Shown here in pieces: positions 1-64,000 of a DNA stretch of 64,000 nt. The DNA comes from an uncultured Photobacterium sp. GTDB taxonomy: Bacteria > Pseudomonadota > Gammaproteobacteria > Enterobacterales > Vibrionaceae. The stretch's first letter is position 1; each line of letters opens with the position of its first letter. The translations under genes and the position numbers were made by a program. The stretch is taken from positions 62,001-126,000 of the forward strand of contig NZ_CAMRAN010000003.1 in assembly GCF_947039875.1 (NCBI RefSeq). Direction: 5' to 3'. The notes below the pieces were generated by a model, which saw only the letters and a list, made by a program, of their open reading frames with translations, ran no database searches and had not been told where the DNA came from.

Positions 1-1580
1 CCCCCGTAACGACCATCAGCATTTTTTGGTCGCCATGCGGTACCTTGCCATTTATCCCATTTAGTTATCGGTGCATCATTAATTAGCGTGGCTAGCGTCA
101 TTCCTTTTTCAATTGCAGCCGAGTAAATAAAGGGCTTAATGCCTGAACCTACCTGTCGAATCGATTGAGTCGCGCGGTTAAATTTACTTTGAGTGTAGTT
201 AAAACCACCGATCATTGCCAATACCGCACCGTTGTTTGGTGACATTGCCACAAATGACGTATTTGCTCCTGGTACTTGGCTTAATACCCAATGATCAGTT
301 GTTACTGCGGCAGTATCTGCTGTTGCTGCAACCGTCGTAGCTTTATTTTGAACCCAGATTTGTTGACCTGCAGTTAAAATTTGGGTCGCTGTTGTTGGTG
401 CAGGGCCTTGGGTGGTATTGCTCTGGAACTTACGTGCCCATTTCATACCATTCCAATTTAAGGTTATCGTTTGACCTTGTTTGGTCACCACTGTCGCGGT
501 TTGTTGCTTAACCTGAGTAACGACCGCTGGAATTAATTCACCGTAAGTTGGCTGGTTGCTTAGCTTCTCAACGATCTGATTTGCGTTTAGAGGCGTTTGA
601 CCTGGCTTCCATATTACTGCTGTTGCACCACGATAACCATGTCGTTCATCGTAACTGAGTAAGTTATCAACAGCCGCTTGCTGAGCGGCATGCTGTAACT
701 TCGCATTGATGGTGGTGTAAACGTTCATGCCTTTAGTGTAAGCATCTTCACCATAGCGGTTAACCATCCATGCACGTGCTCGTTCTGCAACGTAAGGCGC
801 ATAAAGTTGAATTTCTGCGCGATGGTAATGGGAAATAATTGGCTCTGAACGCGCTTTATCCATTTGTGCTTGGGTGATGTAACCTTCTTTAAACATACGA
901 TCAAGTACCACATTACGACGAGTTGTCGCACGATCGATAGAGTAAATTGGGTTCATGGTTGATGGCGCTTTAGGCAAGCCAGCAATAACAGCCATTTCAC
1001 TTAATGTTAGCTCATTAACACTTTTACCGAAGTAAACCTGTGCCGCCGCTCCAACACCATAAGCACGATAGCCGAGGTAAATTTTATTTAGATAAAGTTC
1101 AAGAATTTGATCTTTCGTTAAAATTTGCTCGATATGAATCGCAATAAATGCTTCTCGAATTTTACGAGAGAAAGTCTTTTTATTGGATAAGAAAAAGTTA
1201 CGTGCAAGCTGTTGTGTGATTGTACTGGCACCTTGACGCGCATGACCAGAGGTTAACATCACAAACACGGCACGAGCAATACCAATAGGATCGACACCGT
1301 GATGCTCATAAAAACGACTGTCTTCGGTCGCAATAAAACCATCGACTAGCAGTGGTGGCATTTGTTTAAGTGTTAGTGGTATACGACGTTTCTCACCAAA
1401 CTGTGAGATCAGTTCACCATCAGCACTGTACACCCTTAATGGTGTTTGCAGTTCTATATTTTTTAATTTAGCAACATCTGGTAGGTCTGGTTTTAGGTAT
1501 AAATAAAAACCAAAAATTGTACCCACTCCAAGAGTGATGCAAATTATTGCAAGTATTAGTAATCGCTTTATGAACTTCAC
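1..1580 (-). CDS. mrcA: Penicillin-binding protein 1A (partial, C-terminus outside window)
   Basis: Bifunctional class A peptidoglycan synthase: glycosyltransferase plus transpeptidase, anchored in the inner membrane and acting in the periplasm. The ORF track omits it because it runs off the left edge; I translated it by hand. The GTG start at 1580 is preceded by an ACGGGAAA-type RBS. The 526 visible residues show one N-terminal membrane segment (about 4-28), a GT51 domain with EDSRFYEHHG (catalytic Glu about 86) and RQGASTITQQLARN (about 115-128), then the transpeptidase Ser motif SGIK near residue 479. The remaining transpeptidase motifs lie beyond base 1. It is divergent from pilM, as in many gammaproteobacteria. 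Confidence 0.96.
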   Translation of the reverse strand, partial: MKFIKRLLILAIICITLGVGTIFGFYLYLKPDLPDVAKLKNIELQTPLRVYSADGELISQFGEKRRIPLTLKQMPPLLVDGFIATEDSRFYEHHGVDPIGIARAVFVMLTSGHARQGASTITQQLARNFFLSNKKTFSRKIREAFIAIHIEQILTKDQILELYLNKIYLGYRAYGVGAAAQVYFGKSVNELTLSEMAVIAGLPKAPSTMNPIYSIDRATTRRNVVLDRMFKEGYITQAQMDKARSEPIISHYHRAEIQLYAPYVAERARAWMVNRYGEDAYTKGMNVYTTINAKLQHAAQQAAVDNLLSYDERHGYRGATAVIWKPGQTPLNANQIVEKLSNQPTYGELIPAVVTQVKQQTATVVTKQGQTITLNWNGMKWARKFQSNTTQGPAPTTATQILTAGQQIWVQNKATTVAATADTAAVTTDHWVLSQVPGANTSFVAMSPNNGAVLAMIGGFNYTQSKFNRATQSIRQVGSGIKPFIYSAAIEKGMTLATLINDAPITKWDKWQGTAWRPKNADGRYG

Positions 1581-1728
1581 TTGAGATTTCCCGTTACGCC
1601 ATCGTTCTGGCGGTCATTATCTATTATCTTTTACCTTCAAGTATAAAGATAACAAAAAATTAATTAATGCCGTTGATGGTGTTTATTCGAAATAGTTTGT
1701 TTTTTCGCCACATAGGAGCATAACACGG
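1581..1728. promoter_or_regulatory. Divergent mrcA/pilM promoter region
   Basis: This 148-bp spacer must hold the promoters for both divergent genes. It contains an inverted repeat, TTATCTTT paired with AAAGATAA across about 14 bases near 1628-1657, within AT-rich sequence. I could not fix a convincing -35/-10 pair for either direction. The PilM start has a modest AGGAG-like RBS (ATAGGAGCATAACACGG) about 10 bases upstream of the ATG. Confidence 0.35.
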
Positions 1729-2709
1729 ATGTTTCGGAACCCATTAAGTGTTGGGGTAGATATTGGTAATCACAGTATAAAAGCTGTGGCACTACAACAA
1801 AAAAAAGAGCAGTTTGAGTTAGCTGCGTTTATTGAAATTGAATTGACTAAAACAGTCATAAATGATCAGCATAGCGTGAATAATGCTGAGCTGTTGTCAG
1901 CAATGCGTCAAATTAAAAAGCAATTACCATGGCAAGCCAAAGCCGTTACCTTAGCCTTACCTGATAGTGCAGTGATCAGCAAAGTTGTTCAATTAGATAC
2001 CAGCCTCAGTGAAGAAGAGGCTGAGTTCGCCATAGTGCAAGCATTGGGTGCGGCTTCGCCGTTCCCGGTGGAAGAGCTATGCTTTGATTATTTTCCTCTT
2101 ATCAGTGATCGCTTTAGTGACTCAGCGTCGACGACACCATTTCAAGTGTTTGCTTCTCGCCGAGAGACGATAGATAACCGCTTAAATTCATTATTAAAGC
2201 TCGGTTTTAAGCCTAAAGTAATGGAGCTACAAACTCATGCTTTGTTATGGCTGGCGGAATACCTTGCTGAAATGGGAAGTCATTATAACCAATGGGGCGT
2301 AGTTGATGTAGGTAAACGTCATACTGAATTTTGCATGAAACCTCAAGGTAGTGCGGCTTATCATCGTGAAATTCGATTTGGTACGGGTTTGTTTGATAAT
2401 CAAGAAACAGCAATTGAACTTGGTAGTAATCATGCTGAACAATTTACTAAACAATTAGCAGAGCAATTAAAGCGCCAAATTCAATTATATAACTCAACTC
2501 ATCCACGTAGTGGCATTAAAGGCTTATGGCTCTGTGGCGGAGGTCAAAGTTTAATCTCTGAATCATTGCTGCAACGTTTGATTGGGTTAGATGTAACCTG
2601 GGTAAGTCCATTTCAGCATTTTAGTTGTGCTAAAAAAGTTGAATTACCACATTCAATGTCGAGTCAATATGCCGTTGCTACAGGTTTAGCACTGCGAGGG
2701 CTAGCATGA
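1729..2709 (+). CDS. pilM: Type IV pilus assembly protein PilM
   Basis: Cytoplasmic actin-like ATPase fold protein of the type IV pilus inner-membrane alignment complex; it binds the N-terminal tail of PilN. The N-terminus carries the ribokinase/actin phosphate loop GVDIGNHSIKAV (about 8-19), and a second phosphate motif, VVDVGKRHTEF, lies mid-protein. Length (326 aa) is slightly below the roughly 340-350 of Pseudomonas PilM and typical of Vibrio-type proteins. It is the first gene of pilMNOPQ; its TGA overlaps the pilN start (ATGA), implying translational coupling. E. coli HofM occupies the equivalent place beside mrcA. Confidence 0.93.
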   Translation: MFRNPLSVGVDIGNHSIKAVALQQKKEQFELAAFIEIELTKTVINDQHSVNNAELLSAMRQIKKQLPWQAKAVTLALPDSAVISKVVQLDTSLSEEEAEFAIVQALGAASPFPVEELCFDYFPLISDRFSDSASTTPFQVFASRRETIDNRLNSLLKLGFKPKVMELQTHALLWLAEYLAEMGSHYNQWGVVDVGKRHTEFCMKPQGSAAYHREIRFGTGLFDNQETAIELGSNHAEQFTKQLAEQLKRQIQLYNSTHPRSGIKGLWLCGGGQSLISESLLQRLIGLDVTWVSPFQHFSCAKKVELPHSMSSQYAVATGLALRGLA

Positions 2710-3317
2710 TCGATAAACTTAATCTATTGCCGTGGAGAGAGCAGCGGCGTAAACAGCATAAACAGCGTTTTGTCGGGTTATTGATGGCCAGTGTTGCGGT
2801 GGCGATTATGGGGAATGGTGTAATTGGTGAGTACATTGAAAAGCAACAATTGCAGCAACAGAGCCGTAATGATCAACTGCAACAAGAATTGGACAGTTTA
2901 GAGCAGCGATTGGCTTTCTTGCCGCAATTAGATAAACAGCGAGATGCGATTGAGCTGCGATTAAAGGTGATTGCTGATATTCAATTATCACGTAATCGCG
3001 TCACGCAGCTGCTTAATCAGTTACCAGAAGTGGTGCCTGCTGGCGTATATCTAGACGGCGTTAATTTAGCCTCGCAACGGGTAAAAGTTGATGGCTTTGG
3101 TGATACTAACGGTCACCTTGCCGCGTTATTAGGTAAAGCTGAGCAATCACCGTGGTTTCAAAATATTGAAATGCACTCTTTAGTTACCACCAAAAGTGCA
3201 GATAAAAAACAAAAATCACAGTTTAATGCGTCTTTTGATTTAGCAACGCCTGCAATTAATAACAAGCCGTTAAAGGCGAACTTTCCTACTGCAATAGTGG
3301 AGAAAAACAATGATTGA
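2706..3317 (+). CDS. pilN: Type IV pilus assembly protein PilN
   Basis: Bitopic inner-membrane protein that links cytoplasmic PilM to periplasmic PilO/PilP. The conserved PilM-binding tail is at the very N-terminus (INLLPWRE-type; here KLNLLPWREQRRKQ), followed by a membrane helix (about 23-42), a Gln-rich coiled coil (about 45-80) and a ferredoxin-like periplasmic domain (about 95-180). Length is 203 aa. The start overlaps pilM by 4 bases, and the last 8 bases overlap pilO. Confidence 0.93.
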   Translation: MIDKLNLLPWREQRRKQHKQRFVGLLMASVAVAIMGNGVIGEYIEKQQLQQQSRNDQLQQELDSLEQRLAFLPQLDKQRDAIELRLKVIADIQLSRNRVTQLLNQLPEVVPAGVYLDGVNLASQRVKVDGFGDTNGHLAALLGKAEQSPWFQNIEMHSLVTTKSADKKQKSQFNASFDLATPAINNKPLKANFPTAIVEKNND

Positions 3318-3894
3318 TTGGCGTGAATTAGAGCTTGATGAAATCACTGAATGGCCATTATTGCCCCAAGGCTTAATTGCTTTGGTGTTGACAGTATTGC
3401 TCTCAGCTTTTGGTTATTGGTATTGGTTAACGCCGCTGAGCGAGGCTTTAGAACAACAAAAACAACAGGAAATAACGTTACGTACTCAACTCGTTAGTCG
3501 CGCTGCTCAAGTGGCCGCTTTGCCGCGAGTTAAAGAACAAGTTGCTGAGCTTAATCGTCGTTATCAAGAAGTTATTGAACAATTGCCAGAAGAGCAAGAA
3601 CTGGCGAGCCTACTGGCAAGTATTAATGATATCGGTGTCAAAAATGGATTGATCTTCCAGTCAATTAAGTGGGCATCACGTATCGAACATGACCTTTATT
3701 ATGAACTACCGCTAAATATGCAGTTGACGGGCTCTTATCAACAGATTGGTCAGTTTGCTGAAGCGATAGCCCAGCTGCCGCGAATAGTTAACTTACGTAA
3801 TGTTGAGTTGGGACGGGTGGATAAGCAAGGTTTTGATGAATTGTTGTCGTTAACCGTCTCTGCTACGACATACCGCTTTAAAACCCCACAATAA
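3310..3894 (+). CDS. pilO: Type IV pilus assembly protein PilO
   Basis: Partner of PilN in the periplasmic alignment subcomplex. A short cytoplasmic stretch is followed by one membrane segment (about 18-40, GLIALVLTVLLSAFGYWYWL), a coiled coil (about 45-95, EQQKQQEITLRTQL) and a C-terminal ferredoxin-like domain ending near residue 190. Length (194 aa) is usual. The 8-base overlap with pilN supports coupled translation. Assignment rests on architecture and operon position. Confidence 0.92.
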   Translation: MIDWRELELDEITEWPLLPQGLIALVLTVLLSAFGYWYWLTPLSEALEQQKQQEITLRTQLVSRAAQVAALPRVKEQVAELNRRYQEVIEQLPEEQELASLLASINDIGVKNGLIFQSIKWASRIEHDLYYELPLNMQLTGSYQQIGQFAEAIAQLPRIVNLRNVELGRVDKQGFDELLSLTVSATTYRFKTPQ

Positions 3895-3904
3895 TGAGGA
3901 TCTT

Positions 3905-4420
3905 ATGAGAACACTATTATGGCTGTTACCGTTAGGACTCGGATTAATGGGGTGTCAGGCTAACACTGATTCAATTGAACAGTTTATTGCTAAAACACAC
4001 ACCAATGCTAAAGCAAAAGTAAAACCATTGGCTGATCCTTATATTTTTGTCGCTGAATCATTTGTAATGACCAGTAAACGAGTGCCATTTTTACGGCCAA
4101 GGCCAGAGCTATTATTAGCGAAACAAGCGAATAGTAGTTGTTGGCAGCCGTTAGCTGATCACAAGCCAACGCCGTTAGAAACGTTTCCATTAGAGCAACT
4201 TTCGATGAAAGGGGCGATTGGACATCAGCATCAATTGTGGGGGCTGGTTTATACCCCTAAAGGCGAGTTAGTAAAAATTAAGCCAGGACAGTTTGTTGGG
4301 CTTAATCGCGGCAAAGTAATAAAGGTGAGTGATAAGCTCATTGAAATAGAAGAAACATTACCCGATGGCAAAGGTTGTTGGCTTACACGGCCTGCAAAGC
4401 TGGCTTTAGTTCAGCATTAA
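3905..4420 (+). CDS. pilP: Type IV pilus lipoprotein PilP
   Basis: Inner-membrane lipoprotein that connects PilN/PilO to the secretin PilQ. The signal peptide ends in a lipobox, LGLMGC, so Cys17 is the predicted lipidated residue. The C-terminal half (about 100-165) is the PilP beta-sandwich domain, with GQFVGLNRGKVIKV and the IEIEETLPDGKGCW region, where PilP proteins usually read ELVPDGxGxW. An RBS, AATGAGGATCTT, precedes the ATG. Length is 171 aa, normal for the family. Confidence 0.92.
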   Translation: MRTLLWLLPLGLGLMGCQANTDSIEQFIAKTHTNAKAKVKPLADPYIFVAESFVMTSKRVPFLRPRPELLLAKQANSSCWQPLADHKPTPLETFPLEQLSMKGAIGHQHQLWGLVYTPKGELVKIKPGQFVGLNRGKVIKVSDKLIEIEETLPDGKGCWLTRPAKLALVQH

Positions 4421-4433
4421 TCAAGGATGAGTT

Positions 4434-6155
4434 ATGAAAGGGAATACATGGGGGCTTAGCCGCCAGATTTTCGTCAGTGTATGGTTAATGTGCTGCGGGT
4501 TGCTGACGGTAACCAGCGTTACAGCAGCGCCAGCGAGTGGCATTACTAATCAAGTTCAAGATATTGAATTTCATCGTGATGGTAAAGGTCGAGGCGTATT
4601 AACTGTTAAGTTAAAACAGCCGCAGTCATTGGTTGATATTCGCCGTCAAGGTAAGCAATTACAGCTGGATATTTTTGATACTCAGTTAACCAATGAGCAA
4701 ATACACACTTTAGATGTAATTGATTTTGCTACGGTCGTTAATAGCATTGATACTAGCAATGTGCCTCGTGGGGCGCGGTTTATGTTTAATATGACTGGTG
4801 GTTATGATTACGATTATCGTATTCGAGGCAATAACCTTGAAGTGACGTTAATTAAACGTACTCAAGCTAAAACGGTAACAACGACAAACAAAGGTAATGT
4901 GTCTTACAAAGGCAAACCTATTTCAATTAACTTTCAAGATATTCCCGTACGCAATGTCTTACAGTTAATTGCTGATTACAATGATTTTAACTTGGTGGTT
5001 GCCGATACGGTGAGTGGCAACGTCACTCTTCGCTTAGATAATGTACCATGGCCACAAGTGCTCGATATTATTCTACAAGCGAAAGGGCTAGATAAGCGTA
5101 TTCGTGGTTCGGTGCTATTAGTAGCCCCTAAGGCTGAGCTAGTAGCGAATGAACGCCAAGTGATGGAAACAGCACGTAAGCAGCAAGAACTAGCTAGTTT
5201 ACGTTCTGAACTTATTCAAGTGAACTATGCGAAAGCAACAGACCTTTCAGCGTTATTGAGTGGTTCAAGTGACGGCGTGGGAATGCTGTCAGAACGCGGT
5301 TCTTTGCATGTTGATGAGCGAACTAATGCCTTGATAATTAAAGATACACCTGAAAATATCGCCAGTATTAAAGACATCGTAGTTGCGCTTGATATTCCAG
5401 TCAAACAAGTACAGATTGAAGCGCGTATTGTTACCATTGATGAAGGTAATATTGATGAGCTTGGTGTTCGTTGGGGCGTTTCAAGTATTGATGGTGATAC
5501 CACTATTGGTGGCTCTATTGAAGGTAACCTCGGTAGTTCTGGATTATTAGATGACACTACCGTTGATGATTTCCTTAACGTTAACTTAGGTGCTAGTCAA
5601 AATGGAGCGGCCAGTATTGCATTTCAGGTGGCAAAGTTAGGTAATGTGTTGTTAGATTTAGAGTTATCAGCATTACAGTCAGAACGTAAAGCTGAAATTA
5701 TTTCAAGTCCACGTTTAATGACCACTAACAAAAAAGCGGCTTATATCGAGCAAGGTACCGAAATTCCATATCTTGAAGCATCATCAAGTGGTGCGGTGTC
5801 GGTTGATTTTAAAAAGGCTGTGCTGAGCTTGATGGTAACCCCTCAAATCACCCCCGATAATAAATTGGTATTGGATTTAGAAGTCACGCAAGACAGTAAA
5901 GGTGAAGAAGTGCCAACAGGGGTAGGCACTGCTGTGGCCATTAAAACACAGCGGATTGGTACTCAAGTGTTAGTCAACAATGGTGAAACGGTCGTATTGG
6001 GGGGTATTTATCAAAACCAAGTTAATAATAGTGTCCGTAAAGTGCCTATCCTTGGTGATATTCCCGTACTTGGTGCATTATTTAGACATAAAATGGAAGA
6101 ACTTGGAAAACGTGAATTATTGATTTTTGTGACGCCAAAGATTGTGATGCAATAA
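4434..6155 (+). CDS. pilQ: Type IV pilus secretin PilQ
   Basis: Outer-membrane secretin that forms the pilus (and DNA uptake) channel. The signal peptide runs to about residue 31 (TSVTAAPAS), followed by an AMIN domain (about 40-140), an STN domain (about 165-215, FQDIPVRNVLQLIADYNDFN), a secretin N1-type domain (about 255-325) and the C-terminal secretin domain (about 395-570). The secretin signature is present, ending VPILGDIPVLGALF and LLIFVTPKIV. Length 573 aa fits Vibrio PilQ. It is the last gene of pilMNOPQ; no clear T-tailed terminator follows, only the inverted repeat listed next. Confidence 0.95.
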   Translation: MKGNTWGLSRQIFVSVWLMCCGLLTVTSVTAAPASGITNQVQDIEFHRDGKGRGVLTVKLKQPQSLVDIRRQGKQLQLDIFDTQLTNEQIHTLDVIDFATVVNSIDTSNVPRGARFMFNMTGGYDYDYRIRGNNLEVTLIKRTQAKTVTTTNKGNVSYKGKPISINFQDIPVRNVLQLIADYNDFNLVVADTVSGNVTLRLDNVPWPQVLDIILQAKGLDKRIRGSVLLVAPKAELVANERQVMETARKQQELASLRSELIQVNYAKATDLSALLSGSSDGVGMLSERGSLHVDERTNALIIKDTPENIASIKDIVVALDIPVKQVQIEARIVTIDEGNIDELGVRWGVSSIDGDTTIGGSIEGNLGSSGLLDDTTVDDFLNVNLGASQNGAASIAFQVAKLGNVLLDLELSALQSERKAEIISSPRLMTTNKKAAYIEQGTEIPYLEASSSGAVSVDFKKAVLSLMVTPQITPDNKLVLDLEVTQDSKGEEVPTGVGTAVAIKTQRIGTQVLVNNGETVVLGGIYQNQVNNSVRKVPILGDIPVLGALFRHKMEELGKRELLIFVTPKIVMQ

Positions 6156-6171
6156 TTTTTCACTTACCGAA

Positions 6172-6215
6172 TCACCTTGCTGATAATGCTTCTAAACAAT
6201 ACTTCAGCAGGGTGA
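6172..6215 (+). other. Inverted repeat downstream of pilQ
   Basis: TCACCTTGCTGA and TCAGCAGGGTGA form a 12-bp stem with one non-Watson-Crick position and a 20-base loop, starting 17 bases after the pilQ stop codon. There is no T-tract on either side, so it is not a canonical intrinsic terminator. It could stabilise the 3' end of the pil mRNA or act with Rho. The rest of the 387-bp gap to aroK (6216-6542) shows only a possible promoter and no ORF. Confidence 0.4.
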
Positions 6216-6319
6216 GTTTCAGTAAAAGTTGTTTTATTTCTACTGGTTACCTTAGTCCATTGAATGGGTGTTGAGCATGTTATTCGACAATTATTAGGAT
6301 GTTTACAAGCTTAATACGA

Positions 6320-6348
6320 TTGACCTCTGACCTCGGGTAAGCCATTAT
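6320..6348 (+). promoter_or_regulatory. Candidate aroK promoter
   Basis: TTGACC (6320-6325), a 17-base spacer and CATTAT (6343-6348) give a reasonable sigma70-like match about 195 bases upstream of the aroK ATG. It was read by eye only; the long untranslated leader it implies is unexplained. Confidence 0.35.
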
Positions 6349-6542
6349 GGCAGCCTCTGTGGGTAAGACAGGCTTAATAAAATATCGATTGATGTCGACT
6401 AGCTATTGCAAAATAGTAGTCAGTCCTGAGATAATTTTCTGTCTTATCACGAATTATATGTGAGGAACTTGGCGCCTCGGGCTTATATTACATAGAGCCT
6501 GCGGGTGGTGTCGTTTTATTAACCGCGCGTAAATTGCTAAAA

Positions 6543-7061
6543 ATGGCTGAAAAACGAAATATTTTCTTGGTTGGCCCTATGGGTGCCGGCAAAAGCACTA
6601 TTGGTAGACACCTTGCACAACAGCTGCATATGGAATTCTTTGATTCAGATACTGTGATCGAAGAACGTACTGGCGCTGATATTAGTTGGGTGTTTGATGT
6701 TGAAGGTGAAGACGGTTTCCGTGTTCGCGAAGAAGCTGTAATTGATGACCTAACACAAGAACAAGGTATTGTTCTCGCAACGGGTGGCGGCTCTGTTATT
6801 AACAAAGAGAACCGCAATCGCCTTTCTGCTCGTGGTATTGTTGTTTATCTAGAGACGACTATTGAAAAACAATTAGCTCGTACTCAACGTGATAAAAAAC
6901 GCCCGTTACTTCAAACTGACACACCTCGTGAAGTACTTGAAGAACTAGCAGCAGAGCGTAACCCATTGTATGAAGAGGTTGCTGACTACGTTGTTCGTAC
7001 TGATGATCAGAGTGCGAAGGTAGTTGCTAACCAAATCATCAAGATGTTGGAAGAGCGTTAA
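6543..7061 (+). CDS. aroK: Shikimate kinase I
   Basis: Phosphorylates shikimate to shikimate 3-phosphate in aromatic amino acid/chorismate biosynthesis (cytoplasm). The ATG at 6543 is chosen over the TTG at 6534 of the ORF track because the protein then starts [19 protein letters not shown], as E. coli AroK does. The P-loop GPMGAGKST is at about 11-19. The shikimate-binding Asp (DSD), the GGGS motif (ATGGGSV) and the lid Arg in RDKKRPLL are all present. It is 172 aa, and the next gene is aroB after 23 bases, the usual aroKB pair. Confidence 0.96.
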
Positions 7062-7084
7062 TTCATTAAAAAGAGAAGCTGACC

Positions 7085-8164
7085 ATGGAACGGATCAATG
7101 TCAATTTAGATGACAGAAGCTACCCTATTTCAATTGGCGCCGAGTTGTTCGACAACTCGGCGTTGTTTGCATCTGCGATATCTGCAGGCAAGCAAGTAGT
7201 TGTGGTCAGTAATGATACTGTTGCCCCGTTATATGCGGATCAGGTAATAGCAACCATCAGTTCATTATCGTGCCAAGTGGCACTACTTTCTCTGCCTGAT
7301 GGTGAACAATATAAAACCCTTGATACGTTTCATCACATCATGACATTTTTACTGGAAGGTAATTATGGCCGCGATGTGATTTTAGTTGCTTTAGGCGGCG
7401 GCGTAATTGGTGATATCGTTGGCTTTGCGGCTGCGAGTTATCAGCGAGGGGTTGATTTTATTCAGGTGCCAACCACGTTGTTAGCACAAGTTGATTCATC
7501 TGTTGGTGGAAAAACTGCGGTTAATCACCGTCTGGGTAAAAACATGATTGGTGCCTTTTACCAACCTAAAGCAGTGATTATTGATAATTATTGTTTACAT
7601 ACCTTGCCGCAACGAGAGTTAGCAGCAGGATTGGCAGAAGTCATCAAGTACGGCATTATTGCCGATCATGATTTTTTTGTTTGGTTAGAGAATAACATCG
7701 AAAGCTTACATGCACTGGATAACGAGGCGTTGTGTTACGCCATTAGCCGTTGCTGTCAAATTAAAGCCGATGTTGTTGCTGCCGACGAAAAAGAATCAGG
7801 CGTTAGGGCATTACTTAATCTTGGCCATACCTTTGGTCATGCGATTGAAGCAGAAATGGGCTACGGTAATTGGCTGCATGGCGAAGCGGTGTCAGTAGGT
7901 ACAATTCTCGCAGCACATACTGCCGCAAAGCAGGGATTAATCAGTGATGCTGATGTAATGCGGATTATTGCATTACATCAACGAGCAAATTTGCCCGTTG
8001 TTGCTCCTGATACAATGTTTTTTGACGATTTTATTAAGCACATGATGCGTGATAAAAAAGTATTGTCAGGTCAGCTACGCTTAGTGTTGCCAACATCGAT
8101 TGGTAGTGCTGAGGTTGTGGCTGATGTTCCTTTTGATGTGCTTCAGGATGTAATTGGTCGCTAA
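7085..8164 (+). CDS. aroB: 3-dehydroquinate synthase
   Basis: Converts DAHP to 3-dehydroquinate, the second step of the shikimate pathway; NAD and divalent metal dependent. It shows the NAD-binding [13 protein letters not shown] stretch (about 103-115), the substrate-binding [19 protein letters not shown] segment (about 129-147) and the metal-ligand His region [13 protein letters not shown]. Length is 359 aa, as usual. An RBS, AAGAGAAGCTGACC, lies 5' of the ATG. It is co-directional with aroK and damX; the 11-base gap to the damX ORF suggests one transcript. Confidence 0.96.
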
Positions 8165-8187
8165 GCTGTAACCAATTGATAACTTGC

Positions 8188-9621
8188 ATGACAAAACGAA
8201 AAAGTCTGGATCTGGAAAGCCAGATCCAGTTGCTGACTCGAGTACAGTTCATTACTCGGTTTAGCTCTCACCTCATTCACCTCTCTGGTGCACCAGGCTC
8301 AGGTAAAACTTGGCTTGCCCATGCTTTTCTTGAAGATTATGCCACCGATTGTCATCAAGTATTATTGATGTGTCAGCATGGACAAACAGATGTTCAACAT
8401 CGTACCTTACTGCTACAACAATTTGTTAGCCACGCTATGTTTAATGAACATGACTCTTTATGTCAGAGTGTTGAGCATCTATTAGCGAACCAACATTATA
8501 AATTAATGGTGGTGATTGATGACGCCCAGTGTCTGAGCCCAACGTTAATTGCTGAATTGTGGGCATTGGCACAATATGCCAATCAACATCCAGAGCGACA
8601 ACTGAATATTGTGCTATTTGCCAATCGTGGCGAGTTGAATCAAACTTTAGCCCATGTCGCTCATGGCTCAGGTATTACTCCTGTTGAACTTGATATTGAT
8701 GATTTTAGTCAGCAAGAAGTGATGCTATTTAGTGATATGCTAATGACATCCGATGGATTAGATGCCCCTTGTCGGCGTTCATTAAAACAGCGCTTACTAA
8801 TGGCGCTTCCTCGTCCGGGCGTATTACACAATCTTCCGCAAGCAGAAAGGATAACCATGAATTCAAATATGAAAAAGAAGCCGTTATTACCAATTGTAAT
8901 TGGTGGCGTGATCATTGTTTTAATTGCTGGTGGTTATTTCTTTATGACATCACACTCTGGTAGTGAGTCTGCATCTGCAACGATAACTACATCTCAGCTT
9001 CCTGTGCCTGCGGCGGTAACAATTGATAAAGAGCCATTACCACCACAAGTTAATCCACAGGGATTAACCGTGGGGCGTCAAGATGACATCAAAGGTCAAG
9101 AGCGAATTGTTATCTCTGATCAACAAATTGATGCCATTATTGATGAGCACACGTTGGACGATCATCCTGCTACTACAGAAGCTACAGAAGCTACAGAAGC
9201 TACAGAAGCTACAGAAGCTACAGAAATGGCTGAAAAATCGCCTGTCATTGCGACAGGAGCAATCAAAACGCCAGCGGCTGTTAGTGTTATATCATCACCT
9301 GTCTCTAAGTTAGATTGGTCACTTAAATTAGCCGCAGATAAACAACGATTAATTGCCGTAAAGCCAACGCATTATGCGTTACAACTGGCGGCAACTCAGA
9401 GCCTTGCCGCCGCTGCAGAATTTATTACAGCCCATAATGTAATGGATGCGATGGTTTACCAAACGGTACGTAATCAGCAGTCATGGTTTATTGTTGTGAC
9501 CGGAAATTACGCTACCGCGAGTCAGGCACGCACTGTAAAAAATCAATTATCGCCTGCATTACAACAGCTAAAACCATGGTTAAAATCTTATCGTAAGATC
9601 ACACAAGAAATAGATCGCTAA
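8188..9621 (+). CDS. damX: Cell-division SPOR-domain protein DamX (with N-terminal AAA domain)
   Basis: Bitopic inner-membrane protein that binds denuded septal glycan through its SPOR domain. Unlike the short cytoplasmic part of E. coli DamX, this one has an N-terminal ExeA-like AAA ATPase region (GAPGSGKTW Walker A, about 38-46; VVIDDAQ Walker B), as in Vibrio. A membrane helix follows (about 231-250, LLPIVIGGVIIVLIAGGYFF), then a low-complexity linker with ATE tripeptide repeats (about 331-346) and a C-terminal SPOR domain (about 390-470). The ATG at 8188 is preferred to TTG 8176, but neither has a clear Shine-Dalgarno sequence, so the start is uncertain. Its position between aroB and dam is the conserved one. 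Confidence 0.9.
   Translation: MTKRKSLDLESQIQLLTRVQFITRFSSHLIHLSGAPGSGKTWLAHAFLEDYATDCHQVLLMCQHGQTDVQHRTLLLQQFVSHAMFNEHDSLCQSVEHLLANQHYKLMVVIDDAQCLSPTLIAELWALAQYANQHPERQLNIVLFANRGELNQTLAHVAHGSGITPVELDIDDFSQQEVMLFSDMLMTSDGLDAPCRRSLKQRLLMALPRPGVLHNLPQAERITMNSNMKKKPLLPIVIGGVIIVLIAGGYFFMTSHSGSESASATITTSQLPVPAAVTIDKEPLPPQVNPQGLTVGRQDDIKGQERIVISDQQIDAIIDEHTLDDHPATTEATEATEATEATEATEMAEKSPVIATGAIKTPAAVSVISSPVSKLDWSLKLAADKQRLIAVKPTHYALQLAATQSLAAAAEFITAHNVMDAMVYQTVRNQQSWFIVVTGNYATASQARTVKNQLSPALQQLKPWLKSYRKITQEIDR
9172..9225 (+). repeat. In-frame 9-bp tandem repeat in damX
   Basis: Five identical GCTACAGAA units (9181-9225) follow one variant unit, ACTACAGAA, at 9172-9180. They encode TTE-ATE-ATE-ATE-ATE-ATE in the periplasmic linker of DamX. 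Because the unit is 9 bp, slippage would change linker length without breaking the frame. The ORF track shadow at 9083-9313 (KLQ repeats) is this repeat read in another frame. Confidence 0.95.
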
Positions 9622-9735
9622 AAATAAAGCCATAAATAGTAGTTATTTATGTGAATTGGTATCAGCACAGGGTGTAAATGAGGTACAATCCGCGACCTTT
9701 CGTGACATTCTTGTAAGTGGTGGTGGGTCAGCTTA

Positions 9736-10572
9736 ATGAAAAAGCATCGTGCATTCCTGAAGTGGGCTGGGGGTAAGTACTCTCTGGTCGAGGATATTAA
9801 ACGACACCTACCGCCGGCGCGTAAATTGGTTGAGCCTTTCGTTGGTGCTGGATCGGTGTTTTTAAATACTGATTATGAGCATTACTTACTGGCAGATATC
9901 AACCCAGATCTGATTAATTTATATAATATTATTAAGCAAGAGCCTGAGCGATACATTGAAGATGTACGTCGATTATTTACGCCTGAATATAATACTAAAG
10001 CAGCGTACTTGAGCATTAGAGAAGACTTTAATAATAGTTGCGACCCTTATCAGCGTTCGATTTATTTTCTCTATCTTAATCGACATGGTTTTAATGGTTT
10101 ATGCCGTTATAACAAAAAGGGCGGGTTTAATGTGCCTTTTGGTTCTTACAAAAAACCGTACTTCCCTGAAGCTGAAATGTATTATTTTTCAGAGAAAGCC
10201 AAACGTGCGACGTTTATTTGTGAGGGTTATAGCCAGACATTTTCACGGGCACGTAAAGGCAGTGTGATTTATTGCGATCCACCGTATGCGCCATTATCGA
10301 CTACTGCCAATTTTACCTCTTATTCTGGTAATGGTTTTAGTTTGGATGATCAGGCAACCTTAGCTAATATTGCAGAGAAAGCCGCGACTGAACGCGATAT
10401 AGCGGTATTGATTTCTAATCATGATACGCCGTTAACCCGTCGTTTATATACCGGTGCTGATTTATCCGTAGTAAGGGTTAAGCGCACGATTAGTCGTAAT
10501 GGCAGTGGCCGCAATAAGGTTGATGAACTACTGGCGTTATTTAACACCCCACTTATCGCCGATAACGAATAA
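9736..10572 (+). CDS. dam: DNA adenine methylase (GATC-specific)
   Basis: Methylates the adenine of GATC, with roles in mismatch repair strand choice and replication control. The SAM-binding motif is FLKWAGGKYSLVEDI (about 7-21) with LVEPFVGAGS (31-40); the catalytic DPPY box is at residues 181-184. Length is 278 aa. It sits in the conserved aroKB-damX-dam-rpe-gph-trpS order. The 114-bp gap after damX contains a CATAAATA/TATTTATG inverted repeat near 9630 and a TACAAT -10-like hexamer near 9684, so dam may also have its own promoter. Confidence 0.96.
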   Translation: MKKHRAFLKWAGGKYSLVEDIKRHLPPARKLVEPFVGAGSVFLNTDYEHYLLADINPDLINLYNIIKQEPERYIEDVRRLFTPEYNTKAAYLSIREDFNNSCDPYQRSIYFLYLNRHGFNGLCRYNKKGGFNVPFGSYKKPYFPEAEMYYFSEKAKRATFICEGYSQTFSRARKGSVIYCDPPYAPLSTTANFTSYSGNGFSLDDQATLANIAEKAATERDIAVLISNHDTPLTRRLYTGADLSVVRVKRTISRNGSGRNKVDELLALFNTPLIADNE

Positions 10573-10582
10573 CCCCCTGCTT

Positions 10583-10783
10583 TTAGATTGCTATTGCTTG
10601 ATGAGCGATAGCAATCAATATAATCACCAGAAGCACGATAACAATCCCCCCGATGACAATAAATAACCATGGACTTGAATGTTGAAAGTCTTGTTGTTGC
10701 TGTTGTTGTGATTGCACGCCAAACAATGCCGCTAAGACACTCTTTATTATTTGCCACGCCGTCGTCCTGCTGTATTTATTCAT
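10583..10783 (-). CDS. DUF2970 small membrane protein
   Basis: A 66-aa protein convergent with dam, with only 10 bases between the stop codons. The N-terminal half contains the DUF2970 signature (KSVLAALFGVQS, about 14-25), a Gln run (QQQQQQ) and DFQHSSPW. A single membrane helix makes up the C-terminal half (LFIVIGGIVIVLLVIILIAI). The family is common in gammaproteobacteria and has no established function that I know of. The RBS on the minus strand is weak. Confidence 0.75.
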   Translation of the reverse strand: MNKYSRTTAWQIIKSVLAALFGVQSQQQQQQDFQHSSPWLFIVIGGIVIVLLVIILIAIAHQAIAI

Positions 10784-10983
10784 CGGCTTTCCTGTGGGAA
10801 TTTTATTTAAATGTTAGCTAGATTGTAGTGCCTATGTTGGTAGTAATACTGATAATTATCGCTAACTACAGTAATAAATAAATCCATTAAGACAACACCT
10901 AGGGGATCGGGTAGACTGACAGCAATTTATGAGCTTGGTACGCCCAAGCCTGTGTTTTTATCGCTAGTGTAAAGAGGCTAACC

Positions 10984-11658
10984 ATGAAGGACTTTTTGAT
11001 CGCTCCATCTATTTTGTCTGCTGATTTTGCCCGCTTAGGTGAAGATGTAGCAAACGTATTGGCAGCAGGTGCTGATGTGGTGCATTTTGATGTTATGGAT
11101 AATCATTTTGTTCCTAACCTGACGTTTGGTGCGCCTATCTGTCAAGCATTACGCGACTACGGTATTACCGCGCCAATTGATGTTCATTTAATGGTAAAAC
11201 CTGTCGATCGTATTATTCCTGATTTTGCCAAAGCTGGCGCTAGCATGATTACATTTCATGTTGAAGCGACTGACCATATTGATCGTACTTTACAGCTAAT
11301 TAAAGAACATGGCTGTCAAGCAGGGGTAGTGTTTAATCCAGCGACGCCATTACATCACCTTGATTACATCATGGATAAAATCGATATGATTTTGATCATG
11401 TCAGTAAATCCTGGCTTTGGTGGCCAATCATTTATTCCAAGTACGTTAGATAAATTGCGTCAAGTACGTCAGCGTATTGATGCTTCAGGGCGAGATATTC
11501 GTTTAGAAGTGGATGGTGGTGTTAACGTTAATAATATTGCGGAAATCGCAGCAGCAGGTGCGGATATGTTTGTTGCAGGTTCTGCTATTTTTAATGAACC
11601 TGATTATAAAATTGCGATTGATAATATGCGTGCACAGTTAGCTGAGGCTAAGCGTTAA
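10984..11658 (+). CDS. rpe: Ribulose-phosphate 3-epimerase
   Basis: Interconverts ribulose 5-phosphate and xylulose 5-phosphate in the pentose phosphate pathway. TIM-barrel enzyme with the metal-binding signatures [17 protein letters not shown] (about 34-50) and DVHLMV, the VNPGFGGQ phosphate loop (about 140-147) and the EVDGGV motif. Length is 224 aa. An RBS, GAGGCTAACC, precedes the ATG. The stop overlaps the gph start by one base (TAATG), so the two are likely co-translated. Confidence 0.96.
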
Positions 11659-12356
11659 TGGTTTCTGAAAACATGATTGAAAATATTAAATTTATAGCGT
11701 TTGATTTAGACGGTACGTTGTTAGATAGCGTACCTGACTTAGCTGATGCGGCTGATTTGACTATGCGCCATCTTGGTCGTGAAGGGGTAACTGTAGAGCA
11801 AGTTACCACTTGGATTGGCAACGGAGCTGATATTTTAATTGGTCGCGCATTAAGCCGTAGTATCGATATTGATCCTGAGATTGATCCGCAATTACAGCGT
11901 CAAGCGCGTGAACTATTTGATCATTATTATGCCGCGGGTGGTCATCAAAAAAGTGCGCTATATGCGGATGTGAAAACGACGCTAGCTGATTTACACCAAG
12001 CGGGTGTTTTGATGGCAGTGGTGACGAATAAGCCATCACAATTTGTACCTCACTTACTTGAAGAACATGGTTTGAGTGCTTACTTTGTTGATGTGATTGG
12101 CGGTGATACCTTTCCATTGAAAAAGCCAGATCCTTACGCATTGCATTGGCTAATGGAAAAACACCATGTTGCAGCCACTGAATTGCTGATGGTGGGTGAT
12201 TCGCGTAACGATATTTTAGCGGCACAAGTTGCCAGTTGTCGCTCGTTAGGGCTGACTTATGGTTATAACTATGGTCAACCGATCAGTGATAGTCAGCCAG
12301 ATGTTGTTTGTGATCACTTCAAGCAATTACTTGATGTGGTTAAACTAGGCAGCTAG
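11658..12356 (+). CDS. gph: Phosphoglycolate phosphatase
   Basis: HAD-superfamily phosphatase that removes 2-phosphoglycolate. Motif I, FDLDGTLLDS, is at about 15-24 (nucleophile Asp16), motif II is VVTNKP, and the C-terminal motif III/IV is MVGDSRNDILAA. Length 232 aa is close to E. coli Gph. The ATG overlaps the rpe stop; a second in-frame ATG at 11673 lacks an RBS, so the first is used. It is part of the rpe-gph-trpS block. Confidence 0.94.
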   Translation: MVSENMIENIKFIAFDLDGTLLDSVPDLADAADLTMRHLGREGVTVEQVTTWIGNGADILIGRALSRSIDIDPEIDPQLQRQARELFDHYYAAGGHQKSALYADVKTTLADLHQAGVLMAVVTNKPSQFVPHLLEEHGLSAYFVDVIGGDTFPLKKPDPYALHWLMEKHHVAATELLMVGDSRNDILAAQVASCRSLGLTYGYNYGQPISDSQPDVVCDHFKQLLDVVKLGS

Positions 12357-12396
12357 TACATTACGGTGTACACTAAAAAAACAATAATGTTAGGTA

Positions 12397-12415
12397 CTGG
12401 TAACGGTGTTACCAG
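12397..12415 (+). other. Perfect inverted repeat upstream of trpS
   Basis: CTGGTAAC-GGT-GTTACCAG is an 8-bp perfect palindromic stem with a 3-base spacer in the 105-bp gph-trpS gap. No T-tract follows, so it is not an evident terminator. It may be an operator or an mRNA leader hairpin; I cannot assign a factor. Confidence 0.5.
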
Positions 12416-12461
12416 CATCTATCGTTAATACAATTACAAATATTAACAGGATAGCCTGATC

Positions 12462-13481
12462 ATGAGTAAACCCATTGTATTAAGTGGCGTACAGCCTTCT
12501 GGTGAATTGAGTATCGGCAACTACCTTGGTGCGCTGCGTCAGTGGGAACAGATGCAGGATGATTATGATTGTCAGTACTGCGTGGTTGATTTACATGCCA
12601 TTACTGTACGCCAAGATCCCAAAGCACTTCATGAAGCAACTCTCGATGCTCTTGCGATTTGCTTAGCCGTTGGTGTTGATCCAAAGAAAAGCACTTTGTT
12701 CGTACAGTCTCATGTACCTGAGCATGCACAGTTGGGCTGGTTATTAAATTGCTACACCCAAATGGGTGAGCTAAGTCGTATGACTCAGTTTAAAGATAAA
12801 TCAGCCCGTCACGCTAATGATGTTAATGCGGGTTTATTTGGTTACCCAGTACTGATGGCTGCTGATATTTTATTGTATGGCGCCCATCAAGTGCCTGTGG
12901 GGAGTGATCAGAAACAACATTTAGAGCTAGCACGTGATATCGCAACTCGCTTTAATAATCTTTATGGCAGCGTTGAAAGCCCTATTTTCCAAGTACCTGA
13001 ACCGTATATTCCAACGGTAGGTGCGCGTGTAATGAGCTTACAAGATGCGACTAAGAAAATGTCGAAGTCAGATGATAACCGTAAGAACGTTATTACGTTG
13101 CTTGAAGATCCTAAGTCAATTCTCAAGAAAATTAATAAAGCACAAACCGATGCAGAAATGCCACCGCGTATTGCACATGATATTGAGCAAAAAGCGGGCA
13201 TTTCAAATCTAATGGGTTTGTATTCTGGCGCAACGGGTAAGACTTTCGCTGAAATTGAAGCGCAGTATGCTGGTGTTGATATGTACGGTCCGTTTAAGAA
13301 AGACGTTGGTGAGGCATTAGTCGCAATGCTTGAGCCTGTACAGGCTGAATACCAACGCATCCGTCATGATCGTGCTTACCTTGATAGCGTGATGAAAGCC
13401 GGTGCGGATAAAGCATCAGCACGCGCGGCTGAAGTGTTGAAAAAAGCGTATCATGCCGTAGGTTTTGTTGCTCGCCCATAA
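12462..13481 (+). CDS. trpS: Tryptophanyl-tRNA synthetase
   Basis: Class Ic aminoacyl-tRNA synthetase charging tRNA-Trp. It has the HIGH-equivalent GNYLGAL (about 19-25) and KMSKS (KKMSKSDDN, around 197). Length is 339 aa against 334 in E. coli. An RBS, AACAGGATAGCC, is present. It is followed by a clear terminator, closing the rpe-gph-trpS group. Confidence 0.96.
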
Positions 13482-13504
13482 ATGCTAGCAACAATAATGA
13501 CAAT

Positions 13505-13532
13505 AAAAGCAGGGCTTAGGCTCTGCTTTTTT
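13505..13532 (+). terminator. trpS intrinsic terminator
   Basis: AAAAGCAGGGC pairs with GCTCTGCTTTT (one G-U) around a short loop and runs into TTTTTT, 24 bases after the trpS stop. Confidence 0.8.
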
Positions 13533-13586
13533 ATCGCAAGTTAATTACTGTCGTCGACAGTAAAAGAATAAGAGCTTAGTTGTAGT

Positions 13587-14162
13587 ATGTTGTTACTTAT
13601 TGATAACTACGATTCCTTTACTTACAACCTTTATCAATACTTTTGTGAATTAGGCGCTGAAGTCGTTGTTGTGCGTAATGATGAAATTGATATTGCGGCA
13701 ATTGAGGCTTTAGCACCCACGCATTTAGTCATTTCTCCTGGTCCCTGTACGCCTAATGAAGCGGGTATCTCTTTGCAAGCTATTGAATATTTCGCAGGTA
13801 AATTACCGATTCTCGGTGTGTGTCTTGGACACCAATCACTTGCGCAAGTATTTGGCGGCGATGTAGTACGTGCTCGCCAGGTTATGCATGGTAAAACGTC
13901 ACCTATCTATCATACTGATTGTGGTGTGTTTAAGGGGCTTAATAATCCTTTAACGGTGACGCGTTACCATTCCTTGGTCGTTAAAGCGGCAACATTACCT
14001 GATTGTTTTGAGATCACCGCTTGGACAGAATTAGACGGTGAATTTGATGAAATTATGGGTATTCGACATAAAACACTGGCACTTGAAGGGGTGCAGTTTC
14101 ATCCAGAAAGCATTTTGACCGAACAAGGCCATCAATTGCTGGCTAATTTTCTGCAACGCTAA
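13587..14162 (+). CDS. pabA: Aminodeoxychorismate/anthranilate synthase glutaminase subunit
   Basis: Class I glutamine amidotransferase that supplies ammonia to PabB (folate pathway) and possibly to TrpE. The catalytic Cys is at about 79 in GVCLGHQSL, and the His/Glu pair is in QFHPESILT. Length 191 aa matches PabA (187 in E. coli). Its location between trpS and the ast/crp genes agrees with the E. coli pabA neighbourhood, which favours pabA over trpG, although the two families are hard to separate by sequence. The RBS is weak. Confidence 0.92.
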
Positions 14163-14185
14163 TTCCTCTACTACTGTTCTTCTAA

Positions 14186-14219
14186 CGTACTTATTACTGC
14201 GTGAGTAAGTACGCTTTTC
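14186..14219 (+). terminator. pabA terminator
   Basis: CGTACTTATT pairs with AGTAAGTACG (10 bp, one G-U) around an 8-base loop, followed by CTTTTCT. It lies 23 bases after the pabA stop. Confidence 0.65.
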
Positions 14220-15723
<1,504 letters not shown>

Positions 15724-15828
15724 TTGAATTGCTATTACGGGGTTAGTTAACACCAATAGCCCCATTCTAACGCTGATGTTGAGCGAGACAATGGCAGGAG
15801 TCATTGTCTATATTTAGGAGGGAATGCC

Positions 15829-16845
15829 ATGCTCATTATTCGTCCTATTACTGCCGCTGATTATCCTGCACTGATGCAATGTGCAGAAGCCTCTGGTCAT
15901 GGTTTTACATCATTACCCATCAATGAAGATTTACTTCGTCGCCGTATCCAACATTCTCAAGCCAGTTTTAATACCAGTGTTACCTCTCCAGGCCAGGAAA
16001 GTTATCTATTGGTCGCCGTTGATAGTGACACCAATCAAGTGGTTGGTACAACAGCAATTGAAGCGACGGTTGGACTTGATGTGCCTTTTTATAATTACCA
16101 TTTAAGTACGGTGACCCATGCTTCGCGTCAGTTAGACGTACACAACATCGTTAAGGTACTGACATTGGGTAACCAATACACCGGGGAAACTGAGCTGTGT
16201 AGCTTATTTTTATTGCCCGAGTGGCGTCAAGGTACTAACGGACGCTTATTGTCAAAGTCACGTTTCTTATTGATGGCTGATCATCAACAGCGATTTGCTA
16301 AGGTGGCTTTTGCTGAAATGCGTGGTGTCTCTGATGAGCAGGGGAATTCCCCTTTTTGGCAATGGCTGAAAGAACATTTTTTTTCGATTGATTTTACTTA
16401 TGCAGATTATTTAACCGGCATTGGCCGCAAAGGCTTTATTGCCGATTTAATGCCTAAATTACCGATTTACGTCAATTTACTTAGCAAAGAAGCACAAGCG
16501 GTGATAGGGAAAGTACATACTAATACTCGTCCAGCGTTACAGCTGTTAGAACAAGAAGGATTTTGCTGTCGCGGTTATGTCGATATTTTTGATGCCGGTC
16601 CTAGTGTCGAATGTGACGTTCGTAATATTGAAACCGTGCGTCATTCGCAGCGCTATTCTGTCGATATCGGTGAACATAGCAGCCAACAACATTACCTTAT
16701 TTCAAATGGTCAGTTAGCAGGGTTTCGAGCCGTTGCAGCTTCTATTGCGATTACTGCACAAGGACAAGCCATGATGACCGCTGAGGTTGCCGCTGCACTT
16801 AATGTGGAAATGGGTGATGAAGTAAGGTTAATAGCCCAACCATAA
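15829..16845 (+). CDS. astA: Arginine N-succinyltransferase
   Basis: Transfers succinyl from succinyl-CoA to arginine, the first step of the AST degradation pathway. GNAT-like protein of 338 aa beginning LIIRPITAADYPAL, with conserved ETELCSLFLLPEWR and EGF.CRGYVDIFDAGP stretches typical of AstA. Strong RBS, TAGGAGGGAATGCC. Separated from astC by 105 bases without an evident terminator, and from astD by 12 bases. Confidence 0.95.
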   Translation: MLIIRPITAADYPALMQCAEASGHGFTSLPINEDLLRRRIQHSQASFNTSVTSPGQESYLLVAVDSDTNQVVGTTAIEATVGLDVPFYNYHLSTVTHASRQLDVHNIVKVLTLGNQYTGETELCSLFLLPEWRQGTNGRLLSKSRFLLMADHQQRFAKVAFAEMRGVSDEQGNSPFWQWLKEHFFSIDFTYADYLTGIGRKGFIADLMPKLPIYVNLLSKEAQAVIGKVHTNTRPALQLLEQEGFCCRGYVDIFDAGPSVECDVRNIETVRHSQRYSVDIGEHSSQQHYLISNGQLAGFRAVAASIAITAQGQAMMTAEVAAALNVEMGDEVRLIAQP

Positions 16846-16857
16846 AAGGAGAGACGA

Positions 16858-18318
16858 ATGAGCTTATGGATTAATAATCAATGGCTAGTGGGCGATGGTG
16901 AGCGATTTCAATCACTCAATCCTTATAATGATGATGTGGTTTGGCAAAGTAATGCGGCGAGTGTAGAGCAAGTTGAGAATGCTGTTGCTGCTGCAAATAC
17001 AGCGTTTTTAAACTGGCGAAATACGACCTTTAATGAGCGCTTAGCCGTTATTGAACGCTTTGCTCAATTACTGCAACAACATCAATCACAATTGGCACAT
17101 ATTATTGCGGCAGAAACAGGTAAACCAGTATGGGAAAGTACCACGGAAGTCGCGGCGATGATTGCCAAAGTTGGGTTATCAACGCAAGCTTATCATGAGC
17201 GAACGGGTATTCGTCAGCGTCAACAGGCCGGAACCACCATGATTGTTCGCCATCGTCCTTTGGGGGTGATGGCGGTATTTGGACCGTATAACTTCCCCGC
17301 ACACTTACCTAATGGCCATATTATTCCAGCATTGTTAGCGGGTAACACTGTGGTATTTAAACCCTCAGAACTGACACCTAATACCGCTCAACGAATGTGT
17401 GAATTATGGCAACAAGCGGGTATTGCTGATGGGGTGATTAATTTAGTACAAGGTGGACGTACAACGGGAGCGGCGTTAGCCATGGCAACGGGAGTGGCTG
17501 GAGTATTGTTTACCGGGAGTGCGCAAACGGGGCATTTGTTACATCAACAATTTGCAGGGCAACCGCAAACCATGTTGGCTTTAGAGATGGGAGGTAATAA
17601 TCCATTAGTGATCGGCCAAGAGTATGGTGACATTGAAGCGGCGGTATATACCATCATTCAATCGGCTTTTTTAAGTGCAGGACAGCGTTGTACTTGTGCA
17701 CGGCGATTATATATCGCCACAGGAAAAGCTGGCGATGCTCTGTTAGCCCGTTTAGTGACGGTCGCTTCACAATTGCTGGTGGGTGATCCCTTTGCAACCC
17801 CTGCACCGTTTATGGGGCCATTAATTTCTGCTGTGGCGGCGGATCACATCATATTGCATCAACAACAACTTTTGGATGCTGGTGGCGTTGCTTTATTAAC
17901 GGCAACGCGAGGGCAAGGCGCAATTGTGACGCCTGCGATTATCGATGTTAGTGCTATTACTGAACTTGCGGATGAAGAATATTTTGGACCACTATTACAC
18001 GTTAGTCGTTATGTTGATTTTACTCAAGTGGTGGTCAGTGCCAATCAAACTCGCTATGGCTTAGCGGCAGGGCTCATTTCAACCGATGAGCAACAATGGC
18101 TCTATTTTATTGAACATATTCGTGCTGGTATTGTGAATCGAAACCGACCTTTAACGGGGGCGAGTGGTGATGCACCTTTTGGTGGCCCTGGCGCATCAGG
18201 AAATTTTCGCCCAAGTGCTTATTATGCTGCGGACTATTGTGCTTATCCAATGGCATCTGTTGAAGGGGATGATGTGCAATTACCGTCTCAATTAGCGCCA
18301 GGAGTAAGCTTGAGCTAA
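16858..18318 (+). CDS. astD: Succinylglutamate-semialdehyde dehydrogenase
   Basis: NAD-dependent aldehyde dehydrogenase oxidising N-succinylglutamate 5-semialdehyde to succinylglutamate. ALDH hallmarks: [13 protein letters not shown] (N-terminal cofactor region), the GS loop FTGSAQTG, the general base Glu in LEMGGNNP, and the catalytic Cys in [10 protein letters not shown]. Length 486 aa is close to E. coli AstD (492). RBS AAAAGGAGAGACG. Followed after a short gap by a DUF1338 gene in the same direction. Confidence 0.95.
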
Positions 18319-18358
18319 GGTTTAATGAGTGATAATGCTTTCAATAGACAGGTTGATT

Positions 18359-19153
18359 ATGGAATCTATTACCCAACTTTTTGATGGTTTATGGCACGAT
18401 TATAGTCACCGCTTATGCCCTTCAGCGGTGCAAATACAACAGTTGTTAACTGAGGACGTAGCGTTACTTAATGATCATATTGCATTGCGCAGCTTTGGGT
18501 TACCGAAGTGTGGCTTAGCCGTACTGGCTGCGCCATTTATTGCTTTGGGTTACCAACCGCAAGCAAAATATCATTTTAGTGCCAAAAAGCTGTATGCCGA
18601 ATCCTTTATTCATGCAAACCCGGTGTTGCCAAAAGTCTTTATTAGCGAATTACAATTAGCGGGGTGCTCGGCTGAATTACAACATGCGATACGAGCCTTG
18701 CTTGATCAGGTTGATGATGATTATTTTCGCCAACCTGATTTTATTTATCGTGGTCGTCCGTGGCAACTTGACTTTGCAACATATCAATTTTTAGCGGCTG
18801 AAAGTGAATATGCAGCGTGGGTTGCGGCACACGGTTTTGGCGCTAACCATTTTACGGTGAGTATTAATCAATTAGAACAGTTCTCTAATCTTGAAGAAAT
18901 TAATCATTTATTGCGCCATAACCAGTTTGTTATTAATCAAGCGGGTGGGGAGATAAAAGGTAATGCTGAGGTGATGTTGGAACAATCAGCAACCATGGCT
19001 GACAAGGTGGGGGTCAGTTTTCGAGACGGTATTCATAACATCCCTGGTGGATTTTATGAATTTGCAAAACGCTATCCCCAAGCGAATGGTGAGTTATATT
19101 CAGGGTTTGTGGTTGCTTCGGCGAATAAAATTTTTGAAAGTACAGATCGTTAA
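18359..19153 (+). CDS. DUF1338-family (HglS/YdcJ-like) putative metal-dependent 2-oxo acid enzyme
   Basis: Member of the DUF1338 family. Characterised relatives are Fe(II) 2-oxoadipate dioxygenase/decarboxylases (HglS) that use two His and one Glu. Here NDHIALRSFG (His about 40), GANHFTVSI and GFYEFAKRYP supply candidate ligands. The start is uncertain: the ORF track starts at GTG 18329, which has an AAGG 8 bases upstream, but ATG 18359 gives MESITQLFDGLWHDY, as in relatives, so I use that (264 aa). It follows astD closely and probably belongs to the ast transcript. The true substrate is unknown; a role with a keto acid from arginine or lysine catabolism is inference. Confidence 0.82.
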   Translation: MESITQLFDGLWHDYSHRLCPSAVQIQQLLTEDVALLNDHIALRSFGLPKCGLAVLAAPFIALGYQPQAKYHFSAKKLYAESFIHANPVLPKVFISELQLAGCSAELQHAIRALLDQVDDDYFRQPDFIYRGRPWQLDFATYQFLAAESEYAAWVAAHGFGANHFTVSINQLEQFSNLEEINHLLRHNQFVINQAGGEIKGNAEVMLEQSATMADKVGVSFRDGIHNIPGGFYEFAKRYPQANGELYSGFVVASANKIFESTDR

Positions 19154-19168
19154 TTGTAAGCCCAAATA

Positions 19169-19195
19169 AACAGTGCTTAGCGCATAAGCACTGTT
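19169..19195 (+). terminator. ast-cluster end hairpin
   Basis: AACAGTGCTTA-GCGCA-TAAGCACTGTT is an 11-bp perfect stem with a 5-base loop, 15 bases after the DUF1338 stop. The downstream tract is poor in T (GTTGCTG), so termination may be partial or the hairpin may protect the 3' end. Confidence 0.55.
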
Positions 19196-19204
19196 GCTGA
19201 AGGG

Positions 19205-19414
19205 TTAGTTATCCAGTGGTGAAGCCCAAACACCTGATTCATCTGCAGGGCAGCGACGTAATCCGGTTTGTTGTTCGAGATAACAACGACTATCACTAAA
19301 CCCTGTCATTTCAATGGTTGTTGGCTGACTAGTTAAGACCCCTGGTACCGTGGTGTAACTGTTAACTGAAAAGCGTTCAATATCCATATTGACCATCATC
19401 GATTTAAAATCCAT
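19205..19414 (-). CDS. Small hypothetical protein
   Basis: A 69-aa ORF between the ast cluster and crp, on the crp strand. I do not recognise the family. The composition looks protein-like (mixed polar residues, two Cys in SRCYLEQQTGLRRCPADES), with no signal peptide or membrane helix. The RBS before the ATG is poor. It is kept because it fills the gap on one strand, bounded by the ast hairpin and the crp terminator; it may be spurious. Confidence 0.45.
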   Translation of the reverse strand: MDFKSMMVNMDIERFSVNSYTTVPGVLTSQPTTIEMTGFSDSRCYLEQQTGLRRCPADESGVWASPLDN

Positions 19415-19517
19415 TTGTGAGCGAAATGTAGCATAAATAGATGTTATTACAAGTTAAAATTTAACACTAATGCATGAGTGTTCAATGATTGTTTTACGGT
19501 GATCATCTGGGAGTGAT

Positions 19518-19546
19518 AAAAAAACCGCAGGCATAAGCTGCGGTTT
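19518..19546 (-). terminator. crp intrinsic terminator
   Basis: On the minus strand AAACCGCAG-loop-CTGCGGTTT runs directly into a run of seven T, 30 bases past the crp stop. Confidence 0.85.
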
Positions 19547-19575
19547 CATCGGTGATCTTGGTATTGCTAAAATAA

Positions 19576-20208
19576 TTAGCGTGTACCGTAAACCACAATA
19601 GTCTTGCCATGAGCAGAAATAAGATTTTGCTCTTCTAGCATTTTAAGAATACGGCCGACTGTTTCGCGAGAACAACCTACGATTTGACCAATTTCTTGAC
19701 GAGTGATCTTAATTTGCATGCCATCAGGGTGTGTCATTGCATCGGGTTGTTTTGCAAGATTCAGTAATGTCTGTGCAATACGACCTGTAACATCAAGGAA
19801 CGCAAGATCACCCACTTTTTGACTTGTCACTTGTAGACGACATGCCATTTGAGCAGATAGACGCATTAGAATATCTGGGTTAACTTGAATTAATTGACGG
19901 AATTTTTTAAATGAAATTTCTGCAACTTCACAAGGGCTTTTTGCGCGAACCCAAGCTGTACGTTCTTGATCTTCTTCGAACAAGCCGAGTTCACCAATAA
20001 AGTCGCCCTGGTTTAGGTAAGAAAGGATCATCTCCTTACCTTCTTCATCCTTGATTAATACAGCAACAGAACCCTTCACGATGTAGTACAAAGTCTCTGC
20101 TTTTTCACCTGCGTGAATTAACGTGCTCTTTGATGGATATTTGTGAATGTGACAATGGGAAAGAAACCACTCTAAAGTTGGATCTGTTTGCGGTTTACCT
20201 GGAACCAT
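19576..20208 (-). CDS. crp: cAMP receptor protein
   Basis: Global cAMP-dependent transcription regulator. The ATG at 20208 (not 20268) gives [20 protein letters not shown], collinear with E. coli Crp, and 210 aa; GAGGAAG lies 8 bases upstream. The cyclic-nucleotide domain includes GELGLFEE and [14 protein letters not shown] (cAMP phosphate Arg and Ser present). The HTH recognition helix is SRETVGRIL. Near-identical to the E. coli protein. Divergent from yhfA across a spacer that contains a CRP-like site. Confidence 0.98.
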
Positions 20209-20590
20209 ATTACTAACTTCCTCTGCATATGTTGCCCAGCAATATGTTTTGTAAAGATAACTCGACAAAACTGTGCGTTGGCAGGGTTATTCACTCAGCT
20301 GATGGGCTGCGAGCTAACTTAAACTGGTTTAGAGTGTATCCTTTTTTTGGGGCTTTTTCTTGATATTGATCTCGATGACCCGCTCATTTATGAGAGATAA
20401 GTGTGCACATGATCACATCGTTGTGACTTAGTTACCAAAAGCACCGTTTCAAAGTGATTTTACTCTCCAATTCTAGCAATAGAAATATGCAACACAATTA
20501 GCATCAAACAAAATAAATAACGTTTACATCGATGGAATTATCAACAAAAATAAGATCAAATTTTAAATAATATAGCTCAAGGATATAAAA
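20209..20590. promoter_or_regulatory. crp-yhfA divergent regulatory region
   Basis: A 382-bp non-coding spacer holding the promoters of both genes. The only motif I can support is the CRP-like palindrome listed separately; the remainder is AT-rich with no ORF. The 60-base in-frame extension of crp in the ORF track (to 20268) lies here and is untranslated leader. Confidence 0.5.
20402..20417. promoter_or_regulatory. CRP-binding site candidate
   Basis: TGTGC-ACATGA-TCACA matches the TGTGA-N6-TCACA consensus at 9 of 10 core positions. It lies about 195 bases upstream of the crp ATG and 175 upstream of yhfA, a location suited to autoregulation, as known for E. coli crp. Confidence 0.6.
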
Positions 20591-20995
20591 ATGCAGTCAC
20601 GTGTGAAATGGGTAGAAAACATGACGTTTGTTGGCCAATCAGCATCGGGCCATTGCGTCGTTTTAGATGGTAACGGTGGTGAAAAAGGGCCAAGTCCAAT
20701 GGAGTTGGTATTAATGGCTGCCGGGGGATGTAGCTCTGTGGATGTTGTTAGTGGTTTACAAGATTTACAACAGCAGATCACGGCTTGTGAAGTGAATATC
20801 TTTGCCGAACGTCGTGAACAAGCGCCACGAATTTTCACTCATGCCAATTTACACTTTGTTGTTACTGGTCATGATTTAAATGATGCACTAGTGAGTAAGG
20901 TGGTGGCTGACTCGCTTGAAAAATATTGCTCAGTTTGTTTGATGCTAGGTAAAGGTGTTGAAATGAGTCACAGCTATGAGATTGTTGTGGCGTAA
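20591..20995 (+). CDS. yhfA: OsmC-family protein YhfA
   Basis: OsmC/Ohr-fold protein, conserved next to crp in enterobacteria and vibrios; the family includes peroxide-reducing enzymes, but the YhfA function is not established. The two family Cys are present (AAGGCSSVDV and EKYCSVCLM). Starts MQSRVKWVENMTF like E. coli YhfA (MQARVKWVEG). 134 aa. RBS CAAGGATATAAAA. Confidence 0.93.
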   Translation: MQSRVKWVENMTFVGQSASGHCVVLDGNGGEKGPSPMELVLMAAGGCSSVDVVSGLQDLQQQITACEVNIFAERREQAPRIFTHANLHFVVTGHDLNDALVSKVVADSLEKYCSVCLMLGKGVEMSHSYEIVVA

Positions 20996-21090
20996 ATCGA
21001 TGACGGTTGCTGATATCAGTAACCGTTTATCAACGGGTAGTGAGAGCTACGCCTGATGCTTACTTCTGAGTCCCATACAAAGAATAATGC

Positions 21091-21960
21091 TTACACTATT
21101 TTTCCATTTTCAATGAGTTGTTCAAGCAACGGTCGCATAATCAGTTCCATCGCAAAACTCATTTTCCCCCCAGGAACCACAAGGGTATTGTGGCGTGACA
21201 TAAATGAGCCTTGAATCATTGCTAATAAATGTGGAAAGTCGACATTTTTTAAGCCACGAAACCGGATCACGACAAAGCTTTCATCTAAACTTGGAATACC
21301 TTTCGCACTGACAGGGTTTGACGTATCAACGGTAGGGACTCGTTGAAAATTAATATGGGTACGAGAAAACTGCGGGGTGATGTAATTAAGATAGTCATCC
21401 ATTGAGCGCACAATTGATTCCATTACCGCTTCTCTTGAATGACCGCGGTCGCGAGTGTCACGAATAATTTTTTGAATCCACTCTAAGTTTACAATGGGCA
21501 CCATCCCAATCAGTAAATCAACATGCTGAGCAACATTAGTTTCACCATCAACCACACCGCCATGTAGCCCTTCATAAAATAATACATCAGTATTTTCTGC
21601 TAACTGTTGCCAAGGCGTGAAAGTACCCGGCATTTGATTATAAGGTACGGCTTCATCAAAGGTATGTAAGTAACGCCGAAACTTGCCACTGCCGTCTTGA
21701 GCATATTGCTCGAAAAAGTGAGCTAACTGTTCAAAGTCATTGGCTTCTGCACCGAAATAGCTGATATGACGACCTTGTTCTTTAGCTTTACGAATCTCAC
21801 AATCCATCTCTGGGCGAGTAAAGCGATGAAAACTATCGCCTTCTAGCCATGCGGCGTTGATGTCCATCATATTAAACATTTTGCGGAAGGCTTCAGAGGT
21901 GGTGGTCGTACCCGCGCCTGATGAACCAGTGACAGCAATAATAGGGTGTTTTACCGACAT
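21091..21960 (-). CDS. prkB: Phosphoribulokinase-like protein
   Basis: Homologue of the enterobacterial PrkB/YhfB family (uridine kinase-like P-loop). P-loop GSSGAGTTT at about 12-20; conserved HGGVVDGETNVAQHVDLLIG stretch. 289 aa. No RuBisCO context, so a Calvin-cycle role is unlikely; the actual substrate is unknown. Strong RBS AAGGTGAGTT on the minus strand. It faces yhfA convergently, with 95 bp between. Confidence 0.92.
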   Translation of the reverse strand: MSVKHPIIAVTGSSGAGTTTTSEAFRKMFNMMDINAAWLEGDSFHRFTRPEMDCEIRKAKEQGRHISYFGAEANDFEQLAHFFEQYAQDGSGKFRRYLHTFDEAVPYNQMPGTFTPWQQLAENTDVLFYEGLHGGVVDGETNVAQHVDLLIGMVPIVNLEWIQKIIRDTRDRGHSREAVMESIVRSMDDYLNYITPQFSRTHINFQRVPTVDTSNPVSAKGIPSLDESFVVIRFRGLKNVDFPHLLAMIQGSFMSRHNTLVVPGGKMSFAMELIMRPLLEQLIENGKIV

Positions 21961-22111
21961 AACTCACCTTGTTGTTGTGATTAGCATAGGTTTAATAACA
22001 AATAATGGCTAGCGATAAATGTTACTACATGTTTGCTTAAATGTCGGTATTAAGTGATAAAAATGCAACTGGCACCAAGTTTTAATGGTCATCGATACAA
22101 TAACGTAGTGA

Positions 22112-22324
22112 TTACATTTGATTGCGGAGCTTAATATCTACTGATTCATGTAACTCAGAGAAAACAATTACGGCATCACTAGATTGTAATTGGCGTCGTA
22201 CATAAGCTACTTTATCACTGAGGCTGATTTCAACTTCGCCATAATCAGTGCCTTCTCGTAAAATAAATTGTTCGATAAGGTTAGTGAGTGTTTCTGGTGC
22301 GATATCTTGCCAAGGGATAATCAT
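22112..22324 (-). CDS. yheU: UPF0270 protein YheU
   Basis: Small protein (70 aa) of the YheU/UPF0270 family, starting [20 protein letters not shown], with the typical [13 protein letters not shown] stretch. The function is unknown. It lies between yheT and prkB on the same strand, the same order as in E. coli. Confidence 0.9.
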
Positions 22325-22391
22325 TACAACTTCTTAAATGACTAATAAAATAATAACCGCAGTATATTCTTAAAATTAGCATGAAAGAAAG

Positions 22392-23390
22392 TCAGTCATT
22401 ATTTGATTGGGTTGTTTGATGGTGATCTAATTGTTGTTGAAACCATGCAGGCACTGTGTGCTCTAACCAAAATTGTGGTTTGAGTAAGCTACCATTGATA
22501 AAACCGACATGACCACCAGTAGCTGATAAATCATAACGAATGTTGGCAGGTAATGGCTGTGATGGAATAACATCGCTGTTCATAAACGGATCATCTTTAG
22601 CATGAATGATCCGTAAAGGACGACGAATGTTTGTCAGTTGCAGTAAGCCACTGCAACGTTGATAGTAGTCATTAGCATTTTTGAAACCATGTAATGGTGC
22701 CGTTACCGCTTGATCAAATTGCCACACATTGTTAATTGATGCTAACTGTTGCTGATTAATGGGCATGGTGTGAGGCTGACGTTCAATCTTTTGTGCAATG
22801 GTGCGTTTAAGTGATGTTAGTAAGTAGCGTTGATATACCCGTGAGAACCCTTGCTGAATACGATCAGAACAAGAGGCAAGGTTAAGTGGTGGTGAAATCG
22901 CTTGAGCTGCAATCAGTTCACTATTATTAGGATAGTTAGCTAAGTAATTAATCAACACATTACCACCTAGAGATACCCCAACAGCCATAAATGGGCGTTG
23001 GGGAAATTGCTGCCGTAGCCATTGAATCAAGAAACGTACATCTTTGATGTCACCGGAATGATAGCTTTGTGGATGACGATTTAATTCACCGCTGCAGCCT
23101 CTAAAATGCATCATTACTCCAAGCCAGCCTTGCTGTTTGGCGGCCATCAATAAGCCATTAGCATAAGGGCTGTTAAAACTGCCTTCTAAACCATGTAATA
23201 AAATCATCAATGGCTGGTGGTGGTTAGTGTGGTCTGGCTGTTCTGTCCAAGCGAGATCGATAAAATCGTCATCAGGCATTTCAAGGCGTTGAGTGATAGG
23301 GGTAAAGAGGGGCTGGCGACGAATAAAGCGAGGTAATAAGGTTTGTAAGTGGGGATTACTTAATCCGATAGCAGCGCTAAATGGTTGCAT
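22392..23390 (-). CDS. yheT: Alpha/beta hydrolase YheT
   Basis: Hydrolase of the YheT/AB-hydrolase 4 (UPF0017) family. Nucleophile elbow GVSLGGN (Ser about 143), oxyanion LLHGLEGS, acid in HAKDDPFM and His in GGHVGF form the triad. 332 aa. RBS AAGGACATTAC. Co-directional with yheS upstream and yheU downstream. The substrate is unknown. Confidence 0.92.
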   Translation of the reverse strand: MQPFSAAIGLSNPHLQTLLPRFIRRQPLFTPITQRLEMPDDDFIDLAWTEQPDHTNHHQPLMILLHGLEGSFNSPYANGLLMAAKQQGWLGVMMHFRGCSGELNRHPQSYHSGDIKDVRFLIQWLRQQFPQRPFMAVGVSLGGNVLINYLANYPNNSELIAAQAISPPLNLASCSDRIQQGFSRVYQRYLLTSLKRTIAQKIERQPHTMPINQQQLASINNVWQFDQAVTAPLHGFKNANDYYQRCSGLLQLTNIRRPLRIIHAKDDPFMNSDVIPSQPLPANIRYDLSATGGHVGFINGSLLKPQFWLEHTVPAWFQQQLDHHQTTQSNND

Positions 23391-23410
23391 GTAATGTCCT
23401 TGATCTTAAT

Positions 23411-23447
23411 AAAAACGCCGTAGTAATAAAACTATCACTACGGCGTT
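23411..23447 (-). terminator. yheS terminator
   Basis: Between yheS and yheT on the minus strand: AACGCCGTAGT-loop(12)-ACTACGGCGTT followed by TTTATTAAG. The 11-bp perfect stem makes it a good intrinsic terminator, so yheT may be transcribed from its own promoter as well. Confidence 0.7.
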
Positions 23448-23453
23448 AAATGA

Positions 23454-25376
23454 TCACTCAGCGTTAAGCTGGCTTTCCATTTCTTCTAGTTGTTCTTGTA
23501 GTTCCATCCAGGCAACTTCAATGTCTTCAAGATCGGATTTAGCGTTGCCTTGAAGTTTTAACTGTTCATTCATTTGCGCTTTATTTTCAGGCTCATAAAT
23601 GGTGCTATCACTTAATGCCGTTTCTGCTGCAGTGATGATTGCATTGAGCTTATCCATTTGCTTTTCAAGCTTGGTGATCTCTTTGCGAATTGGAGCGGTT
23701 TGTTTACGGAATTCAGCATCTAAGCGTTTTTGTTCTTTACGTGATGCAGCACTGTTGTCTTTATTGGTTTCAGGTTTTGCTGCCTGTTGTTCACGACGTT
23801 CATTACGTTGTTGTTCACTTAACCATTTGTGGTAATCACTTAAATCACCATCAAAAGGGACTACTTGGCGATCGTGAACCAAGTATAAATCATCGGTCGT
23901 TGCACGGAGTAAGTAACGGTCATGGCTAACAATAACCATTGCGCCTTCATAAGATTGTAACGCGAAGGTCAGTGCTTGACGCATATCTAAGTCAAGGTGG
24001 TTAGTCGGTTCATCGAGTAACAATAGGTTTGGACGTTGCCAAACAATTAACGCTAATACCAAGCGCGCTTTTTCACCGCCAGAAAACGGGCCGACTTTCT
24101 CTAGTGCTTTATCACCAATAAAACCAAAACTACCTAAGTAATCACGCAGTTGTTGTTCGGTTGAATTTGGTGCGATACGTGCCATGTGTTGAACTGGTGT
24201 ATCATCAAGGTATAAGGTTTCTAATTGATGCTGAGCAAAGTAGCCAATTTTAACCCCTTGTGAGAACGCCATATCACCGGCTTTAGCGGGTAAATCACCC
24301 GCGAGCATTTTAATTAAGGTTGATTTACCGGCACCATTACGCCCCAGTAATCCAATTCGGCTTCCCGGCACTAAATTTAAGCGGATCTTTTCTAGAATCA
24401 GTAAATCATCATAACCAGCAGCGACATGATCCATCATTAGTATCGGATTTGGCAGTGCGCTGGGTTCTCTAAACTCAAATGTAAATGGGTTATCAAGCTG
24501 CGCTGGCAGTACTTTCTCCATCCGTTCTAATGCTTTAATGCGGCTTTGCGCTTGGCGTGCTTTGCTGGCTTTGTAACGAAAGCGTTCGATATATGACTGC
24601 ATGTGCGTCATTTGCTTCTGTTGCTTTTGAAACATTGCTTGTTGCAATACCAGTTTTTCTGCGCGTTGAACTTCAAACGAGGAATAGTTACCGGTGTAAC
24701 TGTTCATGGTTTGGTTTTCAACGTGAATAATACGGTTAATAACCGGGTCTAAGAAATCACGGTCATGGGAAATCAGCACTAAGGTACCACGATAGCTTTG
24801 AAGCCATTTCTCAAGCCACATTACCGCATCAAGATCTAAGTGGTTAGTGGGCTCATCGAGTAATAACAGATCAGAACGGCATAGTAGTGCTTGAGCAAGG
24901 TTTAAACGCATGCGCCAACCACCAGAGAACTGGGTTAAGTTCCACTGCATTTGGTGTTGTGAAAAGCCTAAACCATTGAGTAATTCAGCGGCACGGGCAT
25001 TAATGCTGTAGCCACCGATAGTGTCAATTTTACCGTGTAATTCAGCAACTTTATTGCCGTTATCTGCCAGTTCTGCTGCAATTAATTGACGTTCAAGTTC
25101 ACGGTATTCACGATCACCATCAATGACATATTCAATTGCCGCGCGTTCCAGTGCTGGAGTTTCCTGAGCTACCCACGCTAATTCCCAATTACTTGGAAAC
25201 TGACAATTACCGCCATCTAAGCTGAGTTCATTTTTAAGTAATGCAAATAAGGTTGATTTACCACAACCATTTTTACCTACCAGGCCTACTTTATCGCCAG
25301 GGTTAATGGTTGCTGTGGCATTTTCAAGCAGAACTTTACCACCACGTAGAAGTTGGATATCTGAAAAGATAATCAT
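23454..25376 (-). CDS. yheS: ABC-F family ATPase YheS
   Basis: Ribosome-associated ABC-F protein with two ATP-binding cassettes and no membrane domain. Cassette 1: GKNGCGKST (about 36-44), FSGGWRMRL, LLLDEPTNHLD. Cassette 2: GRNGAGKST (about 344-352), FSGGEKARL, LLLDEPTNHLD. The linker between them is basic and helical (ABC-tran extension), with a C-terminal coiled coil (about 540-640). 640 aa, as in E. coli YheS. Divergent from kefG across 256 bp with no ORF. Confidence 0.95.
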   Translation of the reverse strand: MIIFSDIQLLRGGKVLLENATATINPGDKVGLVGKNGCGKSTLFALLKNELSLDGGNCQFPSNWELAWVAQETPALERAAIEYVIDGDREYRELERQLIAAELADNGNKVAELHGKIDTIGGYSINARAAELLNGLGFSQHQMQWNLTQFSGGWRMRLNLAQALLCRSDLLLLDEPTNHLDLDAVMWLEKWLQSYRGTLVLISHDRDFLDPVINRIIHVENQTMNSYTGNYSSFEVQRAEKLVLQQAMFQKQQKQMTHMQSYIERFRYKASKARQAQSRIKALERMEKVLPAQLDNPFTFEFREPSALPNPILMMDHVAAGYDDLLILEKIRLNLVPGSRIGLLGRNGAGKSTLIKMLAGDLPAKAGDMAFSQGVKIGYFAQHQLETLYLDDTPVQHMARIAPNSTEQQLRDYLGSFGFIGDKALEKVGPFSGGEKARLVLALIVWQRPNLLLLDEPTNHLDLDMRQALTFALQSYEGAMVIVSHDRYLLRATTDDLYLVHDRQVVPFDGDLSDYHKWLSEQQRNERREQQAAKPETNKDNSAASRKEQKRLDAEFRKQTAPIRKEITKLEKQMDKLNAIITAAETALSDSTIYEPENKAQMNEQLKLQGNAKSDLEDIEVAWMELQEQLEEMESQLNAE

Positions 25377-25632
25377 CGATAGCGCCGGGGACGTGCCCGC
25401 TCCACAAAATTAAACGGAAATCATGCTCAGGAGTCTAACCCAAACTTGAACGACTGGCTAACCTCACGCTGAGTTCACCGCTCTGGTAATGTGATGATGT
25501 CTGGCTGATTAAAATAGAAATATCAACTAAACAATCATATTAAGTAACAATTAGGTATGATGGTTAACAATTAGACGTGCAATGTTTTATAACGGCGTTA
25601 CTTCATCTGTCAAATGACGTGCAAAGGACAAT

Positions 25633-26208
25633 ATGACTGATTTGAAAATATTAATTATCTTTGCGCATCCTGATTCACAAGAGTCAGTGGCTAACCATGC
25701 GTTACTCAATGAAGTAAAACACTTATCCCATGTCACAGTACATGATCTGTATGCTACTTATCCTGATTTTTTTATTGATGAAGTAGCAGAACGCACACGA
25801 GTGGCCGCTCATGATGTGATTATATTTCAACATCCCTTATATATGTATTCTTGCCCGGCATTACTTAAAGAATGGCTTGATCGGGTACTAAGTAAAGGGT
25901 TTGCACATGGTGAGGGGACAGCAACCAAAGGTAAATATTGGCGATCGGTGATTACCACCGGTGGTGCGGCTGAGGCTTATAGTCCTGATGGTTATAACCG
26001 TTGCAGTATTGACGATATTTTAAAGCCGTTTGAATTGTGTGCAGACCTTTGTCGAATGCAGTGGTTACCGCCGTTAGTAGTGCATTGGGCTCGGCGAATT
26101 CCTGAGTTGGAGCGCCAGCAGCATGCACAATGGTATCGGCAGTGGTTAATCAACCCTCATCAAAACGATCCGCAATTACCGCTAATCACAGGAGATCGCC
26201 ATGGATAA
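25633..26208 (+). CDS. kefG: Glutathione-regulated potassium-efflux ancillary protein KefG
   Basis: Flavodoxin-fold quinone oxidoreductase-like subunit needed for full KefB activity; cytoplasmic. Begins [18 protein letters not shown] (FMN-phosphate region), followed by [21 protein letters not shown], conserved in the KefF/KefG family. 191 aa. RBS AAAGGACAAT. Overlaps kefB by 8 bases, supporting coupled translation. The 25377-25632 spacer to yheS shows no ORF or clear motif. Confidence 0.93.
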
Positions 26209-28006
26209 TGACTTTTTAGTGGTGACTGTGATTTTTTTAGGGGCTGCCATTATTGCGGTGCCATTAGCACAACGGTTAGGTTTAGGATCTGTGCTGGGGT
26301 ATCTAATTGCGGGGATCTGTATTGGTCCATGGGGATTGGGATTAATCTCTGATGTAGACGCTATGTTGCATTTCTCTGAATTTGGGGTGGTGCTACTGTT
26401 GTTTTTGATAGGCTTAGAACTTAACCCTAAAAAATTATGGCAAATGCGCAAACCTATTTTAGGGTTGGGAGGCAGTCAAGTGGTGATCTCTAGCATCGTA
26501 ATAGCTGTTATTGCTTTTAGCTGTAGTCATTTTTTTCCAGCTCTTGGTTGGCGTGATGCGATTGTTATCGGCATGGGATTGGGATTGTCGTCAACCGCGA
26601 TTGCATTACGGGTGATAGATGAGCAACAATTAAGTGGTAGCGAAACGGGTCAATCAGGATTTGCAGTGCTGTTATTTCAAGATATTGCCGTTATTCCAAT
26701 GTTAGCATTATTACCGCTATTAGCCGGAAATGCGGGCGGCAGTTGGCTGGATGGCATTTGGATGTTAAGTAGTATTGTTATTTTCTTAGTCGCTGGACAT
26801 TTTTTATTACGGCCACTGTTTCGTTATGTCGTCATGAGTGGTGTACGTGAACTGTTTAATGTCGCCGCTTTATTGTTGGTGGTGGGTATTGCGCTGATTA
26901 TGCAGATGATCGGTCTATCAATGGCACTCGGTGCTTTTCTGGCCGGCGTACTATTGGCAGAAAGTGAATATCGACATGAGCTTGAAATTGCTATTGAACC
27001 TTTTAAAGGATTATTACTGGGATTGTTTTTTATCTCGGTTGGCATGGCGGTTAATCTGGGATTGTTACTACAATACCCATTACAAATTTTAGCTGCAGTT
27101 ATTGCTTTAGTGATGATTAAAGCCAGCATATTATATGTCTTAGCGCGTCTATTCGGTGTTGAAACGAAAGCGCGCAGCCAAATGGCGGCTATTTTAAGTC
27201 AAGGTGGTGAATTTGCTTTTGTGTTATTTACGGCAGCTAAAGCTGATGGATTATTAAGTGGTGAGTTAGCACCGCTGTTATTAGTGGTGGTGAGTTTATC
27301 AATGATGACCACTCCGCTGATTTTACAGATACAAAAGCGTTGGTATGTGCGTAGTTTTAAAGCTAAAGATACACAACCACCACCGTCGAATGTGATTGAT
27401 CGTCAGCCTCGTGTCATTATTACCGGGTTTGGACGCTTTGGGCAGGTGGTGGGGCGGTTACTGTTTGCCAATAAAATTCGCGTTACTGTACTAGAGCGCG
27501 ATCCCAGTCAAATTCAATTTTTACGTAAATTTGGTTATAAAGTGTATTACGGTGATGCAACCCAATTGGATTTATTACGATCAGCAGGTGCTGATAATGC
27601 TGAAGCCTTAATTATTTGTACCGATGATCCCAGTGAAGTCATAGAGGTCGTGACACTTTGCCAACAACATTTTCCACGATTGAAATTAATGGCTCGTGCA
27701 CGTAGTCGAGTTGAAGCGCATCAATTATTGAGTTACGGAGTGGAATGCTTTTCACGTGAAACATTTGAAGGAGCTCTTGATTTAGGTCGTCAAGCCCTCA
27801 TATCTTTAGGTATGCATCCTTATAAAGCGAATCGTGCTCAGGCGCATTTTCGTAAAATCGATAGCCAAGCATTACGTGATTTATTGCCTCAGCATAGTGA
27901 AGATGTCAATTTGGCTTCACGTCAAAAAGAAGCGCGTAAAGAGCTAGAAGATATTTTTGATCGTGAGATGCGCGGAGAACAACAACGCTACCAAGGTTGG
28001 GATTAA
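26201..28006 (+). CDS. kefB: Glutathione-regulated potassium/proton antiporter KefB
   Basis: Inner-membrane K+ efflux system activated by electrophile-glutathione adducts. The CPA2 antiporter domain spans about 1-375, with many membrane helices, including [14 protein letters not shown] and [12 protein letters not shown]. An RCK/TrkA-N Rossmann domain follows ([18 protein letters not shown], about 403-420), binding nucleotide and glutathione. 601 aa, as in E. coli. It lies with kefG upstream and yheV 15 bases downstream. Confidence 0.95.
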
Positions 28007-28021
28007 TCAAGGAGTGATTCA

Positions 28022-28231
28022 ATGAACAAAAAACGGTTTATTGCAGGAGCAGTGTGTCCGAATTGCCAAATACAAGATACATTACGCTGGTGGCAACAAC
28101 ATGATATTGAATATATTGAATGTGCGCTATGTCATCACCTTGATACACGTTTGCCACAGTCAGTAAAAGAAAGTGAACAACTTTCTTCAGCAACCAAACA
28201 ACAAGTGATAGGGATTTTTAAACCAGAGTAA
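28022..28231 (+). CDS. yheV: Zinc-ribbon-like protein YheV
   Basis: Small YheV/DUF2387 protein, 69 aa, with two CxxC pairs (CPNC and CALC) likely to bind zinc, the RFIAGAVCP start and a QQVIGIFKPE end, as in E. coli YheV. RBS AAGGAGTGATTCA. Last gene of kefG-kefB-yheV. Function unknown. Confidence 0.9.
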   Translation: MNKKRFIAGAVCPNCQIQDTLRWWQQHDIEYIECALCHHLDTRLPQSVKESEQLSSATKQQVIGIFKPE

Positions 28232-28314
28232 TGTGATAATGGCATCTCAATGGTATTATCCTGTATGATGTGGAAACGAAAACTATCACCCCAAGCTTAA
28301 ATTTTGGAGTTAAC

Positions 28315-28893
28315 ATGAAAGTCGCTAAAGACACAGTAGTAAGCTTAGCTTACCAAGTGAAAACTGAAGAAGGTATCGTTGTCGATCAATCAACAGTTGA
28401 AGTACCTCTTGATTACCTACACGGTCATAACAACCTTATTCCTGGTCTGGAAAAAGCGCTTGAAGGTCACGTGGCAGGCGACAAGTTTGAAATCACTGTT
28501 GCTCCTGAAGAAGCTTATGGTGAGCACATGGACGAAATGGTTCAGCGTGTTCCTGCAAATGTATTCCAAGGTGTTGATGAAATCACTGTTGGCATGCGTT
28601 TCCTTGCAGATACTGATCAAGGTCCAATCCCTGTAGAAGTTACTGAAGTTGACGGTGACGAAGTTGTTGTTGATGGCAACCACATGCTTGCTGGCCAAAC
28701 ATTAGGTTTTGATGTCGAAGTTGTTGCTGTACGTGCTGCAACTGAAGAAGAAATCGAACACGGTCACCTACACCAAGGTGGCGGTTGTGGCGATCACGGT
28801 GACGACGATTGCTGTGGCGGTGAGCATGGTCACGGTAATGATGAAGGTTGTTGCGGTGGCGAAGGTAAGGGCGGCTGCGGCTGTTCTCACTAA
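28315..28893 (+). CDS. slyD: FKBP-type peptidyl-prolyl isomerase and metallochaperone SlyD
   Basis: Cytoplasmic prolyl isomerase/chaperone that also binds nickel for hydrogenase maturation. ATG 28315 gives MKVAKDTVVSLAYQV, collinear with E. coli SlyD, behind TTTTGGAGTTAAC. FKBP halves (1-70 and about 120-150) flank an insert-in-flap domain (about 70-120). The C-terminal tail from about 150 is rich in His and Cys (GDDDCCGGEHGHG, EGCCGGEGKGGCGC). 192 aa. Followed by a strong terminator. Confidence 0.96.
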   Translation: MKVAKDTVVSLAYQVKTEEGIVVDQSTVEVPLDYLHGHNNLIPGLEKALEGHVAGDKFEITVAPEEAYGEHMDEMVQRVPANVFQGVDEITVGMRFLADTDQGPIPVEVTEVDGDEVVVDGNHMLAGQTLGFDVEVVAVRAATEEEIEHGHLHQGGGCGDHGDDDCCGGEHGHGNDEGCCGGEGKGGCGCSH

Positions 28894-28912
28894 TCACATT
28901 TATTGTGATCAT

Positions 28913-28937
28913 AAAAAGGAAGCCTCGGCTTCCTTTT
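28913..28937 (+). terminator. slyD/slyX bidirectional terminator
   Basis: AAAAAGGAAGCC-TC-GGCTTCCTTTTTT sits between convergent slyD and slyX, 20 bases after the slyD stop; both strands have a T-rich end. A smaller ATCACA/TGTGAT hairpin precedes it. Confidence 0.85.
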
Positions 28938-28964
28938 TTGTTTTTTATCTTGTCGAACTTCGAT

Positions 28965-29186
28965 TTAATAATGTGGCGGTGGCGTTTCTTCTGACTCGTC
29001 TGCCATATTAGAGGTTTGCATACCTTTAACTTTACCGACCATAAACTTAAGTTGTACTTCCATTCGATCAATCATAAATTGCTGCTTCGTTAGCGCATCA
29101 TTTAATTCATCAATGGTCTGTTCTTGGAAGGCGAGTTTCATCTCAAGTTCATCAAGACGGCTTTGTAGTTGTTGTATCTCATTCAT
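28965..29186 (-). CDS. slyX: SlyX family protein
   Basis: Short coiled-coil protein (73 aa) of unknown function. ATG 29186 is chosen over the ORF-track start at 29345, because the extra 53 residues overlap the upstream WD40 gene in another frame and the family begins [20 protein letters not shown]. Ends in the typical PPPHY. Ten bases separate it from the WD40 lipoprotein gene upstream, so the two are likely co-transcribed. Confidence 0.9.
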
Positions 29187-29196
29187 GGGATATCTT

Positions 29197-30174
29197 TCAG
29201 TCGGTTGACCAGGCTTGAGCGTAACCGGCAGATGAGCCAGCGACAACATTACCTGTAGGGCTAATAGCGACATCATACACCACTGCTGTGGCGGGTCGAG
29301 CCCTTGACTGTACTTCCGCCCGCCAATCTTTGATATTTTCACCATTATCTGTGCGCCATAATTCGACTCGGCGTGACGGTGATCCCGTTACCAAAAATTG
29401 ACCATCATCAGAAAAACGTGCACTTGAAAGAGTTTGATAACGTACTTTCATCGCTAATTGAGTGATTTTGTTGCCCGTGGTCAAGTCCCAAATAATATTG
29501 TCATTATTATCTGTAGCAGAAAAAGCGAATTTTCCATCGCGTTGCAGTGCGACTTGGTTGACACGGCTGCTATGCTTAAATGAATAAATAATCTGCCCGC
29601 TGTGGGTATCCCATAAATAGGCATGGCGGTCATCCCCCCCTGAAAGGGCATAGCGGCCATTGGCAGAAAGGGCAACACTATTAACATTGTTTCGATGTGC
29701 TAAAAATTCGAGCCGTCGACCATTTGTCAGATCAATAAACAAGGCTTTACCGTTATTTAATGCTAACAATACGTCAGTGCCATTGTCGGCGATAGCGATA
29801 TCTTGAATTTTTGCGTTGTCAATTGACCATAAACCATGGGCTTGTGACCACCCCAAATCCCATACTGCAAAATTTTGCGTTGTTGCGGTTATGGCATAAC
29901 GATTGTTATCAGATATATAACTTGTTATCACGCTATTGTGATATTGATCTTGAGAACCAAAATCAGCTAACTTTTTGTTTTGCTGTAAATCCCATAGCGC
30001 GATACCTTGTATGTTTGTACTAATAAGTGCAAAACGGCCATCACGGCTAAGGCTTAAACTCGTGCTGCCTTGTTGAGCAAGATGCCAGCGTTGAGTTTCT
30101 GAATTAAGGAAAAAACAACCGCTTAAGGAAAAGGTAGATAAAAGTAGACTAACTAACAAAAATTTCTTGTACAT
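29197..30174 (-). CDS. WD40-repeat lipoprotein
   Basis: Predicted secreted lipoprotein: signal [20 protein letters not shown] with lipobox LSGC (Cys20). The rest is a beta-propeller of about six or seven WD40 blades: [60 protein letters not shown] and others. 325 aa. WD40 lipoproteins are uncommon in bacteria; the function is unknown. It is upstream of slyX and divergent from fkpA, replacing a direct slyX-fkpA junction. Confidence 0.88.
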
Positions 30175-30264
30175 TAAGCTCTGGTTCCGCTTTATTAGGG
30201 TAACTAGATAGAAGAAATAAATCTGATTAAATAACTGCAGCGCTAAATATTTACAGTTACTTAA

Positions 30265-30293
30265 TCAGACTGGTAGTAGTATATTGATATAAT
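30265..30293 (+). promoter_or_regulatory. fkpA promoter with extended -10
   Basis: TGATATAAT (30285-30293) is an extended -10 element (TGnTATAAT). The -35 position 17 bases upstream reads TCAGAC, a weak match, as is common for extended -10 promoters. It lies about 70 bases before the fkpA ATG. Confidence 0.5.
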
Positions 30294-30360
30294 TTCGTTT
30301 TCATACTAATAAACACAGTGTAAAAGTGAGGCATGACCTCAATGACTGATGGAGAAATAC

Positions 30361-31212
30361 ATGAAGCCTATTTTAAAAATGTCTGTATTAGCAGCAACAA
30401 TCTTCCTTGTTGTCGGCTGTCAGGATGATAATAAAGCAGATACTAACAAGCCTGCTGAACCGGCAAAAGTTGAACAAACAGCTTCAGCAGCTGTAGCAAC
30501 AACTGATGCTGAATTTAAAACTGAAGATCAAAAAGCAGCATATGCTATTGGTGCATCATTAGCGCAATATTTAGCTGCTAACCTTGATCAACAAAAAGAG
30601 CTAGGTATTAGCCTTAACCGTGAAGATGTACTTGCAGGCGTTGAAGATGTATTTGCTGATAAGAGCCGCATGACACAAGAGCAAAGTCAACAAGTACTTC
30701 AATCTCTTGATCAACGTGTTGCAAAGATTGTTGAGCAGAAAGCAAAAGCTGAAGCTGAAAAGAACATTAAAGCCGGTGAAGAATTCAGCGCTAAATTTGC
30801 TAAAGAAGCTGGTGTGGTAACAACTAAATCTGGCTTGATGTATAAAGTTGAGAAAGAAGGTACTGGCGCAAAACCAGCTGCAACTGATACTGTTGAAGTG
30901 CAGTATAAAGGCATGCTAACTAACGGTACTGTATTTGATAGTTCATACCAACGTAACCAACCAGCAACTTTCCCACTAAATCAAGTTATTACTGGCTGGA
31001 CTGAAGGCGTACAATTAATGCCTGTTGGTTCTAAGTTTAAATTTGTTATTCCGCCACAACTTGCATACGGCGCGCAAGCTAATCCAAGTATTCCTGCTAA
31101 TTCTACGTTAGTTTTCGAAGTAGAATTACTAAGTATCAAAGATGCTAAGCAAGCTCAACAGCCAGCCGTTGAAGCAGTAAAAACAACAACTACAGCGACA
31201 AAAGCGCAATAA
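30361..31212 (+). CDS. fkpA: FKBP-type peptidyl-prolyl isomerase FkpA (lipoprotein form)
   Basis: Envelope chaperone and prolyl isomerase. ATG 30361 is preferred to 30349 because GGAGA lies 6 bases upstream. The signal peptide MKPILKMSVLAATIFLVVGC ends in a lipobox, so it is predicted to be lipidated at Cys20, unlike soluble periplasmic E. coli FkpA. The N-terminal dimerisation domain (about 55-145) shows DQKAAYAIGASLAQYL. The C-terminal FKBP domain (about 155-260) includes YKGMLTNGTVFDSSY and KFVIPPQLAYG. 283 aa. Divergent from the WD40 gene. Confidence 0.93.
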   Translation: MKPILKMSVLAATIFLVVGCQDDNKADTNKPAEPAKVEQTASAAVATTDAEFKTEDQKAAYAIGASLAQYLAANLDQQKELGISLNREDVLAGVEDVFADKSRMTQEQSQQVLQSLDQRVAKIVEQKAKAEAEKNIKAGEEFSAKFAKEAGVVTTKSGLMYKVEKEGTGAKPAATDTVEVQYKGMLTNGTVFDSSYQRNQPATFPLNQVITGWTEGVQLMPVGSKFKFVIPPQLAYGAQANPSIPANSTLVFEVELLSIKDAKQAQQPAVEAVKTTTTATKAQ

Positions 31213-31253
31213 GTTATCACTTTCTAGTGACAAAAAAGCGTAACTGTTGATCC

Positions 31254-31280
31254 AGACCCGGCATATGCCGGGTCTTTTTT
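31254..31280 (+). terminator. fkpA terminator
   Basis: AGACCCGGCA and TGCCGGGTCT form a perfect stem (ATATGC core) followed by TTTTTT, 42 bases after the fkpA stop. Confidence 0.9.
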
Positions 31281-31400
31281 GTTCAATTATCTGATAAACT
31301 TACTGAGAAGATTTTAAATTTTATCAATTATATTGAATGCTTGTGGTGATAGATCAGGGCGATCGCATTGTAGATAAGCAGCAAAATGGAAGGTGATATC

Positions 31401-32123
31401 GTGATTTCAGTAGATAATTTTGGAACAGAGATAATTGTTGATAGTGACATCGTTGACAGACGAATTTTTTCTGAACACGATGATAATATTCTGCGCGCGT
31501 ATGAAGCGGTTGTTGACGGTTTAGCCGCATTAATTGGGCCATTTTGTGAAATTGTTCTGCACTCCTTAGCCGATTTAAATACCTCGGCCATCAAAATAGC
31601 CAATGGTCAGAATACAGGTCGTAAAGTAGGATCACCGATCACCGATCTTGCGTTACGCTCGTTGCGTGATATTCAAAATTCAGAACGGAATTTTTCACGT
31701 GCTTATTTCACTCGCGCTAAAGGCGGTGATTTAATGAAATCAATCACTATTGCGATTCGTAATGGTGATAATAAAGTTATCGGGTTGTTGTGCATTAACG
31801 TTAATCTTGATGTGCCATTTACTCAAATACTGCAATCGTTTATGCCAACGGATGAAGCCAAACAAGCAGCATCAAAAGTAAACTTTGCCAGTGATGTTGA
31901 TGAATTGGTGGATCAAACCGTTGAACGCACTATTGAAGAAATAAACGCAGATAAGAATGTATCTAATAATGCTAAAAATCGTCAGATAGTGATGGAGCTA
32001 TTTGATAAGGGTATTTTTGACATCAAAGATGCAATTAACCGTGTTGCTGATCGATTGAATATCTCAAAGCACACTGTTTATCTTTATATTCGTCAGCGAA
32101 AAACAGAGGATGGTGACAAGTGA
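31401..32123 (+). CDS. yheO: YheO-type transcriptional regulator (PAS-like + HTH)
   Basis: Predicted DNA-binding regulator of the YheO/DauR family, conserved upstream of tusDCB. GTG 31401 is preferred to ATG 31386 because GGAAGGTGAT, a near-perfect Shine-Dalgarno sequence, lies between them, with its AGG core 7 bases before the GTG; the resulting 240 aa equals E. coli YheO. The N-terminal YheO-like PAS domain (about 25-140) includes [11 protein letters not shown] and [19 protein letters not shown]. The C-terminal HTH is at about 190-235 ([18 protein letters not shown]). The stop overlaps tusD by 4 bases. Confidence 0.92.
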
Positions 32124-32512
32124 GTCTGACTTACGCCATTGTTGTTAATGGCCCTGCTTATGGTACCCAAGCCGCACGTTCTGCTTATCAATTTTCATGT
32201 GCACTTATTGAGCTAGGACATACATTAACCCGCGTATTCTTTTATCAAGATGGGGTGTTAAATAGTAATGCCCTGACCGTTCCCGCATCTGATGAATTTG
32301 ATTTAGTTGCTGCATGGCAGCAGTTAGCACAAACGCATCAGGTTGAATTACATACCTGTGTTGCAGCCGCATTACGACGAGGTATAATTAGTGAACAAGA
32401 AGCACAACAAAATCAATTGGTTCATTATAGCCTAGCGTCAGGATTTGAAGCTGTCGGACTGGGTGGTCTCGCTGAAGTTTTACTTAGTGCTGATCGTGTA
32501 ATTCAATTTTGA
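32120..32512 (+). CDS. tusD: Sulfur transferase subunit TusD
   Basis: DsrE-like subunit of the TusBCD sulfur relay that delivers sulfur from TusA to TusE for 2-thiouridine synthesis in tRNA. Starts [19 protein letters not shown] from GTG 32120, overlapping the yheO stop (GTGA). The sulfur-carrying Cys is probably in [11 protein letters not shown] (Cys about 77). 130 aa, family length. Confidence 0.94.
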
Positions 32513-32522
32513 GGTTAATTGA

Positions 32523-32879
32523 GTGAATAACTTAGGCTTTGTTTTTCGTCAGCCACCTCATGGCAGTAGTTGTGGTCGTGAAGGTTTAGATGCGTTATTG
32601 GCGGCTTCAGCTTACACTGAAGCATTAGACGTGTTTTTTATTGGTGATGGGGTATTACAACTGGTTAAGCATCAGCAGCCAGATGCTATTTTAAGTCGTA
32701 ATTATATCGCGACTTTTAAAATGCTGCCTCTGTACGATATCGAAAATATTTATGTTTGTCAGCAGTCATTAATTGAACGCGGATTAAGCGTCGATGATTT
32801 ATTAATTGACGTAAATACCTGTCCCCATTCTGAGCTGGTGACAAGATTGCATTGTTGCCACCAAATTCTCACATTTTGA
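32523..32879 (+). CDS. tusC: Sulfur relay protein TusC
   Basis: Second DsrE-family subunit of TusBCD. GTG start at 32523 behind TTTTGAGGTTAATT. Begins [26 protein letters not shown], as TusC proteins do. 118 aa. Ten bases after tusD and 7 bases before the tusB ATG, so tightly operonic. Confidence 0.93.
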
Positions 32880-32886
32880 GGTGCCG

Positions 32887-33180
32887 ATGTTACATACTGT
32901 GACCCGATCACCATTTCAGAGCCACTCATTGGCACAATGTTTACAGTTTATTTGCGCTGGTGATGAGATCTTATTGCTCGAAGACGCTGTAATTGTCGCC
33001 TTGAGCGAAAATATTTACTTTGATTTAATAAAAAATATTGGCGTAAAAATTTATTTACTAGAAGCCGATATTATTGCGCGCGGTTTGCAAGATAAATGTG
33101 ATAAAGATCTAGATGTTATTGATTACAAAGGGTTTGTTACGCTCACTGAAAGGCATGATAAGCACATGAAATGGGCGTAA
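32887..33180 (+). CDS. tusB: Sulfur relay protein TusB
   Basis: Third subunit of the TusBCD complex. ATG 32887 (not GTG 32881) gives MLHTVTRSPFQSHSLAQCLQ, matching the MLHTLxRSP start of TusB, with GAGGTG just upstream. 97 aa. Contains CAGDEILLLEDAVI and ends YKGFVTLTERHDKHMKWA. Precedes rpsL, as in E. coli. Confidence 0.92.
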   Translation: MLHTVTRSPFQSHSLAQCLQFICAGDEILLLEDAVIVALSENIYFDLIKNIGVKIYLLEADIIARGLQDKCDKDLDVIDYKGFVTLTERHDKHMKWA

Positions 33181-33257
33181 CAAGCCATTATTAGTAACAA
33201 TATATGGACAAAAAAGTGATTGTTTAAGAAATGATCACTTAATTGATCGTTGGTTAG

Positions 33258-33731
<474 letters not shown>

Positions 33732-33823
33732 TGGATTCCGTTAAGTAAGGCCAAACACTAAAATTATTTAATTTTGAAGAAACTGAAAAGTTTTGGATAA
33801 CCTGAAGAAGACAACGGAGATAA

Positions 33824-34297
<474 letters not shown>

Positions 34298-34318
34298 TAT
34301 AGCTGGTAATACCGCTTG

Positions 34319-34344
34319 GGCACAGCAGGTTTTCCTGCTGTGCC
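34319..34344 (+). other. Perfect hairpin in the rpsG-fusA spacer
   Basis: GGCACAGCAGG-TTTT-CCTGCTGTGCC is an 11-bp perfect stem with a 4-base loop, 21 bases after the rpsG stop and 42 bases before the fusA start. No T-run follows (TAAACCATTTT). The terminator shape without a tail suggests a partial attenuator, RNA processing site or stability element. A short direct repeat, GCTGGTAATA twice (34290-34311), spans the rpsG stop just before it. Confidence 0.75.
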
Positions 34345-34386
34345 TAAACCATTTTCTAAGGTTCACCTTAGTAAGAGGATACAGCC

Positions 34387-36492
34387 GTGGCTCGCAAAAC
34401 GCCTATCGAGCGCTACCGTAATATCGGTATCTGTGCTCACGTTGACGCCGGTAAAACAACCACTACCGAGCGCATCCTGTTTTATACAGGTCTATCTCAT
34501 AAGATTGGTGAAGTACACGACGGCGCTGCTACTATGGATTGGATGGAGCAGGAGCAAGAACGTGGTATCACTATCACCTCTGCTGCTACGACCACCTTTT
34601 GGCGCGGTATGGACAAGCAGTTCGACGAGCACCGAATCAACATTATTGATACTCCAGGGCACGTAGACTTCACCATTGAAGTTGAACGATCACTGCGCGT
34701 ACTTGATGGTGCTGTTGTTGTGTTCTGTGGTGCTTCAGGTGTAGAGCCTCAGTCTGAGACTGTATGGCGTCAAGCCGATCGATATGAAGTTCCTCGTATT
34801 GTTTTTATCAACAAGATGGATCGCACGGGCGCAGATTTCTTCCGCGTTATCGAGCAGATCAAACACCGTCTTGGAGCTACACCAGTACCACTGCAATTAA
34901 ATATTGGTACTGAAGATGAATTTAAAGGTGTAATTGACCTGATCAAAATGAAGGCCATTAATTGGTCTGATGTTGATCAAGGCACCAGTTTTACCTATGA
35001 AGATATTCCTGCTGACATGCAAGAGTTAGCAGAAGAGTGGCGCATGAACTTAGTTGAATCAGCAGCAGAAGCTAATGATGAACTAATGGATAAATACCTT
35101 GAAGAAGGTGAACTGACTGAAGCTGAAATTAAAGCGGGTCTGCGTCAACGTACCCTAAACAACGAAATCGTACTGGCAACTTGTGGTTCTGCATTTAAGA
35201 ACAAAGGTGTTCAAGCCGTACTAGATGCCGTTGTTGATTTTCTACCTTCACCAACTGAAGTAAAAGCAATTACTGGTGAAGACGAACACGGTAACCCTGT
35301 TGAGCGTCATTCAAGTGATGACGAACCATTCTCAGCACTAGCGTTCAAAATCGCAACCGACCCGTTCGTAGGTACATTGACTTTCATGCGCGTATACTCA
35401 GGTGTTGTTAATTCAGGTGATACTGTTTATAACACCATTAAAGAAAAACGCGAGCGTTTAGGCCGTATCGTTCAGATGCATGCTAATAAACGCGAAGAGA
35501 TCAAAGAAGTGCGCGCTGGTGATATTGCGGCGGCCATTGGTCTTAAATTTGCAACAACAGGCGATACTCTGTGTGATCAAAATCATAAAGTGATTCTTGA
35601 GCGTATGGAATTCCCCGAACCGGTTATTCAGATTGTGGTTGAACCACGTTCTGTAGCTGATCAAGATAAGATGACAATCGCGCTAGACAAGCTAGCAGCA
35701 GAAGATCCATCTTTCCGCGTTGAGACCGACGTTGAATCAGGTCAGATTCTAATTTCTGGCATGGGTGAGCTTCACCTAGATATCATCGTTGATCGTATGA
35801 AGCGCGAATTTAACGTCAACTGTAACGTGGGTAAACCCCAAGTTGCTTACCGTGAAACTATTCGTGGTAATACTAAAGTTGAAGGTAAATTCATTCGTCA
35901 AGCTGGTGAAACTGGCGGTCGTGGCCAATATGGTCATGTATGGCTGAATCTTGAACCATCAGAACCGGGTGAAGGTTTTGTCTTCGTAGATGAAATTGTC
36001 GGTGGCAGTGTACCTAAAGAATACATTAGTGCGGTTGCTACAGGTATTGAAGAGCAAATGAAGAGTGGCGTGCTAGCAGGCTACCCGATGATTGATGTCA
36101 AAGCGACATTAGTTGATGGCTCTTACCACGACACTGATTCAAGCGAAATTGCATTTAAAATCGCAGGTTCAATGGCATTACGACAAGGTGCACTTGATGC
36201 AACTCCAGTATTGCTTGAACCGATGATGAAAGTTGAAATTACTACGCCAGAAGATTGGATGGGTGATGTTGTTGGTGATCTTAACCGTCGCCGCGGCATG
36301 ATCGAAGGTATGGAAGAAGGCAACGCGGGTATTAAAATTATTCGTGCGCAAGTTCCACTATCAGCAATGTTTGGATATGCAACTGATTTAAGATCGGCAA
36401 CACAAGGCCGCGCGTCTTATTCTATGGAGTTTAGCGAGTACGCTGAAATGCCAAAGAACGTTACTGATAAAATTATTGCTGAACGTATTTAA
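34387..36492 (+). CDS. fusA: Elongation factor G
   Basis: Translocase GTPase. GTG start (GTGGCTCGC) behind AAGAGGATACAGCC. G motifs: [15 protein letters not shown] (P-loop), RGITITSAA (switch I), DTPGHVDFT (G3), NKMD (G4), then domains II-V to EYAEMPKNV. 701 aa (704 in E. coli). Codon use is less biased than in rpsG or tuf on either side, with CGA, CGC, GGA and TTA codons visible. The 100-bp gap to tuf has a short CCCC/GGGG hairpin at about 36547-36564. Confidence 0.97.
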
Positions 36493-36592
36493 TTTCATTA
36501 TTGCGTCAATGGCTATTGACGCATAAAATACAAACTTCAGAGCCGTCCCCGACCTAGTAGGGGGCGTATCTTAACTAGGAAGGAACACAATT

Positions 36593-37777
36593 GTGTCTAA
36601 AGAAAAATTTGAACGTCTAAAACCGCATGTTAACGTTGGTACAATCGGTCACGTTGACCACGGTAAAACAACTCTAACAGCTGCTATCTGTACTACACTT
36701 GCAAAAGTGTACGGTGGTGTTGCTAAAGACTTCGCATCTATCGATAACGCTCCTGAAGAGCGCGAGCGCGGTATCACTATCTCTACTTCTCACGTAGAAT
36801 ACGATACTCCTACTCGTCACTACGCACACGTAGACTGTCCTGGACACGCCGATTATGTTAAAAACATGATCACTGGTGCTGCTCAAATGGATGGTGGTAT
36901 CCTAGTTGTTGCTGCAACTGACGGTCCTATGCCTCAAACACGTGAGCACATCCTACTTGGTCGTCAAGTTGGTATTCCTTACATCATCGTATTCATGAAC
37001 AAGTGTGACATGGTTGATGATGAAGAACTACTTGAACTAGTAGAGATGGAAGTTCGTGAACTTCTTTCTGAGTACGATTTCCCAGGTGATGATTGCCCAG
37101 TAATCATGGGTTCTGCACTAGGCGCGCTAAACGGCGAAGCTGAGTGGGAAGCTAAGATTGTTGAACTAGCTGAAGCTCTAGATACTTACATTCCAGAGCC
37201 AGAGCGTGCTATCGATCTACCATTCATCCTTCCAATCGAAGATGTTTTCTCAATCCAAGGCCGTGGTACTGTTGTAACTGGTCGTATTGAGCAAGGTATC
37301 GTACGTGTTGGTGACGAAGTTGCTATCATCGGTATCGTAGACACTATTACAACTACTTGTACTGGTGTTGAGATGTTCCGTAAGCTTCTTGACGAAGGCC
37401 GTGCTGGTGAGAACGTTGGTGTTCTTCTACGTGGTACTAAGCGTGATGACGTTCAACGTGGTCAAGTTCTTGCTAAGCCAGGTTCAATCACTCCACACAC
37501 AACTTTCACTTCAGAAATCTATGTGCTTTCTAAAGATGAAGGTGGTCGTCACACTCCTTTCTTCAAAGGTTACCGTCCACAGTTCTACTTCCGTACAACT
37601 GACGTAACTGGTACTATCGAGTTACCAGAAGGCGTTGAAATGGTAATGCCTGGTGATAACATCTCTATGACTGTTACTCTAATCGCACCTATCGCGATGG
37701 ATGAAGGTCTACGTTTTGCTATCCGTGAAGGTGGTCGTACAGTTGGTGCTGGTGTTGTTGCAACTATCGTTGCATAA
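36593..37777 (+). CDS. tuf: Elongation factor Tu
   Basis: Delivers aminoacyl-tRNA to the ribosome. GTG start behind ACTAGGAAGGAACACAATT. G1 [11 protein letters not shown]3 [10 protein letters not shown]4 NKCD; kirromycin-region Gln in MPQTREH is wild-type. 394 aa. Extreme codon bias. It is both the last gene of the str operon (as tufA in E. coli) and the immediate predecessor of secE-nusG (as tufB in E. coli), so it occupies both positions at once. Confidence 0.98.
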
Positions 37778-37820
37778 ATTACGCTAATATCGTTGAATTA
37801 AATTTGACGACAGAGCACTA

Positions 37821-37847
37821 AAAAGGGCATCATTTGATGCCCTTTTT
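37821..37847 (+). terminator. tuf terminator
   Basis: AAAAGGGCATC-ATTT-GATGCCCTTTT followed by a T-tract, 43 bases after the tuf stop. It separates the str transcript from secE. Confidence 0.9.
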
Positions 37848-37932
37848 CTACACTTTAACTTGAAACTGCGTGTTTTTTGTTCGCTGTGTGGAAATGAAAT
37901 TTCGTAAAGATGAAGTTTTTAATAATGTTATT

Positions 37933-37985
37933 AAAGGTTTAGACCTTTTTCTTCATCCTGACCTCGCCCTTGCGGGGTTATTTTC
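37933..37985 (+). other. Further hairpins in the tuf-secE spacer
   Basis: AAAGGT-TTAG-ACCTTTTT (37933-37950) and CCTCGC-CCTT-GCGGGG (37962-37977, followed by TTATTTT) are two more terminator-like hairpins in the 243-bp tuf-secE gap. No tRNA cloverleaf is seen here, although some relatives carry tRNA genes next to tuf/secE. They may be relics of a removed tRNA operon end or real read-through controls; the secE promoter was not identified. Confidence 0.4.
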
Positions 37986-38020
37986 GTCTAGATGATTAAG
38001 ACTAGTTACAGGTTGGTTGT

Positions 38021-38398
38021 ATGAAAGCAAATGCCGAAAACCAAGAAAGCGAAAGCAAAATGGATGGCCTTAAATGGGTCGTGGTTTTTGCTTTGCTAGC
38101 TGCTGCTGTGGTTGGTAATTACCTATACAGTGATGTTTCTGTTGTTCTGCGCTCTTCTGCAGTTGTAGCCCTTGTGGTTATTGCTGGTATTGTTGCCGCA
38201 TTAACAGCTAAAGGTAAATCCGTGATTACGTTTGCACGTGAGTCACGCATGGAAGTCCGCAAAGTAGTGTGGCCTACTCGTCAGGAAGCTACGCAGACAA
38301 CCTTTATTGTTCTAGCAGTCACTGTCGTAATGGCATTAGCCCTTTGGGGGATTGATGGCATTATGGTCCGTTTAGTGCGCCTAGTTACTGGCGCGTGA
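38021..38398 (+). CDS. secE: Preprotein translocase subunit SecE
   Basis: Inner-membrane subunit of the SecYEG channel. Three hydrophobic segments (about 17-36, 43-62, 94-118), as in E. coli SecE, and the conserved amphipathic/hinge motif [20 protein letters not shown] (about 74-93). 125 aa. Eleven bases before nusG; a classic secE-nusG pair. Confidence 0.96.
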
Positions 38399-38409
38399 GG
38401 TAAAAATTC

Positions 38410-38955
38410 ATGATCGAAGCTCCAAAGAAACGTTGGTATGTAGTACAGGCTTTTTCAGGTTTTGAAGGCCGTGTAGCGCAATCACTACGTGAACATATCA
38501 AAATTCATGGTATGGAAGAGCACTTTGACGAGGTTTTAGTACCGACGGAAGAAGTGGTAGAAATGCGTGCCGGCCAACGCCGTAAGAGTGAACGCAAGTT
38601 CTTCCCTGGCTATGTACTTGTACAAATGGTGATGAACGATGAAACATGGCACCTTGTACGTAGTATTCCTCGTGTAATGGGGTTCATTGGTGGTACTTCT
38701 GATCGTCCAGCTCCAATTTCTGATAAAGAAGCAGATGCGATCTTAAATCGTTTACAGCAAGCTAGTGAGTCTCCAGTACATAAAACAGTATTTGAGCCTG
38801 GTGAAGTGGTACGTGTTACAGATGGTCCATTTGCTGATTTTAATGGTACGATTGAATCAGTTGACTATGATAAGAGCCGTGTTAAGGTTTCTGTATCAAT
38901 TTTCGGTCGTGCAACACCAGTAGAACTAGAGTTCGGTCAAATCGAAAAGAACTGA
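38410..38955 (+). CDS. nusG: Transcription termination/antitermination protein NusG
   Basis: RNA polymerase elongation factor linking to Rho or ribosomal S10. NGN domain (about 1-115) with [20 protein letters not shown] and [12 protein letters not shown] domain (about 125-181) with [19 protein letters not shown]. 181 aa, the E. coli length. RBS GAGGTAAAAATTC. Confidence 0.97.
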
Positions 38956-38976
38956 TCAAATTCTGTTCAACTCGTA

Positions 38977-39005
38977 TTGTCAGGGGCGTGGAATTAGGCT
39001 ATAAT
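38977..39005 (+). promoter_or_regulatory. Promoter of rplKA
   Basis: TTGTCA (38977-38982), a 17-base spacer and perfect TATAAT (39000-39005), then a G+C-rich discriminator TTTCGCGCCC, the usual signature of growth-rate-controlled ribosomal promoters. About 75 bases before the rplK ATG. Confidence 0.8.
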
Positions 39006-39030
39006 TTCGCGCCCTTTCGTTAGACGGGGA

Positions 39031-39051
39031 GTCTATTTGTTTAAAATAGAC
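39031..39051 (+). promoter_or_regulatory. Leader hairpin of rplK, candidate L1 binding site
   Basis: GTCTATTT-GTTTA-AAATAGAC is an 8-bp perfect stem flanked by GGGGA and GTTTGAACCC, in the 5' leader of rplK. In E. coli L1 represses rplKA by binding a leader structure that mimics its 23S rRNA site; position and flanks here fit, but the identity is inferred. Confidence 0.45.
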
Positions 39052-39079
39052 GTTTGAACCCAAAATTAGGTATATAGCA

Positions 39080-39508
39080 ATGGCTAAAAAAGTAGAAGCT
39101 TACATTAAGCTGCAAGTTGCAGCTGGTGCAGCGAATCCAAGTCCACCAGTTGGTCCAGCTCTTGGTCAACATGGTGTGAACATCATGGAATTCTGTAAGG
39201 CGTTTAACGCTAAGACTGACTCAGTAGAGAAAGGTCTTCCGACTCCAGTTGTTATCACTGTTTACAGTGACCGTTCTTTCACGTTCATCACTAAGACACC
39301 ACCTGCTGCAGTTCTTCTGCTTAAAGCTGCTGGTCTTAAGTCTGGTTCTGGCCGTCCGAACACTGACAAAGTGGGTACTGTAACTGACGCTCAGATCCAA
39401 GAGATCGCTGAGACTAAAGCTGCAGACATGACTGGTGCTGACATTGAAGCTATGAAGCGTTCAATTGCTGGTACTGCTCGCTCAATGGGCCTAGTGGTAG
39501 AGGGTTAA
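39080..39508 (+). CDS. rplK: 50S ribosomal protein L11
   Basis: GTPase-centre protein, 142 aa. [20 protein letters not shown] with [19 protein letters not shown] (thiostrepton-region prolines present). C-terminal rRNA-binding domain ends SMGLVVEG. First gene of rplK-rplA; 4 bases separate it from rplA. Confidence 0.98.
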
Positions 39509-39512
39509 GATA

Positions 39513-40217
39513 ATGGCTAAACTGACTAAGCGCATGCGCGTTATCCGCGACAAAGTAGATGCTACTCGTGAATACGACATCACCGAGGCTGTTGCTCTTC
39601 TTAAAGAACTAGCTACTGCTAAATTCGTTGAAAGTGTTGACGTTGCTGTTAACCTTGGCATCGATGCACGTAAATCAGACCAAAACGTTCGTGGTGCAAC
39701 TGTACTACCTAACGGTACTGGCCGTGACATCCGTGTTGCTGTATTTACACAAGGCGCAAACGCTGAAGCTGCTAAAGAAGCTGGCGCTGAGCTTGTAGGT
39801 ATGGAAGATCTAGCTGCTCTTGTTAAGAAAGGCGAAATGAACTTTGACGTGGTTATCGCATCTCCTGATGCAATGCGCGTTGTAGGTCAACTTGGTACCA
39901 TTCTTGGTCCTCGTGGTCTTATGCCAAACCCTAAAGTTGGTACTGTAACTCCTAATGTTGCTGAAGCAGTTAAAAATGCTAAAGCTGGTCAGGTTCGTTA
40001 CCGTAACGACAAAAATGGTATCATTCACACTACTATCGGTAAGGTGAACTTTGATGCCGCTCAACTACAAGAGAACTTAGAAGCTCTTTTAGTTGCACTG
40101 AAGCGCGCTAAGCCGTCTTCAGCGAAAGGTACTTTCATTAAGAAAGTAAGCATCTCTACCACTATGGGTGCAGGTGTAGCGTTAGATCAGAATTCTCTGA
40201 AAGCTAGCGTAGCGTAA
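39513..40217 (+). CDS. rplA: 50S ribosomal protein L1
   Basis: L1-stalk protein and translational repressor of rplKA. 234 aa, [16 protein letters not shown] start, signature [17 protein letters not shown]. The Shine-Dalgarno GAGGG lies inside the rplK end, so the two are coupled. Confidence 0.98.
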
Positions 40218-40223
40218 ACTAAT

Positions 40224-40252
40224 TTGCAGAAGCGATAAGTTAGTGTATAATT
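40224..40252 (+). promoter_or_regulatory. Promoter of rplJL-rpoBC
   Basis: TTTGCA (40224-40229), a 17-base spacer and TATAAT (40247-40252), immediately after rplA. Corresponds in position to the E. coli L10 promoter. Confidence 0.6.
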
Positions 40253-40468
40253 TGTCGTTTCCGAATTCGTGGCTGAGGTTGATTGTTTTCAATTAACCTC
40301 CGTCAAAGACCGTAGGTGTTTTTCGGAACTTAATTTACCTACGTAGACGGTGCCAGAACATGATTGATGTAAGTCTTTTTTGGATCTGCGCCGTAAAACT
40401 CTCCTGTCAACCGGCAGTGAGTGGTGTAAATACTGGGGTTACCCAGAAATTATCCAGGAGCAAATCCA
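40253..40468 (+). promoter_or_regulatory. rplJ mRNA leader, candidate L10(L12)4 autoregulatory site
   Basis: A 216-base untranslated leader rich in complementary segments (GAGGTTGATTG with CAATTAACCTC; CCGTAGGTG with ACCTACG), ending CCAGGAGCAAATCCA before rplJ. E. coli rplJ has a similarly long leader bound by the L10-L12 complex. Homology of the fold is inferred, not computed. Confidence 0.5.
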
Positions 40469-40963
40469 ATGGCATTAAATCTTCAAGACAAAAAAGCAAT
40501 TGTTGCTGAAGTCAACGAAGCTGCCAATGGTGCCCTGTCTGCAGTTGTTGCTGACTCTCGCGGTGTTAGTGTGTGTGCAATGACAACTCTACGTAAACAA
40601 GCTCGTGAAGCTGGTGTTTACCTAAGAGTTGTTCGTAACACATTAGCACGTCGTGCAGTTGAAGGTACTAACTTCGAATGTCTACAAGACGTTTTTGTTG
40701 GTCCTTCACTAATCGGCTTCTCTAATGAGCACCCAGGTGCTGCAGCGCGTCTTTTCAAAGACTTCGCTAAAGAGAATAAAAGCTTCGAGATCAAAGCTGC
40801 TGCATTCGAAGGCGCTATTGCCAACGCTGATGTACTAGCAACTCTACCAACTTACGACGAAGCTATCGCACGCCTAATGATGTGCATGAAAGAAGCGTCT
40901 GCTGGTAAACTTGTACGTACTATCGCGGCTGTACGTGATCAGAAAGAAGAAGCTGCAGCTTAA
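40469..40963 (+). CDS. rplJ: 50S ribosomal protein L10
   Basis: Stalk base protein, 164 aa, [26 protein letters not shown] start region; conserved [14 protein letters not shown]. Anchors L7/L12 dimers through its C-terminal helix. Strong RBS CCAGGAGC. Followed 59 bases later by rplL. Confidence 0.97.
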
Positions 40964-41022
40964 TTGCCGCGTTTTATCTGATTACTATTTATACTTATTG
41001 TTGACTTTAAAAGAGAATTGTT

Positions 41023-41388
41023 ATGTCTATCACTAACGAGCAAATCCTAGACGCAGTTGCAGAAATGTCTGTAATGCAAGTTGTTGAGCTTATTGAAGCT
41101 ATGGAAGAAAAATTCGGTGTTTCTGCTGCTGCTGCAGTAGTTGCAGGCGGCGCAGCTGCAGACGCAGCTGAAGAGCAAACTGAATTTGACGTAATCCTAA
41201 CAGCTGCTGGCGCTAACAAAGTACAAGTTATCAAAGCTGTACGTGGCGCAACTGGTCTTGGCCTTAAAGAAGCTAAAGCTGTAGTTGACGGCGCTCCTGC
41301 TGCTGTTAAAGAAGGCGTAGATAAAGCTGAAGCTGAAGCTCTTAAAGCTCAATTAGAAGAAGCTGGTGCTTCTGTTGAAGTTAAATAA
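41023..41388 (+). CDS. rplL: 50S ribosomal protein L7/L12
   Basis: Flexible stalk protein, 121 aa. N-terminal dimerisation domain ([22 protein letters not shown]), an Ala/Gly-rich hinge (about 36-53) and a C-terminal factor-binding domain ([20 protein letters not shown]). Very strong codon bias. The alanine-rich minus-strand ORF of the track is its shadow. Confidence 0.98.
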
Positions 41389-41422
41389 TTATTATTTGAT
41401 TTCATAGCCTTTTATGGCTATT

Positions 41423-41453
41423 GGCTGGTGGCAAAAATGCCACCGGCCTTTTT
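41423..41453 (+). terminator. rplL-rpoB attenuator
   Basis: GGCTGGTGGCA-AAAA-TGCCACCGGCC followed by TTTTT lies 34 bases after rplL. In E. coli a leaky terminator at this place lets only part of transcription enter rpoBC; the same arrangement is visible here. 165 bases remain before rpoB, with no ORF. Confidence 0.8.
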
Positions 41454-41618
41454 GCGCTATAGACCGGTGGTATTTTTACCTTGTTTTGTATCCACTGTCT
41501 GCGTAAAAAATATTCTAGTTTCATTAGAATATTCCTACTATAAAAAACAACGATTAGTCACTACCCCCGCATGTGATATGGGGTAGTTTGGATCACTTAT
41601 CAGCGATCTGAGGAACCT

Positions 41619-44600
41619 ATGGTTTACTCTTATACCGAGAAAAAGCGTATCCGTAAGGATTTTGGTAAGCGTCCACAAGTGTTGGATGCACCATACTTGC
41701 TATCGATCCAGCTTGATTCTTTCCAAAAATTTATCGAGCAGGATCCAGAAGGGCATTACGGTCTAGAAGCTGCCTTTCGCTCTGTTTTTCCTATCCAGAG
41801 CTATAATGGCAATTCCGAGCTGCAATACGTTAGCTATCGTCTCGGTGAGCCGGTCTTCGATGTCAAAGAATGTCAAATTCGTGGCGTAACTTATTCTGCT
41901 CCACTACGCGTGAAGCTACGTCTGGTCATGTATGATCGAGATGCGCCGGCTGGCACCGTAAAAGACATTAAAGAACAAGAAGTTTACATGGGCGAAATTC
42001 CGCTCATGACAGATAACGGTACATTCGTTATTAACGGTACCGAGAGGGTTATCGTATCTCAGCTGCACCGTAGTCCTGGTGTATTCTTTGACAGCGATAA
42101 GGGTAAAACCCACTCCTCAGGTAAAGTGTTATATAACGCTCGTGTTATCCCTTACCGTGGTTCATGGTTGGATTTCGAGTTTGATCCTAAGGATAATCTT
42201 TTCGTACGTATCGACCGTCGTCGTAAATTACCTGCGTCTATTATCCTTCGCGCACTTAACTACACAACTGAACAGATTCTTGACATGTTCTTCGATAAGA
42301 TTAATTTCGAAGTACGCGGTAAGTCTCTAGTTATGGAGTTAGTACCTGAGCGTCTACGTGGCGAAACTGCAAGCTTTGATATCGAAGCGAACGGTACTGT
42401 TTACGTAGAGCAAGGTCGTCGTATCACTGCTCGTCATATTCGTCAATTGGCGAAAGATGGCATTGATAGTATCGAAGTACCTGTTGAATATATCGTTGGC
42501 AAAATCGCTGCACGTGATTACATCAACGAAGAAACTGGCGAACTGATTGTTACGGCTAACCAAGAATTAAGCTTGGAAGCATTAGCACTTCTATCTCAGG
42601 CGAGTCATAAGTCTATTGAAGTTCTGTTTACGAACGATTTAGACCATGGTCCGTACATGTCAGAAACACTACGTGTTGATAACAGTACTGATCGTCTAAG
42701 TGCATTGGTAGAAATCTACCGTATGATGCGCCCTGGCGAGCCGCCAACACGTGAAGCAGCTGATCAATTATTTGAAAGCTTGTTCTTCTCTGAAGATCGT
42801 TACGATCTTTCTGCTGTTGGTCGTATGAAGTTCAACAGTTCTCTTCTTCGTGAAGAAATAACTGGTCCTGGTATCCTTAGCAACGACGACATCATTGAAG
42901 TGATGAAGAAGTTGATCGATATCCGTAACGGCAAAGGCGAGGTTGATGATATCGACCACCTTGGTAACCGTCGTATTCGCTCTGTGGGCGAAATGGCTGA
43001 AAACCAATTCCGTGTAGGTCTAGTTCGTGTTGAGCGTGCTGTTAAAGAGCGTCTAAGTTTAGGCGATCTTGATGCAATCATGCCTCAAGACTTAATCAAC
43101 GCGAAGCCTATTTCTGCGGCAGTGAAAGAGTTCTTTGGCTCTTCTCAATTGTCACAGTTTATGGACCAGAACAACCCGTTGTCAGAAGTTACTCACAAAC
43201 GTCGTATCTCGGCGCTTGGTCCAGGTGGTCTGACTCGTGAACGTGCTGGTTTTGAGGTTCGAGACGTACACGCGACTCACTACGGTCGTCTATGTCCTAT
43301 CGAAACTCCTGAAGGTCCAAACATCGGTCTAATCAACTCGCTATCTGTATTTGCGCGTTGTAACTCTTACGGTTTCTTGGAAACACCTTACCGTAAAGTT
43401 GTAGATGGAAAAGTTTCGGATCACATCGAATACCTATCAGCAATTGAAGAAGGTCTATACGTTATTGCACAGGCAAATGCTGCGCTTAACGAAGATGGTT
43501 CTTTTACTGATGAATTAATTACTGCTCGTCAGAAAGGCGATTCAGGTTTGCACCCACGCGACCATGTTCAATATATGGACGTTGCAACTAACCAAGTTGT
43601 ATCTGTGGCGGCATCTCTAATCCCGTTCCTAGAACACGATGATGCTAACCGTGCCCTTATGGGTGCGAACATGCAACGTCAGGCAGTTCCTACTATTCGT
43701 GCTGATAAGCCGTTAGTGGGTACTGGTATTGAGCGTCAGATCGGTGTTGACTCTGGTGTAACTGCTGTTGCTAAACGTGGCGGCCAAGTTCAGTCTGTAG
43801 ATGCTTCTCGTATCGTTATCAAAGTTAACGAAGACGAATTGATTCCTGGCGAAGCCGGTATCGATATCTACAACTTAACTAAGTACACCCGTTCTAACCA
43901 GAACACATGTATTAACCAGCGTCCAACTGTACTGCCTGGCGAGCCAGTAGCACGTGGTGATGTTCTTGCTGATGGTCCTTCAACAGACCTTGGTGAGCTA
44001 GCGCTTGGTCAAAACATGCGTATCGCGTTCATGCCTTGGAACGGTTACAACTTCGAAGACTCCATCTTAGTTTCTGAGCGTGTAGTTCAGGAAGATCGTT
44101 TCACCACAATCCACATTCAAGAGCTTTCTTGTGTGGCGCGTGATACGAAGTTGGGTTCTGAGGAAATCACTGCCGATATCCCTAACGTGGGTGAAGCAGC
44201 GCTTTCTAAGTTGGACGAATCAGGTATCGTTTACATCGGTGCAGAAGTGAAGGGTGGCGACATCCTAGTTGGTAAAGTAACCCCTAAAGGTGAAACGCAA
44301 CTGACGCCTGAAGAGAAGCTTCTACGAGCTATCTTTGGTGAGAAAGCTTCTGACGTTAAAGATTCATCTCTACGTGTTCCTGGTAGTGTTACTGGTACGA
44401 TCATTGACGTACAAGTATTTACTCGCGATGGCGTTGAGAAAGACAAGCGTGCTCTTGAAATTGAAGAGATGCAGCTGAAAGAAGCGAAGAAAGATATTAC
44501 AGAAGAATTCCAGATCCTTGAGGGTGGTCTTCTTGCTCGTGTACGTACGCTTCTACTATCTGCAGGTTACGGCGAAGATAAGATTTCTTCAATGAACCGC

Positions 44601-45644
44601 GATACATTGTTTGCACAAACGCTTGACGATGAAGCTTTACAAAACCAATTGGAACAGCTTGCAGAACAGTATGATGAACTGAAAGCTGAGTTCGATAAGA
44701 AGTTTGAAACTAAACGTCGTAAAATCACTCAGGGTGATGATCTAGCACCTGGCGTACTTAAGATTGTTAAAGTATACCTAGCTGTTCGTCGTCGCATCCA
44801 ACCTGGTGATAAGATGGCAGGTCGTCACGGTAACAAGGGTGTAATCTCTAAGATCAACCCTGTTGAAGACATGCCATACGATGAAAAAGGTCAGACTGTT
44901 GATATCGTACTAAACCCATTGGGTGTACCGTCACGTATGAACATCGGTCAGATCCTCGAGACTCACTTAGGTCTTGCGGCGAAAGGTATCGGTGACAAGC
45001 TTAACGATATGCTGAAAGAACAGCAGGAGTTACATAAGTTCCGTAACTTCCTACAACGTGTTTACAATCTTGGTGATACTCGCCAGAAAGTCGACATTGC
45101 TGAACTATCAGACGACGAAGTACGTACTTTGGTACAAAACCTTCGTAAAGGTCTACCAATTGCAACGCCTGTATTTGATGGTTGTCCAGAATCATCTATC
45201 AAAGAGCTGTTACAACTTGGTGATCTTCCAACGTCTGGCCAGCTGAAGTTGTTTGATGGCCGTACTGGTGATGCATTTGAGCGTCCTGTAACTGTTGGTT
45301 ACATGTACATGCTTAAACTGAACCACTTGGTTGATGACAAGATGCACGCCCGTTCTACCGGTTCTTATAGCCTTGTTACTCAGCAGCCGCTGGGTGGTAA
45401 AGCTCAGTTCGGTGGTCAGCGTTTCGGTGAGATGGAAGTATGGGCGCTTGAAGCATATGGCGCAGCGTACACCCTTCAAGAAATGCTAACCGTTAAGTCA
45501 GATGACGTTAACGGCCGTACGAAGATGTATAAAAACATCGTTGACGGTGATCATCGTATGGAACCTGGTATGCCGGAATCATTCAACGTATTGTTGAAAG
45601 AAATCCGCTCGTTGGGTATCAACATCGAGCTGGAAGACGAATAA
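41619..45644 (+). CDS. rpoB: DNA-directed RNA polymerase subunit beta
   Basis: Beta subunit, 1341 aa (1342 in E. coli). [20 protein letters not shown] start behind CTGAGGAACCT. The rifampicin-binding cluster reads [20 protein letters not shown] then RISALGPGG, wild-type at the usual resistance positions. C-terminus [20 protein letters not shown]. Followed by rpoC after a 101-bp spacer containing a perfect hairpin. Confidence 0.98.
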
Positions 45645-45691
45645 GACTGGGTTAGTCACCTATACTTATTAGTTACTCCGGTATAAATATG

Positions 45692-45716
45692 AAGGCGCCA
45701 GTAGTCCTGGCGCCTT
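45692..45716 (+). other. Perfect hairpin in the rpoB-rpoC spacer
   Basis: AAGGCGCCAG-TAGTC-CTGGCGCCTT is a 10-bp perfect, GC-rich stem with a 5-base loop, ending 29 bases before the rpoC GTG. Only TATGG follows, so no T-tract. The ORF track treats it as coding (false N-terminal extension of RpoC). Confidence 0.8.
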
Positions 45717-45745
45717 TATGGGTCAACTCCTCACAGGAGCCGAAT

Positions 45746-48700
45746 GTGAAAGACTTACTTAAGTTTCTGAAAGCACAACATAAGACCGAAGAATTTGATG
45801 CTATCAAAATCGGTCTAGCTTCACCTGACATGATTCGTTCATGGTCTTTTGGTGAAGTTAAAAAGCCAGAAACAATCAACTATCGTACCTTCAAGCCTGA
45901 GCGTGACGGTCTTTTCTGTGCACGTATCTTTGGCCCGGTAAAAGACTACGAGTGTCTTTGTGGCAAGTACAAGCGCTTGAAGCACCGTGGTGTGATTTGT
46001 GAAAAATGTGGTGTTGAAGTTACTCAGACTAAAGTACGCCGTGAGCGTATGGGTCACATTGAGCTTGCTTCACCTGTTGCCCACATCTGGTTCTTAAAGT
46101 CACTACCATCTCGTATCGGTTTGTTAATGGACATGCCTCTACGTGATATCGAACGTGTACTTTACTTTGAATCATACGTAGTTATCGAACCTGGTATGAC
46201 CAACCTTGAGCGTAGCCAGCTGCTTTCTGAAGAGCAGTACTTGGATGCACTTGAAGAGTGGGGCGACGAGTTCGACGCGAAGATGGGCGCAGAAGCGGTT
46301 AAAGCACTTTTAGGCAATATGGACCTAAATGCTGAAATCGAAAATATGCGTGAAGAGCTAGAAGAAACTAACTCTGAAACTAAACGTAAGAAATTAACCA
46401 AGCGTCTTAAATTGGTTGAAGCATTCCTACAGTCTGGAAACAACCCTGAGTGGATGATCCTGTCTGTACTGCCAGTATTACCGCCGGATCTTCGTCCGTT
46501 GGTACCACTAGACGGCGGCCGTTTCGCGACTTCAGATCTTAACGATCTTTACCGTCGTGTAATCAACCGTAACAACCGTCTGAAGCGTCTACTTGACCTG
46601 GCTGCTCCTGATATCATCGTACGTAACGAAAAGCGTATGTTGCAGGAATCTGTTGATGCATTACTAGATAACGGTCGTCGTGGCCGCGCTATCACAGGCT
46701 CTAACAAGCGTCCTCTAAAATCTTTGGCTGACATGATCAAAGGTAAGCAAGGTCGTTTCCGTCAGAACTTGCTAGGTAAGCGTGTTGACTACTCTGGTCG
46801 TTCTGTTATCACCGTAGGTCCATACTTACGTTTGCATCAGTGTGGTCTTCCTAAGAAGATGGCACTTGAGCTATTTAAGCCATTCATCTATGGCAAGCTA
46901 GAAGCACGTGGTCTTGCGACTACTATCAAAGCTGCTAAGAAGATGGTTGAGCGCGAAGAAGCGATCGTTTGGGATATCCTAGACGAAGTTATTCGTGAGC
47001 ACCCAGTAATGCTTAACCGTGCACCAACATTGCACCGTCTAGGTATTCAGGCATTTGAACCAACACTAATCGAAGGTAAAGCGATTCAGCTTCACCCACT
47101 AGTTTGTGCGGCATACAACGCCGACTTCGATGGTGACCAGATGGCGGTTCACTTGCCATTGACTCTTGAAGCACAGCTTGAAGCACGTGCTCTAATGATG
47201 TCTACCAACAACATCCTTTCACCAGCATCTGGTGATCCGATCATCGTACCTTCTCAGGACGTTGTATTGGGTCTTTACTACATGACGCGTGATCGTATCA
47301 ACGCGAAAGGTGAAGGCATGTACCTTGCTGGACCAGCAGAAGCTGAGAAAGCATACCGTACTAAGACGGCAGAGCTTCACGCTCGCGTTAAAGTGCGTAT
47401 CACTGAATTTGTGAAAGATGAGCAGGGTAACTTTGTCGAGAATACTGGCTTAGTTGATACTACTGTTGGTCGTGCAATGCTATGGCCTATCGTTCCTAAA
47501 GGTTTGCCATTTAGTCTTGTTAACACTGAAGCACTTGGTAAGAAGCAAATTTCTAAGCTTCTTAACACTTGTTACCGTAAGTTGGGCATGAAAGATACTG
47601 TTATCTTTGCTGACCAAATTATGTACACAGGTTTTGCTTACGCGGCACTTTCAGGTGTGTCTGTTGGTATCGACGATATGGTTGTACCTGCGGCTAAGTA
47701 CACTAAAATCGCTGAAGCTGAAGCAGAAGTTGCAGAAATTCAAGAGCAGTTCCAGTCAGGTCTTGTGACTGCTGGTGAACGTTACAACAAAGTTATCGAT
47801 ATCTGGGCTACAGCCAACGAACAAGTTGCTAAAGCGATGATGGATAACTTGTCTTTTGATACCGTTATTAACCGTGACGGCGTTGAAGAACAACAGAAAT
47901 CGTTCAACAGCGTATACATGATGGCCGATTCTGGTGCGCGTGGTTCTGCTGCACAGATTCGTCAGTTAGCGGGTATGCGTGGTCTGATGGCTAAGCCGGA
48001 TGGCTCAATCATCGAAACGCCGATCACTGCGAACTTCCGTGAAGGTCTAAACGTACTCCAGTACTTTATCTCTACACACGGTGCTCGTAAGGGTCTTGCG
48101 GATACCGCACTTAAGACTGCGAACTCAGGTTACCTAACGCGTCGTCTAGTAGACGTTGCACAAGACGTGGTAATCACAGCAGATGACTGTGGTACTCACG
48201 CTGGTATCACCATGATGCCTCTTATCGAGGGTGGTGATGTTAAGGAACAACTAGGTGATCGTGTTCTTGGCCGTGTTGTTGCTGAAGATGTCTTTATTCC
48301 TGGTACAGAAGAAGTTCTAGCACCACGTAACACACTTCTTGATGAGAAGTGGTGTGAGATTCTAGAAGCAAACTCTGTTGACCAAGTTAAAGTACGTTCT
48401 GTTGTAACGTGTGAAAACGACTTCGGTTGTTGTAAGTTCTGTTACGGTCGTGACCTTGCTCGTGGTCACCTGATCAACTCAGGTGAAGCAGTAGGTGTTG
48501 TTGCTGCGCAGTCTATCGGTGAACCAGGTACACAGCTAACAATGCGTACGTTCCACATCGGTGGTGCGGCATCAGCAGCAGCTGCAGATAATAAGATCGT
48601 AGTGAAAACTACCGGTTCTATGAAACTGCACAATGCGAAGTTCGTAACTAACAACGCTGGTAAGCTTGTAATTACTTCTCGTGCATCTGAGCTAAGCATC

Positions 48701-49963
48701 ATTGATAAGCTTGGTCGTACGAAAGAGAACTACAAACTGTCTTACGGTACGTTGCTAACTAAAGGTGATGGCGCCGAGGTTGTTGCTGGTGAAACAGTAG
48801 CAAACTGGGAAGCTCACACCATGCCAATCATCACTGAAGTGGCTGGTCGCATCCAGTTCGTTGATATGATTGATGGCGTAACAGTTTCTCGTCAAACAGA
48901 TGATCTAACAGGTCTATCTTCAAGCGAAGTAACTGATGCAGCAGCACGCCCAGCTGCAGGTAAAGATATGCGTCCAGCTATCAAACTTGTTGATGTAGAT
49001 GGTAACGATGTAATGATCCCTGGTACTGATATGCCAGCTCAATACTTCCTACCTGGTAAGGCGATTGTTCAGCTTGACGATGGCGCTATGGTTGGCATCG
49101 GTGATACGTTATCACGTATTCCGCAAAAATCTGGCGGTAACAAGGATATCACGGGTGGTCTACCACGCGTTGCTGACTTGTTTGAAGCTCGTAAGCCTAA
49201 AGAACCAGCTATCTTGGCAGAAATTACCGGTGCTGTATCATTCGGTAAAGAAACTAAAGGTAAGCGTCGCTTGATCATCACTCCAAGTGAAGGTCAACCG
49301 TACGAAGAGATGATCCTGAAGCATCGCCAACTTAACGTTTTCGAAGGTGAAAAAGTTGAGAAGGGTGACGTAATTGCCGATGGTCCAGAAACTCCGCACG
49401 ATATTCTACGTCTACGTGGTGTTCACGCAGTAGCAGAATACATCGTTAACGAAGTTCAGGAAGTTTACCGTCTACAAGGCGTTAAGATTAATGATAAGCA
49501 CATTGAGACTATCATTCGTCAAATGCTACGTAAGGTAACTATCACTGTTGCTGGTGACTCTGATTTCCTAGAAGGCGAGCAAGTTGAATTCTCTCGCGTA
49601 ACGATTGCTAACCGTCAGCTAGAAGCTGAAGGTAAGACACTAGTAAGCTTCTCTCGTGACTTACTTGGTATCACTAAAGCATCGCTTGCGACTGAGTCAT
49701 TCATCTCAGCAGCATCGTTCCAGGAAACTACGCGCGTACTAACAGAAGCAGCTGTTTCTGGTAAGCGTGATGAGCTTCGTGGTCTGAAAGAAAACGTAAT
49801 CGTGGGTCGTTTGATCCCTGCGGGTACTGGTTTCTCTTACCACCAACGTCGTCAGAATCAACGTAATGTTGAACTGGAGCCAGTAGCACCACAAGTTGAT
49901 GCAGAGCAAGCCTCTCAAGACTTAGCGGCACTATTGAATGCAGGTCTTAACGACGAGAATTAA
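45746..49963 (+). CDS. rpoC: DNA-directed RNA polymerase subunit beta prime
   Basis: Catalytic beta' subunit, 1405 aa. The GTG at 45746 (behind ACAGGAGCCGAAT) gives (M)[19 protein letters not shown], collinear with E. coli; the ORF-track start at 45689 is rejected. N-terminal zinc site CLCGKYKR...CEKCG, catalytic NADFDGD, trigger-loop region [11 protein letters not shown], second zinc site [14 protein letters not shown]. Last gene of the rplJL-rpoBC operon, followed by a strong terminator. Confidence 0.98.
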
Positions 49964-49983
49964 TTCTTATCGTGACTGACTAT

Positions 49984-50012
49984 AAAAGGCATCCTTCGGG
50001 GTGCCTTTTTTA
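49984..50012 (+). terminator. rpoC terminator
   Basis: AAAAGGCATCC-TTCG-GGGTGCCTTTTTT: a stable stem with a UUCG tetraloop and a T-run, 20 bases after the rpoC stop. Confidence 0.92.
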
Positions 50013-50165
50013 TTGGCTGCGATTTAAGGTTTAGTCTGGGGTGAGTCAGAAAGTAGGGCAAAGGATCGTTGAAGTACGATGTGGTAGATTTTATTAAACA
50101 TGAGAAATAGATGGCAGTAAGGTCACTGCCACAATAATGAGTGATATTGCTATCGGTGCTGGTGG

Positions 50166-50645
50166 TTAAGCACCAGGAGGACAAGCAAGGCTATCACTGA
50201 TTAATTCAATTAACTTATCTTCTAGCGCAAAGCGAGATTCCATTAATTCACCAACTTGTGATAAATCATCATCAAGGGCGTTTAATGGATTATTATCATT
50301 GATAGCGCCATAGCGATCATTAAAGTTTAATAATGGTTCGGTGGTTAAGGTAATTTTTGCGTAGAGGGCAGACATTTCTTCTGTTGGTGAAAAGCCTGTT
50401 TGATGCCAGCGTGCCATTACGTTATCGTAAATCTTGAAGTGACCCGCTGAAATATAATCAACGAGATCTTCACTAAATAAACATAATTTGGACGCGGTAG
50501 GTAGATGACGATTATCGTCATTGGGAGTGATACCAATTAGCTTACAGTAATCGATCAGTAGTTGTTGACGCATCATTAGCCATTGATCAATAACATCGTT
50601 ATGGCCGCCCCATTCTTTTTTAACTTGTTCAAATTTACTAAGCAT
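50166..50645 (-). CDS. rsd: Regulator of sigma D (Rsd)
   Basis: Binds the housekeeping sigma70 factor and favours stationary-phase sigma use. ATG 50645 with GAGGA 7 bases upstream is preferred to 50777, because the protein then begins MLSKFEQVKKEWGGHNDVID, as the family does; 159 aa against 158 in E. coli. Conserved DYISAGHFKIYD and LMESRFALEDKLIEL. Convergent with rpoC and divergent from nudC, as in E. coli. Confidence 0.93.
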   Translation of the reverse strand: MLSKFEQVKKEWGGHNDVIDQWLMMRQQLLIDYCKLIGITPNDDNRHLPTASKLCLFSEDLVDYISAGHFKIYDNVMARWHQTGFSPTEEMSALYAKITLTTEPLLNFNDRYGAINDNNPLNALDDDLSQVGELMESRFALEDKLIELISDSLACPPGA

Positions 50646-50794
50646 GAGCACATCCTCATGATCTATCAGCATCTTAATGTCGATGCTTATGCGATCTGGC
50701 TCTTGATATAAGAGATATGGTTTCGGATAAATATTCCGTTTCAAGATTAGATTGCCAGTAAATTTATGCTTCTGCAAGGATGAAAGTAATAAAA

Positions 50795-51571
50795 ATGTTA
50801 AAAAATGAGAATATTGCTTATTGGTGTGTGATTAGAAATGGCAAGTTATTGTTACAAAACGGCTGTTTGCCTTTATGTTCAAGTGAGCAGCTTGTTTGTA
50901 GCACCGTAGCTAAACGTATTGTGGGGTATTTTAATACAATACCTGTGTATTGGTTAGTTGAAGAAAGTGGCTTTGATGAGGATGATTTCTTTAATTTAAG
51001 ATGCTTACTGGCGGGTGATAGTACGTTATTTGCTTTGGCGGGAAGAGCGATACAATTAGCGTATATGCAGCACAGTCAGCGTTTTTGTTGTCATTGTGGG
51101 CACAAGTTGCAATTAGACGCCAACGTACTTGCAATGCAGTGCTCAAGTTGTAATAGCGTGCATTATCCTCGAGTGTCACCTTGTATCATTGTCGCTGTAC
51201 GCAAAGGTAACCAATTATTATTAGCTCAGCATCCTCGTCATAAAACCGGTATGTATACTGTGATTGCGGGATTTATTGAACCGGGTGAAACGGCAGAACA
51301 ATGTGTTGCTCGTGAAGTACTAGAAGAAACAGGGATAATGGTTAACAATATTCGTTATTTTGATAGTCAGCCGTGGGCATTTCCATCCAATTTGATGTTG
51401 GGGTTTATTGCAGATTATGCTGGTGGCGAGATCAAACCTGATTATGAAGAATTAACCGATGCCATATGGGCAACCGCAGATCAATTACCTGAAATAGCCC
51501 CGTTGGGAACCATTGCACGACGACTTATTGATACTGCTTTGATGATTAATGATGGAAACGATACGCATTAA
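50795..51571 (+). CDS. nudC: NAD-capped RNA hydrolase / NADH pyrophosphatase NudC
   Basis: Removes NAD caps from RNA 5' ends and hydrolyses NADH. Zinc-ribbon CCHCGH...CSSC (about 95-118), Nudix box with GETAEQCVAREVLEETGI, and the NudC-specific motif SQPWAFPSNLM. The start is ambiguous: AAGGA directly abuts ATG 50780 (too close) and is 14 bases from ATG 50795; the latter gives 258 aa, equal to the family length. Divergent from rsd. Confidence 0.92.
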   Translation: MLKNENIAYWCVIRNGKLLLQNGCLPLCSSEQLVCSTVAKRIVGYFNTIPVYWLVEESGFDEDDFFNLRCLLAGDSTLFALAGRAIQLAYMQHSQRFCCHCGHKLQLDANVLAMQCSSCNSVHYPRVSPCIIVAVRKGNQLLLAQHPRHKTGMYTVIAGFIEPGETAEQCVAREVLEETGIMVNNIRYFDSQPWAFPSNLMLGFIADYAGGEIKPDYEELTDAIWATADQLPEIAPLGTIARRLIDTALMINDGNDTH

Positions 51572-51655
51572 TCAAAGCGGGATAAATAATTGCACTCGGT
51601 TGTTAAGATTAATGAGTGCTACAATATGACCCAGAATTAACCCGTGGAGTCTCAA

Positions 51656-52723
51656 ATGAGCGAATTAAAGAATGACCGCTACCTACGTGCGTTACTAAAG
51701 CAGCCTGTAGATTGCACACCTGTATGGATGATGCGTCAGGCTGGACGTTACTTACCTGAGTATCGTGCAACACGCGGTGTTGCTGGTGACTTCATGTCGC
51801 TATGTAAAAATGCTGAATTAGCCAGTGAAGTTACCCTTCAGCCTTTGAAACGTTTTCCATTGGATGCGGCAATTTTATTTTCTGATATTTTAACCATTCC
51901 TGATGCAATGGGATTGGGATTATATTTTGAAGCTGGTGAAGGCCCTAAATTTAGTCACCCAATTACCTGCAAAGCTGATGTTGAACGCATTGGTATTCCT
52001 GATCCTGAAGGTGAATTGCAATATGTGATGAATGCAGTACGCCAAATTCGTCATGATTTGCAAGGTGAAGTGCCATTGATTGGTTTCTCTGGTAGTCCAT
52101 GGACACTAGCGACATATATGGTTGAAGGTGGTAGTTCTAAAGCTTTCACTAAGATCAAAAAGATGATGTACGCTGAGCCGCAAACATTACATTTATTGCT
52201 AGATAAATTGGCTGATAGTGTGATTGAGTATTTAAATGCTCAAATCAAAGCGGGTGCGCAAGCGGTAATGGTATTTGATACATGGGGCGGTGTATTAACC
52301 CCTCGCGATTACAATGAATTCTCATTACGTTACATGCATAAAATTGTCGATGGTTTAATTCGTGAGAATGATGGTCGCCGTGTACCTGTGACGCTATTTA
52401 CTAAAAATGGTGGCATGTGGCTTGAGCAAATTGCAGCGACGGGTTGTGATGCAATTGGCTTAGATTGGACGATTGATATTCATGATGCTAAACGTCGTGT
52501 TGGTGATAAAGTTGCCCTTCAGGGTAATATGGATCCATCGGTTCTTTATGCTCAGCCTGAACGTATTCGCCAAGAAGTCGCGACTATCTTAGAAGGCTTT
52601 GGTGATTCGGGTACTGGTCACGTATTTAACTTAGGCCATGGTATTCATCTTGATGTGCCGCCTGAAAATGCGGGTGTGTTTGTTGATGCTGTACATGAGC
52701 TATCAAAGCCATACCATCAATAA
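51656..52723 (+). CDS. hemE: Uroporphyrinogen decarboxylase
   Basis: Converts uroporphyrinogen III to coproporphyrinogen III in heme synthesis. ATG 51656 ([14 protein letters not shown]) follows GTGGAGTCTCAA and matches E. coli HemE. Signatures [16 protein letters not shown] (about 24-39) and [13 protein letters not shown]. 355 aa. Followed by a terminator. Confidence 0.97.
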
Positions 52724-52772
52724 CCATGGCTTTAGAAATACGCTGTAAAAGGTGTATTAAAGCCTAGGTTGA

Positions 52773-52807
52773 TAAAAAACCACGCCATCTCGGTGTGGTT
52801 TTTTTTC
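52773..52807 (+). terminator. hemE terminator
   Basis: AAAAAACCACGCC-ATCT-CGGTGTGGTTTTTTTT (one G-U pair), 50 bases after hemE, with long A and T runs on the two sides; it could serve both strands. Confidence 0.85.
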
Positions 52808-52924
52808 GTCATTATTTTATGGGCGCTTCAAAAGTCACTGTAGGTTAAGCAGGATCTTACTAAGATCGTTGTTGTTAGTGAAATGTGAACCACTGATAGT
52901 ATTAATAGTTAGTGGTCTAATCTA

Positions 52925-53836
52925 TTAATAACCTCTTTTAAAATCAATAAGATAGTTAAGTTTTTGCTGTTTTTGAAAACGGAAGTAGTTAGCTTTAAAA
53001 ATAGTAAATACTTGTTCTGGAAAGCTTTCTGCTGCAATGTGCGGCGTAATGGTGATCTTTGGGTGGATCCAAAAAGGGTGATTTGGTATAAGCGGTTCTG
53101 TTTTGAATACATCAATGAAGGCATGAGCAATATATTGTTGCTCAAGTGCCATTATTAGTGCTTGTTCATTAACAGCATTACCTCGACCAACGTTGAAAAA
53201 TAGCGCATTTTTGCAATGACTAAAGCTATCTTGATCAAAAAGATCATCGGTATCAGCGGTTGCGGGTAAAATTGAAATGACATAATCGGCTTGAGTCAGA
53301 GAGGTGTTTAAGTCGGTAATGGCATAGGTTTGCTGAAAATTAGCGCTGGCAGCGATACCACTGCGGTTTATGCCAATAATATGGCAACCAAGTACTGTTC
53401 CAACCTTTGCTAAGTGTTGACCTATAGTACCAGTACCGATAATTACCATGGTTTTACCCACCATGGATTGATAAGGATGTGATTGCCAATGTGATCGCAG
53501 CTGCTGCGCTTTATACTGAGGAAGATGACGCTGGTGGTTGAGAATGTGACCCAAGATATATTCGGCGATCAACGGACCAAAGATCCCGCGAATATTGGTG
53601 AGTTGATAATCTTGTCTAATCTCGGGTTTAATGAGCGTATCAATACCGGCATAAGTGGATTGTAGCCATTGTAAATGTGGATATTTTGCTAAATGGGGGG
53701 CTATCAATGGAGGATCAGCAAGCAATACGGTAGCTTGTTGCGGATCTTCTGTTATTTTCAACAGAGGTAGCTGCGCGTTAGTCAGCAATTGTACATAACG
53801 TTGCTGTTGGCGAGAGACGATCTTAATTTTGATCAT
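52925..53836 (-). CDS. D-2-hydroxyacid dehydrogenase family protein
   Basis: NAD(P)-dependent D-isomer 2-hydroxyacid dehydrogenase. Rossmann motif GTGTIGQHLAKVG (about 138-150), catalytic Arg in FNVGRGNAV, Glu in FKTEPLIPNHPFW and His in ITPHIAAESFP. ATG 53836 has AAGGA 5 bases upstream and is preferred to 53866; 303 aa. It resembles glyoxylate/hydroxypyruvate reductases (GhrA-like) by the end sequence HIAAESFP, but the substrate is not determined. It sits between hemE and yjaG, where E. coli has nfi; divergent from yjaG. Confidence 0.88.
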   Translation of the reverse strand: MIKIKIVSRQQQRYVQLLTNAQLPLLKITEDPQQATVLLADPPLIAPHLAKYPHLQWLQSTYAGIDTLIKPEIRQDYQLTNIRGIFGPLIAEYILGHILNHQRHLPQYKAQQLRSHWQSHPYQSMVGKTMVIIGTGTIGQHLAKVGTVLGCHIIGINRSGIAASANFQQTYAITDLNTSLTQADYVISILPATADTDDLFDQDSFSHCKNALFFNVGRGNAVNEQALIMALEQQYIAHAFIDVFKTEPLIPNHPFWIHPKITITPHIAAESFPEQVFTIFKANYFRFQKQQKLNYLIDFKRGY

Positions 53837-53903
53837 GCTTTTCCTTTTGTAGCCTTCGTTTATCAAGTAAACTTCAATCTAAATCACTACTGTAGATTAT
53901 CCC

Positions 53904-54491
53904 ATGCTTAAGAATCCAATCCAGTTACGTTTAGAAAAATTAGAACCTTGGCAACATCTGACTTTTATGGTGTCGTTATGTGAGCGTATGTATCCTAACT
54001 ATGCCTTTTTCTGTGCAGAAACACAGTTTACAGATGGCCAACGTTACCGAGTGATCTTAGATAGTGTGTGGGAGATCCTCACGATTAAAAGTGCCAAAAT
54101 TAACTTTGAAGGTCAGCTTGAAAAGTTAGAAGACATGGTACCAAGTGAAAATGATTACGATCTATATGCTGTACGTCCAGCGATTGATGCTTGTGTAGCA
54201 CTTGCGGATCTTTTACATGCGATGTTAGATCGTGATCTGATGCTGGAAACTGTCGTTAAGTTAAGTGCTTTATCTGCTGAAACCGTGGCGGATTTAGAAT
54301 CTGCGCAAACAGGCATTGAAATCACTAACGACAATCAAAAACAAAATGAAGCGGTATGTGCTGAGTGGGATACTCAGTGGGAAATTTTCCGTGCGTTAAA
54401 AGAAGCGGAAGGCCGTGATATTGATTTGATTAAAGATTTACGTGCGGAGTTACGTGATGAGCCAATCAGTAATATTGGCATTGAATTATAA
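53904..54491 (+). CDS. yjaG: DUF416 protein YjaG
   Basis: Conserved protein of unknown function, 195 aa, starting MLKNPIQLRLEKLEPWQHLT, close to E. coli YjaG, with CERMYPNYAFFC and AIDACVALADLLHAML stretches and NIGIEL end. It is helical and soluble by appearance. In E. coli it is directly upstream of hupA; here brnQ and a CNNM gene intervene. Confidence 0.92.
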   Translation: MLKNPIQLRLEKLEPWQHLTFMVSLCERMYPNYAFFCAETQFTDGQRYRVILDSVWEILTIKSAKINFEGQLEKLEDMVPSENDYDLYAVRPAIDACVALADLLHAMLDRDLMLETVVKLSALSAETVADLESAQTGIEITNDNQKQNEAVCAEWDTQWEIFRALKEAEGRDIDLIKDLRAELRDEPISNIGIEL

Positions 54492-54512
54492 TTAGCCATT
54501 AAATGGTTAAAT

Positions 54513-54543
54513 AAAAAAAGAAGCCTATGGGCTTCTTTTTTTT
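54513..54543 (+). terminator. yjaG terminator
   Basis: AAAAAAAGAAGCC-TAT-GGGCTTCTTTTTTTT, 22 bases after the yjaG stop. Confidence 0.9.
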
Positions 54544-54853
54544 ATTTGGTGTTATTTTTTTAGTGTAATTTAGGTTAATTATTATTTGAATTGTAATGAA
54601 TAAATGGTGTTTATGATGTGATAATTAGGCAATGGATATTTTATGTTAAAAAAATGTTGAATTCACTTCAGTTGTTTATGCTAATTTGAAACTTTAAAAG
54701 CAGTGAATGTGACTGCTTGGCGGATAAAGTTTACGCCATTCCACTTATTTTGTTTTGGCTCTTGTAATCGTAGTCCGTTGGCGTTTATAACATAACCATT
54801 GCGTAGCACTTCAGTTACGCCATTCGTGGTCTGTTAGTTAGAAGGAGGCAAAT
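54544..54853 (+). promoter_or_regulatory. brnQ upstream region with repeats and hairpins
   Basis: Non-coding. Contains small hairpins AGCAGT/ACTGCT (near 54700-54718), TGGCG/CGCCA (54719-54739) and GCGTA/TACGC (54806-54825), and a repeated motif TACGCCATTC (54732 and 54822). No ORF longer than the leader peptide is seen. The first ~150 bases after the yjaG terminator are very AT-rich. Confidence 0.45.
54762..54791 (+). promoter_or_regulatory. Candidate brnQ-leader promoter
   Basis: TTGTAA (54762-54767), an 18-base spacer and TATAAC (54786-54791). It would start an mRNA near 54798, about 55 bases before the leader peptide ATG and 280 bases before brnQ. Read by eye. Confidence 0.35.
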
Positions 54854-54970
54854 ATGAAACATTCTACTGTAACCGTTGTTATATCTTGCTTCAGTCCAAC
54901 TATCGTTGCTATTTGCAAATCAATGGCGACTTCGCTCCTCCTGCTCTCTTTGAATCTTATTCAAGGCTGA
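54854..54970 (+). CDS. Putative leader peptide of brnQ (38 aa, Leu/Val/Ile-rich)
   Basis: Too short for the ORF track. The ATG is preceded by GAAGGAGGCAAAT, the strongest Shine-Dalgarno sequence of this region (core AAGGAGG, 6 bases away). The peptide starts MKHSTVTVVISCF and ends SMATSLLLLSLNLIQG. 14 of 38 residues are Leu, Val or Ile. The end has codons CTC-CTC-CTG-CTC-TCT-TTG-AAT-CTT-ATT, with four consecutive Leu. The stop codon lies inside the stem of the downstream hairpin. It is 107 bases upstream of brnQ, a branched-chain amino acid carrier. I infer an attenuation leader; a short secreted peptide is an alternative but there is no cleavage site. Confidence 0.6.
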   Translation: MKHSTVTVVISCFSPTIVAICKSMATSLLLLSLNLIQG

Positions 54971-55009
54971 CAGGCCATACCTATTTTTCTGTCAGCTTGT
55001 GAGCAAGCT
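54962..55009 (+). promoter_or_regulatory. Mutually exclusive hairpins after the brnQ leader peptide
   Basis: Structure 1: CAAGGCTGACAG (54962-54973) pairs with CTGTCAGCTTG (54989-54999), an 11-bp stem with one bulged G and a 15-base loop. Structure 2: AGCTTG (54994-54999) pairs with CAAGCT (55004-55009). They share the same AGCTTG bases, so only one can form. A third complementary CAAGCTG occurs at 55048-55054. Structure 1 overlaps the leader stop codon; a ribosome finishing the peptide would block it, while one stalled at the Leu codons would allow it. No T-tract follows either, so Rho-dependent or translational control is more likely than intrinsic termination. Confidence 0.55.
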
Positions 55010-55077
55010 AGCAGGATCTACTACGTAACATCCCATCTCGCTTTCTCCAAGCTGCAAAGTAATTACCAAGGAATACT

Positions 55078-56382
55078 ATGTTAAGTGCACGTAATATCGC
55101 CGCCTTAGGCTTCATGACTTTCGCCATGTATTTAGGCGCGGGAAATTTAATTTTTCCTCCTTATTTAGGTTACCAAGCTGGAGATAATTTTCTTAGCGGT
55201 ATGGCGGGCTTTTTATTAACAGGTGTTGGCTTACCTGCAATAGCATTGGTGATTGTCGCTTGGGTACGTGGTTCTGATAATTTAACCGCTGCGTTGCCTA
55301 AACCATTAGCAACCGGCTTTTGGGTGATGCTGTTTATTGTTATTGGGCCAGCCTTTATTATTCCTCGGACTATTACCGTTGCTTATCAATTTAGTTTGGC
55401 GCCATTTATTGGTGATAGTGGCTTAATTCCATTTTCAATTGTGTTTTGTTTCGCGGCAATTTTATTTTCGTTATATCCCGGAAAGTTAGTTGATAGCTTA
55501 GGGAAATGGTTAACACCAGTATTGTTGACTATTTTAACGATTATGGCGGTAGTTGCATTGTTGTACCCCTCTGGTGAAGTACATGTTGCTTCTGGACCGT
55601 ATGCGACTGGCGCAATGGCTGAGGGAATGACACAAGGTTACATGACCATGGATGCACTTGGCTCAATTGGTTTTGGGTGGGTTATCTTTAGAGCGATTGA
55701 AGGGATGGGGGTTAAGTGTCCTAAAGCTATCGCAAAATATACTTTTATTGCTGCGATCATGTATGCATCAGCGATGGCATTAGTGTATTTGTCATTGGCG
55801 TATATTGGTGTGACCAGTGCAGACTTAGGCACAGGCTTTGCAAATGGCGGTGAAATATTAACGGCATTTACTAACTTACATTTTGGCGCTTTTGGTACCA
55901 TCATTTTAGGGTCGGTATTGGTGCTAGCTTGTTTGACTACCGCGATTGGTGTGACAACGGCAGGCAGTGAATTTTATAGTCGCAGCTTTAGTAAAGTCAC
56001 TTACTCTAAAAGTGTGTGGGTAATTATGGCGCTATCAGGTCTTATTGCGAATGTTGGTTTAGCACAGTTATTAGAAGTGACCTTACCTGTTGTGGTGGCA
56101 TTACACCCCATTGCGATTGCGTTATTAATGATTGCGCCACTGCGGCACCAATTATCTCAAGCAGCGGTATTGACGGTGGTGGCAACCGCTGCGGTATTTG
56201 GTTGTGTTGATGCTGCTCATATTCTAGGGGTCATGCCAACAGCTGTTGATAATGCGTTAAATGTATATTTACCACTGTATCATTATTATGCTGGTTGGGT
56301 TTTACCAACAGTATTGGTATTGATGCTTGGCTGGATCGTCAGTCGTATGAGTGGTTATAGTTATTGTGTGGATAATAACTGA
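55078..56382 (+). CDS. brnQ: Branched-chain amino acid transport system II carrier protein
   Basis: LIVCS-family cation symporter for Leu, Ile and Val in the inner membrane. About twelve hydrophobic segments; family signature near the start FAMYLGAGNLIFPPYLGYQAG and GKWLTPVLL, GFGWVIFRAIEGMGV. 434 aa (439 in E. coli). RBS CCAAGGAATACT. Preceded by the putative leader peptide and alternative hairpins; followed by a strong terminator, so monocistronic. Confidence 0.95.
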   Translation: MLSARNIAALGFMTFAMYLGAGNLIFPPYLGYQAGDNFLSGMAGFLLTGVGLPAIALVIVAWVRGSDNLTAALPKPLATGFWVMLFIVIGPAFIIPRTITVAYQFSLAPFIGDSGLIPFSIVFCFAAILFSLYPGKLVDSLGKWLTPVLLTILTIMAVVALLYPSGEVHVASGPYATGAMAEGMTQGYMTMDALGSIGFGWVIFRAIEGMGVKCPKAIAKYTFIAAIMYASAMALVYLSLAYIGVTSADLGTGFANGGEILTAFTNLHFGAFGTIILGSVLVLACLTTAIGVTTAGSEFYSRSFSKVTYSKSVWVIMALSGLIANVGLAQLLEVTLPVVVALHPIAIALLMIAPLRHQLSQAAVLTVVATAAVFGCVDAAHILGVMPTAVDNALNVYLPLYHYYAGWVLPTVLVLMLGWIVSRMSGYSYCVDNN

Positions 56383-56430
56383 TCAATACATTGTGATTAA
56401 CCGGTGTGGTTATTCTGAAATCTGAATAAT

Positions 56431-56459
56431 AAAAAGGGACCGTTTATGGTCCCTTTTTT
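56431..56459 (+). terminator. brnQ terminator
   Basis: AAAAAGGGACC-GTTTAT-GGTCCCTTTTTT, 48 bases after brnQ; symmetrical A/T flanks also serve the convergent CNNM gene. Confidence 0.92.
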
Positions 56460-56482
56460 GTGGTTAGTATTAATGATGTGTT

Positions 56483-57541
56483 TTAAATATCGTCATCATT
56501 ATTTTCAATCATCTTATGTTTTTTCTTCCACTTATCCCAACGTTGATAAGCTAACTGCTGCATGTCGGTGTTTTTATCGGCTTCATCAACGATTTCTTCG
56601 CCAACTAAACTTTCAAAAATATCCTCCAGAGTAACAAGCCCTTGGACAGTGCCGTATTCATCAACGATAAGAATTAACTGTGAACGCTCTTTCATTAAGC
56701 GCTCAAATGCCTTTGGTACACTGACATTATTCATTATTACTGGTAGAGGGCGCATTAATGCTCCCAGCTCTTGACCACCTTTACCTGCTTGGCTTTCTGC
56801 AAACAATTCTAAGCGATGCACAAACCCGACAATGTTGTCGCTTTGCTCGCTGAACACTAATGGGCGTGAGAACGGGCTACTTTTATGTTTGGTTAAAAAT
56901 TCGTTGATGGTTTGCTCAGCATTGACACGGAATAATACCGGACGCGGGGTCATGATCTTGGTGACGCTGACATCTTTAAATTGCAGTAGGTTGGTGAGGA
57001 TTTTCGACTCGCCAGCACCCAATTCGCCTGATTCGTGGGCTAGCATTGCCATGGCTGATAATTCATCTCGTAGTTTGGGTTGGACGTGACCATGCGCCAA
57101 ACGACGGGTGATTTGTTCTGATATCCATACGAGTGGCATTAATACAATCACCATCCAACGTAATAAAATGGCACTGGTTGGTGCTAATTGGCGCCAATAG
57201 GTTGCACCAATAGTTTTAGGAATGATTTCTGACAGTAATAAAATACCAACGGTAAGTGCACCAGAGAATACCCCCAGCCATTCACTACCAAAGACAACGG
57301 TTGCTTGCGCACCTGCGGTTGCAGCACCCACGGTATGGGCCACAGTATTTAGGGTTAAGATTGAGGCTAAGGGTCGATCTATATTATCTTTGAGTGCGGC
57401 AAGTTTAGCTGCTGCGGGGTGGTTTTGTTGACGTAAAGTACCGATATATCCCGGCGAAATACTCAATAAAACCGCTTCTAAAACGGAACAAATAAACGAC
57501 ACCCCTATTGCTACAGAGATGTAAATCGTAAGCAGTACCAT
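56483..57541 (-). CDS. CNNM/CBS-domain transporter-like membrane protein
   Basis: DUF21 (CNNM) transmembrane domain (about 1-150; helices at 1-25, 60-85, 88-110, 120-142; LLSEIIPKTIGATYWRQLAP signature) followed by a CBS pair (about 195-320; IMTPRPVLFRVN and LILIVDEYGTVQGLVTLEDI). Lacks the C-terminal CorC_HlyC domain of many relatives, ending in a basic/acidic tail, WKKKHKMIENNDDDI. Family members are implicated in Mg2+ or other cation export. 352 aa. Convergent with brnQ, divergent from hupA. Confidence 0.88.
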   Translation of the reverse strand: MVLLTIYISVAIGVSFICSVLEAVLLSISPGYIGTLRQQNHPAAAKLAALKDNIDRPLASILTLNTVAHTVGAATAGAQATVVFGSEWLGVFSGALTVGILLLSEIIPKTIGATYWRQLAPTSAILLRWMVIVLMPLVWISEQITRRLAHGHVQPKLRDELSAMAMLAHESGELGAGESKILTNLLQFKDVSVTKIMTPRPVLFRVNAEQTINEFLTKHKSSPFSRPLVFSEQSDNIVGFVHRLELFAESQAGKGGQELGALMRPLPVIMNNVSVPKAFERLMKERSQLILIVDEYGTVQGLVTLEDIFESLVGEEIVDEADKNTDMQQLAYQRWDKWKKKHKMIENNDDDI

Positions 57542-57769
57542 ATCAACCTGTCAATTAATCAGCGAATTTCGGCTATATTAATCGGGGCTGGTGGAAATAA
57601 AAACAACTCTTTTTTGAATGTTATTAGTAACATTTTGTGAACTTTAGCTCAGTTTATGGTTAAAGAGTCTCCATTTAGACAGATAAAAGCCGACAAACCT
57701 TTGCCACACAGGCTTCTTTTGAATTAGAGTTGGGCGGTATTAAGCCCAAAACCTTAGAAGGGAAACCTA

Positions 57770-58042
57770 ATGAACAAGACCCAACTGATTGACCTGATCG
57801 CAGAAAAAGCAGATTTGTCGAAAGCACAAGCAAAATTAGCATTGGAAGCTACTCTTGAAGGCGTTACTGATGCGCTTAAAGATGGCGACCAGGTTCAACT
57901 AATTGGCTTTGGTACATTTAAAGTGAATCATCGTGCAGCTCGCACTGGCCGTAACCCTCAAACAGGTGCGGAAATTCAAATTGCTGCTGCTAACGTTCCT
58001 GCGTTTGTAGCGGGCAAGGCACTTAAAGACGCGTTAAAGTAA
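57770..58042 (+). CDS. hupA: DNA-binding protein HU-alpha
   Basis: Nucleoid-associated protein, 90 aa. [20 protein letters not shown] start as in E. coli HupA; DNA-binding arm [34 protein letters not shown]. The 228-bp upstream spacer contains TTGGGC/GCCCAA (57733-57753 region) just before the RBS. Followed by a terminator that touches the next gene. Confidence 0.97.
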
Positions 58043-58052
58043 TTGAAAATAG

Positions 58053-58085
58053 CGCCGGTTTGCATTTGCGACTGGCGTTTTTTTT
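58053..58085 (+). terminator. hupA terminator
   Basis: CGCCGGT-TTGCATTTGCG-ACTGGCG (one G-U) followed by eight T, whose last base is directly adjacent to the ATG of the DUF1481 gene. Confidence 0.82.
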
Positions 58086-58760
58086 ATGACACGTCTAACG
58101 CTTTCTCTGGCGGTTGTATTTTTACTTACAGGCTGTGCGGCAAGCGACATGGCTGAAAATGCAGTAATTACGCCTAAAACTGTCACTGTTGCTCAAATGG
58201 CAACTGATGGCCCTCATTTTTATTGGTATACCTTTCGTCCTGATCAGCCTATAACGCTCAGTGAGCGTGTTTTCACTCCAAATCAAGGACAATATCAAGC
58301 TAACTACCGTTGGCGTTCAGGACAGCTGTTTGAGCTCTATCAACAGGGTCAGCAACGTATCGATGGCAGCCTTATTCCATTTCAGTTGCAATTGCGATTT
58401 GATAGCCATGGTTTAGCGGTATTTCAGCGTTACCAGCAAGGGCAAAATATCCTTCCGTTATCCAACGAGAAAATTGATAAATTACGCCAGCAAGTACAAG
58501 CATTAGCAGCCACCGTCGAACAACTGTCTGATCGTCAGCAAACATGGGTACAAGGGCATTGGCAACAGCAGCAATTTATTCCGTGTCAGCAGCAACAACC
58601 GATCGAGGTAGTTGCTCAAGTGTCGGCTGAAAAATTATCAGGTCAGGGGTATATGGCCATCAGTGGTCAATTACGACAACAGCAATTGGTGGTTGATGAT
58701 GTGTTACTGCAACGCCAACAGCAGCAGTGTTTGGTGGCACCCAACTTATTGAAAGACTGA
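58086..58760 (+). CDS. yjaH: DUF1481 lipoprotein (YjaH-like)
   Basis: Conserved neighbour of hupA; E. coli YjaH is the counterpart. Signal MTRLTLSLAVVFLLTGC with lipobox LTGC (Cys17). The rest is Gln-rich, with RFDSHGLAVFQRYQ and GHWQQQQFIPC like the family. 224 aa; function unknown. The ATG follows the hupA terminator T-tract directly with no Shine-Dalgarno sequence, yet starting later would remove the signal peptide. Confidence 0.85.
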   Translation: MTRLTLSLAVVFLLTGCAASDMAENAVITPKTVTVAQMATDGPHFYWYTFRPDQPITLSERVFTPNQGQYQANYRWRSGQLFELYQQGQQRIDGSLIPFQLQLRFDSHGLAVFQRYQQGQNILPLSNEKIDKLRQQVQALAATVEQLSDRQQTWVQGHWQQQQFIPCQQQQPIEVVAQVSAEKLSGQGYMAISGQLRQQQLVVDDVLLQRQQQQCLVAPNLLKD

Positions 58761-58793
58761 TCTGTTTCACTTCTGTCAATATTTATTCGTTAT

Positions 58794-58823
58794 AAAAAAC
58801 GCGCTTTATGAGCGCGTTTTTTT
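58794..58823. terminator. Bidirectional terminator between yjaH and purD
   Basis: AAAAAACGCGCT-TTATG-AGCGCGTTTTTTT between convergent genes; A and T runs on both sides. Confidence 0.9.
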
Positions 58824-58841
58824 GGGATTGACGTGGAGGGG

Positions 58842-60128
58842 TTATTGTTCGCGAGCAATGGCACGATAGCCAATATCATCACGATAGAACATGCCATTCC
58901 ATGAGATTTGCTGTGCTAATGCATAAGCACGTTGTTGTGCAGCTAGAACGGTATCACCCATTGCCGTCGCACATAACACTCGGCCACCATTAGTGATGAC
59001 ATCACCGTGAGCATTATTGGTGGTACCTGCATGGAAGATTTTTTCTCCCGCTAATTCTTGTTGAGGTAAGCCGTTAATAATATCGCCTTTGTTATAATCG
59101 GCAGGATAACCGCCAGCAGCTAGTACAATTCCAATAGCCGCGCGAGGATCCCATTTAGATTCAACACTATCAAGCTTGCCATCAATGGCCGCTAAACAAA
59201 GCTCAACCAAATCTGATTGCATCCGTAGCATAATCGGTTGCGTTTCTGGATCACCAAAACGGCAGTTATATTCAATTACTTTTGGGGTGCCGTCAGCCAT
59301 TACCATCAAACCTGCGTAGAGAAAGCCAGTGTAAGGGGCGCCTTCTGCCGCCATACCTTCAACGGTGGGATAGATCACTTCTTGCATCACGCGATCATGA
59401 ATTTGTTGCGTAACAACGGGGGCTGGTGAGTAAGCGCCCATACCGCCAGTGTTGGGACCTGTATCGCCATTACCGACGCGTTTATGATCTTGGCTGGTGG
59501 CCATCGGTAAAACGTTTTTACCGTCGACCATGACGATGAAGCTGGCTTCTTCGCCATCAAGAAACTCTTCTATCACAACCCGATGTCCGGCTTCACCAAA
59601 GGCGTTACCAGCTAACATATCGCGTACAGCAGCTTCGGCTTCTTGTTCTGTCATGGCAACAATTACGCCTTTACCTGCCGCGAGACCATCGGCTTTGACT
59701 ACAATCGGTGCGCCTTTTTGTTTTAAGTAAGCTAAAGCAGGTTCAATTTCAGTAAAGTTTTGGTAATCGGCGGTGGGAATATTGTGGCGAGCTAAAAAAT
59801 CTTTAGTGAACGCTTTAGATCCTTCAAGTTGAGCTGCGGCTTGAGTGGGACCAAAAATGGCTAATCCAGCAGCACGAAAGGCATCAACGACACCAATCAC
59901 TAATGGTACTTCTGGGCCTACAATAGTCAGTTCGATGTGATTGTTCTGCGCAAATGCAACTAAACCAGTAATATTCTCAACCCTAATATCAATATTTTCT
60001 AATTTTGGTTCAAGGGCAGTGCCAGCATTACCTGGAGCGATGAAGATTTTTTCTACCGTTGGATTTTGTGCGACTTTCCAACCCAGTGCGTGTTCGCGGC
60101 CACCGTTACCAATGATCAGTACTTTCAT
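58842..60128 (-). CDS. purD: Phosphoribosylamine-glycine ligase
   Basis: Second step of purine synthesis (GAR synthetase), an ATP-grasp enzyme. N-terminal MKVLIIGNGGREHALGWK; ATP-grasp PIVVKADGLAAGKGV; FNCRFGDPETQPI-type motif (YNCRFGDPETQ). 428 aa, usual. Downstream of purH on the same strand across 109 bp containing a terminator-like hairpin. Confidence 0.96.
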   Translation of the reverse strand: MKVLIIGNGGREHALGWKVAQNPTVEKIFIAPGNAGTALEPKLENIDIRVENITGLVAFAQNNHIELTIVGPEVPLVIGVVDAFRAAGLAIFGPTQAAAQLEGSKAFTKDFLARHNIPTADYQNFTEIEPALAYLKQKGAPIVVKADGLAAGKGVIVAMTEQEAEAAVRDMLAGNAFGEAGHRVVIEEFLDGEEASFIVMVDGKNVLPMATSQDHKRVGNGDTGPNTGGMGAYSPAPVVTQQIHDRVMQEVIYPTVEGMAAEGAPYTGFLYAGLMVMADGTPKVIEYNCRFGDPETQPIMLRMQSDLVELCLAAIDGKLDSVESKWDPRAAIGIVLAAGGYPADYNKGDIINGLPQQELAGEKIFHAGTTNNAHGDVITNGGRVLCATAMGDTVLAAQQRAYALAQQISWNGMFYRDDIGYRAIAREQ

Positions 60129-60160
60129 CGTTAATCCTTATTGCTTTACGCTAAATACTT

Positions 60161-60195
60161 AAAAATCTCTGCTCTTTATAATAAAAGAGCAGAGA
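60161..60195 (-). terminator. Terminator-like hairpin between purH and purD
   Basis: On the minus strand TCTCTGCTCTTT-TATTAT-AAAGAGCAGAGA, a 12-bp perfect stem, runs into TTTTTAAG. It lies 42 bases after purH and 33 bases before purD, so it could attenuate purD. Confidence 0.75.
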
Positions 60196-60237
60196 CTAAA
60201 TCGACATTGTTTGCTCACTTAAGTCCGTGATAACAAC

Positions 60238-61830
60238 TTAGTGGCGGAAGTGACGCATACCAGTAAACACCATTGCCATGCCGTGTTCATCTGCCGCTGT
60301 AATGACTTCATCATCACGCATAGAGCCCCCCGGTTGAATAACACAGGTAATCCCCGCTTCTGCTGCGGCATCAATACCATCACGGAAAGGGAAGAACGCA
60401 TCTGATGCCATCACACTGCCCGCCACTTCCAGATTTTCGTCAGCGGCTTTGATGCCGGCAATTTTGGCAGAATAAACGCGGCTCATTTGACCGGCACCGA
60501 CACCGATAGTCATATTGCCTTTGGCATAGACAATCGCGTTCGATTTAACATATTTCGCCACTTTCCAGCAAAATAGTGCATCACGTAATTCGTCAGCGGT
60601 TGGCTGGCGCTTTGATACCACGGTGAGATCATTTACCGATACCATGCCTTGGTCACGATCTTGAACCAATAAGCCACCATTGACACGTTTAACATCAAAA
60701 CCGGTAGTTTTAGTCGACCATTGACCACACTCAAGTAGGCGTAAGTTTTTCTTAGCAGCGATAATCGCTGTTGCTTGTGGTGAGACTTTAGGCGCAATGA
60801 TCACTTCAACAAATTGGCGATCAACGATAGCTTGTGCGGTTGCTGCATCAAGTTCACGGTTAAAAGCAATAATGCCACCAAAGGCAGAGGTAGGGTCGGT
60901 TTTGTAAGCGCGGTCGTAGGCTTCAAGCAGATTCTCACCAAGGGCGACACCGCATGGGTTGGCGTGTTTTACAATCACACAAGCGGGAAGGTCAAATTCT
61001 TTAACACACTCAAGTGCCGCGTCAGTATCGGCAATGTTGTTGTATGAAAGCGCCTTACCTTGTAGTTGCGTAGCTGTAGCAACCGAGGCTTCTTGTGGGT
61101 GTGCTTCAACATAGAATGCGGCTGCTTGGTGGCTGTTTTCCCCGTAGCGCATGTCTTGTTTTTTCTCGAACTGTTGATTGAAAGTGCGGGGGAACGTTGA
61201 CTCTTGATCTCCTTCTTTGTTATCGCCGTAAGAAGGCACCATAGTACCGAAGTAGTTGGCTATCATACCGTCGTAAGCGGCAGTATGTTCAAACGCAGCA
61301 ATAGCTAAATCAAACCGTGTCGCCTGAGTTAATGAGCCGTTATTGGCACTCATTTCTGTAAGGACGCGATCATAATCGTCAGCATTGACCACAATCGTTA
61401 CGTCTTTGTGGTTTTTAGCCGCTGAACGCACCATGGTTGGCCCGCCAATATCAATATTTTCTACTGCATCTTCTAAACTGCAATGAGGGTTAGCAACGGT
61501 TTCGGCAAACGGATAGAGGTTAACTACCACCATATCAATGGGGTTTATACCGTGTTGTGCCATGATCGCATCATCAATGCCACGACGGCCTAAAACACCA
61601 CCGTGCACTTTAGGGTGTAGGGTTTTTACACGGCCATCCATCATCTCAGGAAAGTGGGTGTAATCTGAAACCTCAGTAACTGCAATGTTTTGTTCTGCAA
61701 GTAAACGAGCGGTACCACCCGTAGATAAGATCTCTATGCCGCGATTGGCGAGGGCGTGAGCTAATTCAACAATACCAGTTTTGTCTGATACGCTGAGCAG
61801 CGCACGGCGAATAGGACGAACGTTTTCCAT
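60238..61830 (-). CDS. purH: Bifunctional AICAR transformylase / IMP cyclohydrolase
   Basis: Last two steps of IMP synthesis. N-terminal IMPCH/MGS-like domain ([32 protein letters not shown]), C-terminal AICARFT domain ([35 protein letters not shown]). ATG 61830 ([12 protein letters not shown]) is preferred to 61839 by comparison with Vibrio PurH length (530 aa), but either is possible: AGAGAG directly abuts the first ATG. Ends MRHFRH as in E. coli. Confidence 0.96.
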
Positions 61831-61972
61831 TGCTACCATCTCTCTAACTACACAGTGAATAGGATATTTTTCAATACCAATCTACTGGGATTAGATTGGC
61901 GTTGAGAAATATCCTCGGCTAAAATCGAGCAAAGCTAAAAATAAGTAAACGATATGTATCAATCTGATGCCT

Positions 61973-62000
61973 ATTCTACATGAATACTGACATTGCGCAA
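61973..62000 (-). promoter_or_regulatory. purH promoter
   Basis: Minus strand: TTGCGC (62000-61995), a 16-base spacer and TAGAAT (61978-61973). The -35 hexamer is inside the PurR-type palindrome, consistent with repression by steric block. Confidence 0.6.
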
Positions 62001-62010
62001 ACGTTTGCTA
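61995..62010. promoter_or_regulatory. PurR operator
   Basis: GCGCAAACGTTTGCTA contains the perfect palindrome GCAAACGTTTGC, matching the PurR consensus ACGCAAACGTTTNCNT very well. It lies about 165 bases before purH and 48 before zntR. Confidence 0.82.
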
Positions 62011-62057
62011 TTTGGGTGCGATCACTGAAATATCGAGGTAGTCGAAAGGACGTTTAA

Positions 62058-62528
62058 ATGTATTTAATAGGGCAACTAGCAAAATTATGTAATGTCAGTA
62101 GTGATACATTACGTTTTTATGAAAAGAATGGGTTGATTGAACCTGCGGGTAGAAGTGACAGTGGTTATCGCCTCTATAGTGAGGATAACTTATCACGGGT
62201 TAAATTTATTTTACGGGCAAAAGCGATTGGTTTGAGTCTTGGTGAAATATGTGAGCTATTGGATATTCGCCTTGAGGCAAGCCAGCACAGTTGTGCTGAA
62301 GTTAAAGCGATCACGCAGGCTAAATTAGATGAAGTGGATAGTAAAATTGCTGAACTACAACGGATCCGTGGCGCGTTAACAAAAATCAATGATGCTTGCT
62401 GTGGTCATCGTAATGATGATGCTAGCCACTGTTCTATTCTTGGTGCATTGAATGATAGCGATGATATGGTAAACCCTGAAGTAAAACCTGAGCCTTGTCA
62501 TTCAGGGCAATGCCAATGTGGTCATTAA
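62058..62528 (+). CDS. zntR: Zn(II)-responsive MerR-family regulator ZntR
   Basis: MerR-type activator that in E. coli controls the zinc exporter ZntA. N-terminal winged HTH (YLIGQLAKLCNVSSDTLRFYE, about 2-22), dimerisation helix and metal-binding loop with Cys79, CCGH (114-117) and Cys125, matching the ZntR ligands rather than CueR. The tail is Cys/His-rich (CHSGQCQCGH). 156 aa. RBS AAAGGACGTTTAA. Divergent from purH. Confidence 0.92.
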   Translation: MYLIGQLAKLCNVSSDTLRFYEKNGLIEPAGRSDSGYRLYSEDNLSRVKFILRAKAIGLSLGEICELLDIRLEASQHSCAEVKAITQAKLDEVDSKIAELQRIRGALTKINDACCGHRNDDASHCSILGALNDSDDMVNPEVKPEPCHSGQCQCGH

Positions 62529-62713
62529 TCGCTGGTGGCTTGTTTGACATTACTGATCACATCTTTGGTTGTGTCTCGAAAGAAATGATCAGTAGCTTTG
62601 GTAGCATGACCGACCTCAGTTAAGCCTTATTTGAGATCTTGCTTATTTTGGCTTGAACAACCGACTACAGCAAAGGTGCTTATAATAAGGGCTGCGATGG
62701 TTATCTTTTTCTA
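62525..62713 (-). pseudogene. Decayed small lipoprotein gene
   Basis: The minus-strand reading frame from 62710 gives KKITIAALIISTFAVVGCSS, a clear lipoprotein signal with lipobox VVGC, then QNKQDLK, a TAA stop, and continues in the same frame with GLTEVGHATKATDHFFRDT to a second TAA at 62525. Instead of ATG, the codon before KK is TAG (ATAGAAAAAG, explained by one inserted A in ATGAAAAAG), and the internal stop is one change from CAA. Two lesions in an otherwise protein-like frame indicate a pseudogene of about 60 codons. The end overlaps the last bases of zntR. Confidence 0.65.
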
Positions 62714-62894
62714 TCTGAATAATTGCAGCAAATAACAATGGCTCCAGTGCGGTGCTTTTTAGCTGAGGTCTAAGTAAAAACTGGCTTAATATGTCATGTT
62801 TTTGATGAATATTTTCGTTAGTGGTTCATTTGAAATTGTGATAGTTTCAGGGCTTCTAAAATTTGCTTTACCTGTTTAGCAATAAGGAAATTCA
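62714..62894. promoter_or_regulatory. Upstream region of ppnP
   Basis: Non-coding, AT-rich, no clear promoter found by eye. Contains the RBS AAGGAAATTCA for ppnP at its end. Confidence 0.3.
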
Positions 62895-63176
62895 ATGTTA
62901 AAAGTGAATGAATATTTTGATGGCCAAGTGAAATCTGTTGGCTTTGAATCTGCCGGTGATCATGCCAGTGTTGGTGTGATGGTGGCAGGTGAATATACTT
63001 TTTCAACCGCTGCCCCTGAGCGTATGACTGTCGTAAAAGGCGAGCTTACCGTAAAACTTCCGGGTCATGTTGATTGGGAAACTTATGGTACTGGTGATGA
63101 TTTTGAAGTGCCTGGTGATAGCGCCTTCCATGTAAAAGTGACCAAAACGACGGCTTATTTGTGTGATTACCTATAA
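62895..63176 (+). CDS. ppnP: Pyrimidine/purine nucleoside phosphorylase PpnP
   Basis: Small cupin-fold enzyme (YaiE/DUF1255 family) that phosphorolyses diverse nucleosides. 93 aa; [19 protein letters not shown], family signature [32 protein letters not shown]. coli PpnP is the same length class (94). Monocistronic, followed by a terminator. Confidence 0.95.
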
Positions 63177-63201
63177 GTTACGTCATTGCTGAATTATGAA
63201 T

Positions 63202-63231
63202 AAAAAAGCTTCGTTATGGCGAAGCTTTTTT
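63202..63231. terminator. Bidirectional terminator between ppnP and malI-like gene
   Basis: AAAAAAGCTTCG-TTATGG-CGAAGCTTTTTT between convergent genes; symmetrical A/T tails. Confidence 0.92.
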
Positions 63232-63245
63232 ATTGGTTGCGATTA

Positions 63246-64000
63246 TTAGGCTGAATCGCGGCAGATAAGTTGTGGTGTGAGGATTACATGCTGAACGGCA
63301 CTATCATTTGCTTTCATTCGCATAAGTAAGCGCTGACCAGCTTGATAGCCAATATTTCTGAGGGGTGAACTTACAACGGTCAATGATGGTTGGCTTAATG
63401 TGGCTTCTGCAATATCATCAAAACTAATGATAGCGACCTGTTGATCAATATAATTATCTTTTCCAACACTTTTCCCGCACCGTTTGACACCATATATGGC
63501 CCCTAATGCGACAGTGGGGCCATGACACAAGATCGCGGTTATTTTGGGGTGCTGAGTCAATAACTGCTGTACCGTTGTTGCTGCATGTAATTGTTGATTT
63601 TCAGCTTCAATGATCCATTCATTTTTAAATGGCAACCCATATTGGATCAGTGTACTACCAAAGCCCCCTAAGCGTTCTGCACGTGTTAAAGACTCCCCAG
63701 ATCCTCCCACATAAGCGATATGACGATGGCCTTGCTTAATTAAATATTGACTGGCAATGACGGCAGCTTGGTGATTATCTGGAGCGATATAATCAACGTC
63801 GTTGCTAACTGTTGCACGTGCTAAACAGATGGCAGGGATCCCTGCTTGTTGTGCCATGGCAATAACCGTTGCGGTCGCTTCTCTTTCAGGGCTAAAAGCG
63901 ATACCTGCGACACCTTGCTGAATCATCGATTGTACACATTGGATCAGTTTTTGCGGATTATGATTCGATTGCGCTAAAAATAATAAATACCCTTGTTGTT
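63246..64000 (-). CDS. malI: LacI-family repressor, MalI-like (partial, N-terminus outside window)
   Basis: Only the periplasmic-binding-protein-like effector domain is visible; the reading frame continues past base 64000 (upstream residues LLFLAQSNHNPQKLIQCVQS), so the ORF-track ATG at 63926 is internal. HRHIAYVGGSGESLTRAERL and YGLPFKNEWIIEA align best with E. coli MalI (GLPFHSDWVLE), the repressor of malX/malY. The DNA-binding domain is not in the window, and the target genes would lie to the right. The family is certain; the MalI assignment is an inference from remembered sequence. Confidence 0.82.
   Translation of the reverse strand, partial: QQGYLLFLAQSNHNPQKLIQCVQSMIQQGVAGIAFSPEREATATVIAMAQQAGIPAICLARATVSNDVDYIAPDNHQAAVIASQYLIKQGHRHIAYVGGSGESLTRAERLGGFGSTLIQYGLPFKNEWIIEAENQQLHAATTVQQLLTQHPKITAILCHGPTVALGAIYGVKRCGKSVGKDNYIDQQVAIISFDDIAEATLSQPSLTVVSSPLRNIGYQAGQRLLMRMKANDSAVQHVILTPQLICRDSA

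Follow-up and report, generated by a model that had tools for sequence, protein, structure and literature searches.

A putative leucine-sensing leader peptide with alternative RNA folds precedes the transporter gene brnQ in Photobacterium and some Vibrio

The window analysed here, a stretch of 64,000 nucleotides from an uncultured Photobacterium sp. (NCBI RefSeq GCF_947039875.1, contig NZ_CAMRAN010000003.1, positions 62,001 to 126,000 of the forward strand), carries the brnQ gene on its plus strand at 55078..56382. The gene encodes a branched-chain amino acid:cation symporter (Pfam PF05525, E 1.5e-113; TIGR00796 livcs, E 1.1e-102), is preceded by the Shine-Dalgarno (SD) sequence AAGGA at 55068..55072 (plus strand) and has yjaG (DUF416) on one side and a CNNM/CBS protein on the other. 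Upstream on the same strand lies a 38-codon upstream open reading frame (uORF) at 54854..54970, encoding MKHSTVTVVISCFSPTIVAICKSMATSLLLLSLNLIQG followed by a stop, with the SD AAGGAGG at 54842..54848; the brnQ ATG (55078) is 224 bases beyond the uORF start. A first-pass annotation, made from the letters of this DNA, had described this ORF, its SD and the 224-base gap, all of which are present, and had proposed that the ORF encodes a leader peptide through which the position of the ribosome selects between hairpins ahead of brnQ, a proposal that stands up to the sequence-based comparisons of start, Leu run and pairing given below. A probable plus-strand promoter, consisting of TTGTAA (54762-54767), an 18-nt spacer and TATAAC (54786-54791), was placed at 54762..54791 on the basis of conservation: a promoter-like sequence is conserved upstream of the uORF, and TTG and TTTATAAC are retained among the Photobacterium leaders. 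A strict sigma-70 scan did not report the proposed promoter at 54762-54791. Transcription is predicted to start at about 54798, that is, before the uORF. Upstream of the TTG...TATAAC sequence, a CACTTATTTTG element (window 54740-54800) is also conserved in most Photobacterium leaders, and is possibly a regulator site or an UP element.

The distribution of the leader was investigated by following the gene and the RNA separately. BrnQ orthologues at least 68% identical were found in 50 of the 198 family genomes searched, and the association between leader and gene is, by this count, far beyond chance because the leader lies directly upstream of the close orthologue in 50/50. A covariance model yielded 41 strong matches in Photobacterium and 24 in Vibrio, one per genome, across 331 family genomes, and no new carriers among 395 genomes drawn across the order. 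The additional strong matches of the model that were fetched precede brnQ in every case (15/15). The leader stands directly before the same brnQ orthologue in 66 genomes (41 Photobacterium, 24 Vibrio and Shewanella marina), and at no other place in them. Searching with a DNA pattern of the leader end recovered 38 stretches in named genomes of Photobacterium, Vibrio and Shewanella marina; the Vibrio carriers found in this way include harveyi, owensii, jasicida, rotiferianus and diabolicus, and in Shewanella marina the leader again precedes brnQ. The leader was absent from the more distant BrnQ paralogues of the same genome. Among these are two tandem BrnQ-like genes (contig C6, 10757-12025 and 12657-13937) that are 42-43% identical to the BrnQ of the window and are not closely preceded by any similar SD-bearing, Leu-rich uORF. 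As candidates for a leader elsewhere, four weak model matches (22.6-24.3 bits; genomes G090, G105, G038 and G039) were considered and rejected, as they lie in unrelated contexts. In Shewanella marina JCM 15074 (L103, around 5600-5950), the leader occurs together with a Photobacterium-like brnQ, which suggests that gene and switch were acquired as one unit by horizontal transfer.

Comparison of the leader across these genomes revealed that its reading frame is preserved. An automatic scoring looked for an ATG or GTG with an SD, 15 codons or more upstream, from which the Leu frame stays open, and found one in 64 of the 66 loci. The remaining two (G020 and G311) also carry the ORF and were mis-anchored by the scoring script, so that essentially all 66 homologues have an SD and an ATG/GTG start in frame with the Leu codons. 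The two alternative frames are open by the same scoring at only 3/66 and 2/66 loci. In the N-terminal part of the peptide both sequence and length are free to vary (29-54 codons across homologues), and the end of the uORF is nearly fixed as LLLLSLxLI(R/Q)(G/S)-stop. As judged from these alignments, the Leu frame is selectively kept open across the 66 loci, which leaves a short, translatable reading frame between the probable promoter and brnQ.

The conserved end contains the Leu run CTC CTC CTG CTC TCT TTG AAT CTT ATT (54935..54961, plus strand), in which the LLLLSLxLI motif is accompanied by CTC enrichment. In the 35 long ORFs of the window that served as background, no Leu codon is used less often than CTC (3.7% of Leu codons); in the leader ends its share is 50%, and two CTC positions are conserved there in 44/44 and 43/44 sequences. 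Clustered rare control codons are the usual design for sensing an amino-acid shortage, and this cluster of Leu control codons is what would be expected of a leader peptide sensing charged tRNA-Leu. The signal had initially been given as Leu (BCAA) supply; in the refined reading it is leucine, mainly through the CTC codons. The role of the regulated gene, the import of leucine, isoleucine and valine, matches the amino acid of these codons. In Vibrio leaders (e.g., L109 and L157), the uORF SD AGGATC can pair without mismatch with the GATCCT that opens the Leu run, and the SD/Leu-run duplex reaches about -9 kcal/mol versus -5 to -6 kcal/mol for shuffles. This predicted pairing could couple uORF initiation to the position of the ribosome. 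It was rejected as a general feature of the leader, being notable in Vibrio but not general in Photobacterium.

The RNA following the Leu run can fold in more than one way. The first-pass annotation had pointed to an 11-bp stem, CAA(G)GCTGACAG at 54962-54973 with CTGTCAGCTTG at 54989-54999, which has a single bulged G and carries the TGA stop in the 5' arm, and to two alternative partners of its 3' arm, 55004-55009 (CAAGCT) and 55048-55054 (CAAGCTG). The stem is present, both partners are exact, and the idea of alternative pairing is retained, while its form has been refined from one stem with two partners to a choice between helices P1+P3 and helix P2. The match at 55048-55054 had been only part of the picture, as it is the end of the much longer helix P3, and a hairpin inside the Leu codons, P0, had been overlooked. 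Unguided RNAalifold on 44 sequences recovers P0, P1 and P3. All of these helices are on the plus strand. P0 joins 54948-54954 with 54960-54966, with 99% of cells paired over the 44 sequences and three pairs showing double changes, a covariation reached by 1 of 1000 shuffles (15 representatives). In the P. angustum-like clade, where the uORF ends as LLMLSLKRI-stop, the TAG stop comes two codons earlier and the same change (CTA/TAG) leaves P0 paired. P1 joins arm 1 (54967-54973, holding the TGA) with arm 2 (54989-54995); it is almost invariant (99.4% of cells paired), with one-sided changes only. P2, which excludes both P1 and P3, joins arm 2 (54989-54998) with arm 3 (55005-55014), with 97.2% of cells paired; its changes are one-sided only and G-U tolerant, with zero double compensatory changes, as would be expected for an arm that has to fit several partners, and arm 2 is nearly fixed.

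Strong compensatory change was found in P3 as well as in P0. P3 pairs 54995-55017 (the end of arm 2, the loop and arm 3) with arm 4 at 55031-55052. Ten of its pairs show double changes, and its covariation was reached by 0 of 1000 shuffles (15 representatives). Shuffling weakens the arm 3:arm 4 duplexes (mean z of the real ones, -2.9), and in about 40/44 sequences the duplex with the native arm 4 is stronger than those with arm 4 from other species. The covariation score of the combined structure lies above all 500 shuffles and all slid controls. Taken together, the comparisons show P1+P3 and P2 as predicted, mutually exclusive folds that share arms, are conserved and are tied to brnQ. The alignment of brnQ upstream regions suggested with the original proposal thus places a conserved start, Leu run and compensatory pairing across Photobacterium and Vibrio.

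Since the helices overlap or adjoin the coding end and P0 constrains the last seven sense codons, the region might be mainly a structured RNA, such as a protein- or sRNA-binding element, with the Leu-rich ORF as a by-product of structural constraint. We consider this highly improbable: in essentially all 66 loci the frame is kept from an SD and start that lie outside the helices, about 90 nt upstream, the alternative frames score only 3 and 2, and Leu codons 1-4, which lie upstream of P0, are still CTC-rich Leu codons. A translated, Leu-sensing leader that controls brnQ is, by comparison, very probable.

The base composition between the helices and brnQ provides further insight into the likely output. 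The original proposal had noted the absence of a T-tract, which is confirmed in the sequence: no terminator-like site was found in the leader, and no T-tract follows P2 or P3 in the 44 homologues, with the exception of one weak TTTT. A classical intrinsic terminator attenuator was accordingly rejected, as the leader holds no terminator hairpin with a U-tract. Instead, the spacer and arm 4 form a C-rich, G-poor, rut-like segment (55015..55052, plus strand), which in the structure model is open in the P2 state, with arm 4 paired in the P3 state. Over the 44 homologues the spacer contains 38.5% C and 6.7% G. Ranked against same-locus windows, the C-minus-G excess falls within the top 0.4% for the window species (median, top 0.6%). 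The missing T-tract had been taken to point to Rho-dependent or translational control; this expectation is borne out, and the C-rich, G-poor segment favours Rho. Among the outputs considered, Leu-dependent exposure of a Rho site has the best support because such a segment coincides with the lack of a T-tract, and we give Rho as the main output about an even chance, its function at this segment being suggested by composition.

The spacing of these elements was compared with the dimensions of a ribosome, whose footprint reaches about 12-15 nt beyond the A site. The distance from the fourth Leu codon to arm 1 is 23 nt in 44/44 sequences, and the stop lies 19-23 nt from the start of arm 2 (27-29 nt in one clade). 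As modelled, this spacing suits a ribosome on the Leu run permitting P1+P3 versus a ribosome at the stop permitting P2. In the proposed mechanism, the leader peptide would be translated from 54854. When charged tRNA-Leu is short, the ribosome would stall on the CTC run and leave arm 1 free, P1 would form, and P3 would follow once arm 4 has been transcribed, hiding arm 4 and permitting brnQ expression. When leucine is plentiful, the ribosome would reach the stop and cover arm 1 but not arm 2, so that P2 would form and the C-rich segment up to brnQ would stay open; the open segment would let Rho end transcription early, possibly aided by poor brnQ initiation. The net effect would be that leucine shortage raises BrnQ. 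As a guess, P0 may pause RNA polymerase and so synchronise it with the first ribosome. With only arm 1 masked, P3 is predicted to be energetically preferred to P2 in several species, and P2 must therefore win kinetically if the model is to hold. The model as a whole, a ribosome-mediated leucine attenuator controlling brnQ, is regarded as probable with good confidence.

The same sensor with the same polarity could act through another output, namely translational attenuation, in which the free arm 4 (CCUCC/UUCC) of the P2 state pairs with the brnQ SD and blocks initiation, and P3 captures arm 4 and frees the SD. In 43/44 sequences the brnQ SD is indeed predicted to be less accessible when P2 forms than when P3 forms (0.15 versus 0.59), and in some clades arm 4 and the SD form a perfect UUCCUC/GAGGAA pairing. 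A precedent exists in the E. coli toiL uORF before topAI, which resembles the brnQ leader in that a stalled ribosome on a uORF changes the structure near the downstream gene, and in the part given to Rho termination, which in toiL follows the repression; toiL differs in sensing antibiotics and in acting by SD occlusion, which is not clearly supported for brnQ (PMC12121999). Controls, however, weaken the case. When spacer and arm 4 are shuffled, the SD is hidden almost as well (mean 0.18 versus 0.14 for the real sequence), and in the window species the real arm 4 hides it less than the shuffled one (0.68 versus 0.52). Duplexes of arm 4 with the SD barely exceed shuffled ones in strength (mean z -0.5), and their pair counts in fixed register reveal no covariation. 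In addition, 35-70 nt have been inserted between arm 4 and the SD in four genomes (G020, G038, G039 and G051; e.g., loci L062, L113 and L067), and since the helices are kept despite these insertions, they argue against a mechanism that needs arm 4 near the SD. SD sequestration by arm 4 was consequently set aside as the output, not being clearly above shuffled controls and being absent in the window species; with translational attenuation held to be possible but doubtful, Leu-dependent Rho-site exposure is ranked first and SD sequestration second.

The direction of the response was also considered. Tryptophan induces tnaAB through TnaC, and by analogy leucine might induce brnQ, with full translation of the uORF leading to a permissive fold and stalling to P1+P3 as the OFF fold. 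The direction is not fixed by sequence, and P3, whose stability is very high in Vibrio (to -26 kcal/mol), sits only about 10-20 nt ahead of the brnQ SD; these points would be compatible with such a reversal. On the other hand, a cluster of rare codons such as these CTC codons is how leaders usually sense a shortage, a transporter of a scarce nutrient would be expected to rise in starvation, and the C-rich segment open in the P2 state favours OFF in that state. Reverse polarity is therefore considered unlikely, and the assignment of starvation to P1+P3 and to the ON state, as suggested by design and physiology, is reasonably likely.

Attenuation by leader peptides is a mechanism known from textbooks for operons of amino-acid synthesis. 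In the leuL (leuABCD) and ilv leaders, an ORF with rare Leu codons is translated and the position of the ribosome picks the hairpin. The brnQ leader is like these in its short ORF with a rare Leu run and its alternative hairpins; it is unlike leuL (Rfam RF00512, Leu_leader) in that a transporter rather than biosynthesis is controlled, no intrinsic terminator is present, the stop codon lies in arm 1, and P3 is formed by arm 3 and the loop with a distal arm. Judged on these features, it shares the tested properties of ribosome-mediated attenuators in general, and it was not filed under the classical terminator type because a terminator hairpin and U-tract are absent. Rfam gave no meaningful match in 54700-55120, and hence no known riboswitch or Rfam element; the NCBIfam leader-peptide families did not match any of the four leader peptides tested. 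RF00512 had no match at the site and weak matches on other contigs; its best match in the genome could not be assigned to a leuA leader, so that this search has no in-genome positive control.

In mechanism, the nearest known systems are Salmonella speF/orf34 and E. coli toiL; in signal, they are the leuL-type leaders and the S. aureus ilv leader, and in target, the T-box-controlled LIVCS transporters. The Salmonella speF leader orf34, which responds to an arginine signal and whose translation is required for expression of the ornithine decarboxylase gene, with RNase G involved, similarly uses consecutive control codons and ribosome pausing to select an RNA structure, and relies on Rho-dependent termination, which at brnQ is inferred; the two differ in pairing arginine with ornithine decarboxylase there versus leucine with a transporter here (PMC6386406). 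The attenuator of the S. aureus ilv operon acts in cis, responds to leucine and has a Leu-rich leader peptide; this operon differs from brnQ in being biosynthetic, in having a putative terminator and in belonging to the Firmicutes (PMC5794164). Also in Firmicutes, transporters of the LIVCS/BrnQ family are under T-box control and regulated by tRNA charging; the transporter family is shared, but in the T-box the tRNA binds the RNA directly, without a leader peptide (PMC2494555).

The original proposal knew of no leader peptide for a brnQ transporter, and the open-access papers searched likewise describe none for brnQ in Vibrionaceae, though subscription papers may do so; nor did the open-access papers searched yield leader-peptide attenuation of any Gram-negative branched-chain amino-acid importer. 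In a study of GcvB in V. alginolyticus, brnQ appears only among the proteins repressed by GcvB, and attenuation is cited for ilvGMEDA of this species (PMC9409037). The combination proposed here, a leucine leader switch on a transporter gene with P1+P3 versus P2, P0 within the control codons, a Rho-site output and no intrinsic terminator, could equally well hold or fail in its full form. It would give one transporter gene a private, strongly conserved Leu sensor lacking a classical terminator and, if true, would place the nutrient-uptake attenuators of Vibrionaceae in a class of their own among leader attenuators. The alignments allow one to ask how ribosome position becomes Rho-dependent or translational control.

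Elsewhere in the window, positions 41392-41449 match the Rfam family P26 (Pseudomonas sRNA P26) with a score above the gathering cut-off.
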